Source: an uncultured Bacteroides sp. (GTDB lineage Bacteria > Bacteroidota > Bacteroidia > Bacteroidales > Bacteroidaceae). From it: 54,985 bases of DNA. Shown here piece after piece: positions 1-54,985 of the stretch. Positions within the stretch are counted from its first letter, which is position 1; every line of letters begins with the position of its first letter. The position numbers and the translations under genes were made by a program. Below the pieces are notes generated by a model that was not told the DNA's origin, ran no database searches, and was given only the letters and a program-made list of their open reading frames with translations. The stretch covers positions 1 through 54,985 of the forward strand of contig CAMFND010000073.1 in the NCBI GenBank assembly GCA_945965395.1. The letters are read 5' to 3'.

Positions 1-10
1 AATTATAGGT

Positions 11-904
11 ATGCGAGAACTAAAAACAATATTTCTTATTGACAAGACACAAAATTCACATTTTGATTTAGAAGCTGTATATGAAGCATTAATAGACCAC
101 AATGATTCAGATGTTCATCCGCATTTACTTCGTTTGTTAAAAGAAGAACTATCTCAAATAACAAATGAAAATGTACCTAAATCTTTACTACGATTTTGTA
201 GCATATCGAATGAAAAGAGCTTTAGTGAAATTAAGAAAGATATACAACTAGGAAGACTTACATTCTCAAATCCTTTTAACTTTAATGACCCAATGGATCC
301 TATTTTAAAGGTTTGGCTAAAAATGAATAAAAGGCTTGACGAAAATCCACTAAATAAAAAGTTCTTTAAATCAGTTGTAAACGCCTTAAAAAATCTAAGG
401 ATTTGTTGTATGGCTGATCCCACTAATCTATCTGACAACCTACCTCTTATGTGGTCGCATTACGCCAACAATCACAAAGGTATCGCTATAAAATATAAAA
501 TAACAAAAGATGCTCTTAACAGATATAATGATAACACACATTTACTACGATTATGTCCAGTTGCTTATCACAAACACAAACCTTTAAATGATAGCATTAC
601 CATTGATAATGCTCTTTTTGCAAAAGGTCATTGTTGGAATTATGAGGCAGAACATAGACTTATCTATTTTTCTGAAATAACCTCAGAATTTAAAGAGAAT
701 GATAATACAACAGGTAAGTTAAAGAGAAAAGACTATTTGCCATTATCTGGATTTGATATTGAAAAAGTATATTTAGGAGCAGAAATTGAAGAAAATAAAA
801 GAATCGAAATTTTAAAAATTACTAAGAGTAAAAATATACCAACCTTTAAAATGAGATATGATAGCTATGATATCACAAGGTTGCAATCCGAACTAATTTC
901 ATGA
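11..904 (+). CDS. DUF2971 domain protein
   Basis: Protein of 297 residues with the hallmarks of the DUF2971 family: SNPFNFNDPMD at residues 86-96 and LMWSHYANNHKG at 146-157. The family has no established biochemical role and is often found in accessory or phage-related DNA. There is no signal peptide or membrane segment, so it is probably cytoplasmic. The gene is far richer in A+T than the genes after position 2700, which suggests acquisition by transfer. Only ten bases precede the ATG, so the promoter is outside the window. The next unit downstream is a truncated rmlB, so this gene may have arrived in the rearrangement that cut it. Confidence 0.8.
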   Translation: MRELKTIFLIDKTQNSHFDLEAVYEALIDHNDSDVHPHLLRLLKEELSQITNENVPKSLLRFCSISNEKSFSEIKKDIQLGRLTFSNPFNFNDPMDPILKVWLKMNKRLDENPLNKKFFKSVVNALKNLRICCMADPTNLSDNLPLMWSHYANNHKGIAIKYKITKDALNRYNDNTHLLRLCPVAYHKHKPLNDSITIDNALFAKGHCWNYEAEHRLIYFSEITSEFKENDNTTGKLKRKDYLPLSGFDIEKVYLGAEIEENKRIEILKITKSKNIPTFKMRYDSYDITRLQSELIS

Positions 905-987
905 GTCCAATATAATATTGTAGAACTTTGTATAAATAAAAGAACCTATTTACCAACATCATCCATAATATTAAGCCGCGTATATGA

Positions 988-1158
988 CTGCAAGGATTAA
1001 CTCCAGCAACAAATAAATTAGGCTGGGAACCGAGCCTGCAGTTTGAAGAGGACATAGAAAAGACGGTGCGCTGGTATCTGGACAACCAGGAATGGATGGA
1101 CAACGTGACGAGCGGGGACTATCAGAAGTATTATGACTCGATGTACAAAGGACGGTAA
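988..1158 (+). pseudogene. rmlB: 3' remnant of dTDP-glucose 4,6-dehydratase gene (rmlB)
   Basis: An open frame after a stop at 985-987 translates to a C-terminal RmlB-like tail containing NKLGWEPSLQFEEDIEKTVR and then WYLDNQEWMDNVTSGDYQKY, ending at TAA 1156-1158. RmlB makes dTDP-4-keto-6-deoxyglucose for rhamnose and other deoxysugars; only about the last 50 of some 350 residues remain, without the Rossmann motif or catalytic residues. There is no usable start codon. It is followed at once by a strong terminator, which is probably the original end of a polysaccharide-sugar operon. The break near 988-1000 marks a deletion or insertion junction. Confidence 0.75.
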
Positions 1159-1182
1159 CTGAGAGTTTAAAAGAGAATAGCG

Positions 1183-1224
1183 AAAAGGTAAAAACGAAAG
1201 GGAAACTGCTCGTTTTTACCTTTT
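1183..1224 (+). terminator. Intrinsic terminator after rmlB remnant
   Basis: Perfect 15-bp inverted repeat (AAAAGGTAAAAACGA pairing with TCGTTTTTACCTTTT) around a 12-nt loop, with the T-run continuing to 1226. It lies 24 bp after the rmlB stop. Confidence 0.85.
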
Positions 1225-1279
1225 TTGTTTTTATCAGGTTACAGTCTATAACAAAACCTGACATAAAAAATAAAAAGGA

Positions 1280-1311
1280 TTTGGTTTTCTAAAGTAAAAG
1301 CTCTATTTTTG
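1280..1311 (+). promoter_or_regulatory. Bacteroidetes-type promoter for the Rpn remnant
   Basis: TTTG at 1280-1283 and TATTTTTG (TAnnTTTG) at 1304-1311, separated by 20 bp: the -33/-7 arrangement of Bacteroides sigma-70 promoters. It lies 19 bp before the ATG at 1331. The same spacing precedes the intact Rpn gene (2701-2732). Confidence 0.6.
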
Positions 1312-1330
1312 GAAAAGGAAGATTCATATT

Positions 1331-1492
1331 ATGAAAACGAAACAAGAATATCTGAAACTATTGAGCGAATATAAGCAGCAACCATTTTGTAAAAAGCTGC
1401 CATTGCACGCAACCTGAAAATCATTAGGATTGACTACCGCACAAATAGCACAGGCTACCGGACTTCCAGCCAAAGAAATAGACAAACTATAG
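1331..1492 (+). pseudogene. Degenerate fragment with the 3' end of an Rpn-family nuclease gene
   Basis: After an ATG and about 20 codons (MKTKQEYLKLLSEYK...), DNA from about 1398 to 1470 is nearly identical to the 3' end of the intact Rpn gene (3618-3690), including GCCATTGCACGCAACCTGAA. One extra A (CCTGAAAATC here, CCTGAAATC there) shifts the frame and makes a stop. The last codons (LPAKEIDKL) differ from the intact copy. The nuclease core is missing, so this is a scar of a second family member or a partial duplication. The 5' codons may come from an unrelated gene. Confidence 0.65.
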
Positions 1493-1517
1493 ACAAACCT
1501 TCACCCCCCAAAATTAT

Positions 1518-1706
1518 ATGACAATATCTGATAATAAGGCTGAAACTGAAAACACAACAGAAGAATTTAAAGGGTTACCTATGAGAGATCTGATTGGGGC
1601 TCCCTTGCAGGCTGCCTGCAAATCGCAGCAAAAACAGGCGGAAAGCGCCCTCGAGTTCATGACTCGAATCGAATTCGATGAAAAACCCGCAGACAAAGTA
1701 GTATAA
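1518..1706 (+). CDS. Small protein resembling the N-terminus of DUF2589 proteins
   Basis: Encodes 62 residues. The stretch LPMRDLIGAPLQAACKSQQK, followed by a probable helix (AESALEFMTRIEF), resembles the start of DUF2589 proteins, which are usually over 150 residues long; this would be a truncated or minimal version. It sits 21 bp upstream of the M15 peptidase gene in the same direction, so the two may be co-transcribed. There is no signal peptide. The function is unknown and the family link is from memory of the motif only. Given the decayed DNA on its left, it may be a remnant. Confidence 0.5.
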   Translation: MTISDNKAETENTTEEFKGLPMRDLIGAPLQAACKSQQKQAESALEFMTRIEFDEKPADKVV

Positions 1707-1727
1707 TGGTCCTATAAAATTTATGAT

Positions 1728-2213
1728 ATGAAGTATTTTACACTTAAAGAATGTATTTATTCTGACACCGCTGAGAAAAAAGGTATAGACAACACGCCAA
1801 CACCTGAAATAGAAGCACACATCGTGGAATCGGTAGAAACGCTGCTGGACCCGCTGCGTGAAGCGTGGGAAACTTACTGCAAACAAAATGGTCTTGGTGT
1901 GGCAAGCATAGGCATTAGTTCCGGCTATCGTTGCCCTCAACTCAACAGGGCTGTAGGCGGGTCGACCACTTCTGCACACTGCTATGGCTATGCGTTCGAC
2001 CTGATACCGATGAACAGGAATATGCGGGAATTCAAACGGTTCTGCCGCAAGTTTCTTACCGGTAGAGCTTTCGACCAGCTGATTTCTGAGGGTGAAGACG
2101 ACAATGGTATGCCCAGCTGGATGCACGTGGGCTACAAGCATCCTGACGGAAAGCGGCAACGCGGACAATATCTCTCAATGATACACGGAAAATATTACCC
2201 GATGACGGAGTGA
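1728..2213 (+). CDS. M15-family peptidase (D-Ala-D-Ala carboxypeptidase / endolysin-like)
   Basis: Protein of 161 residues with the zinc-peptidase signature of the M15_3 group: SAHCYGYAFDL at 82-92 (zinc ligands H84 and D91) and WMHVGY at 131-136 (H133 as third ligand), plus SSGYRCPQLN at 64-73. Such enzymes cleave peptide cross-links of peptidoglycan and are common as phage or mobile-element endolysins in Bacteroides. No signal peptide or anchor is visible, so it would need a holin or lysis to reach the wall, which favours a phage-derived origin. The whole length looks intact. No other phage genes are nearby. Confidence 0.85.
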   Translation: MKYFTLKECIYSDTAEKKGIDNTPTPEIEAHIVESVETLLDPLREAWETYCKQNGLGVASIGISSGYRCPQLNRAVGGSTTSAHCYGYAFDLIPMNRNMREFKRFCRKFLTGRAFDQLISEGEDDNGMPSWMHVGYKHPDGKRQRGQYLSMIHGKYYPMTE

Positions 2214-2363
2214 AACGCGATGAAAAGCATTTAAGGACTCCATATCATGAATAATGTTGTATTGGATACCAATTGACTCTTAGCCTCTCTTTCGAAAAAA
2301 GGGTAACCAAATCGATAGAAAAGATTCAATTTCCTCAAATAAACGTCATCCGTCTACATAAGT

Positions 2364-2567
2364 TCATTCTTTAAGCTTTATTTCAACTTGTAATCCCAAC
2401 GTGTCTGCTACTGCAAGCAACGTCTCCAGCTTGGGATTACCTTGCCCGCGCTCAATCGCCACAACTGTATTTATACCTACACCTGCAAGTTCTGAGAGTT
2501 CCAGCTGGTTGATATTTAAGCCTTGGCGGCGCTCCTTGATAAATATTCCAATCTCTTTAGTATTCAC
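2364..2567 (-). CDS. HTH XRE-family regulator, HipB/Y4mF-type antitoxin
   Basis: A 67-residue helix-turn-helix protein: IKERRQGLNINQLELSELAG then GINTVVAIERGQGNPKLETL is the classic XRE/Cro fold, and the ending LGLQVEIKLKE is typical of the Y4mF/HipB antitoxin group. These normally repress their own operon together with a HipA-type kinase encoded immediately downstream. Here, about 150 bp of non-coding DNA and then the oppositely oriented M15 gene lie downstream, so no toxin partner is present. It is therefore an orphan antitoxin or a free-standing regulator. Confidence 0.8.
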   Translation of the reverse strand: MNTKEIGIFIKERRQGLNINQLELSELAGVGINTVVAIERGQGNPKLETLLAVADTLGLQVEIKLKE

Positions 2568-2700
2568 AGTGCAATGTGATTTTTATGAAATATCCGACCG
2601 TAATAACAAGCCATTATGACCAAAAGCAAGGAGATGACTTAAGAAAAGAGGTTTTCGGTCAAACCGCATACGGCTTTCAGGTAGATAAAGCGGCCTATAT

Positions 2701-2732
2701 TTTGAAGAATATAAAAAATAGCCTTATATTTG
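2701..2732 (+). promoter_or_regulatory. Promoter of the Rpn-family gene
   Basis: TTTG at 2701-2704 and TATATTTG at 2725-2732 with a 20-bp spacer, 28 bp before the ATG at 2761: a full -33/-7 Bacteroidetes promoter. Confidence 0.7.
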
Positions 2733-2760
2733 TCAGGATATACTATTAAAGATTACGGCC

Positions 2761-3720
2761 ATGAAAAATGACTACCAACGAGCCAGATATGTAAACCCGT
2801 ACACCGACTTCGGATTCAAGAAGCTGTTCGGGACTGAAATGAACAAGGAACTGCTGATTAGCTTCATCAACTCTCTTTTCAACGGGAAAGAAGTGGTGAA
2901 AGACCTGACTTACCTGAATACCGAGCACTTAGGTGGCAGGGAACTGGACAGGAAGGCCGTGTTCGATGTGTATTGTGAAAACGAAAAGGGGGAAAAGATT
3001 CTGGTAGAGATGCAGAAGGCTGAACAGCAGTTTTTCAAGGACCGGAGTCTGTATTATGCCACCTTCCCCATCAGAGAACAGGCGGAAAGAGGGGATTGGG
3101 ACTACTCACTGAAGGCTGTTTACGTGATCGGCATCCTGAACTTCAACATCGACGACGAAAACGATTCTTATTTCCATCACGAGGTACAGCTGACGGACCA
3201 GCGCACCAAAGAGGTGTTCTATGACAAACTGACCTTCATCTACCTGGAAATGCCTAAATTCAACAAGACTGAAGAGGAGCTGGACGGGATGTTCGAGAAA
3301 TGGCTCTTCGTTCTCCGCAACCTTTCACGCCTGCTGGAACGTCCGCAAGCACTGCAAGAAAGGGTATTTACCAAACTGTTTGAAGCGGCAGAAATAGCCA
3401 AATTCACCAAGACAGAATACGAAGCGTACGAAGAGAGCCTCAAAGTGTACCGTGACTGGCAAAACACCATCCGCACGGCCATCAACAAAGGACTGGAAGA
3501 AGGAAGAGAGAAAGGACTGGAAGAAGGATTGGTAAAAGGATTGGAAGAAGGATTGGTAAAAGGATTGGCGAAAGGACGTGCGGAAGGACTGGAAAAAGGA
3601 CGTGCGGAAGAAAAAGCCGCCATTGCACGCAACCTGAAATCATTAGGACTGACTACTGCACAAATTGCACAGGCTACCGGATTGACGGAGGAGGAAATCG
3701 AAAATATAGATAAGAAATAA
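2761..3720 (+). CDS. Rpn-family PD-(D/E)XK nuclease (recombination-promoting nuclease / putative transposase)
   Basis: Protein of 319 residues. The N-terminus (YVNPYTDFGFKKLFG, 10-24) and the catalytic stretch with D69 and E83-x-Q85 (FDVYCENEKGEKILVEMQK) are typical of the PD-(D/E)XK 'transposase' family in Bacteroides. Members nick or cut DNA and promote RecA-independent recombination; true transposition is not shown. Residues about 240-283 are an alternating-charge repeat (GLEEG, GLVKG, GRAEG units), likely a coiled or charged linker, followed by a small helical C-terminus (LGLTTAQIAQATGLTEEEI). It has its own promoter and terminator, so it is a free-standing unit. A decayed copy of its 3' end lies at 1331-1492. 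Confidence 0.85.
   Translation: MKNDYQRARYVNPYTDFGFKKLFGTEMNKELLISFINSLFNGKEVVKDLTYLNTEHLGGRELDRKAVFDVYCENEKGEKILVEMQKAEQQFFKDRSLYYATFPIREQAERGDWDYSLKAVYVIGILNFNIDDENDSYFHHEVQLTDQRTKEVFYDKLTFIYLEMPKFNKTEEELDGMFEKWLFVLRNLSRLLERPQALQERVFTKLFEAAEIAKFTKTEYEAYEESLKVYRDWQNTIRTAINKGLEEGREKGLEEGLVKGLEEGLVKGLAKGRAEGLEKGRAEEKAAIARNLKSLGLTTAQIAQATGLTEEEIENIDKK
3486..3612 (+). repeat. In-frame degenerate repeat in the Rpn gene
   Basis: Tandem copies of a roughly 12-24 bp unit (GGACTGGAAGAAGGA / GGATTGGTAAAAGGA) encode GLEEG/GLVKG/GLAKG blocks. The units are multiples of three, so slippage would change the linker length and leave the frame intact. Confidence 0.75.
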
Positions 3721-3727
3721 TCTGGAA

Positions 3728-3759
3728 GTAAAAGCGAGGGAGAATTTCTTCGCTTTTAC
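3728..3759 (+). terminator. Intrinsic terminator after the Rpn gene
   Basis: Perfect 10-bp stem GTAAAAGCGA / TCGCTTTTAC followed by CGTTTTTG. It ends only 15 bp before the fucP start, so fucP must be transcribed by read-through or from a promoter I could not identify. Confidence 0.8.
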
Positions 3760-3774
3760 CGTTTTTGAACTGAC

Positions 3775-4965
3775 ATGGAGAAAATTGGATTGGTACGAAC
3801 CAGGGACGGACGGAATTTCCTGGTTCCTTTTATTTTGATTACGTCGCTCTTCTTTTTGTGGGGAGTGGCACACAGCATTCTGGATGTATTGAACAAGCAT
3901 TTCCAGGACACAATGGAGATTACACGCACACGCTCGGCACTGATTCAGGCGGTGGTGTACGGAGGTTATTTTGTGATGGCGCTGCCGGCTGGACGGATTA
4001 TCCGGCGCTTTGGCTACCGTACGGGGGTGCTGACAGGACTGGTGCTGTATGGCATCGGTGCACTGTTTTTTATCCCGGGCGGGCGGATACAGTCGTTCGA
4101 ATTTTTCCTGTTGGCGCTGTTCGTCATCGGCTGCGGACTGACGTGTCTGGAAACGGCTTCGAACCCGTATGTGACAGTGCTCGGCGAACCGGAGGGCAGC
4201 GAAAGGCGCATCAACCTGGCGCAGTCGTTCAACGGGCTGGGATGGATTTGCGGACCGTTGGCGGGAGGGTTCTTCCTCTTTGCCGGAGGGGGTGACGTAA
4301 CGACGCCGTATGCGGTATTGGGCACGGTGGTGCTGCTCATTGCGGTGGTCTTCTCGCGGGTGAAGCTGCCGGAAATCAGCCGGGAAGCAGAGGCTCAGGA
4401 GGAAAACAGTGGGAAATCGCTGTGGAAGACGGCTTCGTTCATGGCCGGACTGCTGTCGCTCTTCCTGTACGTGGCGGCACAGACGGGTATCAACAGTTTC
4501 TTCATCAATTATGCCACAGAGAATGCGGGAGTTTCGGCTCACAAGGCTTCGGTGTGGCTTTCGTTCGGAGGGATGGGACTATTCATGGCCGGACGTATGG
4601 GCGGAAGCTGGCTGATGCGCTTCGTAAAAGGGGAAAAGGTGCTGGCGGCTTGTGCAGCGGGAGCTGTGGTGTGCATGGCGGCGGTGATGCTGCTGCCGGG
4701 TGAAGTGGGATGGTATTTCCTGCTACTGTGCTTTTTATGTGAATCGATTATGTTTCCCACCATCTTCTCGCTGTCTTTGCGTCAGGCCGGTGCGCGGACC
4801 AAGCAGGCTTCTTCTTACCTGATTATGTCGATTGTAGGCGGGGCCATTGCACCTATACTGATGGGATTCATTGCGGACCATGTATCAATGGCGGCGGGCT
4901 TCGTCATTCCTCTGATTTGCTTTGTGGAAATCTTAGGATTTGCCGTGCGCTACAGAAAGCTATAA
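3775..4965 (+). CDS. fucP: L-fucose permease-type MFS transporter
   Basis: A 396-residue membrane protein with about twelve hydrophobic segments. The start (NFLVPFILITSLFFLWGVAH) and CGLTCLETASNPYVTVLGEP near residue 120-140 are typical of the FucP subgroup of the major facilitator superfamily, which imports fucose (or a related hexose) with protons across the inner membrane. The fucokinase/GDP-fucose pyrophosphorylase gene fkp follows three genes on, so uptake of host fucose for GDP-fucose synthesis is the natural reading. Glucose/galactose specificity cannot be excluded from sequence alone. A terminator precedes it and no clear promoter is visible. Confidence 0.85.
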   Translation: MEKIGLVRTRDGRNFLVPFILITSLFFLWGVAHSILDVLNKHFQDTMEITRTRSALIQAVVYGGYFVMALPAGRIIRRFGYRTGVLTGLVLYGIGALFFIPGGRIQSFEFFLLALFVIGCGLTCLETASNPYVTVLGEPEGSERRINLAQSFNGLGWICGPLAGGFFLFAGGGDVTTPYAVLGTVVLLIAVVFSRVKLPEISREAEAQEENSGKSLWKTASFMAGLLSLFLYVAAQTGINSFFINYATENAGVSAHKASVWLSFGGMGLFMAGRMGGSWLMRFVKGEKVLAACAAGAVVCMAAVMLLPGEVGWYFLLLCFLCESIMFPTIFSLSLRQAGARTKQASSYLIMSIVGGAIAPILMGFIADHVSMAAGFVIPLICFVEILGFAVRYRKL

Positions 4966-5097
4966 ACCGTGCTACCGGACTGAGAACAATCTAAGCAGAC
5001 AAATTATTTTTACTCCTGCACGACTTTTCTCCAGATTTTTTCACTTTCTTTGTAGGAAGGAACAGTAACAGTTATATAGAACCTAAACGACTGTAAG

Positions 5098-6426
5098 ATG
5101 AAACAACTAAATATTGCAGTAGCGGGAACGGGCTACGTGGGCTTATCCATCGCTACGCTGTTAGCACAACATCACCGGGTAACGGCCGTAGACGTGATTG
5201 CGGAGAAGGTGGAGAAAATCAACCGCCGCATCAGTCCGATTCAGGATGAATACATTGAAAAGTACCTGGCGGAAAAGGAGCTGGACCTGACGGCTACGCT
5301 GGACGGGACATCGGCCTACCGGAACGCGGATTTTGTAGTGATTGCAGCTCCTACGAACTATGACCCGGTGAAGAATTATTTCGACACGTCGCACGTGGAA
5401 GAGGTAATCGACCTGGTGTTGGAGGTGAATCCGGACGCGGTGATGGTGATCAAGAGTACCATCCCGGTGGGGTACTGCCGCAGCCTGTATGTGAAGTATG
5501 CGGAGAAGTTTCACTCTCCCCCTGCCCTGGCAGGTAAGAAGTTCAACCTGCTGTTCTCGCCGGAGTTTCTGCGGGAAAGCAAGGCGCTGTACGACAACCT
5601 CTACCCCAGCCGTATCATCGTGGGCTACCCGAAGCTGATAAAGGGGCGCGACGAGGAGAATGCGGCCATTCAGGCCATTGCCGGCGAACACCTGCAGGAG
5701 AAGGCACAGGAGTTTGCGGCACTGCTGCAGGAAGGGGCGCTGAAGCCGGACGTGGATACGCTGTTCATGGGACTGAAGGAGGCGGAGGCAGTGAAGCTGT
5801 TTGCCAATACGTACCTGGCGCTGCGCGTGAGCTATTTCAACGAGCTGGATACGTATGCGGAGGTGAAGGGACTGGACACGCAGGCCATCATTCAGGGCAT
5901 CTGTCTGGACCCGCGCATCGGCACGCATTACAACAATCCGTCGTTCGGTTACGGGGGATACTGTCTGCCTAAGGATACGAAGCAGTTGCTGGCTAACTAC
6001 CAGGATGTGCCGGAGAATCTGATTCAGGCTATCGTAGAGAGCAACCGCACGCGCAAGGATTTCATTGCCGACCAGGTGCTGAAGAAAGCGGGGTATTATG
6101 ACTATTATAACCGCGGGGATTTCAGTCCGGAAGCGGAAAAGCAGTGCATCATCGGGGTGTACCGGCTGACCATGAAGTCGAACAGTGACAACTTCCGCCA
6201 AAGCAGCATCCAGGGGGTGATGAAGCGCATCAAAGCGAAGGGGGCTACGGTGATTATCTATGAGCCGACATTGGAAGACGGCACCACGTTCTTTGGTTCG
6301 AGGGTGGTGAACTGCCTGGAGGATTTCAAGCAGCAGGCGGATGCCATCATTGCCAATCGCTACGATACGTGCCTGGACGACGTGAAGGAGAAGGTATATA
6401 CACGCGATATTTTCCGGAGAGACTAA
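5098..6426 (+). CDS. ugd: UDP-glucose 6-dehydrogenase
   Basis: Protein of 442 residues. It has the Rossmann motif AGTGYVG at 9-15, KSTIPVGY near 119-126, the substrate-binding [15 protein letters not shown] near 153-167, and the active-site cysteine C289 in [14 protein letters not shown]. The enzyme oxidises UDP-glucose to UDP-glucuronate with two NAD+, supplying uronic acid for capsule and lipopolysaccharide. At 442 residues it is longer than the roughly 390 of E. coli Ugd; the extra length includes the stretch around residues 185-220. It is cytoplasmic. It lies 130 bp after fucP and 78 bp before the mutarotase gene, in a sugar-nucleotide cluster with fkp. Confidence 0.93.
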
Positions 6427-6430
6427 ATCA

Positions 6431-6505
6431 ATTAATAATTAACAATGAATAATGAAAAACGAGTACGGGTACCGCTATTCATTCTTCATTCTTCATTCTT
6501 CATTA
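6431..6505 (+). repeat. Heptamer-repeat element before the mutarotase gene
   Basis: Left arm 6431-6458: four 7-mers ATTAATA, ATTAACA, ATGAATA, ATGAAAA. Right arm 6478-6505: TTCATTC three times, then TTCATTA, ending on the first base of the ATG at 6505. The arms are mutually complementary and flank a GC-richer centre with GGTACC, so the transcript can fold into a long A-U hairpin ending at the start codon. Confidence 0.7.
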
Positions 6506-6834
6506 TGAAAAGATATTGCCAGACATTGGAACTCTACGACGATAAGGAGCTGATTGAGGCCTACGTGGCGGAACATGCGCACGTGTGGGAGGAGGTGAAA
6601 GCGGGTATCCGCGAAGTGGGTATCACGGACATGCAGATTTACATTGACGGGAACCGCCTGTTCATGATCATGGATACCACGGATGACTTTGACATGGAAC
6701 GGGATTATGCACGGCTGGCTACCCTGCCCCGTCAGGCGGAATGGGAAGCGCACATGGCAAAGTTCCAGAAAGCTGCTCCGGGAGCTACCTCGCAGGAGAA
6801 ATGGAAACTGATGACGCGGATATTTAAGCTGTAA
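6505..6834 (+). CDS. L-rhamnose mutarotase family protein (rhamnose/fucose mutarotase)
   Basis: Encodes 109 residues when started at the ATG at 6505 (MKRYCQTLELYDD), the usual length and start of the family. An upstream in-frame ATG at 6445 would add 20 residues translated from the heptamer-repeat DNA, so I reject it. Features: EAYVAEHAHVWEEV with the conserved histidine, DMQIYIDGNRLFMIMDT, and a C-terminal EKWKLMTRIFKL. Mutarotases interconvert the alpha and beta anomers of 6-deoxyhexoses. Beside fkp and fucP the substrate is as likely to be L-fucose as L-rhamnose, so I give no gene symbol. It is cytoplasmic. Confidence 0.85.
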   Translation: MKRYCQTLELYDDKELIEAYVAEHAHVWEEVKAGIREVGITDMQIYIDGNRLFMIMDTTDDFDMERDYARLATLPRQAEWEAHMAKFQKAAPGATSQEKWKLMTRIFKL

Positions 6835-6955
6835 TGAGTGAAAAATTAAAAGTTAAAAACGAGTGGAAGTTTTCTCTTTTGACAAAAGAACAGAAAGACA
6901 GATTAACTGTTAACTCTATATGTTCTTCTGTTCTTATGTCTAAAAATATATGCCT

Positions 6956-9799
6956 ATGAAAAAGTTATTGTCATTGCCACCGAATCTGGTGGAGTGTTTT
7001 CACGATATTATGCACGCGGACCACAAGGAGTGGTTCTGCACATCGGACCCGGTGGGAAAGAAACTGGGTTCGGGAGGTGGTACGGCCTGGCTGCTGAATG
7101 CTTGCCGGGAGGAAGAGGATAAGGATGCCGCACTGGGCGACTGGCTGGCACGGGAAAAGCGTATCCTGCTGCATGCGGGGGGACAGAGCCGCCGTCTGCC
7201 GGGCTATGCGCCGTCGGGCAAGGTACTGACGCCGATACCGGTGTTCCGCTGGGCACGCGGACAGCGCATCACACAGGACTTGCTGTCGCTGCAGCTGCCG
7301 CTGTATGAGGAAATCATGGAACGGGCGCCGGAGGGACTGCGCACGCTGATTGCGAGCGGCGACGTGTACATCCGTGCCACGGAACCGCTGCAGGAGATTC
7401 CGGATGTGGACGTGGTGTGCTACGGTTTGTGGGTAGACCCGGAACTGGCGAAGAACCACGGGGTGTTCGTATCGTCGCGGAAGGAACCGGAGAAGTTAGC
7501 TTTCATGCTGCAGAAGCCGAGCGTGGAGGAAATGGGCAAGCTGATGCAGGATTACCTGTTCCTGATGGACATCGGCATCTGGCTGCTGAGCGACCGTGCC
7601 ATCGAGCTGATGGTGAAACACTCTACCGACAAGAACGGGGGTGTGAAGTTCTACGACATGTACTCGGAGTTCGGACTGGCACTGGGAGCGCATCCGCGCA
7701 TCGTGGATGAGGAGCTGAACAGCCTGAAGGTGGCTATCCTGCCGCTGCCGGGCGGTGAGTTCCACCACTACGGTACGAGCCGGGAGATGATTTCGTCGAC
7801 ACTGGCGGTGCAGAACTGTGTGACGGACCAGCGGGCGATTATGCACCACAAGGTGAAACCGCATCCGGCGGTGTTCGTGCAGAATGCGGAGATGGAGTTC
7901 TCGCTGACGGCAGACAATGCGGAGGTGTGGGTGGAAAACAGCCACGTAGGCAAGAACTGGACGCTGCACAGCCGGAACATCATCACGGGAGTGCCGCGCA
8001 ACGACTGGGCGCTGAACGTGCCGGAGGGGGTGTGCATCGATGTGGTGCCGATGGGCGAACGGGAGTTTGCCGCACGTCCGTACGGTTTTAACGATAAATT
8101 CAAGGGGAGCCTGAAGGAGGCTTCTACGGCATATTTAGGTCGTCCGGTAACGGAATGGCTGGCGGAAAGAGGTCTGACAGCGGACGAGATCCGGGGCTGT
8201 GACGACTTGCAGTCGGCAGCGATTTTCCCGGTGACGGACTCGATAGAGGAATTGGGTACGGTGCTGCAATGGATGACGGACGGCGGACAGGGTGAAGCCG
8301 GACAGGCTATCTGGCAGAAGGCACGGAAGGTATCGGCCGACGAGATTTCGGCGTATGCGAACCTGCGACGGCTGTTCGCCCAGCGGGAGGTATTCCGCAA
8401 GGAGAACTGGAGCCTGCTGGCCAAGAACCAGGAACGGAGCGTGTTCTATCAGGTGGACTTGCAGGAAGCAGCGGAAGCGTTTGCCAAAGGGTGCATCGCC
8501 CTGCCGGAGGAACTGCCGGAGGGGACTTCCCTGTTGAAGCGTATCAGCGACGCGATGTTCCGTGCGAAGGTACGCGAGCTGGAAGGGAATCCGGAAGCGA
8601 AGGAACTGGAGGCACGAGCGTTCGGCCTGATGCGTCAGGGACTGACCAGCACGATGGATTACCGTCAGCAACCGAAATTGTCGGTGTATGCGGACCAGAT
8701 TGTGTGGGGACGCAGCCCGGTGCGTATCGACATTGCCGGGGGATGGACGGATACCCCACCCTACAGCCTGATGGAGGGCGGAAATGTGGTGAACCTGGCC
8801 ATTGAACTGAACGGACAGCCGCCGCTGCAGGTGTACGTGAAGCCGTCGAAGGAATACCGCATTACACTGCGCTCGATTGACCTGGGGGCCATGGAGGTGG
8901 TGTCTACCTACGAGGAGCTGCAGGATTTCAACAAGGTGGGTTCACCTTTCTCTATTCCCAAGGCGGCACTGGTACTGGCAGGATTCCATCCGGATTTCTC
9001 CATGGAACGGTTTGCTTCGCTGGAAACACAGCTGAAGGCGTTCGGCACAGGTATTGAAGTGACCTTGCTGTCGGCCATTCCGGCGGGTTCGGGACTGGGT
9101 ACCAGCTCTATCCTGGCGGCTACGGTATTAGGAGCACTGAATGATTTCTGCGGCCTGAACTGGGATAAGCAGGGTATCGGAAGCCGTACACTGGTATTGG
9201 AACAGTTGCTCACCACGGGGGGCGGCTGGCAGGATCAGTACGGAGGCGTACTGCACGGGGTAAAGCTGTTGCAGACGCAACCGGGATGGCACCAGGAACC
9301 GAAGGTACGCTGGTTGCCGGATTATCTGTTCACGAGCGACGAGTACCGCAAGTGTCACCTGCTGTATTACACGGGCATTACGCGTACGGCCAAGGGTATC
9401 CTGGCGGAGATTGTGAAGGGCATGTTCCTGAACTCGAACCGTCACCTGTACCTGCTGGAACAGATGAAGGGCCACGCCATGGATATGTACGACGCCATCC
9501 TGCGGAATGACTTTGAGGAAACGGGACGTCTGATACGGAAGACGTGGAAGCAGAACCAGTTGCTGGATGAGGGCACGAATCCGGCAGCGGTACAGGCCTT
9601 GACGGAACGGATAGACGACCTCTGCTCAGGATATAAGTTGCCGGGGGCCGGGGGCGGCGGTTACCTGTACATGGTGGCCAAGGATCCGGATGCAGCGGTG
9701 CGTATCCGCCGGATTCTGACAGAGGAACGTCCGAACGAACGGGCGCGCTTCGTGGAGATGAGCTTATCGAACAAGGGACTGGAAATTAGCAGAAGCTAA
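6956..9799 (+). CDS. fkp: Bifunctional L-fucokinase / GDP-L-fucose pyrophosphorylase
   Basis: A protein of about 947 residues that closely follows the B. fragilis Fkp sequence as I know it. N-terminal half: guanylyltransferase domain with LLHAGGQSRRLPGYAPSGK near 71-89. C-terminal third: GHMP kinase domain with WGRSPVRIDIAGGWTDTPPY, GSGLGTSSI near 710 and LPGAGGGGYLYMV near 895. It phosphorylates L-fucose and joins it to GTP to give GDP-fucose, which decorates capsule and surface glycoproteins. I chose ATG 6956 (MKKLLSLPPNL) by alignment to known Fkp starts; ATG 6950 (MPMKKLL) is also possible. A terminator follows. Confidence 0.96.
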   Translation: MKKLLSLPPNLVECFHDIMHADHKEWFCTSDPVGKKLGSGGGTAWLLNACREEEDKDAALGDWLAREKRILLHAGGQSRRLPGYAPSGKVLTPIPVFRWARGQRITQDLLSLQLPLYEEIMERAPEGLRTLIASGDVYIRATEPLQEIPDVDVVCYGLWVDPELAKNHGVFVSSRKEPEKLAFMLQKPSVEEMGKLMQDYLFLMDIGIWLLSDRAIELMVKHSTDKNGGVKFYDMYSEFGLALGAHPRIVDEELNSLKVAILPLPGGEFHHYGTSREMISSTLAVQNCVTDQRAIMHHKVKPHPAVFVQNAEMEFSLTADNAEVWVENSHVGKNWTLHSRNIITGVPRNDWALNVPEGVCIDVVPMGEREFAARPYGFNDKFKGSLKEASTAYLGRPVTEWLAERGLTADEIRGCDDLQSAAIFPVTDSIEELGTVLQWMTDGGQGEAGQAIWQKARKVSADEISAYANLRRLFAQREVFRKENWSLLAKNQERSVFYQVDLQEAAEAFAKGCIALPEELPEGTSLLKRISDAMFRAKVRELEGNPEAKELEARAFGLMRQGLTSTMDYRQQPKLSVYADQIVWGRSPVRIDIAGGWTDTPPYSLMEGGNVVNLAIELNGQPPLQVYVKPSKEYRITLRSIDLGAMEVVSTYEELQDFNKVGSPFSIPKAALVLAGFHPDFSMERFASLETQLKAFGTGIEVTLLSAIPAGSGLGTSSILAATVLGALNDFCGLNWDKQGIGSRTLVLEQLLTTGGGWQDQYGGVLHGVKLLQTQPGWHQEPKVRWLPDYLFTSDEYRKCHLLYYTGITRTAKGILAEIVKGMFLNSNRHLYLLEQMKGHAMDMYDAILRNDFEETGRLIRKTWKQNQLLDEGTNPAAVQALTERIDDLCSGYKLPGAGGGGYLYMVAKDPDAAVRIRRILTEERPNERARFVEMSLSNKGLEISRS

Positions 9800-9842
9800 G
9801 TTTCAGGAGGGTTATTCTGACTTTTTTATGTCAGATAATACG

Positions 9843-9899
9843 AAGAATGAGGTAGAAACGATATTTTCTGGCGGGAAACATGGGTTTTACCTCATTCTT
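9843..9899 (+). terminator. Terminator after fkp
   Basis: 12-bp perfect stem AAGAATGAGGTA / TACCTCATTCTT with a 33-nt loop, followed by TTTTC. The next promoter box starts only 4 bp later. Confidence 0.7.
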
Positions 9900-9902
9900 T
9901 TC

Positions 9903-9910
9903 TACCTTTG
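9903..9910 (+). promoter_or_regulatory. -7 box of the wzi promoter
   Basis: TACCTTTG, a perfect TAnnTTTG, 30 bp before the chosen wzi ATG (9941). No good TTTG is present at -33. Its position rules out the alternative TTG start at 9908. Confidence 0.65.
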
Positions 9911-9940
9911 CGCAGAATTTATTCTGAATACATCATTAGT

Positions 9941-11428
9941 ATGAATTTATCGAAATCAATCTTACTTCTTTTTTTGGCGACTCCTGCCCTGGCGCAAGAG
10001 AGTGCGCAGGAGTTTCAATATCGGGTGGAAGCAGCGGCTACTGCCTCTTCGGGCACGTATGCCCCACTCTGGCTGACGGCCAACCGCTTTGGTATGGAAA
10101 GCGAAAAACCGAACAGCGGCTACCTGAGAGCAGGAATCAACTGGCATAAACCATTAAAGAGAGGATGGCGCATTGACGCCGGACTGGATCTGGCTGGAGG
10201 CGTGAAACAGACATCGGACTTCTGGGTGCAGCAGGCGTATGCAGACATTTCCTGGAAGGTGCTGACGCTAAGTATCGGAAGCAAGGAACGGATGGGGTTT
10301 CCGTTAGAAAAGAACAGTGAACTGACCAGCGGATGGATGGCGGAAGGACCGAATATGCGGCCAATTCCACAAATAAGAGGTGAAATCAAGGAGTTTCTGC
10401 CAATACCGGGCACACGAAACTGGCTGGCTTTTAAAGGCCACCTGGCGTACGGGATGTTTACAGATGGAAACTGGCAGGAGGATTTTTGCGGAGTAAACCA
10501 GACATTTGCCAAGAAAGTGATGTATCACAGTAAGTCGCTGATGTTCCGGTTGGGCAACAAGGAAAAGCTGCCCCTGGAATTTGAATTCGGCCTGTTCATG
10601 GCGACCCAGTTTGGAGGAGACCAATACAGGAAGCAGGCCAACGGTTCATCGAAGCAGACCATTGACATGCCCGACGGCCTGAAATCTTACTGGCATGCCT
10701 TGTTCCCCACAGCTGGCGGAGAGGATACACCGGAAGGAGAACAGGTGAACGTGGAGGGCAACATGCTGGGAAGCTGGAACTTTGCCCTGAACTATTACTT
10801 CGGTGACTGGAAGGTAAGAGCCACATTGGACCATTATTTTGAGGACCACTCGCAGATGTTCTGGGAATACGGTCGCTGGAAGGACGGACAGTTGGGCATC
10901 GAGGTGTATCTGCCGAAGAACAAATGGGTGTCGGCCGTGTTATGGGAAGGCATCAGTACAAAGGATGCGTCGGGACCCGTCTTGTATGACGGTTTCTGGG
11001 GTTCGTTCCCGGACCTGCAGATGAGCGGTGGAGATAACTACTACAACCACTATATTTATCAGGCATGGCAGCACTACGGACAAGGTATCGGCCATCCGCT
11101 GATAGCAGGACCTGCCTATAATGAGGACAGAACCATCCGCTTCAGAAGCAACCGTATGAAGGCGCAGCATGTGGGCATCTCGGGCAATCCGTCGGAGGAG
11201 TGGAAATGGAGAATCATGGCATCGTATGCCCGTCACTGGGGTACGTATGCTCATCCGCTGGATAAGATGCGGAAGCAGTTCAGCAGCATGGCTGAGGTGA
11301 CTTACCTGCCCCAATGGGCCAAAGGATGGAGTCTGAGCGCTGCCTTGGGACTGGACAGAGGAAATTACCTGGGAAACAGCACGGGTGGCATGATTACACT
11401 TAGAAAAACGGGAGGATTTGGAAAATGA
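9941..11428 (+). CDS. Capsule assembly Wzi-family outer-membrane protein
   Basis: A 495-residue protein with a signal peptide (MNLSKSILLLFLATPALAQ) and a long region rich in alternating aromatic residues, consistent with an outer-membrane beta-barrel. TASSGTYAPLWLTANRFG near the mature N-terminus, and the series of WNFALNYYFGDWKVRATLDH-like strands, are typical of Bacteroides Wzi/capsule-assembly proteins. Wzi helps anchor or organise capsular polysaccharide on the cell surface. The promoter box at 9903-9910 fixes the start at 9941. The gene overlaps the next by 4 bp (ATGA), so the two are translationally coupled, and a WcaJ-type transferase gene follows. Confidence 0.85.
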   Translation: MNLSKSILLLFLATPALAQESAQEFQYRVEAAATASSGTYAPLWLTANRFGMESEKPNSGYLRAGINWHKPLKRGWRIDAGLDLAGGVKQTSDFWVQQAYADISWKVLTLSIGSKERMGFPLEKNSELTSGWMAEGPNMRPIPQIRGEIKEFLPIPGTRNWLAFKGHLAYGMFTDGNWQEDFCGVNQTFAKKVMYHSKSLMFRLGNKEKLPLEFEFGLFMATQFGGDQYRKQANGSSKQTIDMPDGLKSYWHALFPTAGGEDTPEGEQVNVEGNMLGSWNFALNYYFGDWKVRATLDHYFEDHSQMFWEYGRWKDGQLGIEVYLPKNKWVSAVLWEGISTKDASGPVLYDGFWGSFPDLQMSGGDNYYNHYIYQAWQHYGQGIGHPLIAGPAYNEDRTIRFRSNRMKAQHVGISGNPSEEWKWRIMASYARHWGTYAHPLDKMRKQFSSMAEVTYLPQWAKGWSLSAALGLDRGNYLGNSTGGMITLRKTGGFGK

Positions 11429-11874
11429 AGAAATGGATATATACAATAATTGCCGTAATAGGCATGGCGTTGGGAACTGCCGGATGCAAGAAAGCGCCCA
11501 TCAACAGTGACGTGGAAGGATTCTGGATACTGGAACGGTTTACCGTGGCAGAAACGGATGAGACCGTGGAGTGCGAAAGGCTGTACTACAGCATTACGCG
11601 CATGGTGACGGAGGTGGCCGAAAAGGACGGCTCAAAGGGATACGGAGCTTACATAGGGCGTACGGAATACCGGAACAATGAAACAAAACTAGTGGTAAAG
11701 GACTTCAAAATACGCCAGTCTACCGGCGACAGCGGACAGGATGCTCCCGTAGAGAAACTGAAGCACTTCGGCATCAATAACCAGCAAGAAACGGTGTTCG
11801 ATATTGTGAAGTGCGATGGAAAAAAAATGATACTGGAATCGGACTATGCACGGTTGGAATTAAAGAAATTCTAA
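11425..11874 (+). CDS. Small lipoprotein coupled to wzi (DUF4847-like)
   Basis: A 149-residue protein with a lipoprotein signal peptide: MKKWIYTIIAVIGMALGTAG then C21 as the lipidated cysteine. The mature part (GFWILERFTVAETDETVECE, then strands to DYARLELKKF) looks like a small beta-sandwich or lipocalin-like fold; I think it belongs to DUF4847, but that is a family guess. The ATG overlaps the wzi stop (ATGA), so it is probably made in step with Wzi and may be a periplasmic or outer-membrane partner. No catalytic residues are recognisable. Confidence 0.7.
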   Translation: MKKWIYTIIAVIGMALGTAGCKKAPINSDVEGFWILERFTVAETDETVECERLYYSITRMVTEVAEKDGSKGYGAYIGRTEYRNNETKLVVKDFKIRQSTGDSGQDAPVEKLKHFGINNQQETVFDIVKCDGKKMILESDYARLELKKF

Positions 11875-11965
11875 GACTTTTTTTCAGAAATCAGGGATTA
11901 GAGTTGGAAAAAAGGAAGAAAATCCCTTAATTTACACGTTCCAACCTTAAATTATTTGCGATAAT

Positions 11966-13375
11966 ATGAGAACAAAGTATGAGACATATAATGATTGGGT
12001 AAGCTTATTCATTACAAGCTGCGAGACTATACTGGCCGGAGGACTATTTTATGTATTGTTCATGCTGATTAAAAATACGGCCTGGCAACAAATTCTGAAT
12101 GTACCGCATTACCAGGTGTTGCTTACGGTGATGCTATGTTACTTCATTTCCTCCATGCAAGTAGGCGTTGTACTTTATAAGAGAAAAGTATATGCCTATC
12201 AGATTATAAGCAAGATAAGTAAAACGATATTTCTTTTCGGAATAATCGCAGGAATAGTACTGGAAGCAGGAGAATTTATGGATAGCTGGTCTTACTTTTA
12301 CCTGTTTTATCTGATTACTTTATTCCTATGTATTATCATTTTCCGTATCTTCCTGCGCAAGATGTTGAAGCAATACCGCTCCAAAGGTGGGAACTTACGT
12401 TTTGTAGTATTGGTGGGAAGCGGAGAAAACAATCTGGAACTATATCACGAAATGACAGATCAGAGTTGGGCAGGATACAGAGTAAACGGTTACTTTGACC
12501 ATGAACCCAATCCGGATTTTCCTCCTGAATGTCCTTACTTAGGGAAGCCTACCGACGTAATAAAGTACTTGGAAAAGAATGCAAACACTCATTATTTGTT
12601 TTGCTGTCTTCATTCGAAAGATCATGAAATAATACGCCCGCTAATTGATTATTGTGAGAACAACCTAGTGCATTTCTACAGCGTGCCAAACGTACGCACT
12701 TACCTGCACAAGCGTATGTATTTCAACATGATGGGAAGTGTACCTTACTTGAGCTTGCGAAAAGACCCGCTGAGCCGAACCGGGAACAAACTTCTAAAAC
12801 GAACATTCGATATTGTTTTCTCACTGACATTCCTGTGTACACTCTTCCCTATCATCCTGCTCATAGTGACCATCATTACCAAGCTGACCATGCCGGGACC
12901 GATATTCTTCAAGCAGAAACGCAACGGACAGAATGATAAGGAGTTTTATTGCTACAAGTTCCGGAGCATGAAGGTGAACGCACAGGCAGATTCACTGCAA
13001 GCTACAAAGGATGACCCGCGCAAGACTCGCTGGGGAAACATCATGCGAAAAACGAGTATCGACGAACTGCCGCAGTTTATCAATGTGCTGTTAGGTGACA
13101 TGAGCGTGGTGGGCCCCCGCCCGCACATGCTGAAACATACAGAAGAGTATTCGAAACTGATTAACAAGTATATGGTGAGACATTTCGTGAAACCGGGTAT
13201 CACGGGATGGAGCCAGGTGACGGGTTACCGCGGGGAAACCAAGGAGCTGAAAGATATGGAAGGACGTATCCGCGGAGATATCTGGTACATTGAACACTGG
13301 AGCTTCGGCCTGGATTTGTTCATCATCTACAAGACGGTGGCCAACGCCATACATGGAGAGAAAAACGCGTATTAA
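11966..13375 (+). CDS. Undecaprenyl-phosphate sugar phosphotransferase (WcaJ/exopolysaccharide initiation)
   Basis: A 469-residue membrane protein. The N-terminal 130 residues hold four or five hydrophobic segments; the middle has a Rossmann-like CoA-binding region (VVLVGSGENNLELY near 150). The C-terminal bacterial sugar transferase domain contains KRTFDIVFSLTFL near 275, FFKQKRNGQNDKEFYCYKFR near 315, IDELPQFINVLLGDMSVVGP near 370 and KPGITGWSQVTGYRGET near 412. It transfers a sugar-1-phosphate from a UDP-sugar to undecaprenyl phosphate, the first committed step of capsule repeat-unit synthesis. Its place after wzi agrees; the sugar used (glucose or another) cannot be told. Confidence 0.9.
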   Translation: MRTKYETYNDWVSLFITSCETILAGGLFYVLFMLIKNTAWQQILNVPHYQVLLTVMLCYFISSMQVGVVLYKRKVYAYQIISKISKTIFLFGIIAGIVLEAGEFMDSWSYFYLFYLITLFLCIIIFRIFLRKMLKQYRSKGGNLRFVVLVGSGENNLELYHEMTDQSWAGYRVNGYFDHEPNPDFPPECPYLGKPTDVIKYLEKNANTHYLFCCLHSKDHEIIRPLIDYCENNLVHFYSVPNVRTYLHKRMYFNMMGSVPYLSLRKDPLSRTGNKLLKRTFDIVFSLTFLCTLFPIILLIVTIITKLTMPGPIFFKQKRNGQNDKEFYCYKFRSMKVNAQADSLQATKDDPRKTRWGNIMRKTSIDELPQFINVLLGDMSVVGPRPHMLKHTEEYSKLINKYMVRHFVKPGITGWSQVTGYRGETKELKDMEGRIRGDIWYIEHWSFGLDLFIIYKTVANAIHGEKNAY

Positions 13376-13403
13376 GCTACGCTGAAAGATACACATACCA
13401 ACG

Positions 13404-13455
13404 AAAAGAAGCTGTTTCACACACGGAGCATTCCGACAGTGAAACAGCTTCTTTT
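13404..13455. terminator. Bidirectional terminator between the transferase gene and rlmI
   Basis: Perfect 17-bp stem AAAAGAAGCTGTTTCAC / GTGAAACAGCTTCTTTT with an 18-nt loop, giving T-runs on both strands between two convergent genes. Confidence 0.88.
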
Positions 13456-13477
13456 ATTATATTCCTTTTGGGGAGAA

Positions 13478-14665
13478 TTATTCTACGTAGAGCACCAGCC
13501 CCTTGAGGTATTCGCCTTCCGGATGGTAGATGTTGACCGGATGGTCACCCGGCTGGGTGAGCTGGTGAAGGATGCGCACGCTGCGTCCGCTCTGTGCAGC
13601 GGCGGTAAACACGGCATTACGGAAGTCCTGCTTGTTCACCACCTGAGAGCAGGAAAAGGTGAAGAGGATGCCGCCCGGACGTATCTTTTCGAAGGCCTTG
13701 GCATTGAGCTTGGTGTAACCGCGAAGGGCATTGCGCAGGGCATCGCGGTGCTTGGCAAAGGCCGGCGGGTCGAGAATAATCAGGTCGTACTGGTCGCCCA
13801 TGCGGTCGAGGAACTTGAAGGCATCTTCCGCAAAGGCCTGGTGACGGGTATCGCCGGGGAAGTTAAGAGATACGTTCTCGTTGGTCAGGTCGATGGCTTT
13901 GGCAGAGCTGTCTACCGAGTGAACGAGGTTGGCCCCTCCCCTCATGGCATAGAACGAGAAGCCGCCGGTGTAGCAGAACATGTTGAGCACGTTACGGCCA
14001 CGGGCATAGCGTTCCAACAGGGCACGGTTCTCACGCTGGTCGACGAAGAAACCGGTCTTCTGTCCCTTGAGCCAGTCTACGTGGAACTTCAGTCCGTTCT
14101 CCATGGCCACGTTCTCCGGACTTCCGCCTTTGAGGAAGCCGTTTTCGGTAGCCAGCAGGTCGGCCTTGAAGGGCAGCGTGGTTTCTGATTTATAATAGAT
14201 GTGCTGGATGACGTCGCCCATCACTTCTTCGAGGGCTTCGGCCACCGCCATACGGTCGAGATGCATGCCGGCAGAGTGTGCCTGCATGACGGCGGTATGG
14301 TCGTACACGTCGATAATCAGTCCGGGCAGGTTATCGCCCTCGCCGTGTACCAGACGGTAGGTGTTGTTCTGAGGATTGCCCAACACGCCCAAGGCACAGC
14401 GGAGGTCTTTGGCCACCTGCAGGCGGCGTACCCAGAACGCATGGTCGATGGGTTCCTGACGGAAGGAAAGCACACGCACGGCGATGCTTCCAATCTGGAA
14501 ATGTCCGCAGGCAATGAATTCTTTCTTGGAGGTGTAGACATCTACTACTTCACCTTCTTCCGGCTCTCCTTCCACACGGGCGATGGCTCCGGAAAAAACC
14601 CAGGGATGGAAACGCTTGAGCGATTCTTCCTTTCCGGGTTTGAGAAATACTTTCTTATAGCTCAT
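13478..14665 (-). CDS. Class I SAM-dependent rRNA methyltransferase (RlmI-like)
   Basis: A 395-residue protein with an N-terminal PUA-like domain (HPWVFSGAIARVEGEPEEGE) and a Rossmann methyltransferase core: GQKTGFFVDQRENRALLERY near 202-221, NMFCYTGGFSFYAMRGGA near 230 as the SAM-binding motif, and IILDPPAFAKHR near 294 as the catalytic DPP loop. RlmI methylates C5 of a cytosine in 23S rRNA (m5C1962 in E. coli); the family fit is good, the exact target is inferred. It is the last gene of an apparent operon with the exonuclease (17 bp upstream) and DUF5063. The strong terminator at 13404-13455 ends the transcript. Confidence 0.88.
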   Translation of the reverse strand: MSYKKVFLKPGKEESLKRFHPWVFSGAIARVEGEPEEGEVVDVYTSKKEFIACGHFQIGSIAVRVLSFRQEPIDHAFWVRRLQVAKDLRCALGVLGNPQNNTYRLVHGEGDNLPGLIIDVYDHTAVMQAHSAGMHLDRMAVAEALEEVMGDVIQHIYYKSETTLPFKADLLATENGFLKGGSPENVAMENGLKFHVDWLKGQKTGFFVDQRENRALLERYARGRNVLNMFCYTGGFSFYAMRGGANLVHSVDSSAKAIDLTNENVSLNFPGDTRHQAFAEDAFKFLDRMGDQYDLIILDPPAFAKHRDALRNALRGYTKLNAKAFEKIRPGGILFTFSCSQVVNKQDFRNAVFTAAAQSGRSVRILHQLTQPGDHPVNIYHPEGEYLKGLVLYVE

Positions 14666-14682
14666 TTGTATGGTTTAAGTGA

Positions 14683-15324
14683 TTAATCTTCGAGGGGTTG
14701 CGGGAGAACTTCCGTACGTATCACACGGTATTTGCCCGAAAGACGAAGTTCTTCCAGGTATTGATAAATGCGCACGCAGGCCCAGGCATCGGTGGCGGCA
14801 TAGAGCTGCTGTGCCTCAGTCAGGGTGTCGGCCTCCCAGTTGGACAAGCGCTGGCTCTTGGAAATCTTTTCCTGAAAGAGGAGGGCATAGATTTTCTGCA
14901 GGCTCTTTTCTTCGATACCGAAAGAGGCTACGTAGTCCTGCAGCTCCACCCAGTTGCCCGTGCGCGGGTCTTTCTGGTTGCGGCGGCGCAGCATGGCGAA
15001 ATCGTCTTTCAGCGACAGGCCGATTTTGAGCACGTCGTTCTGAAGGAACTCTTCCAGGAAATCCGGCAGCCCGAGGTGGTTCAGGCGGAACAGGAAGCAG
15101 GTGTCGTAAGTAGAGACCTGCAAGAGGGCCACCTTGTTGACAGCTCCCTTCCGGAACGAGGGGCGTGTTTCAGTGTCCACCCCTACCAGTACATGGGTAT
15201 TGAGGTAATCGATGGCCTTGCGGGCCTCGGCCTCGGTGTAAATCACGAAGATGCGACCGGGGAAAGAGACTTTGGGTAACTCCGCAACGATTTTCTTATC
15301 TATTTTACTCTGTAGTTCTACCAT
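14683..15324 (-). CDS. 3'-5' exonuclease, DEDDy type
   Basis: A 213-residue single-domain DnaQ-like exonuclease. The four metal-binding acids and the tyrosine are visible: D50 and E52 in VGVDTETRP, D107/D108 in LSLKDDFAML, and Y175 with D179 in QLYAATDAW. The domain resembles those of RNase D and WRN; substrates are 3' ends of DNA or RNA, not determined here. No HRDC domain is present. It lies 19 bp downstream of the DUF5063 gene and 17 bp upstream of the rRNA methyltransferase gene, so a role in RNA maturation would fit, but this is inference. Confidence 0.88.
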   Translation of the reverse strand: MVELQSKIDKKIVAELPKVSFPGRIFVIYTEAEARKAIDYLNTHVLVGVDTETRPSFRKGAVNKVALLQVSTYDTCFLFRLNHLGLPDFLEEFLQNDVLKIGLSLKDDFAMLRRRNQKDPRTGNWVELQDYVASFGIEEKSLQKIYALLFQEKISKSQRLSNWEADTLTEAQQLYAATDAWACVRIYQYLEELRLSGKYRVIRTEVLPQPLED

Positions 15325-15343
15325 TCAGTTTACGGGTTTAGGG

Positions 15344-15967
15344 TTATTCGTCGTCGCCCATGTCAAGGCCTTCGTAGAGTTCTTCTTCGGTGCAATTGTC
15401 TTCGTAAAGTGCGGCATCTTCCTCTTCCTGACTGCTGTGTGAAAGCTGGCGGTACTTCACGTCGTGAAGGGCACGCATCACATTGACCAGGCGCTGTCCC
15501 CAGAACTCGGCAAAGAGTTCACGGCAGATGGCTAAGGAGTCGTTCATGGTGTGCTCCAGGCCCAACTGGAACACGCAGATGAAATCCTTGATGGGCTGGT
15601 AAATGTCGGCCAGGCTTTCGGAAATGTTCTGATGAATGGGGGTATCACTATAGGCCATGTCATCGAGGAACACCTCGAGGTAGTCATCGTATTCGCCCAA
15701 GAGAGAGGCGATGGAGCCGCGAAGCACTTCGTAATCGGTCTCGGTCACGAAGGTTTCCGGGTCGGCATCTTCCATCCGCTCACAAGCAGGAAGCAACGAA
15801 GCCTTCAGGTATAAAAGGGGAAGGAGTTTCAGAGATTTGTCGACGAAATCCCGACAACGCATATCGGACACACGATCCATAAATCCACAGAACTCGGCAG
15901 CCACTGTCACGAACTCGACTGCATTTTTATCGAATATTACTTGAGAGTTTTTTTCTTCCATATTCAT
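15344..15967 (-). CDS. DUF5063 domain protein
   Basis: An acidic protein of about 207 residues, mostly helical, with several cysteines (AAEFCGFM, DMRCRDFVDK, ACERMED) and a very acidic tail (EEEDAALYEDNCTEEELYEG). It matches the DUF5063 family known from Bacteroidales, of unknown function. An upstream in-frame ATG at 15991 would give eight more residues, but it lies upstream of the -7 box at 15981-15988, so the start must be ATG 15967 or 15961, giving a very short leader. It is the first gene of the operon that continues into the exonuclease and rRNA methyltransferase. Confidence 0.75.
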   Translation of the reverse strand: MNMEEKNSQVIFDKNAVEFVTVAAEFCGFMDRVSDMRCRDFVDKSLKLLPLLYLKASLLPACERMEDADPETFVTETDYEVLRGSIASLLGEYDDYLEVFLDDMAYSDTPIHQNISESLADIYQPIKDFICVFQLGLEHTMNDSLAICRELFAEFWGQRLVNVMRALHDVKYRQLSHSSQEEEDAALYEDNCTEEELYEGLDMGDDE

Positions 15968-15980
15968 GCTAATTGACGTG

Positions 15981-15988
15981 CAAAGGTA
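15981..15988 (-). promoter_or_regulatory. -7 box for the DUF5063 operon
   Basis: Reverse strand reads TACCTTTG (plus strand CAAAGGTA), 13 bp before ATG 15967. It is divergent from the ftsK promoter 32 bp away. Confidence 0.6.
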
Positions 15989-16020
15989 CAAAAAAAATTT
16001 CTCAGTTTTAGTTTTATTCG

Positions 16021-16028
16021 TACATTTG
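16021..16028 (+). promoter_or_regulatory. -7 box for ftsK
   Basis: TACATTTG, 28 bp before the ftsK ATG at 16057; no clear -33 TTTG. Confidence 0.6.
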
Positions 16029-16056
16029 CATGTATGTTTAGTTAATTCGAATCATC

Positions 16057-18636
16057 ATGCAAACAAAAAAAACAGATACAAGCAAAAGTGAAAAAGCGGC
16101 TGCCATGGCCGGAAAAACATGGACTATCCTGAAAAGTGAGACTACCGCGTTCGTTATCGGACTGCTCTGCGTCATCTTCGGCGTGTACTTGCTGCTGGCT
16201 TTCAGCTCGTTCTTCTTTACGGGAGGAAACGACCAGAGCATTCTGTCGCATCCCAACCCGTCGGAGCTGCTGGAAACAGGCAACCGCATACAGAACTATG
16301 CCGGAGCACGGGGAGCGCAGCTGGCGCAGTTCCTGATTAACGACTGCTTCGGGTTTTCGGCTTACTGTATCATTATTTTCTTAGTGGTGGCCGGCATGAA
16401 GCTGATGAAGGCGTACGAGTTCCGCATCCGTTACTGGTTCTTAGGCTGTGCCACGGTGATGGTATGGCTCTCTGTAACCCTGGGATTTGCATTCGGGGGA
16501 CTGCTGGAAGATTCTTATATTTATCCGGGGGGACTGCACGGCTACAACGTGAGCCTGTGGATTCGCTCGCAAATCGGTGCCCCGGGATTGATTCTGGTGC
16601 TGCTGGCTACGGCCATATTGTTCGGCGTGGCACTGACCCGACAGACTATGGGCGTGGTGAGAAAGGCACTGCATCCGCAAAAAGGCAATAACGCGACCAT
16701 GGCAGAGGAAGTAACTCCCCAGCCGGAACCGACCTACCGGAAGCCGGTAGTGGACGAACAGGAAGTGACCGCCGCGGAGGATGAATCGGATAAGAAGGAA
16801 AAGAAAGAAAGTTTCTGGAAGAGCTGGACGCACCGGAAACCGAAACAGAAGAAAGAGGAGGAAGAGACTCCGCAGGAAGAACCGGAGAAAGCGGCTGAAC
16901 CTGTCAAGGAGGAACCGGAAAAGGTGGTCGTAAAAGAGGAACCGGCACCGGAGCGCGTCATCGACCTGCCCATTGATACTGAGGAAGAAGATGACAGAAA
17001 GCACCCTTTTGAGGTGAAGCCGGCCCTGGAGGAAGACTTCGACAAGGAAGAAGAGGAGCCGGCATTTGAGGTCAGCAACGATACCAAGGAAGAGGATCAG
17101 GCTTACCGTGGAGACGTGTCGCAGCCGTACAACCCGCGCCTGGACCTGGAGTTTTACCGCTTCCCTACCCTCGACCTGCTGAATACGTATCAGAACGACG
17201 AGCCGGACATCGATATGGAGGAACAGAATGCCAACAAGAACCGCATCATCAAAGTACTGCGCAGCTTCGGCATTGAAATCAGTTCCATCAAGGCCAGTGT
17301 GGGTCCGACCATTACCTTATATGAGATTACGCCGGCAGAAGGGGTACGTATCTCGAAAATCCGTAATCTGGAAGACGACATCGCCTTGAGTCTTTCGGCA
17401 CTGGGCATCCGTATCATCGCACCGATTCCGGGCAAGGGTACCATCGGTATCGAAGTGCCGAACGCAAACCCGCACATCGTGCCCATGAGTTCCATCCTGA
17501 CCAGCAAGAAGTTCCAGGAAACCACCTTCGACCTACCGGTGGCACTTGGAAAAACCATTACCAACGAGGTGTTCATGGTGGATCTGGCCAAGGCGCCCCA
17601 CATGCTGGTGGCCGGTGCGACAGGTCAAGGTAAGTCGGTGGGACTGAATGCCATCGTGACTTCCCTGCTCTACAAGAAGCACCCCAGTGAACTGAAGTTC
17701 GTCATCATCGACCCGAAAAAGGTGGAATTTGCCATCTACGCGCCGATTGAGCGCCACTTCCTGGCCAAGTTGCCCGACGGAGAGGATGCCATCATCACCG
17801 ACGTGACGAAGGTGGTGCAGACGCTGAACTCGCTGTGTGTAGAAATGGACAACCGTTACAAACTCTTGCAGAACGCGGGATGCCGTAACATCAAGGAATA
17901 TAACGCGAAGTTTATCAACCGCCAGCTGAATCCGGAGAACGGTCACCGCTTCCTGCCTTACATCGTCATCATCATTGATGAGTTCGGCGACCTGATTATG
18001 ACAGCCGGCAAGGAGGTGGAACTGCCTATCTGCCGTATTGCCCAGCTGGCCCGTGCGGTGGGTATCCACGCCATCATCGCTACCCAGCGTCCGACTACAA
18101 ACATCATTACGGGTACCATCAAGGCCAACTTCCCGGCACGTGTGGCTTTCCGTGTGGCTTCCATGATGGACTCACGTACCATTCTGGACCGTCCGGGTGC
18201 CCAGCAGCTCATCGGTAAGGGTGACATGCTGTACCTGCAAGGAAACGACCCCGTGCGCGTGCAGTGTGCGTTTGTCGATACGCCGGAAGTGGAACGCATC
18301 GCGGAATTCATCGGCAAGCAGCAGGGTTATCCTACGGCCTTCATGCTGCCGGAATACGTGGATGAGAATGCAGAACCCAGCAGTGCAGCCGACGTGGACA
18401 TGAACCGTCTGGACCCGCTCTTTGAAGAAGCGGCCCGTCTGGTCATCTACCACCAGCAGGGTTCCACTTCGCTGATTCAGCGTAAATTCTCCATCGGCTA
18501 CAACCGTGCGGGACGCATCATGGACCAGCTGGAAAAGGCGGGTATCGTAGGTCCGGCCAACGGTAGCAAGGCGCGCGACGTGCTTTGTCTGGATGAAAAC
18601 GATTTACAAATGAGAATGAGCAGCCTGAAGGATTAA
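16057..18636 (+). CDS. ftsK: DNA translocase FtsK/SpoIIIE
   Basis: An 859-residue protein. Four hydrophobic segments lie in the first 200 residues (TM anchor in the division septum). Residues about 215-350 form a linker rich in E, K and P. The RecA-like motor has Walker A GATGQGKSVG near 520 and Walker B IIIIDEFGDLIM near 640. The C-terminal gamma winged helix (FSIGYNRAGRIMDQLEKAGI) reads KOPS-like polarity sequences. It pumps chromosome ends through the closing septum and activates XerCD at dif. lolA starts 40 bp after its stop, probably in one transcript. Confidence 0.96.
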   Translation: MQTKKTDTSKSEKAAAMAGKTWTILKSETTAFVIGLLCVIFGVYLLLAFSSFFFTGGNDQSILSHPNPSELLETGNRIQNYAGARGAQLAQFLINDCFGFSAYCIIIFLVVAGMKLMKAYEFRIRYWFLGCATVMVWLSVTLGFAFGGLLEDSYIYPGGLHGYNVSLWIRSQIGAPGLILVLLATAILFGVALTRQTMGVVRKALHPQKGNNATMAEEVTPQPEPTYRKPVVDEQEVTAAEDESDKKEKKESFWKSWTHRKPKQKKEEEETPQEEPEKAAEPVKEEPEKVVVKEEPAPERVIDLPIDTEEEDDRKHPFEVKPALEEDFDKEEEEPAFEVSNDTKEEDQAYRGDVSQPYNPRLDLEFYRFPTLDLLNTYQNDEPDIDMEEQNANKNRIIKVLRSFGIEISSIKASVGPTITLYEITPAEGVRISKIRNLEDDIALSLSALGIRIIAPIPGKGTIGIEVPNANPHIVPMSSILTSKKFQETTFDLPVALGKTITNEVFMVDLAKAPHMLVAGATGQGKSVGLNAIVTSLLYKKHPSELKFVIIDPKKVEFAIYAPIERHFLAKLPDGEDAIITDVTKVVQTLNSLCVEMDNRYKLLQNAGCRNIKEYNAKFINRQLNPENGHRFLPYIVIIIDEFGDLIMTAGKEVELPICRIAQLARAVGIHAIIATQRPTTNIITGTIKANFPARVAFRVASMMDSRTILDRPGAQQLIGKGDMLYLQGNDPVRVQCAFVDTPEVERIAEFIGKQQGYPTAFMLPEYVDENAEPSSAADVDMNRLDPLFEEAARLVIYHQQGSTSLIQRKFSIGYNRAGRIMDQLEKAGIVGPANGSKARDVLCLDENDLQMRMSSLKD

Positions 18637-18676
18637 ACGGGCTGCCCTCTAACCCATAAAAACGATTGTGACAGGT

Positions 18677-19285
18677 ATGAAAAAGATTTTTCTTCTCGTC
18701 CTGCTGATGGGAGTCGCCTTGTGTCAGGCTGTGGCTCAACAGGACGCAAAAGCTGAAAGCATATTAAGCAAGATGGCAGACAACTACCGGAAAGCCGGTG
18801 GCATCAGCCTGACTTTTGGAGGTACACAACACGGAAAGCTGTTGCTGAAAGGCAACAAGTTCTGTCTGGAGAGCGGAGGCATCAAGACCTGGTTCGACGG
18901 AAAGACACAGTGGAGCTACGTAGAGCAGAATGAAGAGGTAAACGTGTCATCCCCCACCCCGGAGGAAATACAGAGCGTCAACCCGTATGCGCTGCTGATA
19001 GCCTACAAAAAGGGCTTCAACTACCGCTACGTGGGCGAAAAGACCCGTCAGGGAAAGCGGGGACATGAAATCATCCTGACCCCGAAGACCTCGCAGGACA
19101 TTAAAAGCATCACACTGAACGTGAAGGAAAACAGCTCGCCCGTGTACATTGCCATCCAGCTACAGAACGGAGAAAAACAAGAGTTTCAGATTTCGTCGTA
19201 CCGCACAGGAGTGAATCTGCCCGACGCGGTGTTCCGTTTCGACAAAAGCAAGTATCCGGGAGCGGAAATCATTGATTTACGATGA
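18677..19285 (+). CDS. LolA-like outer-membrane lipoprotein carrier
   Basis: About 202 residues with a cleavable signal peptide (MKKIFLLVLLMGVALCQAVA then QQD). The mature protein fits the LolA fold: AESILSKMADNYRKAGGISL at the start, GKLLLKGNKFCLESGGIKTW in the middle, strands to the end. LolA ferries lipoproteins across the periplasm to the outer membrane. ATG 18677 is preferred; a GTG at 18668 would add three residues. Its 3' end overlaps the convergent L,D-transpeptidase gene by 17 bp (19269-19285) with no terminator between them. Confidence 0.82.
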   Translation: MKKIFLLVLLMGVALCQAVAQQDAKAESILSKMADNYRKAGGISLTFGGTQHGKLLLKGNKFCLESGGIKTWFDGKTQWSYVEQNEEVNVSSPTPEEIQSVNPYALLIAYKKGFNYRYVGEKTRQGKRGHEIILTPKTSQDIKSITLNVKENSSPVYIAIQLQNGEKQEFQISSYRTGVNLPDAVFRFDKSKYPGAEIIDLR

Positions 19286-19997
19286 CATCATCCGATGTAT
19301 CGAGAATAGAACTTTGAGCTAAGTAAGAGGGGGTTTCGGCATAGATATACATGACGCTGCCCCCTTTTATTGCATCTATAATGGGGCGCGACACGGAAGT
19401 GGGCAATGCCGGACATCCGAAGCTCCGTCCCAACCGTCCGCCACGACTGGCCACGGATGGGTCTGCATAGGAGGCCCCGTGCACCACAATGGCACGTTCA
19501 CGGGCCCGGTCGTTAATCCCTTTCTCCAGTCCGTCGAGAATGAGCGAATACCCGTTTCGTCCCTGATAGGTAGAAGCCGTCAGGTAAAAGCCCAGTGAGC
19601 TCTTGTAGGAGCCGTATTCGTTGGAAAAAGAGGTAGCATAGTTTCCACCGCTGTTTTTGCCGTGCGACACAACCGAAGAATACAGCATCCGGCGATGCTT
19701 CATGTCGAACACGTACAGGCGCTTTTCCGTGGAAGGCTTGGAAAAGTCAATCAGGGTCAATACATCGCGCTTGCGGTTCTTGATGCGGTTATACCCCGTT
19801 ACCGCCTGCCTGAAGGCCCGCCAGTTGACCACTCCCTCCAGCTGCATAGAATGGTAGAGCGACACGACCTCATCGGCCGCCTTGACCGCTGCTACAGGGG
19901 ATTCAGTAGGAACAGACTCTCCTTCCGCCGTGAAATACGCACAGGGGAAAGACAGGAACATGGCAGAAAGAAAAAATTTGATGATATGATTTTGCAT
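19269..19997 (-). CDS. Murein L,D-transpeptidase catalytic-domain family protein
   Basis: A 242-residue protein with a signal peptide (IIKFFLSAMFLSFPCAYFTA). The conserved block VVHGASYADPSVASRGGRLG followed by RSFGCPALP near 195 contains the catalytic cysteine; this arrangement belongs to the PF13645 group of periplasmic transpeptidases, distant from the YkuD core. It probably forms or edits 3-3 cross-links or attaches proteins to peptidoglycan. A second, unrelated L,D-transpeptidase gene lies just upstream on the same strand (20086-21123). Its promoter box is at 20029-20036. Its 3' end runs into lolA. Confidence 0.82.
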   Translation of the reverse strand: MQNHIIKFFLSAMFLSFPCAYFTAEGESVPTESPVAAVKAADEVVSLYHSMQLEGVVNWRAFRQAVTGYNRIKNRKRDVLTLIDFSKPSTEKRLYVFDMKHRRMLYSSVVSHGKNSGGNYATSFSNEYGSYKSSLGFYLTASTYQGRNGYSLILDGLEKGINDRARERAIVVHGASYADPSVASRGGRLGRSFGCPALPTSVSRPIIDAIKGGSVMYIYAETPSYLAQSSILDTSDDVIVNQ

Positions 19998-20028
19998 GAC
20001 TTTTTACGACCTGAAAAATATTCGGCCG

Positions 20029-20036
20029 CAAAGTTA
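20029..20036 (-). promoter_or_regulatory. -7 box for the PF13645 transpeptidase gene
   Basis: Reverse strand TAACTTTG (plus strand CAAAGTTA), 31 bp before ATG 19997 and downstream of the neighbouring transpeptidase gene, so the two can be transcribed independently. Confidence 0.6.
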
Positions 20037-20085
20037 CGGATTTTCTGCCCTTCTTCTTCCGTAAAGAGAGTTAATTTTATAGAAA

Positions 20086-21123
20086 TCACTCGATTACAAT
20101 CACCAGCGACCGTTCCGTCGGTGCCCAGTCGTACACAAACTTGGCATGTGAAGTGGCATTGCGCACACACATGTGCGAACGGGGCGTAGTGCCCAACGAC
20201 CAGCTGTATTCAATCATCGCCGTGCGAGGCACGTTGACCGGCACCCCGTGAATATAGGCTCCGTTAGTGAAGCGGCTGGCATACGGTGCATAGCCTCCGG
20301 TGGCCGCAGAACCGTCTTTCAGGAACACCATGCGCGACTTTTTCTGCTGTACCACAAACATGCCGAGCGGCGTTTCCTGCGCATACGGCGGACGGTGCAT
20401 GCCCGTAGTGGCCGGATTCATGCTGCGGATGGCCCAGGTACCTTCTTCCAGACGTTCCAGCGTGGCAATGTTCTGGTCGCCCCGGTCTACCACTACCACG
20501 TGGTTAAACTGCGTGCTGTCGGACAACAGTTTGACGTAGCGGCGCGGCACCCACCATTCCCCCTCGATGGAGACCGGTGACACGCGATAGAAGCTGCCCG
20601 TCTCGCCCAGGAAAGACACCAGCGCCCCGTCGCGTCCGTAGCGTTCGGGCACCAGCGTATCCGAAGGAAGATACAGCGGCACCGATTGATAACGTTCCAC
20701 TCCCAGCGTATCGGCAATGCGCCGATACACATTCTGCGTATATTTCCGCACCAGCGGAGCTTCCTGATTCATGTTCTTGTAATTCTGAAATATCGCCCAG
20801 CGATTGGCATCGTACTGAAGATTCTCGATAAAGGCCAGGCATTTGCGTATGTCATCCCATTTAAATGAACGGACGGTATCCTTATACGGATACTCATCCT
20901 TCAAGGTGTATTTATCAAAAAGAAGTTCCTTCGTCAAGATGATGTCAGCAGCAATCAACGGTTTACGCTCAAACGGCAGAATATCTTCCACTTCCATGCT
21001 GTCGGGAGATGCCGTCTCCGACACAATGGGCTGCGACATCGGTTGTTCCACCCCACGGCCTGCTTCCTCCCGGCAACTGCAAAGGAGACACAAGAAGCAT
21101 ATTAAGCCTGTCAGTCGTTTCAT
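20086..21123 (-). CDS. L,D-transpeptidase lipoprotein (YkuD-like)
   Basis: A 345-residue protein starting MKRLTGLICFLCLLCSC, with a lipobox LLCSC, so it is a probable lipoprotein. The C-terminal third has the YkuD layout: VVVDRGDQNIATLE, PATTGMHRPPYAQETPLGMF, and YIHGVPVN with the histidine, then SHMCVRN with the catalytic C319. In most family members the active site reads SHGC[IV]R; here glycine is replaced by methionine. The middle may hold an SH3-like wall-binding region (ETGSFYRVSPVSIEGEWWVP). It acts in the periplasm on peptidoglycan stem peptides. Confidence 0.8.
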   Translation of the reverse strand: MKRLTGLICFLCLLCSCREEAGRGVEQPMSQPIVSETASPDSMEVEDILPFERKPLIAADIILTKELLFDKYTLKDEYPYKDTVRSFKWDDIRKCLAFIENLQYDANRWAIFQNYKNMNQEAPLVRKYTQNVYRRIADTLGVERYQSVPLYLPSDTLVPERYGRDGALVSFLGETGSFYRVSPVSIEGEWWVPRRYVKLLSDSTQFNHVVVVDRGDQNIATLERLEEGTWAIRSMNPATTGMHRPPYAQETPLGMFVVQQKKSRMVFLKDGSAATGGYAPYASRFTNGAYIHGVPVNVPRTAMIEYSWSLGTTPRSHMCVRNATSHAKFVYDWAPTERSLVIVIE

Positions 21124-21239
21124 AATGAAAGGTTATAAGATTAAAACAAAGATAATAATTTTTGCTAAAAACCCGCAGGGAAATGCAAAAAATCAGCGAC
21201 TTTCTGTGAAAAAAGCACGACTTCCGGCACTTTCTCCAA

Positions 21240-21842
21240 TTACTCGTCCAGAATGCGGGCTGTCTCCACTTTTTCCAGTCGCGCACGCAACTTTCCCATC
21301 ATCGACTTGCGGATGCGCAGACGCATCAGGCAGTCCATGTCGTACGACTGTTCCAGTATCTCGGGCGACTCTTCCTTGACGATGCGCATGATGTCGTTCA
21401 TAAAGGGATATTCGAACGCCACGGCCACGTCTTCGTCCACCGTCTTCTCGATGACCGGAGCTTCATCCAATGCCAGCGAAGCCGCCATGCGGTAGGCCAC
21501 AATCAGACCGCTCGTCCCCAGCTTGATACCGCCGAAATAACGCACCACGATGACCAGCACATCGGTCAGCTCGCGCGAATTAATCTGTCCGAGGATGGGC
21601 TTTCCGGCCGTACCCGAAGGCTCCCCGTTATCGTTGGCCCGGAAATCCTTCCGTTCCGCACCCAGCATATAGGCATAACACACGTGGCGGGCATCATAAT
21701 ATTTCTTCTGGTACTCCTCCAGAAGGGACTTCACTTCGGAGAGCGTACGCACTGGCAGCGCAATGGCAATGAACTTGCTGCGCTTCTCGGTATAGATGGC
21801 TTCCGCGCTTTCCTGAATAGTCTTATAGGTATCTTCTTGCAT
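21240..21842 (-). CDS. YigZ/IMPACT family protein
   Basis: A 200-residue protein. The N-terminal UPF0029/IMPACT domain shows EKRSKFIAIALPVRTLSEVK, DARHVCYAYMLG and DNGEPSGTAGKPILGQINSR, then VIVVRYFGGIKLGTSGLIVA. The C-terminal DUF1949-like part follows. Eukaryotic IMPACT regulates Gcn2; bacterial members such as YigZ have no firmly known role. It is cytoplasmic and monocistronic, with its own -7 box at 21865-21872, divergent from the sulfatase promoter. Confidence 0.88.
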   Translation of the reverse strand: MQEDTYKTIQESAEAIYTEKRSKFIAIALPVRTLSEVKSLLEEYQKKYYDARHVCYAYMLGAERKDFRANDNGEPSGTAGKPILGQINSRELTDVLVIVVRYFGGIKLGTSGLIVAYRMAASLALDEAPVIEKTVDEDVAVAFEYPFMNDIMRIVKEESPEILEQSYDMDCLMRLRIRKSMMGKLRARLEKVETARILDE

Positions 21843-21864
21843 CGTTTTTTCTTCTTTCAGGTGG

Positions 21865-21872
21865 CAAATTTA
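21865..21872 (-). promoter_or_regulatory. -7 box for yigZ
   Basis: Reverse strand TAAATTTG (plus CAAATTTA), 22 bp before ATG 21842. Confidence 0.5.
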
Positions 21873-21906
21873 ATGATTTTTCTCGCATTTTTAAAACCGG
21901 AAAGCG

Positions 21907-21914
21907 TATCTTTG
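21907..21914 (+). promoter_or_regulatory. -7 box for the sulfatase gene
   Basis: TATCTTTG, 31 bp before ATG 21946. Confidence 0.6.
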
Positions 21915-21945
21915 CCCTGCATTAATCCCTTAAGAAACTAATGGC

Positions 21946-23472
21946 ATGAAAAAACTACAAAAATTAGCTTACTGTATGGGACTGGTTGCCGTGGCTGCAC
22001 CTCATGCACAAGCTGCAACGCCCGATTCTGAAAAACCCAACATCTTGTTTATTCTCTGCGACGACATGGGATACGGCGACCTGGGATGCTACGGTCAGCC
22101 TTTCATCCAGACACCCTGCATCGACCAGATGGCACAGGAGGGCATGCGATTTACGCAGGCATACGCCGGAAGCCCCGTCAGTGCCCCGTCGCGCGCCACC
22201 ATCATGACCGGACAACACAGCGGACACGGACACGTGAGAGGCAACAAGGAGTACTGGCTCGGCGAGGTGTGGTACGGACAGAACAAGGAATATGCCGTCA
22301 CGGGACAGGAGCCGTATGACCCGCAGCACATCATCCTGCCGGAAATCATGAAGAAGAACGGCTATACCACCGGCATGTTCGGTAAATGGGCCGGCGGCTA
22401 CGAGGGTTCGACCTCTACTCCCGACAAGCGGGGCGTGGACGAATACTTCGGCTACATGTGCCAGTTTCAGGCGCACCTCTACTACCCGAACTTCCTGAAC
22501 TCCTACAGTCGTGCCGCAGGTGATACGGCCGTCAGCCGTGTGATATTAGAAGACAATATCCGCTATCCGATGAGCGGCGAAGACTATTTCAAGCGTACGC
22601 AGTATTCGGCCGACCTGATTCACCAGAAGGCACTGGAATGGCTCGACAAGCAGGACGGCAAACAACCTTTCTACGGCTTCCTGACGTACACCCTGCCGCA
22701 TGCCGAACTGGTACAGCCCAACGACTCCATCCTGAAGAAATATAAGAAACAGTTCTTTCATGACAAGACCTGGGGCGGACAAGCCGGTTCCCGCTACAAC
22801 GAGAGCGTGCACACACATGCCCAGTTTGCCGGCATGATCAGCCGACTGGATGCCTACGTAGGCGAAATCCTGGCCAAGCTGAAAGAAAAAGGACTCGACG
22901 AGAATACCATCGTCATCTTCAGCAGCGACAACGGTCCTCACGAAGAAGGCGGTGCCGACCCGACATTCTTCGGACGCGACGGCAAGTTGCGCGGCCTGAA
23001 GCGCCAGTGCTATGAAGGAGGTATCCGCATCCCGTTCATCGTACGCTGGCCGGGAAAGGTGAAAGCCGGTGAAGTAAACGACCATCAGCTGGCTTTCTAC
23101 GACATCATGCCGACCTTCTGCGAACTGGTGGGCGACAAGCGTTTCCCCAAGAAGTACCTGAACAAGAAACTGGAAGGTGACTGCTTCGACGGCATCTCTT
23201 TCGCTCCTACCCTGTTGGGGAATGACGAAGCACAGAAGGCACACGACTTCCTCTACTGGGAGTTCCACGAAACCGACCAGATTGGTCTCCGCATGGGCGA
23301 CTGGAAGATGGTGGTAAAGAAGGGGGTTCCCCACCTCTACAACCTGGCAGAAGACATCCATGAAGACCACGACATAGCTGCCCAGCATCCGGACCTCGTG
23401 AACCAGATGAAGCAGGTAATTCTGCGCGAACACCGCCCGAACGACCTCTTCCCCGTAACCTTGCCGAAATAA
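21946..23472 (+). CDS. Secreted sulfatase (arylsulfatase, S1 family, serine type)
   Basis: A 508-residue protein with a signal peptide (MKKLQKLAYCMGLVAVAAPH...AQA). Metal-binding DD at 39-40 in FILCDDMGYGDLGCYG; the sulfatase signature SAPSR at 79-83, where S79 would be converted to formylglycine by an anaerobic sulfatase-maturating enzyme (not encoded here); and FSSDNGPHEEGG near 324. It hydrolyses sulfate esters, in gut Bacteroidales usually on mucin, glycosaminoglycans or algal glycans. No SusC/SusD pair or glycoside hydrolase is nearby, so the substrate cannot be inferred. The five-copy 22-bp array starts 14 bp after its stop. Confidence 0.92.
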   Translation: MKKLQKLAYCMGLVAVAAPHAQAATPDSEKPNILFILCDDMGYGDLGCYGQPFIQTPCIDQMAQEGMRFTQAYAGSPVSAPSRATIMTGQHSGHGHVRGNKEYWLGEVWYGQNKEYAVTGQEPYDPQHIILPEIMKKNGYTTGMFGKWAGGYEGSTSTPDKRGVDEYFGYMCQFQAHLYYPNFLNSYSRAAGDTAVSRVILEDNIRYPMSGEDYFKRTQYSADLIHQKALEWLDKQDGKQPFYGFLTYTLPHAELVQPNDSILKKYKKQFFHDKTWGGQAGSRYNESVHTHAQFAGMISRLDAYVGEILAKLKEKGLDENTIVIFSSDNGPHEEGGADPTFFGRDGKLRGLKRQCYEGGIRIPFIVRWPGKVKAGEVNDHQLAFYDIMPTFCELVGDKRFPKKYLNKKLEGDCFDGISFAPTLLGNDEAQKAHDFLYWEFHETDQIGLRMGDWKMVVKKGVPHLYNLAEDIHEDHDIAAQHPDLVNQMKQVILREHRPNDLFPVTLPK

Positions 23473-23485
23473 GATATTTCACTGG

Positions 23486-23591
23486 AAAACGCACTTACGT
23501 TTCGAACCAAACGCACTTGCGTTCCAACTCAAACGCCAAAGAGTTTTAGACAAAACGCACTTACGTTTTACATTAAACGCAAGTGCGTTTT
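23486..23591. repeat. Array A: five 17-bp near-palindromes at 22-bp period
   Basis: Copies begin (first A of AAAC) at 23487, 23509, 23531, 23553 and 23575: exactly 22 bp apart. Copies 1, 2 and 4 read AAACGCACTTRCGTTT, copy 3 is worn (AAACGCCAAAGAGTTTT), and copy 5 is AAACGCAAGTGCGTTTT. The perfect form has 7-bp arms AAACGCA / TGCGTTT around a 2-nt centre. The array lies between convergent genes (sulfatase and DUF1015). Related arrays are at 37098-37203 and 50599-50703. Confidence 0.85.
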
Positions 23592-23683
23592 CTTTTCAGA
23601 TAGTTTTCCCTCATATCCGTTCACAAAAAAGGCCCTCCCAAATGTAACTTTGAGAAGGCCCTGTATCGTTCAGAAGAAAAGTC

Positions 23684-24931
23684 TTATTCCAGTTTGTGAA
23701 TCACCAGTCCCGAACGCAGTTTCGGTTCAAACCACGTGGTTTTCGGCGGCATGATGTTGCCCGTATCGGCAATATCCATCAGCTGCTTCATGGAAACCGG
23801 ATAGAGTGCCAGCGCCATCTTCATTTCGCCGCTGTCCACCCGTTTCTTCAGTTCACCCAGTCCGCGGATACCGCCCACGAAGTCGATACGCTTGTCCGAA
23901 CGCAAGTCCTTGATGCCGAGAATCTCGTCCAGAATCAGGTTGGAAGAAATCGTGACATCCAGTACCCCAATCGGGTCGTTATCGTCGTAAGTGCCCGGTT
24001 TGGCCGTCAGACTGTACCATTTGCCCTCCAGGTAAAGCGAGAAGTTGTGCAAGGCTGTCGGCTTGTAGATGTCCGCACCCTTTTCTTCCACTACGAAGTT
24101 CTTCTTCAGCGCTTCCAGGAACGCCTGCGGAGTCAGCCCGTTCAAATCCTTCACCACCCGGTTGTAGTCGATGATAGTAAGCTGCTCGGCAGGGAAACAC
24201 ACCGCCATGAAGTAGTTGTATTCCTCGTCGCCCTGATGGTTCGGATTCTGAGCCGCCTTTTCAGCACCCACCAGTGCCGCTGCCGCACTACGGTGATGAC
24301 CGTCGGCAATGTAAAGCGAAGGCATTTCCTTGAACGCCTCTGTCACTGCCTCAATGTCCTTGTCGTCGTCAATCACCCAGAACTGATGGCCGAAACCGTC
24401 ATCCGGTGCCACAAAGTCATACACCGGCTTCTGAGCCGTATATTTCGCCACCACGGCATCCAGCGTCTTGTTTTCCGGATATGCAAAGAACACCGGTTCG
24501 ATGTTCGCATTGTTCACCCGTACATGCTTCATGCGGTCCTCCTCCTTGTCACGGCGCGTCAGCTCATGCTTCTTAATCACCCCGTTCATGTAGTCGGGCA
24601 CGTAAGCTCCTACCACCAGTCCATACTGCGTCTTGCCGTTCATGGTCTGGGCATAAATATAGTAACACGGTTTGTCGTCCTGCACCAGCCAGCCCTTTTC
24701 CTGGAACATCCGGAAATTCGCTACCGCCTTGTCGTACACACGCGGGTCGTGCTCATCCGTTCCCTCCGGAAAGTCAATCTCCGGCTTGATGATGTGATAC
24801 AAAGATTTCTCGTTGCCTTTCGCCTCTTCGCGGGCCTCAGCCGAGTTTAACACGTCGTAAGGGCGGGAAGCCACCTGCTCCACCAAGTCCTGCGGCGGAC
24901 GAACACCCTTGAAAGGTTTAACTATTGCCAT
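23684..24931 (-). CDS. DUF1015 family protein
   Basis: A 415-residue protein matching DUF1015: AIVKPFKGVRPPQDLVEQVA at the N-terminus, SRPYDVLNSAEAREEAKGNE, YIADGHHRSAAAALVGAEKA near 205 (the conserved ADGHHR motif) and FVGGIRGLGELKKRVDSGEM near 365. The family accompanies serA and serC in many bacteria and has no firmly assigned reaction; a link to serine metabolism is inferred from context. It is cytoplasmic. Its start overlaps the end of the 68-residue membrane-protein gene by 14 bp, and it is the last gene of the serC operon. Confidence 0.88.
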   Translation of the reverse strand: MAIVKPFKGVRPPQDLVEQVASRPYDVLNSAEAREEAKGNEKSLYHIIKPEIDFPEGTDEHDPRVYDKAVANFRMFQEKGWLVQDDKPCYYIYAQTMNGKTQYGLVVGAYVPDYMNGVIKKHELTRRDKEEDRMKHVRVNNANIEPVFFAYPENKTLDAVVAKYTAQKPVYDFVAPDDGFGHQFWVIDDDKDIEAVTEAFKEMPSLYIADGHHRSAAAALVGAEKAAQNPNHQGDEEYNYFMAVCFPAEQLTIIDYNRVVKDLNGLTPQAFLEALKKNFVVEEKGADIYKPTALHNFSLYLEGKWYSLTAKPGTYDDNDPIGVLDVTISSNLILDEILGIKDLRSDKRIDFVGGIRGLGELKKRVDSGEMKMALALYPVSMKQLMDIADTGNIMPPKTTWFEPKLRSGLVIHKLE

Positions 24932-25124
24932 AATGCTTGAAATTTCGTTTGAAAAATAACACTAACGTACACAGCGCATAAATGAAACACATCAGTGCCA
25001 TGCCGCACAGGAATCCTTTCCAGAAATCATCCAAAAACGACCTGCACAAAGAATTCACCAGCAGTAAGGAAGATCCGATTCCCAATGGAATCAGCGAATG
25101 CCGTTCGTATACAGTCAGTTTCAT
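24918..25124 (-). CDS. Small membrane protein in the serC operon
   Basis: Encodes 68 residues with two hydrophobic segments (LIPLGIGSSLLLVNSLC and FLCGMALMCFIYALCTLVLF) and a basic C-terminus (KRNFKHYGNS), so probably a two-span inner-membrane protein. It sits 19 bp after serA and overlaps the DUF1015 start by 14 bp, so it is clearly part of the operon. I recognise no family. Its function is unknown. Confidence 0.7.
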   Translation of the reverse strand: MKLTVYERHSLIPLGIGSSLLLVNSLCRSFLDDFWKGFLCGMALMCFIYALCTLVLFFKRNFKHYGNS

Positions 25125-25143
25125 TTATGCGCAAATTAAAGAG

Positions 25144-26067
25144 TTATTTCTTGTTTACACGGAATTTCTCACAACCATCTTTCAGGAAGCCCACAATCTG
25201 ACGGGCTGCTGCGATGCCGGCATTGATATTTGCCTCAGCCGTCTGTGCACCCATTTTCTTCGGAGTAGAGAAATAACGTCCCGGGAAATGATCGGCAAAC
25301 TCATCGTGATGAGCCGGCATGATGTCGGTCACATACTTCAAGTCCGGACGGTCATTCATCAGGCGAAGCAAATCTGCTTCGTTAATCACCTCCTTACGGG
25401 CAGTATTCACCAGCAAACCGTTTTTCGGCATACGGTTCACCAAATCATAATCAATGGAGTTCTTGGTTTCGGCAGTAGCCGGAATGTGCAATGACACCAC
25501 GTTGCAAGTAGTATACAATTCTTCTGCAGAATCCACCGGTTTCACGCCGTCGGCCACCATGGCTTCCTTCGGACAATACGCATCGTAGGCATAAATGTCC
25601 ATACCGATGCCCTTTGCAATACGAGCCACATTGCGCCCTACGTTACCGTATGCATGGATACCCAGTTTCTTGCCCATCAGTTCCGTACCCGATTTGCCGT
25701 CGTAGAAATTACGAACCGCCATAATCATCATACCGAAAGCCAGTTCGGCCACCGCATTCGAGTTCTGTCCCGGCGTATTCATCACGCAAACCCCGTGAGC
25801 CGTAGCTGCCTCCAGGTCCACATTGTCATATCCCGCACCGGCACGTACCACGATTTTCAGTTCCTTTGCCGCATCCAGCACTTCCTTGTCAATGATGTCA
25901 CTTCGGATAATCACTGCATTCGCATCCTTCACTGCATCGAGCAACTGCTGTTTTTCTGTATATTTCTCCAGCAAAGCCAGTTCATAGCCCGCAGCTTCTA
26001 TCTCTTTCCGAATACCGTCGATAGCTACTTTAGCAAACGGTTTCTCTGTCGCAACCAATACTTTCAT
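25144..26067 (-). CDS. serA: D-3-phosphoglycerate dehydrogenase (short form)
   Basis: A 307-residue D-isomer-specific 2-hydroxyacid dehydrogenase. It has the NAD-binding loop KLGIHAYGNVGRNVARIAKG near 145, VRAGAGYDNVDLEAATAHGV near 75 (catalytic Arg region), VVSLHIPATAETKNSIDYDL near 195 and the C-terminal catalytic histidine region (PAHHDEFAD). It oxidises 3-phosphoglycerate, the first step of serine synthesis. It lacks the C-terminal ACT domain of the long form, so serine feedback through ACT is not expected. The next enzyme, SerC, is encoded 74 bp upstream. Confidence 0.92.
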   Translation of the reverse strand: MKVLVATEKPFAKVAIDGIRKEIEAAGYELALLEKYTEKQQLLDAVKDANAVIIRSDIIDKEVLDAAKELKIVVRAGAGYDNVDLEAATAHGVCVMNTPGQNSNAVAELAFGMMIMAVRNFYDGKSGTELMGKKLGIHAYGNVGRNVARIAKGIGMDIYAYDAYCPKEAMVADGVKPVDSAEELYTTCNVVSLHIPATAETKNSIDYDLVNRMPKNGLLVNTARKEVINEADLLRLMNDRPDLKYVTDIMPAHHDEFADHFPGRYFSTPKKMGAQTAEANINAGIAAARQIVGFLKDGCEKFRVNKK

Positions 26068-26141
26068 AATACTTGATTTTAAAAAGAAAACAAGGACGTG
26101 TTATCGAAATTCCACGCCCTTATCTTCGGGTATAACAACAA

Positions 26142-27212
26142 TTAATGCATTTTCTCAAATTCCTGCATGCAGTCAATCAGTGCCTGCACACTTTCTACCG
26201 GCATGGCATTGTAGCAAGAAGCACGGAAACCACCCACAGAACGGTGACCCTTGATGCCCACCATACCTTTTTCGGTAGCGAACTTCAGGAAGTCGGCTTC
26301 CAGGTCCTTGTATTCATCGGCCATGACAAAGCAGATGTTCATGTACGAACGGTCTTCCTTGGCCGTTACGGTGCCACGGAACAGCTTGTTGCGGTCAATT
26401 TCGGCATACAGCATGTCGGCACGCTGCTTGGCACGGCGCTGCATTTCTTCCACGCCACCCTGTGCCTTGATCCAGCGCAAAGTCTGAAGAGCCGCATAAA
26501 TAGGCACTACCGGCGGAGTATTGAACATAGAACCCTTGTCCACGTGTGTCTGATAATTCAGCATGGTCGGGATGTGACGGGAAACCTTACCCAGCGCATC
26601 GTTCTTCACGATAACGAAAGTCACACCTGCAGGAGCCAGGTTCTTCTGTGCACCTCCGTAAATACAGATATATTTGGAAACGTCTACCGGACGAGAGAAA
26701 ATGTCCGAAGACATATCGGCCACCATCGGCACATTGACATTCAGGTCGGCATGCAATTCCGTACCGTAGATGGTATTGTTAGTCGTGATATGGAAATAAT
26801 CCACGTCGGCCGGCACTTCATAATCTTTCGGGATATAAGTGTAGCCTTCTTTTTCAGAAGAAGCCACCTCTACTGTTTCGCCGAATGCTTTCGCTTCTTT
26901 CAGCGCTTTCTTGGCCCAAGTACCCGTATTCAGGTAAGCCGCCTTCTTTTCCAGGAAATTATAGGGAACCATACAGAACTCCATGCTTGCACCTCCACCC
27001 AGGAACAATACCGAGTATCCTTCCGGAATGTTCAGCAATTCCTTGAACAAGGCCACTGCTTCATCTACCACCGGCTGGAAGTCTTTAGCGCGGTGACTGA
27101 TTTCCATCAACGAAAGTCCTGAACCATTATAATCAAGAATAGCCTGAGCTGTCTTTTCTATCACTTCGCGAGGCAAAATAGACGGTCCCGCATTAAAATT
27201 ATGTTTCTTCAT
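26142..27212 (-). CDS. serC: Phosphoserine aminotransferase
   Basis: Encodes 356 residues from ATG 27212 ([20 protein letters not shown]); an in-frame ATG at 27236 would add eight residues outside the family start. It has [20 protein letters not shown] near 68, the PLP-binding lysine in [15 protein letters not shown] near 190, and [20 protein letters not shown] near the C-terminus. It converts 3-phosphohydroxypyruvate and glutamate to phosphoserine and also serves pyridoxal phosphate synthesis. It is the first gene of the operon serC-serA-membrane protein-DUF1015. The only upstream -7 candidate I see, TAAATTCG at 27256-27263 (minus strand), has one mismatch to consensus. Confidence 0.95.
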
Positions 27213-27347
27213 TGGAAGTTTGTTTTGGTTAAACAATCATTTTAGCTAACACTTGCGAATTTAGTGATTATTTTTAGACTTCCAAAAGTTTTCGTGATAA
27301 TTTTACAGCCTTATTGAATTTTATCTTTCAAATTACACACACAAACG

Positions 27348-28781
27348 CTATTTTAGTGACATATTGACACGAGAATAGTTAGCTATGGCATGGGGATGCT
27401 CACGAGTCATAGCAAAATGCGAGACAGCCTTCACCGCCGGAAGACTGTCATGACACAAAGTTATTATTTTGCCAGTTCTATCAAAGTTTTTACCCCCCTT
27501 TATCTTTTCATTTTGTATGAGTTTTAACGTTTGTTTTGCCTTTTTTCGAGAAATTGCCGCAAACGCATAGTGGTCTTTCACGTCCACACGTCCCACATCG
27601 TCCCGGCCCAGTCCGCCTTTTTTCGACAAAAAGCCCACGATGTCAATCTTGTTGATCTTGTCTTTCTTACCCTTCCCTATATATAAGGTAACAAACTCTG
27701 GCAAGGCTGGCTGCGGCGTCGGCTCCGGCAGTTCAAACTCTTCCAGCGGACGGGGCACATAGTCGGGGATACGCTCCTCATCGTGCAGAATCAGAAAGGC
27801 ATTACCCTCGGCCTCCCAGCGCGCCGTACGTCCGTTGCGGTGAATGAACCCGTCCTCGGCCACCGGCAAGTGATAATGCACCACGTGACGGATGTCCGGA
27901 ATATCCAGTCCGCGGGCTGCCAGGTCAGTCGAGATAAAGATGTGGCAGCTTCCGTTACGGAACTTATACAGCGCCCGTTCACGGTCGTCCTGCTCCATTC
28001 CGCCGTGGAACGTCTCGCAATACACTTTCATGGAGTGCAGGTACTTCCCTACCCGGTCCACACTCTCGCGATGGTTGCAGAACACCAGCGTCGATTCGTT
28101 GCCCAGCGTACACAGCAGCTTGTAGAGCGTTTCCAGTTTATCCTTCACTGGCGAAGTGACACGATACACCGACAAGCGCTGTGACACAGTTTCCTCCGGA
28201 TTCAGGAAATCCAGTTTCAGCGTGCGGTTCATGCCCGTAAAACGCGGAATCTCCTCCGCATCGGTAGCCGACAGCAGGAAGCGGCGACGCAATGCCGGCA
28301 ACTTTCCGATGACCTCGGCCATCTCATCCTGAAAGCCGAACTCCAGACACTTGTCGAACTCATCGATGACCAGCGTACGCACGGTGCCCGCCTCGAAATT
28401 CTGCTTGTTCAGGTGGTCGTTCATACGTCCCGGCGTACCGATAATTACCACCGGCGAAATGCCCTTCATGGTGCGGTGTTCTTCCATGGCCGGACGTCCG
28501 CCGTAACAGCTCATCACCGGAAAGCCGGTCGCCATGGCCTTGAACACCTGCTCAATCTGCAAAGCCAGCTCGCGCGAAGGTACCAGTACCACGGCCTGCA
28601 CGCCTTCCACCCCCTTTTTCAGCGAGCTCACCAGCGGCAGCAGGTAGGCCAGCGTCTTTCCGGAACCCGTAGGCGAGAGCAGTATCAAATCGCTGCCCTC
28701 CTTCCACGCATCGATGGAAGCCGCCTGCATGGCGTTCAACTGGTCAATCTTCAGGTTTGATAGTATCGTTTGTATGTCCAT
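27348..28781 (-). CDS. dbpA: DEAD-box RNA helicase, DbpA-like, with frame-shifted C-terminus
   Basis: Reads as 477 residues. Helicase motifs: LILLSPTGSGKTLAYLL near 34, VLVPSRELALQ near 65, VIDEFDKCLEFGF near 147 (DEFD in place of DEAD), LLSATDAEE near 168, and FIHRNGRTARW near 308. The DbpA RNA-binding domain follows (FVTLYIGKGKKDKINKIDIV to KLIQNEKIKG), so its likely target is 23S rRNA in 50S assembly. After a run of six G (27493-27498 on the plus strand as C6) the frame is abnormal for about 45 codons. With five G it would read KIKGVKTLIELAK and stop at 27464, the normal family ending. The last stretch is therefore probably out of frame. Confidence 0.85.
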   Translation of the reverse strand: MDIQTILSNLKIDQLNAMQAASIDAWKEGSDLILLSPTGSGKTLAYLLPLVSSLKKGVEGVQAVVLVPSRELALQIEQVFKAMATGFPVMSCYGGRPAMEEHRTMKGISPVVIIGTPGRMNDHLNKQNFEAGTVRTLVIDEFDKCLEFGFQDEMAEVIGKLPALRRRFLLSATDAEEIPRFTGMNRTLKLDFLNPEETVSQRLSVYRVTSPVKDKLETLYKLLCTLGNESTLVFCNHRESVDRVGKYLHSMKVYCETFHGGMEQDDRERALYKFRNGSCHIFISTDLAARGLDIPDIRHVVHYHLPVAEDGFIHRNGRTARWEAEGNAFLILHDEERIPDYVPRPLEEFELPEPTPQPALPEFVTLYIGKGKKDKINKIDIVGFLSKKGGLGRDDVGRVDVKDHYAFAAISRKKAKQTLKLIQNEKIKGGKNFDRTGKIITLCHDSLPAVKAVSHFAMTREHPHAIANYSRVNMSLK

Positions 28782-28809
28782 AATTCTTGTTTTTTTGTGG
28801 GTTAGTTAG

Positions 28810-28817
28810 CAAAGATA
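28810..28817 (-). promoter_or_regulatory. -7 box for the dbpA-like gene
   Basis: Reverse strand TATCTTTG (plus CAAAGATA), 28 bp before ATG 28781. Confidence 0.6.
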
Positions 28818-28828
28818 ATCAAAATAAA

Positions 28829-31800
28829 CTACAGGCACAACACCAGGTCGGGCAGCAACACTGCCGTTTCCGCTTCCTCTTTCGGCGCATCCTTCGGTTT
28901 CCAGGCCACCACGAAGCGCACGGAAGCCGACTTCACTTCATAGCCACGCTCCTTCCACTCGGCCAACTTCTTCTGCATATTCTGCGACAAGCGGGCCACC
29001 GGCCTTTGCGCCTGATTATACAATGTGTAGTCTTTATAGAACAACGTATCACCCCCTTTCAGCGACAGCACCTCTCGTTTGAGATCCTTGAAGAATCCCA
29101 AGAACACATCCTTATGCGAAAGCTGCAACACAATCTCACCAGGCATTGCATACTCCCGAGAATCTACCAGATACTGGTCTGCTTTCAGATTCGCAAAGCA
29201 ATCTCCGTTTGTATGCACAAACAACCGTTTTTTGGCACGGGTAATGCCCACATAATACCGGCGCATCTGATGCACATCTTTTGGGAACCCGTCCGAAACA
29301 AGCATATACACGTCGTCAAACTCACGGCCTTTTGCCTTGTGAATGGTTGATACCACCACATCAGCCCCCGACACGTCACAAAAATCTTCCATCGAAGACT
29401 CGAACACAAACTCCTTGAAATCCGTGAAATACTTCATCCGGTTGATTTCCTCAAACAATTCCACGCAACGCCTCACGTAAGGCAAACCCAAACTCCCTTC
29501 ATAAGCCGCAAACGTAGCACCCTTCGCCTTCTCCCAGAGTTCATCCGGAATCAAAGGCGTACTCACCTGCTTGCCTATATACTTCAGGAAATACCTCATC
29601 TCGGCCATGTTCCAGAACAGCAAGCCCTCCATCGACTGAATCAGCTTGCTGCGCACACCATGCTTCCGCAACAGTGCCACCAGAATGACCGCCTCTTCAT
29701 TGGTCTGGGTAAGCACACATGCGGTACCCTCTCCTCTATTCCGTAGCAGTTCCTCCACCAGCGGCTGATACATGCAGGCAGACTGATGGCGAGTCACCCC
29801 TACCCATCCGTCTTCCTTGCGCATCGATACAATCGGCATGCTTTTCAGCCTTCCGCCAATACCTTTCACAAAATCATTGGCCGCTGCCACCACATGACGC
29901 GCACTCCGGTAATTCTCCGTCATCTCCACAAAGCGGCTTCCAGGCTCCTGTGTCAGTTGCCACATGTAACCGGAATCCGAGCCACGAAACTCATAGATAT
30001 TCTGGTCATCGTCGCCCACAGCTATCACCCGCATCTCCTCATTGTGATGCATCAACGCCCGCACCAGCGCATGCTCTTCCACGCCCATGTCCTGCGCCTC
30101 ATCAATCACCAGCACCGTCTTGCCAATCCGGTTAGGTTCCACTTCCCCCTGCTCAATCATCTCCGCAGCCTTCCCCACCACATTTTTTACTTCCTCCAGG
30201 TTACCAATCAAACCCAGCAAGTCAAAACAATAGGCATGAAAGGTTTTTATTTCCACGTAGTGCGCCGCATTGCCAATCAGTTCCATCAGCCGCTGCTTGA
30301 ATTCCGTGGCAGCCGCCCGGGAGAAAGTCAGCATCAGCAACTGCTCGTGCTTCACATCCTCCAGCAGCAACAGCGAAGCTAACTTGTGTACCAGCACACG
30401 GGTTTTTCCGCTGCCCGGACCAGCCGCCACCACAATGCAGCGCGACTCCTTGTCCGAAATAATCTCCATCTGCCGCTGAGACAACTGCCCGAACAACTGC
30501 TTGTACTTTTTCGGCGTGAGGTTACGCTGAATCTCGTTCACCCGCTCACCCTTGAAGTATTTAGCAATAAATTTCCTGTAATCCATCTGGAAATAATCCT
30601 GCACATACTGCAAAGCCTCCTGATAATCCTTCACCATCAGGTTGGCATATTCTCCCACGATGTGCACCTGCTGAATTTTCTGCTTGTAGAACTCGTTCAG
30701 CATCCGGTAATCCTCCTGTTTGTAGCGCGACTTATTATCCTTTATCCGCTTGATGTCCATCGCATTGTAAAGCACCAGGAAACCACCTTCCAGCTTGAGA
30801 GCCCCAATCTTCGACAGATACAGAAGAGCTTCTTCCACATCTTCCAGCTGCAAATCTTCCATTCTGCCAAAAAGAGACTGAGGACTCGCTTTCAACTGAT
30901 TCAAGAGTTCCACTACCGAGAACTGCACGGCCGCCTTCTCCGTTGCGGTTTCCTTACCCTCTCGCTCCTCCACCAGCTTATACAGCCATTCCACGGCAAA
31001 ACGACTGATCTCCAACCGTTTTTCAAACCGTTTGATAGTAGTCTCCAGATCGGCCCAGCGAGTAAGCTTCATGTTACGTACAGCGTCCTCCTTCTTGTGC
31101 ATATACCCCTTTATGGTAAGAAAATACAACAACGTGCGGATGTCCTTTTCCTTCGACGTGACAACTCCGTCGTGCACCGCATTGTCGTTCAGCTGCTTGC
31201 ACGAAATCCGCAGCGACTCATCCGGGATATGGTTGAGAATATACTGTTCCAGTTTCGCAAAACGCTCCAGCAGCATCCGCGACTTCCGTTCCGAGTCGCC
31301 CGCATCCTGCAAATAGGCCGAAATATCCCTGCTGTCGGCCAATATACCTTCCTGCCGCATCCGCTCTACCACCGACACCACTTCTTTCTTGGTCAGTCCC
31401 AGAATATCGGCCAGGTAATCAATCCGCGATTCTGCTCCCGAGTCCTGTGCCTTGGCAATGTACTTCTGCGAAATCAAGGACGTAATGATTCTCACCGCCT
31501 TCTCTATCTCGTCAGTACCAAACAACACCGATGCCGTGATACGCTTCCGTGCCTCGTCCATGTTCTTTACCGTGATACCGGTGGCATACACATGCGGCAC
31601 ATTGTTTCCTCGCTCCAGATAACCGCTCTGCTCCAGTGCCGCCAGAGCCGTCCGCACACGTGTTTCAATATCCGCCACCGAGTCATCCCATCCCGCATTC
31701 CGGGCAATCTCCAGCGCCGAACAGCACACCCTCATGCGTTTCCTCGTCATATCCTTCACTGCCTTCCACACCTGCTGGATTTCACTGATACTCAGCTTCT

Positions 31801-33649
31801 TCTGATTCAACAGAATAAAATGCTTATCCAGGTCATTGTCACTGTAAAGCACGTAACAGCGTGCGTTAAGATGCGGGTCACGTCCGGCCCTGCCGGCTTC
31901 CTGCACATAGTTCTCCAGCGAATCGGAAATATCGTAATGCACCACCAGTCCCACATCCTTCTTGTCCACTCCCATTCCGAAAGCCGACGTCGCCACGATG
32001 ATGCGCACCTGGTCGCTCATGAACGCATCCTGGTTGGCAATCTTCTCGTCGGCATCCATCTTTCCGTTGAAAGGCAACGCCTTATAGCCGTCGCGCGTCA
32101 ATTTTGCAGCCAGTTCCTTGGTACGCCGTGTACGCGACACGTACACAATGGTCGGACAGCTGGACTCTGCCACCAGCTCCCTCAGCTTGGTATACTTGTC
32201 CTCGTCCGTCTCGGCATGCACCACCGAATAGTGCAAATTCGTTCGCGAAGCTATAGAGGCAAACAACTCCAAATCCAGGTTCAACGTCCGCTTGAAATAA
32301 TCACAAATATCCTGTACCACCTTCTGTTTGGCCGTCGCCGTGAAACAGGATACCGGTATCGGGTTACGGCATCCTTTCTTTTGCTGATACTCCTGAATAA
32401 ATTTACCAATATACAGATAATCCACCCGGAAGTCCTGCCCCCAGGAAGAAAAACAATGCGCCTCATCGATAACGAATCGCACCACGTGGCGCACCATCAG
32501 AATCCGCTCGATGGTTTTCGAACGCAACATCTCCGGGGCGATATACAACAGGGAAGCATCCCCCTCCTGTACCCTCTGAATGGAAAGCGCCCTCGTAATG
32601 GGGTCCAGCAGTCCGTTGATGGTCACGGCATCCGTAATTCCCTTGTCAGCCAGATTGTCCACCTGGTCTTTCATGAGCGACTGCAACGGCGAAATAACCA
32701 CCGTAAGTCCATGCACCGCCCGTGCCTCCATAAGTGCCGGAAGCTGGAAAGTCAGCGATTTCCCTCCCCCTGTCGGAAAAATGGCCAGCAGGGACTTCCC
32801 CTCTACCGCTGCCCGGGCTGCCCGTTCCTGAAGCGGTTCACCCCCGTAGGTACGGAACTGGTCATAGCCAAAGAAAGCTTTCAGATTGCGCAATACATCC
32901 AGCTGGCTATTGCAATAGGCACAGCCTTCCGCGCAGCGTGTACGCCGCAACAGCTTCATCACATATTCCACTTCAGGATAATTGCGAAGCACCCATCCGG
33001 GCGTCACAGAACGATGGTCGGTCGTATCGACCAATGCCAGCGCATAAGCCAGCTCACACGGATAACGCTCAATCAGCATCTCCACATCGGCATGAGCACA
33101 TATCTTTCCCTCATAAAACCGACGTATCAGACCGGCCAGTCCCCAGGCCACCGTTTCGGCTCTCACCAAGCTGAAGAATCCCCGGAACTCCTCTTTTCCC
33201 TTCAATAATGAGGCAAACACCTTTCGCTGCTCATCGGGCAACGAGTTCCACCGGGTAATCTCATCCAGTAACAAATCGCGTGCCTTCTCACAATCGTTCA
33301 CCGGATTGTTCATCTGCTCCGCAGCCAGTTTGTCGTCTTTCACCAGCCGGTGATAAGGACGTTCCGGAAACAGCAACGGTGATACGTACAGCGTATCCAC
33401 CAGCGTCCAGCGACAATCCTTGTCGGGGAACAGGTATTTCGCATCGTGGTGAATGATGTTGTGCCCGCAAAGGTAATCCGTATCGTGCAGGAATTCGAGC
33501 AGCTCTTCCTTCGATGCCTTATGGAACGTGGCACCGTCCTGCCGAAGAGCCCCTATATCATGAATTTTATGGTCCTTCAATCCTACCTCTACGTCTACAA
33601 TGGCATAACGCGAGGTTTTATTTCTTGTGAATATATCCCAGATTGCCAT
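28829..33649 (-). CDS. Exonuclease-RecQ-UvrD fusion helicase
   Basis: A 1606-residue protein in three parts. (1) DnaQ-like region: D19 and E21 in YAIVDVEVG, D69 in GHNIIHHD, D119 in NNPVNDCEKARD; the usual catalytic histidine is replaced by N114. (2) RecQ superfamily 2 helicase: AIFPTGGGKSLTFQ near 289-302, FVIDEAHCFSSWGQDFR near 390, YVQEAGRAGRDPH near 610. (3) UvrD-type superfamily 1 helicase: VAAGPGSGKTRVLVHKL near 1075, VLVIDEAQDMG near 1175, GDDDQNIYEFRG near 1200, TIHKAKGREFDD near 1430. A cysteine cluster C239-x3-C243-x2-C246 precedes the RecQ core. It probably remodels or degrades DNA in repair; its position next to defence-type genes also fits a defence role. Known in Bacteroidales as a large 'RecQ family helicase'. 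Confidence 0.9.
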   Translation of the reverse strand: MAIWDIFTRNKTSRYAIVDVEVGLKDHKIHDIGALRQDGATFHKASKEELLEFLHDTDYLCGHNIIHHDAKYLFPDKDCRWTLVDTLYVSPLLFPERPYHRLVKDDKLAAEQMNNPVNDCEKARDLLLDEITRWNSLPDEQRKVFASLLKGKEEFRGFFSLVRAETVAWGLAGLIRRFYEGKICAHADVEMLIERYPCELAYALALVDTTDHRSVTPGWVLRNYPEVEYVMKLLRRTRCAEGCAYCNSQLDVLRNLKAFFGYDQFRTYGGEPLQERAARAAVEGKSLLAIFPTGGGKSLTFQLPALMEARAVHGLTVVISPLQSLMKDQVDNLADKGITDAVTINGLLDPITRALSIQRVQEGDASLLYIAPEMLRSKTIERILMVRHVVRFVIDEAHCFSSWGQDFRVDYLYIGKFIQEYQQKKGCRNPIPVSCFTATAKQKVVQDICDYFKRTLNLDLELFASIASRTNLHYSVVHAETDEDKYTKLRELVAESSCPTIVYVSRTRRTKELAAKLTRDGYKALPFNGKMDADEKIANQDAFMSDQVRIIVATSAFGMGVDKKDVGLVVHYDISDSLENYVQEAGRAGRDPHLNARCYVLYSDNDLDKHFILLNQKKLSISEIQQVWKAVKDMTRKRMRVCCSALEIARNAGWDDSVADIETRVRTALAALEQSGYLERGNNVPHVYATGITVKNMDEARKRITASVLFGTDEIEKAVRIITSLISQKYIAKAQDSGAESRIDYLADILGLTKKEVVSVVERMRQEGILADSRDISAYLQDAGDSERKSRMLLERFAKLEQYILNHIPDESLRISCKQLNDNAVHDGVVTSKEKDIRTLLYFLTIKGYMHKKEDAVRNMKLTRWADLETTIKRFEKRLEISRFAVEWLYKLVEEREGKETATEKAAVQFSVVELLNQLKASPQSLFGRMEDLQLEDVEEALLYLSKIGALKLEGGFLVLYNAMDIKRIKDNKSRYKQEDYRMLNEFYKQKIQQVHIVGEYANLMVKDYQEALQYVQDYFQMDYRKFIAKYFKGERVNEIQRNLTPKKYKQLFGQLSQRQMEIISDKESRCIVVAAGPGSGKTRVLVHKLASLLLLEDVKHEQLLMLTFSRAAATEFKQRLMELIGNAAHYVEIKTFHAYCFDLLGLIGNLEEVKNVVGKAAEMIEQGEVEPNRIGKTVLVIDEAQDMGVEEHALVRALMHHNEEMRVIAVGDDDQNIYEFRGSDSGYMWQLTQEPGSRFVEMTENYRSARHVVAAANDFVKGIGGRLKSMPIVSMRKEDGWVGVTRHQSACMYQPLVEELLRNRGEGTACVLTQTNEEAVILVALLRKHGVRSKLIQSMEGLLFWNMAEMRYFLKYIGKQVSTPLIPDELWEKAKGATFAAYEGSLGLPYVRRCVELFEEINRMKYFTDFKEFVFESSMEDFCDVSGADVVVSTIHKAKGREFDDVYMLVSDGFPKDVHQMRRYYVGITRAKKRLFVHTNGDCFANLKADQYLVDSREYAMPGEIVLQLSHKDVFLGFFKDLKREVLSLKGGDTLFYKDYTLYNQAQRPVARLSQNMQKKLAEWKERGYEVKSASVRFVVAWKPKDAPKEEAETAVLLPDLVLCL

Positions 33650-33767
33650 AGATTGTGCTTCTCAAAATAATCACAAAAATAATGAAATCCGGCAAGAATG
33701 GGAGGAAATGAAGAAGAATATTCGGGAGATAGCTAGAAATCTATAAAAAGAACAGTGAAAAGAAAAA

Positions 33768-34532
33768 CTAAAATCTTATCCATCTTCTCCAGCGGAAGAT
33801 TCTAAAGAAGCGAGGAAACCAGTTTATCACTGGTCGAGGGCAATCCCAGTTCCGGCTTTGTACGTCTGCCACATGGCTCGCCACGATGATCGGATTCTCC
33901 CCGTTGCGCACAGCCTCACGAAGCACACGGGCTACCTCTTTTTTATCCGTATATTCCGCCTCACCGAATCCTTTGATAGTCTTCAATACCCGCATGATAT
34001 TGTTGGCATAGCCTACAAACGTACCAAACTGCGAATAGCTGACATCTTTCAGCGCACAATCCCCGTCAAACAACACAATGTTGTAAATGGGGAGCTGAGC
34101 AAACTGTGGAGACTGTTCTTTCAATGCTTTTATGTGACCGGCATTCTGCATAATCGGGTTGTAGAACCGGTATTTCTCCTTGCCATAATTCAGAATCTGT
34201 GTCCAATAACGTTGCCTTTCACTGCCAAACAGCCAGCCGCTATAGTCCTTTACTTCTATCGCCACCAATCCCTGCGGAGTAGCCACCACAAGGTCAATTT
34301 GGGAATATCCCCCACTCTTTTTTTTCACATACAAGTCATGAAAGATTGCTTTCGGATGCACACCTTTCTTTAGCATCTTGATAATGAGCTTTCGTTCCGC
34401 TTTTGTTCCTCTTGCAGGAGAAGACACAGAGCAAAGCAGCTTCATATCTCTTCGGTGACTGAGATACGAAACGATGGCAACAGCTATGATTAAGGAAAGT
34501 AATAGATATTCCATAAACGACTTATTTAACAT
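33768..34532 (-). CDS. Membrane-anchored NERD-domain protein
   Basis: A 254-residue protein with one N-terminal transmembrane segment (YLLLSLIIAVAIVSYL, 9-24) and a NERD domain: YSQIDLVVATPQGLVAIEVK at 76-95 supplies the nuclease-like D80, E93-x-K95 triad. NERD stands for nuclease-related domain; such proteins are presumed to act on DNA or RNA but few are characterised. The C-terminus is basic and aromatic (FPRFFRIFRWRRW). Its start codon overlaps the stop of a coding remnant upstream. It lies between the RecQ/UvrD fusion and a decayed defence-type operon. Confidence 0.82.
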   Translation of the reverse strand: MLNKSFMEYLLLSLIIAVAIVSYLSHRRDMKLLCSVSSPARGTKAERKLIIKMLKKGVHPKAIFHDLYVKKKSGGYSQIDLVVATPQGLVAIEVKDYSGWLFGSERQRYWTQILNYGKEKYRFYNPIMQNAGHIKALKEQSPQFAQLPIYNIVLFDGDCALKDVSYSQFGTFVGYANNIMRVLKTIKGFGEAEYTDKKEVARVLREAVRNGENPIIVASHVADVQSRNWDCPRPVINWFPRFFRIFRWRRWIRF

Positions 34533-34617
34533 ACATCTCCATCAATAGCATAAAGCCTTTTTCCGGAGCATCGTCACTATTTTTCCAAACCCAATATTCT
34601 ACCTTGAATGAGAACCA
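34522..34617 (-). pseudogene. C-terminal remnant of an unidentified gene
   Basis: On the minus strand one frame reads WFSFKVEYWVWKNSDDAPEK then GFMLLMEMYVK and ends in TAA at 34522-34524, overlapping the first codons of the NERD gene (ATG at 34532). The composition looks protein-like, and the stop-over-start overlap is typical of a real operon junction. No start codon is evident; its 5' side runs out of frame into the methyltransferase remnant. I do not recognise the family. Confidence 0.35.
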
Positions 34618-34757
34618 TTCCCTTTTACTACACGACGTAATTCGCCTGTCTTTTCGTCTTTTGCTTCGGTAAAGCCAGAGTAAACTATCTGGTAAAGCGC
34701 CTCCAGGTTCAGCTTTGTACCGTCCACTGAACTCAGTTCTAATTTATGGGGATTCAT
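34599..34757 (-). pseudogene. N-terminal remnant resembling a type III DNA methyltransferase
   Basis: From ATG 34757, 3 bp after the AlbA_2 gene stop, the frame reads MNPHKLELSSVDGTKLNLEA then LYQIVYSGFTEAKDEKTGEL and stops after 52 codons. The pattern 'LNLEALY.I..S.FTEA...G...R.V' matches my memory of the first residues of Bacteroides type III (Mod) adenine methyltransferases; after RRVV the match ends. No catalytic DPPY motif is present, so it is dead. Close coupling to the AlbA_2 gene suggests the original operon order was ATP-binding protein then methyltransferase. Confidence 0.45.
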
Positions 34758-34759
34758 GA

Positions 34760-36526
34760 TTATATGTTGTTCTTATTTGTTTTCGTTATATATTTCTGTG
34801 TAGGGGCATTCTTACTTTGAGAGAAGGTCATCTCCAGTAATTCACCAAGAATGGGGTCAATGTACATACGCTTCATTCTATTTCTGTCAGCATACCCTAA
34901 GTAATCGGCTATCTCTTGCAATGTACGTGGCTCTTGACAAAAAGCGATCAGTGCCTCCCGTATTTGAAGTTTCTTTTGTGCTCTTGTGGTTACTCCTTGA
35001 CTTTTACTCCTTGACTTTTTTACTCCTTGACTATAATCAGAATTAATGGAGTAAGAGGTCCATCGCCCTCTATTGTTAGAAACAAGCATACCCTTGTCAA
35101 CCAGCGCATAAAGAATTCTTCCTGCTTCCAAAGGATTTTTACCCAATAATTGCTGTATACGATAATTGGATATGTTATCCTCCGTAATAGCTGTAGCCAA
35201 AACCAGTTGACATTCTTTGTCAAGTCTGCTGTAGTCACTACCATAAATCTCATTTAAGACACGATGACACTCATCCGGAATAAGAGATACCATAGAAAGG
35301 GTTAGTTCAACAAGATGTAAATCAGTCCGTTCTACTAAAAACGGTTTACGCCAGTTCTCTTTTTTCCATGCGTTCAGGATAGTAGGAAATCCGGAACCAA
35401 TGTTATCGCCGAAACCTATCATTCTCAGCATTGACTGCATATTCGGATTTCTTGCCTTTGAATTACCACCGGCATAAATATCCATAACGGGTATTTTAAG
35501 TGTGCCTGGGTTGGAAAAAACAAAACAGTCATCGTGTTTTTCCACTTTGAGCACACCTGTCACCATATAATCTGCATGGATAACAAGATTAGTCAATGCC
35601 TCACGAATAGCTTTATGCACAGAGGTATCGTCTATGCGCTCCATACCTTCCAGCCTGAAAGGGCGTTTTATATCGCTGACTAGTTTAGCTTGTACACGCA
35701 TAAAGAAATTATACAGATTATTCTCCCAGCGTCCGTCGTATGTCAGCCGGTCACTCCATCGGCTGTCAGGCTGCAAATTAGTCATATCAAGATAATCCAT
35801 GCGGATATTGTCAAACCGTTCCCTTATAGGAAGCCCTTTACCGAACATCAGCAAGCCAGCTAAAGTCAGCCCTTCTCTGCGTGTATTTCTATCAACGATA
35901 TATCCGCCCATATTCAACAGGAATTCCCTGTCGGAATATTCATTCCACACATGATCAGGATTCGCTGTACGAAAACGGTTTCTATAGGCCGCAAGAGTAG
36001 GTGCATCAATATCATCCATGGTGTAATTTTCCATCAATACAGAATCATTTCCGCTATCGTTTGCATCGCGAATCATAGCTTTTACATCATCTTCCGTACA
36101 ATGGTAATCTCCTTCATAATTCCGTTTGAAAGACCCATTCATCATATTTCCATTAATATAAATAGGGCGTTGACGATAATCAGCCTGCGGTACATGAATA
36201 CATAACAAATTACAGCCTTTGTAGGGTATGATTTCTACATCTGCATCCGTCAGAATATTACGGTTTACTTTATTACTGTTTAAGGTATCAAAGAATTCTT
36301 TCTTCATTTTCTGCGGATTGGCAACTCCTGTAATTTCAAATCTTTTTTCCGGGTCAGTTTCATCCATGCACTCCTTTATCCCAAGCAAAATGGTTCCTCC
36401 TATGGTATTGGCAAATGAAGAATAAGTTTCCCAAACCGATTTAGGCAGCTGCCCTTCGGCTTTTTTACACTCAAAAGTAATCCGTTCTCCGAGTTGTAAC
36501 AATATATTTATATCATTAGTATTCAT
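34760..36526 (-). CDS. AlbA_2-domain ATP-binding protein (Schlafen-like, HATPase_c_4)
   Basis: Encodes 588 residues from ATG 36526 (36532 adds MY). The N-terminal AlbA_2 domain reads ERITFECKKAEGQLPKSVWE then FANTIGGTILLGIKE. The middle HATPase_c_4 region has HKAIREALTNLVIHADYMVT, FSNPGTLKIPVMDIYAGGNS and IGFGDNIGSGFPTI. C-terminal winged-helix segments follow (LQEIADYLGYADRNRMKRMY). Such proteins are putative nucleic-acid-binding regulators and occur in restriction and phage-defence clusters. A short repeat in the linker (34992-35031) encodes SQGVKKSRSKSQGV. It is flanked by remnants of a helicase gene and a methyltransferase gene, so it looks like the surviving part of a lost operon. The -7 box is at 36557-36564. 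Confidence 0.85.
   Translation of the reverse strand: MNTNDINILLQLGERITFECKKAEGQLPKSVWETYSSFANTIGGTILLGIKECMDETDPEKRFEITGVANPQKMKKEFFDTLNSNKVNRNILTDADVEIIPYKGCNLLCIHVPQADYRQRPIYINGNMMNGSFKRNYEGDYHCTEDDVKAMIRDANDSGNDSVLMENYTMDDIDAPTLAAYRNRFRTANPDHVWNEYSDREFLLNMGGYIVDRNTRREGLTLAGLLMFGKGLPIRERFDNIRMDYLDMTNLQPDSRWSDRLTYDGRWENNLYNFFMRVQAKLVSDIKRPFRLEGMERIDDTSVHKAIREALTNLVIHADYMVTGVLKVEKHDDCFVFSNPGTLKIPVMDIYAGGNSKARNPNMQSMLRMIGFGDNIGSGFPTILNAWKKENWRKPFLVERTDLHLVELTLSMVSLIPDECHRVLNEIYGSDYSRLDKECQLVLATAITEDNISNYRIQQLLGKNPLEAGRILYALVDKGMLVSNNRGRWTSYSINSDYSQGVKKSRSKSQGVTTRAQKKLQIREALIAFCQEPRTLQEIADYLGYADRNRMKRMYIDPILGELLEMTFSQSKNAPTQKYITKTNKNNI
34992..35031 (-). repeat. Short direct repeat inside the AlbA_2 gene
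   Basis: Three copies of ACTCCTTGAC (plus strand) at 34992-35001, 35006-35015 and 35022-35031, joined by T-runs. The spacings are 14 and 16 bp, not multiples of three, so loss of one unit would shift the frame and remove the C-terminal winged helices. Confidence 0.7.
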
Positions 36527-36556
36527 GTACACCTTTCATTTATGTTCGCCTAACTG

Positions 36557-36564
36557 CAAATGTA
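36557..36564 (-). promoter_or_regulatory. -7 box for the AlbA_2 gene
   Basis: Reverse strand TACATTTG (plus CAAATGTA), 24 bp before ATG 36532. Confidence 0.5.
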
Positions 36565-36629
36565 ATTCATTTTCCTTGTACACAGAGTTTCAATGTTTTC
36601 AATGAATTCATGAAACCTGACAACAATGT

Positions 36630-36692
36630 CTACCGTAAATCATCTATCACACGTTCCGTAATGTTATTGAACTGCTTCGGAGTCTTCATCAT
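36630..36692 (-). pseudogene. First codons of a lost helicase-type defence gene
   Basis: The minus strand reads ATG ATG and then MKTPKQFNNITERVIDDLR before TAG at 36630-36632. This closely resembles, from memory, the N-terminus of large SNF2/PLD-type helicases ('...FNNITxxVxDDL...GSxVSIAAA...') that head type III-like defence operons in Bacteroides. Everything after the first 19 residues is gone. A perfect -7 box (36738-36745) lies 45 bp upstream in the right orientation, which supports a once real gene start. Confidence 0.45.
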
Positions 36693-36737
36693 TCTTCACT
36701 ATCAAATTCACTTAAACAAGTCCAATTTATTTTTCTA

Positions 36738-36745
36738 CAAAGTTA
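36738..36745 (-). promoter_or_regulatory. -7 box upstream of the helicase remnant
   Basis: Reverse strand TAACTTTG (plus CAAAGTTA), 45 bp before the double ATG at 36692/36689: a promoter that outlived its gene and may now serve the AlbA_2 gene. Confidence 0.5.
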
Positions 36746-37524
36746 ATAATATTTGAAATTGGAACAGACTAAATAAATCACTTTTCCCACTCCTATCAAA
36801 ATGTCACCCCACTCCCATCCTCCCTCAAACCTCTTTCTTTTCTCGCTCCATAACCTATACGCTCAAAATCTGCAAGCAGAGCCATTTAGCCAAATTCAGA
36901 AAGAAACTATTTCTCTACAAACACATACACAAAGAAAGCATAAAACATCATACTTTACATCGTTACACAAAAAATCGTACACATACAATCAAAAAGGCAC
37001 TACAAACTAATTCATCCCAACCTCTCCAATTAGGAAAAACACATCTCTACACCTCCTAACTTTCCCCAAAACTACCTTCAAAATTCCAGAAACCGCCAAA
37101 CGCAAGTACGTTTTCCCTCAAACGCAAGTACATTTTAAGTAAAACGCAAGGGCGTTTCATCTTAAACGTAAGGGCGTTTTAGTCCAAACACAAGGACATT
37201 TTTCAATCCTTATTTTCCTCTAAAATCATAAAACCTGATTTACCTGAAAATTCAGTCCAGACTGAACAAGAAGCGCTTCCAGAATCCTCCAGATACTCCC
37301 AATTTATGTACCGACAGCCCCCTTTCAGAGTACTTCTGAGAAGGGATTAACTTGCAGACTTCCTACTAAAGAAGCAAATCCACTAAAAAAATAGACAGAA
37401 ATCTGGTCCAAATTCTTCCAAAAAGTCACAATCTATTTTCTGAGAAAGAAAAAAGAACAAAGGAAAAACAGAAAAAATCCATCGAAAAGCGTATCTTTAC
37501 AATCAATTCATAAACATTTCTCTC
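36746..37524. other. Long AT-rich intergenic region
   Basis: No convincing gene. A plus-strand open frame at 36801-37010 has low-complexity content (many S, H, Q, T, K) and no family likeness, and I reject it. The region contains array B (37098-37203), a 7-bp-arm palindrome TTCAGTCCAGACTGAA at 37251-37266, and TATCTTTA at 37492-37499, a one-mismatch -7 box for the GNAT gene at 37525. I see nothing else. Confidence 0.6.
37098..37203. repeat. Array B: five 17-bp near-palindromes at 22-bp period
   Basis: Copies start at 37098, 37120, 37142, 37164 and 37186, exactly 22 bp apart: AAACGCAAGTACGTTTT, AAACGCAAGTACATTTT, AAACGCAAGGGCGTTTC, AAACGTAAGGGCGTTTT, AAACACAAGGACATTTT. The linkers are unrelated. 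The same family forms arrays A and C. Confidence 0.85.
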
Positions 37525-38001
37525 ATGCAAATACGACTTGTTTCAACTGACAAGAAACGTTTCCTCCCACTCTTGCTTTTGGCCGATGAACAGGAATCCA
37601 TGATAGACCGCTACCTGGAACGGGGCGACTTATACGTGATGTACGACAAGCTACTTACAGAACCGGTTGCCGTGGCCGTCGTAACGGATGAGGGGAAAGG
37701 AATTCGTGAGCTGAAAAACCTGGCCGTAGCTCCACACTGGCAACGGAAAGGATACGGGCGGCAGATGGTGGAATACCTTTGCCAGCGTTACCAGAATGCG
37801 TGTCACACGCTGACGGTAGGCACAGGAGACAGCCGTATGACCATTTCTTTTTATCAGAACTGCGGGTTTGTCTACTCGCACACGGTGCCCGACTTTTTTA
37901 CCCTTCACTATGACCATCCGATTGTAGAGGATGGAAAGGTGCTGAAAGACATGTACTATTTCAGCCGCACTCTTGCCCAGACAAATGAAACTGACGGATG
38001 A
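37525..38001 (+). CDS. GNAT-family N-acetyltransferase
   Basis: A 158-residue single-domain acetyltransferase. The acetyl-CoA loop is in LKNLAVAPHWQRKGYGRQMV near 54-73 (R/QxxGxG/A type), with preceding strand PVAVAVVTDEGKGIRELK and a downstream GTGDSRMTISFYQNCGFVYS. It transfers an acetyl group to an unknown amine. It is cytoplasmic. The pyridoxamine kinase gene starts 75 bp downstream in the same direction; whether they share a transcript is unclear. Confidence 0.88.
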   Translation: MQIRLVSTDKKRFLPLLLLADEQESMIDRYLERGDLYVMYDKLLTEPVAVAVVTDEGKGIRELKNLAVAPHWQRKGYGRQMVEYLCQRYQNACHTLTVGTGDSRMTISFYQNCGFVYSHTVPDFFTLHYDHPIVEDGKVLKDMYYFSRTLAQTNETDG

Positions 38002-38076
38002 ATCAGAATAAACCCTGCAAAAGTTTGCTCGTTCCGCAAAAAGTCGCGTCCTTTGTAATTGTAAATTCACAAGACT

Positions 38077-39081
38077 ATGGCTGACAATTACATTGAACGA
38101 CAATATGAGGCATATCAGGCACGGAAGGCGGCCTGGGAGAAAGAACGGAAGTACAAAAAGAAAAAGCCGGCGGCTCCGGCCGAAGCTCCCCATCGCTCGG
38201 GGGCTTTCCTGCAAAATCAGGTGAAGAAGGTGGTGGCTGTGCACGACCTGTCGGGCGTGGGGCACGTGTCGCTGATGGCGGTCATTCCGGTACTCTCGTC
38301 CATGGGCTTTCAGGTGTGTCCGCTGCCCACGGCGGTACTGTCCGCACATACACAGTACCCCACGTACTCGTTCCTCGACCTGACCGACGAGATGAAGCGC
38401 ATCATCGAGAACTGGGAAAAGATGAACGTGCACTTCGATACTTTCTACACGGGTTATTTAGGTTCACCGCAACAGGCACAGATTGTGGAGGAATTTATCC
38501 TGAAGTTCCGTGGGGAGAATGACATGGTGGTGGTGGACCCGGTGCTGGGCGACAACGGTCGTCTTTACAAGGGTATTACCGAGGAGATGGTGACGGAGAT
38601 GAAGAAGCTGATTCACCTGGCGGATGTTATCACGCCCAACCTGACGGAGCTGTATTACCTGCTGGACATGCCGTATCAGGAGCACATCACGGACGCGGAA
38701 CTGAAGCAGGCGCTGAAGACGCTTTCCGACCAAGGCCCGGCCATCGTCATTGCCACGAGCGTGCCGGTGAGCGGTGACCCGCGTTCTACGTCGGTCTATG
38801 CCTACAACCGCTTTGGCGACCGTTACTGGAAGGTGACCTGCCCCTATCTGCCGGCGCATTATCCGGGCACGGGCGACACGTTTACGAGTGTCATCACGGG
38901 GGCACTGATGCAGGGCGACAGTCTGCCCATTGCACTCGACCGCGCCACGCAGTTTATTTTGCAGGGCATACGGGCCACATTCGGCTATGAGTACAACAAC
39001 CTGGAGGGTATCATGCTGGAAAAGGTGCTCCACAACCTCGACATGCCGATTCAAATCAGCAGTTACGAGCTGGTGGAATAA
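38077..39081 (+). CDS. Pyridoxamine kinase with lysine-rich N-terminal extension
   Basis: A 334-residue protein. Residues about 48-330 are a PdxY/PdxK-type ribokinase-fold kinase: VVAVHDLSGVGHVSLMAVIP, AVLSAHTQYPTYSF, DMVVVDPVLGDNGRLYKG, VITPNLTELYYLL and the anion-hole motif HYPGTGDTFTSVITGAL with the catalytic aspartate. It phosphorylates pyridoxal or pyridoxamine in B6 salvage. The first 47 residues (MADNYIERQYEAYQARKAAW, then KERKYKKKKP) are a charged helix absent from E. coli PdxY. They resemble a small free-standing Bacteroidales protein, so this may be a fusion. Confidence 0.85.
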   Translation: MADNYIERQYEAYQARKAAWEKERKYKKKKPAAPAEAPHRSGAFLQNQVKKVVAVHDLSGVGHVSLMAVIPVLSSMGFQVCPLPTAVLSAHTQYPTYSFLDLTDEMKRIIENWEKMNVHFDTFYTGYLGSPQQAQIVEEFILKFRGENDMVVVDPVLGDNGRLYKGITEEMVTEMKKLIHLADVITPNLTELYYLLDMPYQEHITDAELKQALKTLSDQGPAIVIATSVPVSGDPRSTSVYAYNRFGDRYWKVTCPYLPAHYPGTGDTFTSVITGALMQGDSLPIALDRATQFILQGIRATFGYEYNNLEGIMLEKVLHNLDMPIQISSYELVE

Positions 39082-39094
39082 GCGGCCACGCGAA

Positions 39095-39688
39095 TCAGTA
39101 CATACGTATCTGCCCGACGGGGAGTTCTACTTCGCCGAAAGGTATCAGGGCATTGAACAGACGGATATACCGGTAGTTTCCGAGGGAGGCGACCGGAATG
39201 TCCGTTTCTTTTATCTGTCCGGTGTCGAGCAGGTATCGGCGCTGGGTACCGGCCAGCAGAGGTTGTGCGGGGGTGTGCCATTCGCATCCGTCCCAGAGGG
39301 CAATGTTGGCGATGGAGGTATCGGTAAGGAGTCCGTGGCGCACGATGAGCACGTCGTCAGCCGTATCGCGCAGGGCAAAGGCTTCGTCGAGCACGTGGCG
39401 GTCGGCCTGCTTGTAGCGGTAGTCGATGTCGTCCTGCACCACCAGTTGCAGACTGTGTACGGGGCGGACGTGGTAGGGAAAATATTCCACGCGAATCACA
39501 TCGCGTGCATAGGCCAGGCGGCAGCGGGTGCGTGCGGTATAGGCTTCCGGACGGAGGTAGTCACACACGTGGAGGTCGGGCACGGGACCGAAGAAAACAC
39601 GGCGCGTGTCGTTCATGCGGCGGTCGTGCAGCGAGGCATGCCACACTTTCCCGTCTTCGATGCGGAGGGTTTCAATAAAGAGGCACAT
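39095..39688 (-). CDS. pabC: Aminotransferase class IV protein (aminodeoxychorismate lyase-like)
   Basis: A 197-residue PLP fold-type IV protein, shorter than the roughly 270 of E. coli PabC. DDIDYRYKQADRHVLDEAF holds the likely PLP lysine; VLIVRHGLLTDTSIANIALW and QPLLAGTQRRYLLD match the cofactor-binding parts, with TDTS where the family has TE.S. It would convert 4-amino-4-deoxychorismate to p-aminobenzoate and pyruvate for folate. Its start overlaps the pabB end by 17 bp, which supports the role. Its stop is only 13 bp from the convergent kinase gene. Confidence 0.8.
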   Translation of the reverse strand: MCLFIETLRIEDGKVWHASLHDRRMNDTRRVFFGPVPDLHVCDYLRPEAYTARTRCRLAYARDVIRVEYFPYHVRPVHSLQLVVQDDIDYRYKQADRHVLDEAFALRDTADDVLIVRHGLLTDTSIANIALWDGCEWHTPAQPLLAGTQRRYLLDTGQIKETDIPVASLGNYRYIRLFNALIPFGEVELPVGQIRMY

Positions 39689-40676
39689 AGACTTTCTGTT
39701 TCATTTCTTCATATTCGTTTCGGGCTTCGCTGCGGAAGGTAATGCCTCCCCCGCTCTTGAACACCTTCGTACCGTCGGGCTGCTGTTCCAGGAAACGGAT
39801 GAGCACAGCACTGTCCAGGTTGCGGCCGTCAAAGTAGCCGGTCACGCCGGTATAGAAACCACGGTCGTACGTCTCGGCCTCACGGATAATCTGCACGGTA
39901 CGGGGCTTGGGAGCTCCGGTGATGGACCCAGCCGGCAGGAGACTGAAAAACAGGTCGCCCAGTTGTGAAAAATAGCCTTCGGGCAGACGGCCACGGATTT
40001 CGGAACTCATCTGGAGCAGCGGACCACGGTGGGTGTGCAGTTCATCCAAGTAGCGGTAGCGGGTCACGGTGACTTCGGTGGCGAAACGGCTCAGGTCGTT
40101 GCGGATAAGGTCGGTGATGGTGGCATGTTCGGCTGCTTCTTTCGGGTCGGCCAGCAGGCGTTCACGGGCATCAGGCAGCGTGGCATCCATCGTACCTTTC
40201 ATGGGATGGGAATAGATAAAGCCATCGGTTATCCGGACAAAAATTTCAGGCGAGAACACCACAAAGCTATCGTTTACCCACAGTCTGTAGGGAGCACGGG
40301 CATGGTCGAACACCTGCCGCAGGGTGAGGTCGGTATCAACGGGGGTAGCACAGGTGTAGTTTATCAGGAAGGAATTGCCGCCATGTAAGTGACGGTGCAC
40401 GATGCCGAATCCGCAACGGTACTCCTCAAAACTCATCGGACAAGGCTCCCAACGAAAAGAGCGGGGATGCAGAGTGGCGGGCATTCCTTGCGGCACGTTC
40501 GTGGCTCCCGGAAAGGCAAACAGCAGTTCCGCAGAAGGCAGACGGTGAGGTTCTTCCACCAGGCATTTCTCGGCGGTATAGTCTATCAGAAAAAAGAATG
40601 GGCGGCCTTCGCTGCCAAAGCGGTTCATGCGGGTGATGGCTTCCTCACGGCCACAAAAAGAGAGGGTATCAGTCAT
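39672..40676 (-). CDS. pabB: Aminodeoxychorismate synthase component I
   Basis: A 334-residue chorismate-binding enzyme, the short form without the N-terminal half of longer PabB. The core has DLIRNDLSRFATEVTVTRYR near 193, LLQMSSEIRGRLPEG, FFSLLPAGSITGAPKPRT near 250 and the C-terminal YTGVTGYFDGRNLDSAVLIR and FKSGGGITFRSEARNEYEEM. It aminates chorismate to 4-amino-4-deoxychorismate; the glutaminase PabA/TrpG is not in this window. It overlaps ybaN by 8 bp upstream and pabC by 17 bp downstream: a tightly coupled operon. Confidence 0.92.
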   Translation of the reverse strand: MTDTLSFCGREEAITRMNRFGSEGRPFFFLIDYTAEKCLVEEPHRLPSAELLFAFPGATNVPQGMPATLHPRSFRWEPCPMSFEEYRCGFGIVHRHLHGGNSFLINYTCATPVDTDLTLRQVFDHARAPYRLWVNDSFVVFSPEIFVRITDGFIYSHPMKGTMDATLPDARERLLADPKEAAEHATITDLIRNDLSRFATEVTVTRYRYLDELHTHRGPLLQMSSEIRGRLPEGYFSQLGDLFFSLLPAGSITGAPKPRTVQIIREAETYDRGFYTGVTGYFDGRNLDSAVLIRFLEQQPDGTKVFKSGGGITFRSEARNEYEEMKQKVYVPLY

Positions 40677-41034
40677 TTCGTTTGGTTTTGAGGGAACAGA
40701 GATAAAGGGTTACTCCCACGGCTACGGCAAGCATCATCGCTTTCAGCCAGAGGGCATCGAACATCAGGAAGATGCAATGCAGGGAGGTGAGCCACAACAG
40801 ACTCAGGGCAAGAATCTTGGCACGCAGAGGGATGGCGCGCGACTCACGGAAATCGCGGATATAAGGTCCCAGCAGCTTGTGGTTCAGCAACCACTGGTAG
40901 GCTCTCGGCGAACTGCGGAAAAAGAGGGCGGCCGAAAGCAGCAGAAAGGGCGTGGTGGGCAGCACAGGCAGGAAAATACCGGCCACACCCAGTGCCAGCG
41001 ACAGGAATCCGATGGGGAGGTAAATGTATTTCAT
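40669..41034 (-). CDS. YbaN/DUF454 family membrane protein
   Basis: Encodes 121 residues from ATG 41034 (MKYIYLPIGFLSLALGVAGI). The family block GIFLPVLPTTPFLLLSAALF then FRSSPRAYQWLLNHKLLGPY is plain, with three hydrophobic segments in all. The function is unknown; in E. coli YbaN is linked by genetics to DNA replication (PriC). The -7 box at 41039-41046 ends only 4 bp before this ATG, so the longer start at 41061 is excluded and the mRNA may be leaderless. It is the first gene of the ybaN-pabB-pabC operon. Confidence 0.85.
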   Translation of the reverse strand: MKYIYLPIGFLSLALGVAGIFLPVLPTTPFLLLSAALFFRSSPRAYQWLLNHKLLGPYIRDFRESRAIPLRAKILALSLLWLTSLHCIFLMFDALWLKAMMLAVAVGVTLYLCSLKTKRND

Positions 41035-41038
41035 GGCG

Positions 41039-41046
41039 CAAAAATA
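41039..41046 (-). promoter_or_regulatory. -7 box for the ybaN-pabB-pabC operon
   Basis: Reverse strand TATTTTTG (plus CAAAAATA). Only 4 bp separate it from ATG 41034. Confidence 0.55.
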
Positions 41047-41194
41047 CAAGGTAAACGGCACACCGCAGGCAGGAGTTTAGTTAATAACCTCAAAATCGGA
41101 GAGACTGCAAAGTAGAAAGCTTGCAGAAAAAGAAAATTTTCATCATATTTGTAATTGTTACAATCTTGATAAACCATTCAACTATCAAAGAATC

Positions 41195-41605
41195 ATGAAA
41201 AAACTAATCTGGACTTTATGTGTGATGGTGTGGAGCCTGGCGGGCTTTGCACAGGAAAAAAGTTACCAACTTTCCAGCCACATCCTGGATATTCAGCAGG
41301 GGCAGCCTGCGGCGGGAGTGAAAATCAGTCTGTCGCAGCTTCAGCCCGACGGCAAGACCTGGGTGCTGCTGGAGGAAAGACTGACCGACGAGAACGGTCG
41401 CGTGAAAGATTTTCTGGAAGAAGGCACAACCGACCACAAGGGCATCTACCGCCTGACATATCACGTAGCGCCCTACTTCGAGCGGCTGCAGCAGGATTCG
41501 TTCTACCCGTTCATCGAAGTGGTGTTCGAAATCAAGGACGGCAAGCACTACCATGTGCCAATTACGCTTTCGCCTTACGGATATTCTACGTATAGAGGAA
41601 ACTGA
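41195..41605 (+). CDS. hiuH: Periplasmic 5-hydroxyisourate hydrolase (transthyretin-like)
   Basis: A 136-residue protein with a signal peptide (MKKLIWTLCVMVWSLAGFA). The mature part is a transthyretin-like HIU hydrolase: YQLSSHILDIQQGQPAAGVK with the catalytic histidine, RLTDENGRVKDFLEEG, TYHVAPYF, FYPFIEVVFEIK and the C-terminal ITLSPYGYSTYRGN. The canonical ending is YRGS; here it is YRGN. It hydrolyses 5-hydroxyisourate from urate oxidation. No other purine-catabolic gene lies nearby, so it may act on exogenous substrate in the periplasm. The nearest upstream box is CATATTTG at 41144-41151 (one mismatch). Confidence 0.9.
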   Translation: MKKLIWTLCVMVWSLAGFAQEKSYQLSSHILDIQQGQPAAGVKISLSQLQPDGKTWVLLEERLTDENGRVKDFLEEGTTDHKGIYRLTYHVAPYFERLQQDSFYPFIEVVFEIKDGKHYHVPITLSPYGYSTYRGN

Positions 41606-41610
41606 AAAAG

Positions 41611-41636
41611 AATGGGAGCCTGTTCAAGCTCCCATT
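41611..41636. terminator. Bidirectional terminator between hiuH and DUF2023
   Basis: 9-bp stem AATGGGAGC / GCTCCCATT followed by TTTC on the plus strand and preceded by GAAAAAG (T-run on the minus strand). The stop codon of the DUF2023 gene lies in the loop. Confidence 0.8.
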
Positions 41637-41983
41637 TTTCGTGCCTTGCGGGTGCAATATCGCTTGCACTGGGCACAGATGTCATAACCCAGCATGGCTC
41701 CCAATATGAAATCTTCTTCCGGAGTGAGCAGGTTCAGGGGACGTGTCACCATCATACGGATGGCTTCAATGCATTCCGCCTTGCCGAAAAAGAGATTGAT
41801 GCGCTCGTCGTCCACCGGCTGAATCACAAACTTGATGCGCTGGCTTCGCAGACGTTTCACGGCAAAGTCTTCATATCGCTTGTTCGTGGTGTACAACACC
41901 ATCTGACGCACGCCTTTCTTCAGCTCATAGATGTGGTTGAGAAAGACTTTCAGTTCTACGGGATTGATATCGGGAGTCATCAT
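41624..41983 (-). CDS. DUF2023 family protein (flavodoxin neighbour)
   Basis: A 119-residue protein ([20 protein letters not shown]) with a C-terminal cysteine cluster [18 protein letters not shown] (C-x2-C-x3-C), which could bind metal or iron-sulfur. It fits the DUF2023 family of Bacteroidales, which as far as I know is found next to flavodoxin genes, as here: fldA starts upstream on the same strand with a 42-bp gap. A role in delivering electrons from or to flavodoxin is an inference. The stop lies inside the terminator hairpin. Confidence 0.75.
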
Positions 41984-42025
41984 AGGCTACGGATTTAGAA
42001 GATAGAGAAATGAGGTCGGAAGGAA

Positions 42026-42532
42026 TCAGGCCAGATCGGCTTTGAGCATCTCTGTCCAGGCCGACACGCGGGCATCGGTCCGGTCGCTTTCGTTCACGTC
42101 GTCGAGGGCCAGTCCCACGAATTTTCCGTCGGCAGCGGCCACGGAAGAAGCGTAGGTGTAATCGCTGTCGGGCACGGCTCCCACGAAGGTACATCCGCTG
42201 TCTTTCAGGTCTTCAAAGAGGATACCCATACCATCGCAGAAAGTGTCGGAATAGGATTCGGAATCGCCGCAGCCGAAGAGGGCGATGGTCTTGCCGGAGA
42301 GGTTGGCGTTTTTCAGCACCTTGATGCCGTCATACCAGTCGTCCTGCAACTCTCCGTCACCCCAGGTAGAGGTACCCAGAATCAGGGCTTCGTAACTCTC
42401 TGCCAGGGCAGCATCCAATTTGCTCACATCGTGTACGTCTTCAGGGGATACTCCCAGTTTCTCCGCTATCAGGCGGGCCACAGACTCAGTAGTGCCTGTG
42501 GTAGAACCATAAAAAATACCAGTTTTCTTCAT
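42026..42532 (-). CDS. fldA: Flavodoxin
   Basis: A 168-residue long-chain flavodoxin. The FMN phosphate loop GSTTGTTESVARLIAEKLG at 9-27, ILGTSTWGDGELQDDWYDGI near 52-71 with the first isoalloxazine-stacking tryptophan, and ALFGCGDSESYSDTFCDGMG near 86-105 are all present. It carries one or two electrons at low potential and can replace ferredoxin, for example for radical SAM enzymes such as ThiH encoded nearby. It is acidic and cytoplasmic, and paired with DUF2023 downstream. Confidence 0.95.
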   Translation of the reverse strand: MKKTGIFYGSTTGTTESVARLIAEKLGVSPEDVHDVSKLDAALAESYEALILGTSTWGDGELQDDWYDGIKVLKNANLSGKTIALFGCGDSESYSDTFCDGMGILFEDLKDSGCTFVGAVPDSDYTYASSVAAADGKFVGLALDDVNESDRTDARVSAWTEMLKADLA

Positions 42533-42655
42533 TTTCTACATGTTTGATTTGACATCGCAAAGAAACGGCATCCGGTGCGGATTTGAAATACCTAAAAATT
42601 GGGATTTTGCGGGATTTTTCCGGCAGCTTTCTAATGGGTGAAAGAAAGAATTCTG

Positions 42656-42663
42656 TATATTTG
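42656..42663 (+). promoter_or_regulatory. -7 box for yitT
   Basis: TATATTTG, 24 bp before ATG 42688; it excludes the longer start at 42583. Confidence 0.6.
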
Positions 42664-42687
42664 TCGCATAAAAATAAAAAAACAAGT

Positions 42688-43650
42688 ATGAAACAGACTA
42701 TCTATGCATGGGCCAGCATCGTGGTGGGATGTACCATCCTGGCGGCCGGATTCGTATTCTTTATCAATCCCTATAACATTGTGCCCGGAGGAGTGTACGG
42801 GGCCAGCATCGTGCTCCACAACCTGTTCCCGTCCATTCAGGTGGGTACGTTCGGCTATATGTTCGACATTCCGCTGCTCATCCTGTCGGTGCTGTTGTTG
42901 GGAGCAAAGTTAGGGATACGTACCATTGTGGCGGCCCTGCTCACTCCATTGCTGATGAACACCATGTCGCGGCTGGTCTACCCTACCCGCGAAGCACTGG
43001 AGAGTCTGGACCCAGTACAACTGTTAGGAGGCAGCATGAACATGACGGACCACCTGATGCTGACGTGCATCATCGGGGCAGTGGTCATCGGTGTGGGTAC
43101 GGGCATCGTGATACGCAGTCAGGCTACCACGGGCGGAAGTGACATCGTGGGAATGCTGCTACAGAAATATGCGCACATCCGTTTCTCACGGGCCATTCTG
43201 TTAGTGGACGGGGCAGTAGTATGCTTCGGGCTGGTGGTTATCGGTTTCGGACTGGGTACAGCGAGCGACTCTACGCAGCCTTCGTGGCACCTGTCGTTCT
43301 ATTCGCTCATTTCCATCTTCATCATCTCGCGGGTCATTGCCTACATGATTAACGGGGCGAAGAACGACAAGCTGATTTTTGTCATCAGCGACCATGAGTT
43401 GCAGCCGCTTCACCAGTATATTCTGAAAGATTTAGACCGCACGGCTACCTGCATCAAGAGTTCGGGACTCTACACGGGCAAGGACAAGGAAATGATTTTC
43501 CTCGTGGTGAGCTACCAGGAGGTGCAGGGTGTGAAACTGAAAATCAAGGAAGCCGACCCAAGGGCGTTTGTGGTGGTGACGGATGCGTACGACACCTTTG
43601 GCGAAGGGTGGAAACAGCTTCCTTCTCCACACGAGATTTATCCGGAATAA
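42688..43650 (+). CDS. YitT family membrane protein (DUF2179)
   Basis: Encodes 320 residues from ATG 42688 (MKQTIYAWASIVVGCTILAA). Five or six transmembrane segments span residues 1-215, with the family block FFINPYNIVPGGVYGASIVL near 22-41 and GIVIRSQATTGGSDIVGML near 150. A cytoplasmic DUF2179 domain follows at about 230-315 (KNDKLIFVISDHE, ATCIKSSGLYTGKDKEMIFL). It is probably an inner-membrane transporter or exporter with unknown substrate. An open frame extends upstream to 42583 but crosses the promoter box, so I reject that extension. Confidence 0.88.
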   Translation: MKQTIYAWASIVVGCTILAAGFVFFINPYNIVPGGVYGASIVLHNLFPSIQVGTFGYMFDIPLLILSVLLLGAKLGIRTIVAALLTPLLMNTMSRLVYPTREALESLDPVQLLGGSMNMTDHLMLTCIIGAVVIGVGTGIVIRSQATTGGSDIVGMLLQKYAHIRFSRAILLVDGAVVCFGLVVIGFGLGTASDSTQPSWHLSFYSLISIFIISRVIAYMINGAKNDKLIFVISDHELQPLHQYILKDLDRTATCIKSSGLYTGKDKEMIFLVVSYQEVQGVKLKIKEADPRAFVVVTDAYDTFGEGWKQLPSPHEIYPE

Positions 43651-43717
43651 CTCATTTTCCGACTTTTAAGACAGAAAATCCGACATTCCGAAAAACGCAC
43701 GATTGCCATTTGTGCCG

Positions 43718-43725
43718 TACCTTTG
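43718..43725 (+). promoter_or_regulatory. -7 box for the phosphoesterase gene
   Basis: TACCTTTG, 21 bp before ATG 43747; it excludes the TTG start at 43723. Confidence 0.6.
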
Positions 43726-43746
43726 CATAAACAAAAAAACTTGCTT

Positions 43747-44586
43747 ATGCACATTCTTTTTACGCATTTCCGTTGTTTCCGTTCCGGCTTCATACAGGTG
43801 TGTTTCTGCCTGGGAGTCTTGATGCTGGGCGGATGCGACATGATTGAATATCACCCGTACGACCTCGACATTGACGGAGAAACGGACGTGAACCGCCGGA
43901 ACATTGAACGGATTGAAACGGCTACTTACGGGAAAGAGGAAATCCGGTTTGCCGTAATCAGTGACACACAGCGCTGGTACGATGAGACGGAGGATGCCGT
44001 AGAAGCTCTGAACCGACGCGACGACCTGGATTTCGTGCTTCACACAGGTGATATATCCGACTTCGGTCTGAAACTGGAGTTTGAGAAACAGCGCGACATT
44101 CTCAGCGGACTGAGGGTACCTTTCGTCTGCCTGCTGGGCAACCATGACTGTCTGGCTACGGGACTCGATGTGTTCCGCAAGATATTCGGCACGGAAGATT
44201 TCGCCTTTACCGCCGGTAATGTACGTTTTCTGTGTCTGAATACCAATGCCCTGGAGTTCGACTACTCGTCGGCGGTACCCAATATCCAGTTTATCCGCGA
44301 CGAAGGTGACCACGTGCCCGAAGGAGTGGAAAAAACCGTGGTGGCCATGCATTCAGGTCCCTTCTCCGAACAGTTCAACAACAACATCGCCGAGTATTTC
44401 CATTATTACCTGAAGGAAATGCCGGACTTGCAGTTCTGTGTCTACGGTCACGGGCACAATGTGAGTGTAGACGAGTTTTTCGATGATGGCATCAAGTACT
44501 ACGAATGTACCTGCGCCAAGAAGCGCTCTTATCTGTTTTTCACCCTCAACTCAAACGGCTATACCTATGAAGTGGTCAATTTTTAA
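43747..44586 (+). CDS. Calcineurin-like metallophosphoesterase lipoprotein
   Basis: Encodes 279 residues from ATG 43747. The signal segment FIQVCFCLGVLMLGGC ends in a lipobox, so it is probably a periplasmic or outer-membrane lipoprotein. Metal-binding motifs run in order: ISDTQRWYDE (usual DxH, here D-T-Q), LHTGDISDFG, LLGNHDCLATG, AMHSGPFSEQF, YGHGHNVSVDE. It should hydrolyse a phosphomonoester or diester; the substrate is unknown. The last 20 bp overlap the start of the next gene, so the two are coupled. Confidence 0.85.
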   Translation: MHILFTHFRCFRSGFIQVCFCLGVLMLGGCDMIEYHPYDLDIDGETDVNRRNIERIETATYGKEEIRFAVISDTQRWYDETEDAVEALNRRDDLDFVLHTGDISDFGLKLEFEKQRDILSGLRVPFVCLLGNHDCLATGLDVFRKIFGTEDFAFTAGNVRFLCLNTNALEFDYSSAVPNIQFIRDEGDHVPEGVEKTVVAMHSGPFSEQFNNNIAEYFHYYLKEMPDLQFCVYGHGHNVSVDEFFDDGIKYYECTCAKKRSYLFFTLNSNGYTYEVVNF

Positions 44587-45235
44587 ACTGCTGCTGGCAG
44601 GAGGAATGGCCGGAATGACGCTCCTGCCCCTTTGCGCACAAAACGACAGTATTGCTCCGGCCGTAAAGGAACGTCGCTGGGACAAGCGCGAGCACCTGCG
44701 TTATGAACGGTGGGAACGCCTGAAACCCACTCACCTGAAATGGCAATACGCCGGAGGAATGGGAGTCAGTTCCATAGGTGTGGGCTGGGACTACGGACGC
44801 CGCTGCCAGTGGGAGACAGACATTCAGCTGGGCTACCTGCCACGACGATATGCCGAGAAATTCCGTCTCACATTTACCGTAAAGCAGAACTACATTCCCT
44901 GGAGCATCTGCTTCAAGGAGCACTGGATGGCCGACCCCTTCTACTGCGGTCTGTACATCACCACCATTGCGGGCGACGAGTTCTGGAAGAAGGAACCGGG
45001 ACGCTATCCCAACAAATACTATAACTTCAGTACCAAGATGCGCCCCTATATCTTCGTGGGACAGCGGTTCGGGTTCAGCCCCCGCCACGACCTGGTACGC
45101 CACGTCTCCCTGTTCTATGAGCTGAGCACCTGCGAGCTGTACCTCATCAGCAAGGTAACCAATAAAAGTCTCTCCATGCGCGACATCCTGCGCCTGTCGT
45201 TCGGTGTGAAAGTACAGCTGTTCAGAGACGAATAG
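44567..45235 (+). CDS. Exported protein, possible outer-membrane beta-barrel
   Basis: Encodes 222 residues from ATG 44567 (MKWSIFKLLLAGGMAGMTLL, signal peptide ending LCAQ). The mature part has an arginine-rich start (KERRWDKREHLRYERWERLK) and then alternating polar/aromatic strands (WQYAGGMGVSSIGVGWDYGR, MRPYIFVGQRFGF), ending in FGVKVQLFRDE, which suggests a small outer-membrane barrel. The start lies inside the end of the phosphoesterase gene (20-bp overlap); frames starting further upstream lie wholly inside that gene. I recognise no family. A terminator follows. Confidence 0.7.
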   Translation: MKWSIFKLLLAGGMAGMTLLPLCAQNDSIAPAVKERRWDKREHLRYERWERLKPTHLKWQYAGGMGVSSIGVGWDYGRRCQWETDIQLGYLPRRYAEKFRLTFTVKQNYIPWSICFKEHWMADPFYCGLYITTIAGDEFWKKEPGRYPNKYYNFSTKMRPYIFVGQRFGFSPRHDLVRHVSLFYELSTCELYLISKVTNKSLSMRDILRLSFGVKVQLFRDE

Positions 45236-45262
45236 ACACGGCCTGCAAAAAAAGATAAAAAA

Positions 45263-45286
45263 GGAACGGCAGCCGTTCGCCGTTCC
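45263..45286 (+). terminator. Terminator before the thiamine locus
   Basis: 8-bp GC-rich stem GGAACGGC / GCCGTTCC with an 8-nt loop, followed by AAAGTTTT. The thi promoter box begins 12 bp later. Confidence 0.7.
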
Positions 45287-45297
45287 AAAGTTTTCGT

Positions 45298-45305
45298 TAC
45301 CTTTG
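45298..45305 (+). promoter_or_regulatory. -7 box for the thiamine operon
   Basis: TACCTTTG, directly upstream of the TPP riboswitch (starts about 11 bp later). No clear -33 TTTG. Confidence 0.7.
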
Positions 45306-45315
45306 CCGGAAAGTA

Positions 45316-45399
45316 AACAAAGGGGTGCCCCACGGATGTGTCCGGGCTGAGATTATACCCTACGAACCTGATGCGGTTAATACCGACGAAGGGATTGTT
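45316..45399 (+). ncRNA. TPP riboswitch (THI element)
   Basis: It contains the conserved blocks in order: AGGGGTGCCC, GGGCTGAGATTATACCC, GAACCTGATGCGGTTAATACC and GAAGGGA. The outer helix P1 pairs AACAA (45316-45320) with TTGTT (45395-45399). It senses thiamine pyrophosphate and lowers expression of the thiS gene and those after it when TPP is high. A small CCCG/CGGG hairpin at 45423-45434, ahead of thiS, may be part of the expression platform. Confidence 0.95.
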
Positions 45400-45471
45400 G
45401 ATTCTGACATCTATTTCCTTTCCCCGTCTGCGGGATGCTCTCTTTGGTTTACACGCTAAAACAATATGCTT

Positions 45472-45672
45472 ATGAAACTATTGGTAAACAACAAAGAGAC
45501 GGAACTTACACAAGGTCATACAATTGCCGCACTGGCACAGCAGCTGGGACTTCCGAAGCAGGGAGTGGCCATCGCACTGCACAACCGCATGGTTCCGCGT
45601 GCGGAATGGGAAAACACCGTCCTGAACGAGGGCGACAGTCTGGTCATCATCAAAGCAGCTTGTGGAGGATAA
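45472..45672 (+). CDS. thiS: Sulfur carrier protein ThiS
   Basis: Encodes 66 residues from ATG 45472 (MKLLVNNKETELTQGHTIAA); ATG 45466 would add two residues. It is a ubiquitin-like fold ending in the essential Gly-Gly (KAACGG), which is adenylated by ThiF, thiolated, and gives its sulfur to ThiG for the thiazole ring. It is the first gene after the TPP riboswitch. The thiE start lies 4 bp after its stop. Confidence 0.93.
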   Translation: MKLLVNNKETELTQGHTIAALAQQLGLPKQGVAIALHNRMVPRAEWENTVLNEGDSLVIIKAACGG

Positions 45673-45676
45673 GGCT

Positions 45677-46324
45677 ATGGACATGAATCATTTCAAGCTG
45701 CAGTTCATCACACATTTCACCGACACGTATTCGTATCTCGACTCGGCCCGGATGGCCCTCGAAGGGGGATGCCGCTGGGTACAGTTGCGCATGAAGCACG
45801 CCTCGGACGAGGAGACGGAAGCGGTGGCCGCGGAGGTACAGAAACTGTGCCGCACGTACGGAGCCACTTTCCTCATCGACGACCGGGTGGAACTGGTGCG
45901 CAAGCTGAAGGCCGACGGAGTGCACCTGGGCAAGAACGACATGCCGATAGCCGAAGCACGGAAAATCCTCGGAAAGGATTTCCTCATCGGAGGTACGGCC
46001 AACACGTTCGACGACGTACGGGCACACTATGAAGCCGGAGCCGACTACATCGGTTGCGGACCGTTCCGCTTCACCACCACAAAAGAAAAGCTCAGTCCCA
46101 TCCTCGGACTGGAGGGCTACCGTTCCATCGTACAGCAGATGAAGGCGGAAGGCATCCACCTGCCCATCGTAGCCATCGGCGGCATCACCCTGGAAGACAT
46201 CCCTGCCATCATGCAGACCGGTGTGACGGGCATCGCCCTGAGCGGCACCATCCTGCGGGCAGCGAATCCGGTGGAAGAGACGAAGAGAATCGTGAGTCAA
46301 TTAAGAATTAAGAATGAAGAATGA
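45677..46324 (+). CDS. thiE: Thiamine-phosphate synthase
   Basis: Encodes about 215 residues from ATG 45677; ATG 45683 and GTG 45662 are alternatives. TIM-barrel motifs: GGCRWVQLRMKHASDEE, FLIDDRVELVRKLKADGVHL, GLEGYRSIVQQM, and PIVAIGGITLEDIPAIMQTG for phosphate binding. It joins hydroxymethylpyrimidine diphosphate and thiazole phosphate to thiamine phosphate. The last codons lie inside a run of four 7-mers (46301-46328) that includes the stop. Confidence 0.93.
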   Translation: MDMNHFKLQFITHFTDTYSYLDSARMALEGGCRWVQLRMKHASDEETEAVAAEVQKLCRTYGATFLIDDRVELVRKLKADGVHLGKNDMPIAEARKILGKDFLIGGTANTFDDVRAHYEAGADYIGCGPFRFTTTKEKLSPILGLEGYRSIVQQMKAEGIHLPIVAIGGITLEDIPAIMQTGVTGIALSGTILRAANPVEETKRIVSQLRIKNEE

Positions 46325-46328
46325 AGAA
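46301..46328 (+). repeat. Four tandem 7-mers over the thiE stop
   Basis: TTAAGAA, TTAAGAA, TGAAGAA, TGAAGAA, perfect 7-bp period. The thiE stop (46322-46324) is inside. The third and fourth units are the complement of the TTCATTC units in the element at 6478-6505. Confidence 0.75.
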
Positions 46329-46630
46329 TTTGTAGATGTGTTCATTTTTAGACAGAAGAACAAAAGAAACACATTTTTCAAATCCTCTTATTTTCAGATT
46401 TTCATCACCAACTCCAACTCACCTTTGCTGGTAAAGAAATTCCAACTTTACCACAAAGAATAACGGACAAAGGAACCACAAAAAGAACGAAGTAGCACAG
46501 CGATTTCGCCCCAAAGGAAGCCCCAAAGCAAAAAACGGATCAAAGAGCAAAGAAGCGCAAACAAAGCTCTCTCCTCCCCACAGCAATTTCGCCAAATGCG
46601 AAGAGCGACAGCCCCCAAAAATCCCGTCCT

Positions 46631-46802
46631 CAGTTTCGGACCGAAAAGCGGAGAAGCAGAGCACGGCGAAAAGAAGCGCAGGCTGTTTGAGCGAAGCGAG
46701 TTCCTGCGCTTCCGACGGGCGGAGCTTCGCAGCCGGTCCGAAACTGCAGACGGCGGTTTTTCTTTTTGTTACCTTTTTCTTTTTGGCGGCAAAAAGAAAA
46801 AG
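46631..46802 (+). repeat. Structured intergenic element between thiE and thiG
   Basis: In a 515-bp gap, nested perfect inverted repeats: outer CAGTTTCGGACC (46631-46642) with GGTCCGAAACTG (46735-46746), inner GAAGCGCAGG (46673-46682) with CCTGCGCTTC (46703-46712), then a separate 13-bp hairpin CTTTTTCTTTTTG / CAAAAAGAAAAAG (46773-46802). The loop carries GAGCGAAGCGAG. I believe similar DNA recurs between genes in other Bacteroidales. An open frame through it is not a gene. Confidence 0.65.
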
Positions 46803-46839
46803 TAAGAGCAAGCAAACAATAAACAAAATAGATAAAACA

Positions 46840-47616
46840 ATGGAAAAACTAATCATTGCGGGAAAAGAATTCGAATCCCGCCTATTCTTAGGAACAGGAA
46901 AATTCAACTCCAACCAACTCATGGAAGAAGCCATCCTGGCTTCCGGCACAGAAATGGTGACCGTAGCCATGAAACGTATCGAACTTGACAACAAGGAAGA
47001 CGACATGCTGAAGCATATCATCCATCCCCATATCCAATTGCTCCCGAATACCTCGGGCGTGCGCACCGCAGAAGAAGCCGTGTTCGCCGCACAGATGGCC
47101 CGCGAAGCGTTTGGTACCAACTGGCTGAAACTGGAAATCCATCCCGACCCGCGCTACCTGTTGCCGGATTCTACCGAGACCCTGAAGGCTACGGAAGAAC
47201 TGGTGAAACTGGGATTCGTGGTACTTCCTTATTGCCAGGCCGACCCGACCCTGTGCAAGCGTCTGGAAGAAGCCGGAGCAGCTACCGTGATGCCGCTGGC
47301 TGCCCCTATCGGTACGAACAAGGGATTGCAGACACGCGATTTCCTGCGTATCATCATCGAGCAGAGCAACGTGCCGGTGGTAGTGGATGCCGGTATCGGT
47401 GCGCCGAGCCATGCGGCTGAAGCCATGGAAATGGGTGCCGCTGCCTGCCTGGTAAATACCGCCATCGCCGTAGCCGGAAATCCGGTGGAAATGGCCGTAG
47501 CCTTCAAGGAAGCTGTCATTGCCGGACGCCGTGCCTACGAAGCCGGACTGGGTATTCAGGCCGATAACCTCGTGGCATCTGCCTCCTCTCCCCTCACTTC
47601 TTTCTTGAATGAATAA
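46840..47616 (+). CDS. thiG: Thiazole synthase
   Basis: Encodes 258 residues from ATG 46840 ([20 protein letters not shown]). The frame is open further upstream, to 46687, only through the structured repeat, so the long form is rejected. It has [20 protein letters not shown] with the Schiff-base lysine, [37 protein letters not shown], and [20 protein letters not shown] for phosphate binding. It forms the thiazole phosphate from deoxyxylulose phosphate, ThiS thiocarboxylate and the dehydroglycine made by ThiH. The long gap after thiE, holding a hairpin element, may lower or uncouple expression. Confidence 0.95.
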
Positions 47617-47639
47617 ATCCTGATTTTCTCAACCGGTAG

Positions 47640-49417
<1,778 letters not shown>

Positions 49418-49421
49418 CGAA

Positions 49422-50573
49422 ATGTTTAGTGACGAATTAGAAAAAATAAGCTGGGAGGAGACGACCAAGGCCATCTACTCCAAAACCGAGGCCGACGTGA
49501 TTCGGGCACTCGGAAAATCACGGTGCGACGTAGACGACTTCATGGCTCTCATCTCGCCGGCTGCCGAAAAGTTCCTTGAACCCATGGCACGCCTCAGCAA
49601 GAAATATACCGAAGAACGTTTCGGACGCACCATGTCGATGTTCATCCCGCTCTACATCACCAACTCGTGCACCAACTCGTGCGTGTACTGCGGCTTCCAC
49701 ATCAGCAACCCCATGGCGCGCACCATCCTGACACCCGAAGAGATTGAAAACGAATATAAAGCCATCAAGAAGCTCGGCCCGTTCGAAAACCTGCTGATTG
49801 TGACGGGTGAGAATCCGGCCAAGGCGGGTGTGCCCTATATTGCCAAAGCGCTCGACCTGGCCAAGCCGTATTTCTCAAACCTGAAAATCGAGGTGATGCC
49901 GCTCAAGACGGAAGAGTATGCCGAACTGGTGCACCACGGACTGAACGGCGTAATCTGTTTCCAGGAAACGTACAACAAGGCCCGCTACAACGTGTACCAC
50001 CCGCGCGGCATGAAGTCGAAGTTCGAATGGCGCGTCAACGGGTTCGACCGCATGGGCCAGGCCGGCGTACACTCCATCGGTATGGGTGTACTCATCGGAC
50101 TGGAGGACTGGCGTACGGATGTGACCATGATGGCTTACCACCTGCGCTACTTGCAGAAACATTACTGGAAAACGAAATACAGCGTGAACTTCCCGCGCAT
50201 GCGTCCGGCCGAGAACGAAGGTTTCCAGCCTAACGTCATCATGAGCGACAAGGAACTGGCACAGGTCACTTTCGCCATGCGTATCTTCGACCACGACGTG
50301 GACATCTCCTACTCTACCCGCGAACCGGCCAATATCCGCGACCACATGGCTTCACTGGGCGTGACTACCATGAGTGCCGAGAGCAAGACCGAACCGGGCG
50401 GATATTACACCTACCCGCAGGCACTGGAGCAGTTCCATGTGAGCGACGAACGTACAGCCGTAGAAATCGAGAAGGCCCTCAAGGCATTGGGACGCGAACC
50501 GGTATGGAAGGACTGGGATGCTTCGTTCGACCATGTGGCACAGTCGCACGCCACCGCCGCTACGGCCCGCTGA
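49422..50573 (+). CDS. thiH: 2-iminoacetate synthase (tyrosine lyase)
   Basis: Encodes 383 residues. The radical SAM cluster motif C-x3-C-x2-C is in TNSCTNSCVYCGFHIS near 84-99, followed by MARTILTPEEIENEYKAIKK; INFPRMRPAENEGF-like SVNFPRMRPAENEGFQP and the C-terminal GVTTMSAESKTEPGGY match ThiH. It cleaves tyrosine to dehydroglycine and p-cresol for ThiG, using S-adenosylmethionine and electrons probably from flavodoxin. Its start is next to the TAATTAT repeats. Array C begins 25 bp after its stop. Confidence 0.95.
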   Translation: MFSDELEKISWEETTKAIYSKTEADVIRALGKSRCDVDDFMALISPAAEKFLEPMARLSKKYTEERFGRTMSMFIPLYITNSCTNSCVYCGFHISNPMARTILTPEEIENEYKAIKKLGPFENLLIVTGENPAKAGVPYIAKALDLAKPYFSNLKIEVMPLKTEEYAELVHHGLNGVICFQETYNKARYNVYHPRGMKSKFEWRVNGFDRMGQAGVHSIGMGVLIGLEDWRTDVTMMAYHLRYLQKHYWKTKYSVNFPRMRPAENEGFQPNVIMSDKELAQVTFAMRIFDHDVDISYSTREPANIRDHMASLGVTTMSAESKTEPGGYYTYPQALEQFHVSDERTAVEIEKALKALGREPVWKDWDASFDHVAQSHATAATAR

Positions 50574-50598
50574 AAAGCCCTCCGGAACACTCTCTGAA

Positions 50599-50703
50599 AA
50601 ACGCCCTTACGTTTTCCCTGAAACGCAAGTACGTTTTACTTCAAACACAAGTGCGTTTTGATAGAAACACAAGGACGTTTTTCAAAAACGCAAGTGCGTT
50701 TTT
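50599..50703. repeat. Array C: five 17-bp near-palindromes at 22-bp period
   Basis: Copies start at 50599, 50621, 50643, 50665 and 50686 (spacing 22, 22, 22, 21): AAACGCCCTTACGTTTT, AAACGCAAGTACGTTTT, AAACACAAGTGCGTTTT, AAACACAAGGACGTTTT, AAACGCAAGTGCGTTTT. It lies between thiH and thiF and is followed by a terminator-like hairpin. Confidence 0.85.
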
Positions 50704-50726
50704 TCAAGACATGTATAACCCTCTTC

Positions 50727-50771
50727 AGAAGGCATCCTGAGGCCATTATCCCGACTTCCGGATGCCTTTCT
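50727..50771 (+). terminator. Terminator-like hairpin between array C and thiF
   Basis: AGAAGGCATCC (50727-50737) pairs with GGATGCCTTTCT (50760-50771) with one bulge, followed by GTCTTTACT. It would separate thiF from the upstream thi transcript. Confidence 0.6.
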
Positions 50772-50802
50772 GTCTTTACTCACTTATTTCCCTTTTAACC
50801 TT

Positions 50803-51519
50803 ATGAAACTGACCGAAAAAGAAGCGTCACGCTACAACCGACAGATTCTGCTCGACGAAATCGGCGAGACAGGACAACTCCTGCTGAAGCAGGCCCGCGT
50901 ACTCATCGTGGGAGTGGGCGGACTGGGGTCGCCCATTGCCCTCTACCTGGCCGGAGCCGGAGTGGGCACCATCGGACTGATTGACGACGATACCGTGAGC
51001 GAGACCAACCTCCAGCGGCAGGTGCTCTACAGCGAACCTGAAATCGGACTCTCCAAGGCCGAACAGGCCAAACTGCGTCTGCAGGCCCTCAACTCCGACA
51101 TCCGTGTGGAAGCCTGGAACGAGCGTCTCACCCCACAGAATGCCGAATGCCTCATTGCCAACTACGACATTGTGGTGGACGGCTGCGACAATTTCCGCAC
51201 GCGCTACCTCATTAACGACACCTGCGTGCGGCTGGACAAGGTGTACGTGTACGGTGCCATCCGCGAGTTCGATGGGCAGGTCTCCGTGTTCAACTACCAG
51301 GGCGGTCCCGACTACCGCACCCTCTTCCCCGACGAAGAAGAAATGCTCGCCATGCCCCACCCCTCCAAGGCCGTGCTGGGTGTCACTCCGGGCGTAGTAG
51401 GCTGCGTGGAAGCCAGCGAGACGATGAAAGTCATCCTGGGCAGTCCGTACGTGCTGAGCGGAAAACTCTGGCACATCGACCTGCGAAGTCTGGAAAGCTA
51501 CGTCATTTCGCTGGTATAG
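50803..51519 (+). CDS. thiF: ThiS adenylyltransferase (ThiF/HesA/MoeB family)
   Basis: Encodes 238 residues. E1-like fold: RYNRQILLDEIGETGQ at the start, VLIVGVGGLGSPIALYLAGA near 33 (ATP-binding GxGGLG), ETNLQRQVLYSEPEIGLSKA near 67, VVDGCDNFRTRYLIND near 126. It adenylates the ThiS C-terminal glycine. The CxxC pairs that bind zinc in E. coli ThiF and MoeB are absent (the loop reads PDYRTLFPDEEEMLAMPHPS), although the nearby GVVGCVEASE cysteine remains. Array C and a hairpin separate it from thiH. Confidence 0.9.
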   Translation: MKLTEKEASRYNRQILLDEIGETGQLLLKQARVLIVGVGGLGSPIALYLAGAGVGTIGLIDDDTVSETNLQRQVLYSEPEIGLSKAEQAKLRLQALNSDIRVEAWNERLTPQNAECLIANYDIVVDGCDNFRTRYLINDTCVRLDKVYVYGAIREFDGQVSVFNYQGGPDYRTLFPDEEEMLAMPHPSKAVLGVTPGVVGCVEASETMKVILGSPYVLSGKLWHIDLRSLESYVISLV

Positions 51520-51580
51520 TTCCCCGTCCGACCCGCTGAAAATCACGGTTTTCGGTGATGTACAGCTCCTCAGATAGCCT

Positions 51581-51588
51581 TACTTTTG
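51581..51588 (+). promoter_or_regulatory. -7 box for the LRR lipoprotein gene
   Basis: TACTTTTG, 37 bp before ATG 51626. A second weaker candidate TATCTTTA is at 51616-51623, too close to the ATG. Confidence 0.5.
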
Positions 51589-51625
51589 TACAAACGTAAA
51601 TTATCCTATTATTCTTATCTTTAGT

Positions 51626-53728
51626 ATGAACAAAAGTAAAGCAACGACAGCCCTGAAATCGCTGCTGGTTTCAGGCTGTGCCCTTTTTGTGTGGGGCATG
51701 ACACCCGTATTTTTAGCCTCCACCCTTACCTCGTGCGAAAAATTAGAGGATATTTTAGGAGGTGGTGGTGATGATGAAGACGACGGAAACGGAAGCAGCT
51801 CAGGCAATCTGAACGGAGTGGGTACTACCGACGGAGCGGCTCCCTATTTCAATCTGGAAACGACCCGCATCGAAGTGCCTGCCGTAAGAGACGGAGAAGG
51901 CATACAGGTGAAATGCCAGACCAACATCATGAGCATGCGCTATGTGCTGGAGAAATTCAAGAAATTCAGCGAAGGTGAACTGACTGAGCAGGAGGACTAT
52001 TCGTTCATCCTGGAAAATCCGGAGTATTCGTTCTACGGCGAAGAGTACCTGCAGTATTATACCAACTACTCCAGCGAGAAACAGACCGACAACCTGCTGA
52101 TTTATGCCACCGACAAAGACAGTCTGCTGGCCACCATCCCCATCGAACAGGCGGCTGCCCCTCATATCAGCGTGACCAAGGCAGATGCAGGTGTCAATGA
52201 AATCACACTGACACTGGAAGGACAGAACGACGCCCGTTTCTATTCCACCTACATCTCTACCGACAGCATCCCCTTGTTCGAAGTCATTCAGGATTTGAAG
52301 AACGGAGGCTCAGGACTTCCTTTTGAATACCTCTTCGACCTTCAAAGCCAGCCTACGTGTACCTTCTCCGGACTGACAGAAGCAACCAAATACTACATCT
52401 ACCTGCAAGGCGGTACGGAACCGGGGCCTCTGCATGGACTTTCACTGTATACCGTCACTACTGCCATGCGCGGCAAGGAAGATGCGCTGATTATGAAATA
52501 CGCGTTGAACAATCTAAACAACCGTACGGTGTATCTTCCGTTTGAAGGACGGGTGAAAGGTATCATCGACTGGGGCGACGGAGTGACCGAGGTGCTCGAC
52601 AAGTCATACGTATATTCGGCCGACCTGTCACACGTTTATGCCCAAGGTGCTGAATCTACCGTAGAAGTAGCTTTCAAAGGTACGGTAGAATCTCTGACAA
52701 CCAACAGCACAACCAAGGGAGAAATCCTCAAGAGTTCACTCATCGGCATCACACAATGGGGTACGCCCGAACTGAAAACACTGAGACTGGAAGACGTTAC
52801 CGCACTGACCCAGCTGGCTGCCGACACCAAAGGAGCACTGTCCGCCATCACGGACTTCACCTCCTGCTTTGAAGGCTGTACGGGACTGACCAACCTCCCC
52901 GAAGACCTGTTTGCCATGGCCACCAGTGCCCGTAATTTCGACTATACCTTCAAGGACTGTACGAGCCTGACTTCTCTCCCGTCGGATTTATTTGCACACA
53001 ATGCCCAGGCCATCACATTCAACGGTACGTTCTACCGCTGCGAAAAGCTGGAAACGCTACCAGAATCTCTGTTTGCCGGCACCCCCGCTGCCCATTCCCT
53101 GAATGAAATTTTCTACGGATGTACGGCACTGAAGGAATTGCCGGCCAACTTGTTCAAGGGACACTACAACCTTGGATATCTGGAATGTGCCTTTGCCGGC
53201 TGCACCTCGCTCACCAGTCTGCCCGAAGGGTTGTTTGAAGGCTGTAGCGGAGTACGCAGCCTCGGCACAGTGTACGATACCCGCAACTACGCCCTGGGTA
53301 TCTTTGCACGATGCACCTCACTGAAAAGCATCCCTGCCGACTTATTTGCTTCCATGACAAAGGTAACCCGTATGCCAGGTATCTTCTATGAATGCAAGGC
53401 ACTCACAGAGATTCCGGAAGGCTTGTTCGATCACAATCCGGAAGTGACCTACATCAGTTATTCATTCGAAGGATGCAGCAGCCTGCGCAGTGTACCGACC
53501 GGTCTGTTCGACAAGATGCGTATTTTGCAGAGTACCACCCGGTTGTTCTATGGTTGCCAGTCGCTCACCGGTGAGTCACCCTATACCCTGATAAACGGAG
53601 AGAAAGTACACCTGTACGAACGTCAGAACCATCCGACCGAATTTCTGGAAATCACCAATCACAACAGTACGTTCAGGAACTGTACGAACCTGACCGATCA
53701 TGATTCCATGCCGAGTGACTGGAGATAA
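51626..53728 (+). CDS. Surface lipoprotein with BspA-like leucine-rich repeats
   Basis: Encodes 700 residues. A long signal segment ends at LASTLTSC with C37 as the lipid site, followed by an acidic glycine/aspartate tract (GGGGDDEDDGNGSSSG), typical of surface-exported Bacteroides lipoproteins. Residues about 60-280 are beta-rich and contain a fibronectin-like part. Residues about 410-690 hold some eight LRR_5/BspA-type repeats with the pattern F..C.SL.SLP..LF. Such proteins bind host or bacterial surfaces; a partner cannot be named. It has its own promoter and terminator. Confidence 0.82.
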   Translation: MNKSKATTALKSLLVSGCALFVWGMTPVFLASTLTSCEKLEDILGGGGDDEDDGNGSSSGNLNGVGTTDGAAPYFNLETTRIEVPAVRDGEGIQVKCQTNIMSMRYVLEKFKKFSEGELTEQEDYSFILENPEYSFYGEEYLQYYTNYSSEKQTDNLLIYATDKDSLLATIPIEQAAAPHISVTKADAGVNEITLTLEGQNDARFYSTYISTDSIPLFEVIQDLKNGGSGLPFEYLFDLQSQPTCTFSGLTEATKYYIYLQGGTEPGPLHGLSLYTVTTAMRGKEDALIMKYALNNLNNRTVYLPFEGRVKGIIDWGDGVTEVLDKSYVYSADLSHVYAQGAESTVEVAFKGTVESLTTNSTTKGEILKSSLIGITQWGTPELKTLRLEDVTALTQLAADTKGALSAITDFTSCFEGCTGLTNLPEDLFAMATSARNFDYTFKDCTSLTSLPSDLFAHNAQAITFNGTFYRCEKLETLPESLFAGTPAAHSLNEIFYGCTALKELPANLFKGHYNLGYLECAFAGCTSLTSLPEGLFEGCSGVRSLGTVYDTRNYALGIFARCTSLKSIPADLFASMTKVTRMPGIFYECKALTEIPEGLFDHNPEVTYISYSFEGCSSLRSVPTGLFDKMRILQSTTRLFYGCQSLTGESPYTLINGEKVHLYERQNHPTEFLEITNHNSTFRNCTNLTDHDSMPSDWR

Positions 53729-53757
53729 ACGAGTCCCGATTTTTGCATAAGTATCCT

Positions 53758-53804
53758 TCCCCTGCCGAAGCAAGATAAAAAACACGCTTGGCAGGGGATT
53801 TTTT
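53758..53804 (+). terminator. Terminator after the LRR lipoprotein gene
   Basis: 9-bp stem TCCCCTGCC / GGCAGGGGA, extended inside by GAAGC/GCTT pairing, followed by TTTTTT. Confidence 0.85.
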
Positions 53805-53837
53805 ATGCCTCAATTTCCGATTCTCTATTTTTTATGC

Positions 53838-53845
53838 TAACTTTG
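53838..53845 (+). promoter_or_regulatory. -7 box for the small membrane-protein gene
   Basis: TAACTTTG, 25 bp before ATG 53871. Confidence 0.55.
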
Positions 53846-53870
53846 AGAATCAAACCTTTATCAAAAAACT

Positions 53871-54041
53871 ATGTTACTCAGAATTTTAGGTTATCTCTGT
53901 CAGTTGTGTTTCATTATTGGCCTTTATTATGGACTCAAAAGTCAGGAAGCGTTTCTGCAGTACTCTGTCTGTATGCTGGCCATGCTGATTCTCTTACAGC
54001 GCATATTCATTGACTTTTTCTGGAAAAAAGAAAACACTTAA
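53871..54041 (+). CDS. Small membrane protein (56 residues)
   Basis: Reads MLLRILGYLCQLCFIIGLYY, then GLKSQEAFLQYSVCMLAMLI, then LLQRIFIDFFWKKENT and a TAA stop. Two hydrophobic segments suggest a two-span membrane protein with a basic tail. A perfect -7 box lies 25 bp upstream and the lipoprotein gene starts 13 bp downstream, so this looks like the first gene of a small operon. I recognise no family. Confidence 0.55.
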   Translation: MLLRILGYLCQLCFIIGLYYGLKSQEAFLQYSVCMLAMLILLQRIFIDFFWKKENT

Positions 54042-54054
54042 CATTTTATCCACC

Positions 54055-54985
54055 ATGCACACGAAACAACTCACTAGCATCCTGCTGGTATTCCTAAGCA
54101 TCTTCTGCTTCACCAGCTGCGACCACGACGACGTAAACTTTCCAACTTTCACATTCAATGAAAACGGAGAATGTGAGCCAGCGTCTCTCACCCCCATTTC
54201 ATCCGCCCGCTTCGAAGAGGCCGTAGTGGGATATGGCTGGAAGCACGTCCACACCTACGAAATCAATCCCGACGGCACTTGCCAGACGCAGGATTATTAC
54301 CAAGACATGACAGGTATAGGTCCTACCCAATATTACGTGGAAAGCAACTCTTCCCTGAAAAAATACATGTACATTGACGCCTATCCTGCATGGGGATTCC
54401 GGACTGTAGCCTATACCTTCTCGGACGGAAACCGATTGCTCAGCAACCAGAACACAGTATTCCAGATACTTTCTGTGAACGGTGACACAATGGAAATACT
54501 TGACCAGTTGGGGATACGGACAGGCGGGACCAAAATCTACGGTTATTCCATCTACCAGCGGATGACGAATCAGGAACTGGAAGAGGTGCAGAAAACATAT
54601 CACACAGATTTGTCGGACATTCATGAACTGACCGTATCGGTACAGGAAAATCCGCTCATCATCTCCGGAAAAGAAACGGAATTCGATGTGCTGAGCAGCA
54701 ATGGTCCTTTCACTTTCAAACCAGCCAGAGAAGGCAGTTGCGAAATCACTTCACAAGGGAATCACGTCAAGGTCAAGCTGTTGAGCAACGGAGTGCATCT
54801 CACAGGCTACGACCGTCTGCGTCATTGTGAGGTGGTCATCTTCTCTACTGACGAGGAACTGGAACCCGAAGGTACGGACATCTACGACTTCACGTACACG
54901 GAAATCACCGTCAATCAAGAAAAGAAACTCTTTGCACCCGATGGCCATGAAATCTCCTACGACCTCGGCAGCATGGAAGTCACCC
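54055..54985 (+). CDS. Lipoprotein, partial (runs off the window)
   Basis: From ATG 54055 the frame is open to the last base, at least 310 residues. Signal peptide MHTKQLTSILLVFLSIFCF then TSC with C22 as the lipid site, followed by an acidic DHDD tract. The mature part begins VNFPTFTFNENGECEPASLT; later VSVQENPLIISGKETEFDVL and GSCEITSQGNHVKVKLLSNG look like Ig/BACON-like beta-sandwich domains. It is probably a periplasmic or surface lipoprotein of unknown role, co-transcribed with the small membrane protein 13 bp upstream. Confidence 0.65.
   Translation, partial: MHTKQLTSILLVFLSIFCFTSCDHDDVNFPTFTFNENGECEPASLTPISSARFEEAVVGYGWKHVHTYEINPDGTCQTQDYYQDMTGIGPTQYYVESNSSLKKYMYIDAYPAWGFRTVAYTFSDGNRLLSNQNTVFQILSVNGDTMEILDQLGIRTGGTKIYGYSIYQRMTNQELEEVQKTYHTDLSDIHELTVSVQENPLIISGKETEFDVLSSNGPFTFKPAREGSCEITSQGNHVKVKLLSNGVHLTGYDRLRHCEVVIFSTDEELEPEGTDIYDFTYTEITVNQEKKLFAPDGHEISYDLGSMEVT

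What the first reader, a model, noticed from the sequence alone, without database searches (positions are those of the whole stretch)
23486..23591. A family of five-copy, 22-bp-phased palindrome arrays (array A, convergent site)
Three unlinked intergenic sites in this window each contain exactly five copies of a 17-bp near-palindrome, consensus AAACGCAAGTGCGTTTT, with first bases 22 bp apart (all four steps exactly 22 here). The 17-bp units are conserved while the 5-bp linkers differ, so the unit and the spacing appear to be held. 22 bp is about two DNA turns, which would put five sites on one face of the helix. This is too short and regular for CRISPR and unlike ordinary REP elements. Copies 1, 2 and 4 of array A run in the opposite orientation to copy 5. 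It sits between convergent gene ends (sulfatase and DUF1015). Candidate roles: a cooperative protein-binding site (nucleoid or partition-like), a multi-hairpin 3' UTR, or a mobile short repeat.
Basis: seen in the sequence. Interest (0 to 1): 0.85.

Follow-up and report, generated by a model that had tools for sequence, protein, structure and literature searches.

The report
Phased palindrome arrays in Bacteroidota genomes
Short mirror-image DNA sites repeated at exactly 22 bases sit in dozens of gaps between genes of this gut-type bacterium, and similar arrays in distant relatives lie next to a gene for an HU-type DNA-binding protein, which suggests an undescribed chromosome-organising system.

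Summary
The window's three arrays belong to a dispersed family: 52 were read in this genome (163 model matches on both strands suggest about 80). Units are AAACG-N6-CGTTT; neighbouring units are exactly 22 bp apart in 199 of 204 cases, and 190 of 192 in Bacteroides mediterraneensis. Copy number is most often 5 (4-7 here, 3-5 in other Phocaeicola read). The central six bases are species-typical. Arrays lie between genes, mostly at 3' ends. 36 of 52 share flanking sequence with array-bearing stretches of B. mediterraneensis; some are lost or decayed, and some are copied between loci. They are not CRISPR-like in size, lack RAYT-type transposases and match no Rfam family. Main new clue: HU-HIG (HU_rel) genes elsewhere in the phylum often have 22-bp phased repeats beside them: best repeat lag 22 in 14 of 24 loci against 15 of 510 control genes; with dyad symmetry also required, 9 of 25 against 1 of 501. 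Best reading: cooperative DNA-binding arrays for an HU-family or similar protein, acting in chromosome organisation. No HU-HIG gene was found beside an array in Phocaeicola, so the binder there is unproven. Tandem terminator and selfish repeat remain live rivals.

The parts
23486..23591 (.).
37097..37203 (.). Array B: five dyads (unit starts 37098, 37120, 37142, 37164, 37186) in a long gap between divergent genes
50598..50703 (.). Array C: five dyads (unit starts 50599, 50621, 50643, 50665, 50686) between a gene I call thiH (name recalled) and a ThiF/MoeB-like gene; absent at the same site in G043
23629..23662 (-). Terminator-like hairpin of the 'DUF1015' gene; array A lies beyond it on that side

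Best explanation
Each array is a DNA-level docking site: 3-6 dyads, each binding a protein dimer through two AAACG half-sites 11 bp apart, repeated every 22 bp (about two helical turns) so that the bound proteins line up on one face and assemble cooperatively. The arrays occupy DNA at gene 3' ends and between convergent genes, where a large nucleoprotein complex would not block promoters, and serve as chromosome-organising or anchoring (centromere-like) sites. The candidate binder is an HU/IHF-superfamily protein of the HU-HIG (TIGR01201 HU_rel) clade: in several families outside Bacteroidales this gene carries one such array beside it, and in many Phocaeicola species the array type has multiplied over the chromosome. 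Shown: sequence, spacing, copy number, positions, shared sites, loss, decay and copying, and the statistical HU-HIG linkage in other families. Inferred: protein binding, cooperativity, HU-HIG as the binder in Phocaeicola, common descent of the two sets of arrays, and the chromosome-organising function.
For: Spacing 22 in 199/204 (G000) and 190/192 (G020) neighbour pairs. Arms nearly invariant while linkers vary (the units were picked by at most one arm mismatch, so the arm figure is partly by selection). Pairing is not what is held at pair 6/11: C-G 117, T-G 66, C-A 62, T-A only 5 of 254; negative association (G000 table 119/62/66/5, Fisher 3e-6; G020 111/46/71/16, 0.07). Unit orientation is independent of transcription (96 with, 122 against). 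Arrays at shared sites in G000 and G020 while units are gained and lost in 22-bp steps. HU-HIG linkage: best lag 22 on the 3' side of 14 of 24 loci against 15 of 510 control genes; at least 28/50 matches in 10 of 24 against 0 of 509. Lag 22 plus dyad symmetry: 9 of 25 loci on the 3' side (L410, L412, L413, L416-L420, L426) and 2 more on the 5' side (L421, L429), against 1 of 501 control genes. Lag scan of whole loci: 13 of 30 HU loci against one GC-rich stretch and one run of N in 732 kb of nine of the same genomes.
Against: The three HU-HIG genes found in G000 and G020 have no adjacent array, and the only HU-HIG gene found near a Phocaeicola array held is 3.1 kb away; not all HU-HIG genes of these genomes were surveyed. 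Sequences beside HU-HIG genes differ from AAACG in most families. Of the 13 loci with strong lag 22, L411, L422, L424, L432 and L433 do not pass the dyad test at p < 0.01, and L415, L423, L427, L428 and L434 fail it too. The loci are not independent: five of the 24 come from one genus (g94). Many Phocaeicola arrays abut stop codons without another detected terminator. 26 of 61 genomes of the genus have no match, so the function cannot be essential. No binding data exist.
Confidence: 0.45

Rival explanations
1. Tandem weak bidirectional terminators: each unit is a short A/U-flanked hairpin and several in a row end transcription from both sides.
For: Array ends are flanked by A on the left and T on the right (first outer base in 93 of 100 and 99 of 108 ends); on 84 of 120 facing 3' ends the array lies within 80 bp, 81 of them with no other terminator detected; RNA folding of arrays is far below shuffles (mean z -6.8 over 100 array-strand cases of G000); unit 5 of array A scores as terminator-like.
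Against: Single hairpins average only about -3.7 kcal/mol against -20.3 for the 'DUF1015' terminator, and -2.4/-3.9 for a Prevotella veroralis unit. Pairing is not maintained by double changes. RNA hairpins need no rigid 22-bp phase. Where the array is 80 bp or more away the gene has its own terminator in 28 of 36 cases; by eye about 12 of 24 HU-HIG loci show a hairpin-plus-T terminator before the repeats. Below 45 bp there is hardly room for a terminator, so the 81 of 84 count is biased.
Confidence: 0.25
2. Selfish non-autonomous repeat: the array is a short element that spreads by copying or ectopic gene conversion and has no host function.
For: Similar arrays at unlinked sites (linker identity 23/24 for L106/L107; 20/24 for window B/L098, L088/L089 and L112/L116; mean of all comparisons 0.37) with no similarity beyond the array edges; presence/absence at shared sites (L117 site: present G000 and G024, absent G020 and G043; thiH-thiF site absent in G043); bimodal distribution in the genus.
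Against: No target duplication seen at the one empty site aligned; no Y1 transposase gene (PF01797) in 21 of 22 array-rich genomes; retention at shared sites with spacing kept; phased repeats tied to HU-HIG genes in other families.
Confidence: 0.2
3. Intrinsically curved DNA: phased A and T tracts alone are the function.
For: A and T tracts recur on average every 11 bp (inference from the base table).
Against: Tract centres alternate at about 13 and 9 bp; CG in the arms and the central bases are conserved, which curvature does not need; HU-linked repeats such as TGCGCA or CCTGCGCAGG have weak tracts. Curvature was not computed.
Confidence: 0.05

Closest known systems
REP/BIME elements with RAYT transposases (PMC3733652: passages read; rest recalled)
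   Same: Dispersed palindromic units, mostly intergenic, mostly between convergent or same-direction genes, lineage-specific sequence
   Different: No GTAG/CGTC tag, rigid 22-bp phase, 3-6 direct copies, no PF01797 gene in 21 of 22 array-rich genomes
Plasmid centromeres such as F sopC and P1 parS, and replication iterons (recalled, no call)
   Same: Several iterated or dyad sites beside the gene of the DNA-binding protein; iterons are often about 22 bp apart
   Different: Chromosomal and dispersed; ParA, ParB and Rep genes were not searched for; candidate partner is HU-like
HU-HIG / HU_rel family (PF18291, TIGR01201)
   Same: Genes next to 22-bp phased repeats in several families of the phylum
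   Different: The one search for the name HU-HIG found four papers, none on this by title; a published prediction of roles for HU-HIG proteins is recalled and was not held; in G000 and G020 the genes found lack an adjacent array
CRISPR arrays
   Same: Regular repeats with short variable stretches between them
   Different: 16-bp dyads with 6-bp linkers and few copies; cas genes were not searched for

Membership tests
REP/RAYT (BIME) | GTAG or CGTC tag at one end of the unit | tested here: not met
   base tables of units, linkers and outer flanks
REP/RAYT (BIME) | Y1 transposase (PF01797) encoded in the genome | tested here: not met
   present in 6 of 61 genomes and in 1 (G007) of the 22 array-rich ones
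REP/RAYT (BIME) | dispersed, mostly intergenic palindromes | tested here: met
CRISPR | repeats of about 23-50 bp with unique spacers of similar length (recalled definition) | tested here: not met
   16-bp units, 6-bp linkers
CRISPR | cas genes | not tested
   none searched
Intrinsic terminator | stable GC-rich hairpin followed by a U tract | tested here: inconclusive
   weak hairpins, T-rich ends
Centromere-like binding array | iterated dyads of fixed phase | tested here: met
Centromere-like binding array | located beside the gene of its binding protein | tested here: inconclusive
   phased dyads beside HU-HIG genes in 11 of 25 loci tested, but not in Phocaeicola
Centromere-like binding array | bound by that protein and needed for segregation | not testable with these tools
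   needs experiment
Rfam RNA family | match above gathering score | tested here: not met
   only a TPP riboswitch elsewhere in the window

The most novel reading that the evidence does not exclude
A phylum-wide chromosome-organising system of Bacteroidota built from an HU-HIG protein and its phased dyad array: one array beside the gene in several families, multiplied to tens of sites along the chromosome in Phocaeicola, with site sequences that change by lineage while the 22-bp phase is kept.
Probability: 0.3. Interest if true: 0.92.

Novelty: new variant of a known kind. Interest (0 to 1): 0.78.

Why it matters
If right, it gives a sequence-defined candidate for how Bacteroidota organise or anchor their chromosomes, and gives the HU-HIG family of this phylum a testable DNA target. 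Even if the arrays are terminators or selfish repeats, they are a large, rigidly phased repeat family in Phocaeicola, for which my searches of the held open library found no description, and they occupy the 3' ends of many genes.

Tried and rejected
RAYT/REP origin: rejected by the PF01797 scan. RNA pairing as the selected feature: depleted T-A pairs and no link of orientation to transcription. One cognate gene beside Phocaeicola arrays: 377 flank genes fall into 264 clusters, none shared by more than three genome groups. Target-site duplication: none seen at the L117 empty site; the thiH-thiF gap in G043 looks like a loss. Viral origin: one viral-contig hit, L069, with an array nearly identical to one of G000. 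Contig ends near arrays: 13 of the 52 arrays lie within about 700 bp of one (my count from the contig lengths); the 13 ends show mixed sequence, some are tRNA genes or simple repeats, and most matches among them fall in the arrays themselves. P. veroralis array L209 lies 209 bp from an HU-HIG gene; alone this may be chance.

Literature: no paper holds the consensus. Searches listed 2, 0, 2, 2, 10 of 68, 12 of 29, 3 and 4 papers; none of the listed titles and abstract openings describes such arrays; full texts were not read except passages of PMC3733652.

Chromosome position: 54 array stretches of G020 lean towards the terminus that I place at 2.145 Mb from GC skew (KS p 0.009); the list is not complete (133 model matches on both strands), so this is only suggestive.

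Full report
Observation. Array A is present as described: five 16-bp dyads starting at 23487, 23509, 23531, 23553 and 23575, all steps 22 bp. Arrays B (37098) and C (50599) are of the same kind; array C has one 21-bp step. The window holds 17 units with at most one arm mismatch against a Markov mean of 2.3, and 200 Markov sequences gave no pair at 22 bp.

Genome-wide family. A two-unit pattern has 73 forward and 79 reverse matches in the window's genome and none for the reversed control. A sequence-only model of 24 arrays gives 163 matches in G000 and 133 in G020, counted on both strands, that is roughly 80 and 66 arrays. I read 52 arrays of G000, the window's three included; they were taken from capped pattern listings, so they are neither complete nor random. 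Units per array: 4 in 3, 5 in 25, 6 in 20, 7 in 4, weak end units counted. Among strong neighbouring units up to 60 bp apart, 199 of 204 are exactly 22 bp apart in G000 and 190 of 192 in G020.

Anatomy. Over 254 units, picked by at most one arm mismatch, position 6 is C or T, position 11 nearly always G or A, and linkers are variable with a TANNTA tendency. Pair 6/11 is C-G 117, T-G 66, C-A 62, T-A 5: one weak half is tolerated and two are rare, the opposite of compensatory pairing (Fisher 3e-6 in G000; the same direction but 0.07 in G020). The units are therefore directional; neighbours share direction in 251 cases and differ in 140, but in same-direction gene pairs the direction does not follow transcription (96 against 122). 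Array ends carry A on the left and T on the right.

Where they lie. In G000, of 51 arrays, 19 are between convergent genes, 17 between tandem genes, 6 between divergent genes, 2 overlap a small predicted ORF and 7 lie at contig edges; in G020, of 53, 17 convergent, 27 tandem, 8 divergent, 1 overlapping (own gene caller; all gaps of the same G000 stretches: 43 convergent of 252). 3'-facing sides within 400 bp have a median distance of 45 bp (120 sides), 5'-facing sides, without that limit, 184 bp (71 sides). Of 36 3' sides with the array 80 bp or more away, 28 have a terminator in between; of 84 closer sides only 3 do, though a terminator hardly fits below 45 bp. Gene ends without an array: 53 of 116 have one. 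Array A is of both kinds: 14 bp from the sulfatase-like stop, and beyond the terminator of 'DUF1015'.

Relatives. Contig lengths identify G020 as Bacteroides mediterraneensis NZ_LT635783.1 and G024 as Phocaeicola plebeius DSM 17135. With the strict pattern 19 of 61 genomes of the genus match and 9 of 399 in a family sample. With the model the genus splits into 22 genomes with 52 or more matches, 13 with 1 to 10 and 26 with none (stricter filters and at most 65 scored candidates, so weak arrays may be missed). Array-rich species differ in the central six bases and in copy number: G002 4-5 units, G004 about 3-4, G007 3, G013 3-4 (few loci each). Patterns and model were built on AAACG arms, so constancy of the arms is partly by selection. 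Of 52 G000 arrays, 36 lie in stretches with at least 600 bp of sequence homologous to an array-bearing stretch of G020, about 21 with both sides aligned by my reading (array B with short hits on one side, and L103 and L107 rearranged); in the pairs printed many units match one to one, with whole 22-bp units gained or lost, and others are much diverged.

Loss, decay and copying. The thiH-thiF array (array C) is in G000, G024 and G020 and missing in G043: thiH stop to thiF motif is 256, 280, 281 and 133 bp. Of the other genomes with a readable gap G046 has two units there, the rest none. The L117 array is in G000 and G024 but not in G020 and G043; no target duplication is visible. At the L119 site G020 keeps two decayed units. 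Four pairs of arrays at unlinked sites of G000 share 20-23 of 24 linker bases and most centres, with no similarity beyond the array edges; a fifth pair, L093/L108, has 20 of 24 linker bases but poor centres and is not counted. So arrays are copied or converted as units. In G024 an rve-type insertion sequence sits at the end of one array.

HU-HIG link. Arrays with AAACG arms in Chryseobacterium taichungense and Hymenobacter gummosus lie 35-47 bp after an HU-HIG gene. I then fetched 30 HU-HIG loci from a phylum sample of 395 genomes, 30 of which matched, by protein and not by array. On the 3' side of 24 of them the best repeat lag between 13 and 40 is 22 in 14, two of these only just (L427, L428), against 15 of 510 control genes (Fisher 8e-14); at least 28 of 50 matches in 10 of 24 against 0 of 509. 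The loci are not independent: five of the 24 are from genus g94, others come in pairs; the 14 fall in nine genera, seven without the two marginal ones (genus labels). Over all 30 loci the lag scan finds 13; in 732 kb of nine of the same genomes it finds a run of N and a GC-rich stretch; it recovers 54 of 54 G020 stretches. A joint test of lag 22 and dyad symmetry passes 9 of 25 loci on the 3' side (L410, L412, L413, L416, L417, L418, L419, L420, L426) and L421 and L429 on the 5' side, against 1 of 501 control genes on the 3' side. The repeats of L411, L422 and L424 have the lag but not clear dyads, L432 is an AAAGCCCGCC-type repeat, L433 is weak. None of the six loci of Bacteroidales genomes (same order as the window) passes the joint test. 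Unit sequences are lineage-specific: AGACATAGTTATGTCT, AGAACACCCGTGTTCT, AAACCTGCGCAGGTTT, ACTCATTAGCATGACT and others. By eye about half of the 24 printed loci show a terminator before the repeats; in L412 and L413 the repeats follow the stop directly. Six of the proteins, scanned, are TIGR01201 HU_rel; no solved structure matches the Chryseobacterium protein.

Limits. The HU-HIG genes found in G000 (two) and G020 (one) have no adjacent array, and the only HU-HIG gene near a Phocaeicola array held lies 3.1 kb away (L147). So the link is shown for other families and inferred for Phocaeicola. That the two sets of arrays are homologous rests on geometry and on shared AAACG arms in a few genomes.

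Judgement. The likeliest reading is a cooperative protein-binding array working at the DNA level, with an HU-family protein as the leading candidate and chromosome organisation as the leading function. A tandem-terminator role and a selfish-repeat role are not excluded and may coexist with it.

Noticed in passing
window 45311-45411: TPP riboswitch upstream of genes that I take for the thiamine cluster (names recalled, ThiF/MoeB-like) containing array C; an array that ended transcription would separate the last gene from the riboswitch.
   Followed up: partly
L391 (G024:C14), about 1880-3262: Insertion sequence with rve integrase core abutting the end of an array; the same terminal sequence follows an array in viral contig L069.
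   Followed up: partly
L069: The only viral-contig hit carries an array nearly identical to one at the end of G000 contig C111 (L105), so it may be bacterial DNA.
   Followed up: no
G006: Its DUF1015-type protein is 99% identical to the window's and its thiH-type protein 95%, yet the model finds no array in this 99% complete genome; arrays may have been lost or the gene transferred.
   Followed up: partly
L417, L418, L419, L420 downstream of HU genes: TGCGCA-centred sites at 22 bp after a strong terminator in four species of genus g94; a fifth species of that genus (L415) has a different repeat there.
   Followed up: yes
window 3487-3610: 12/24-bp tandem repeat inside an ORF.
   Followed up: no
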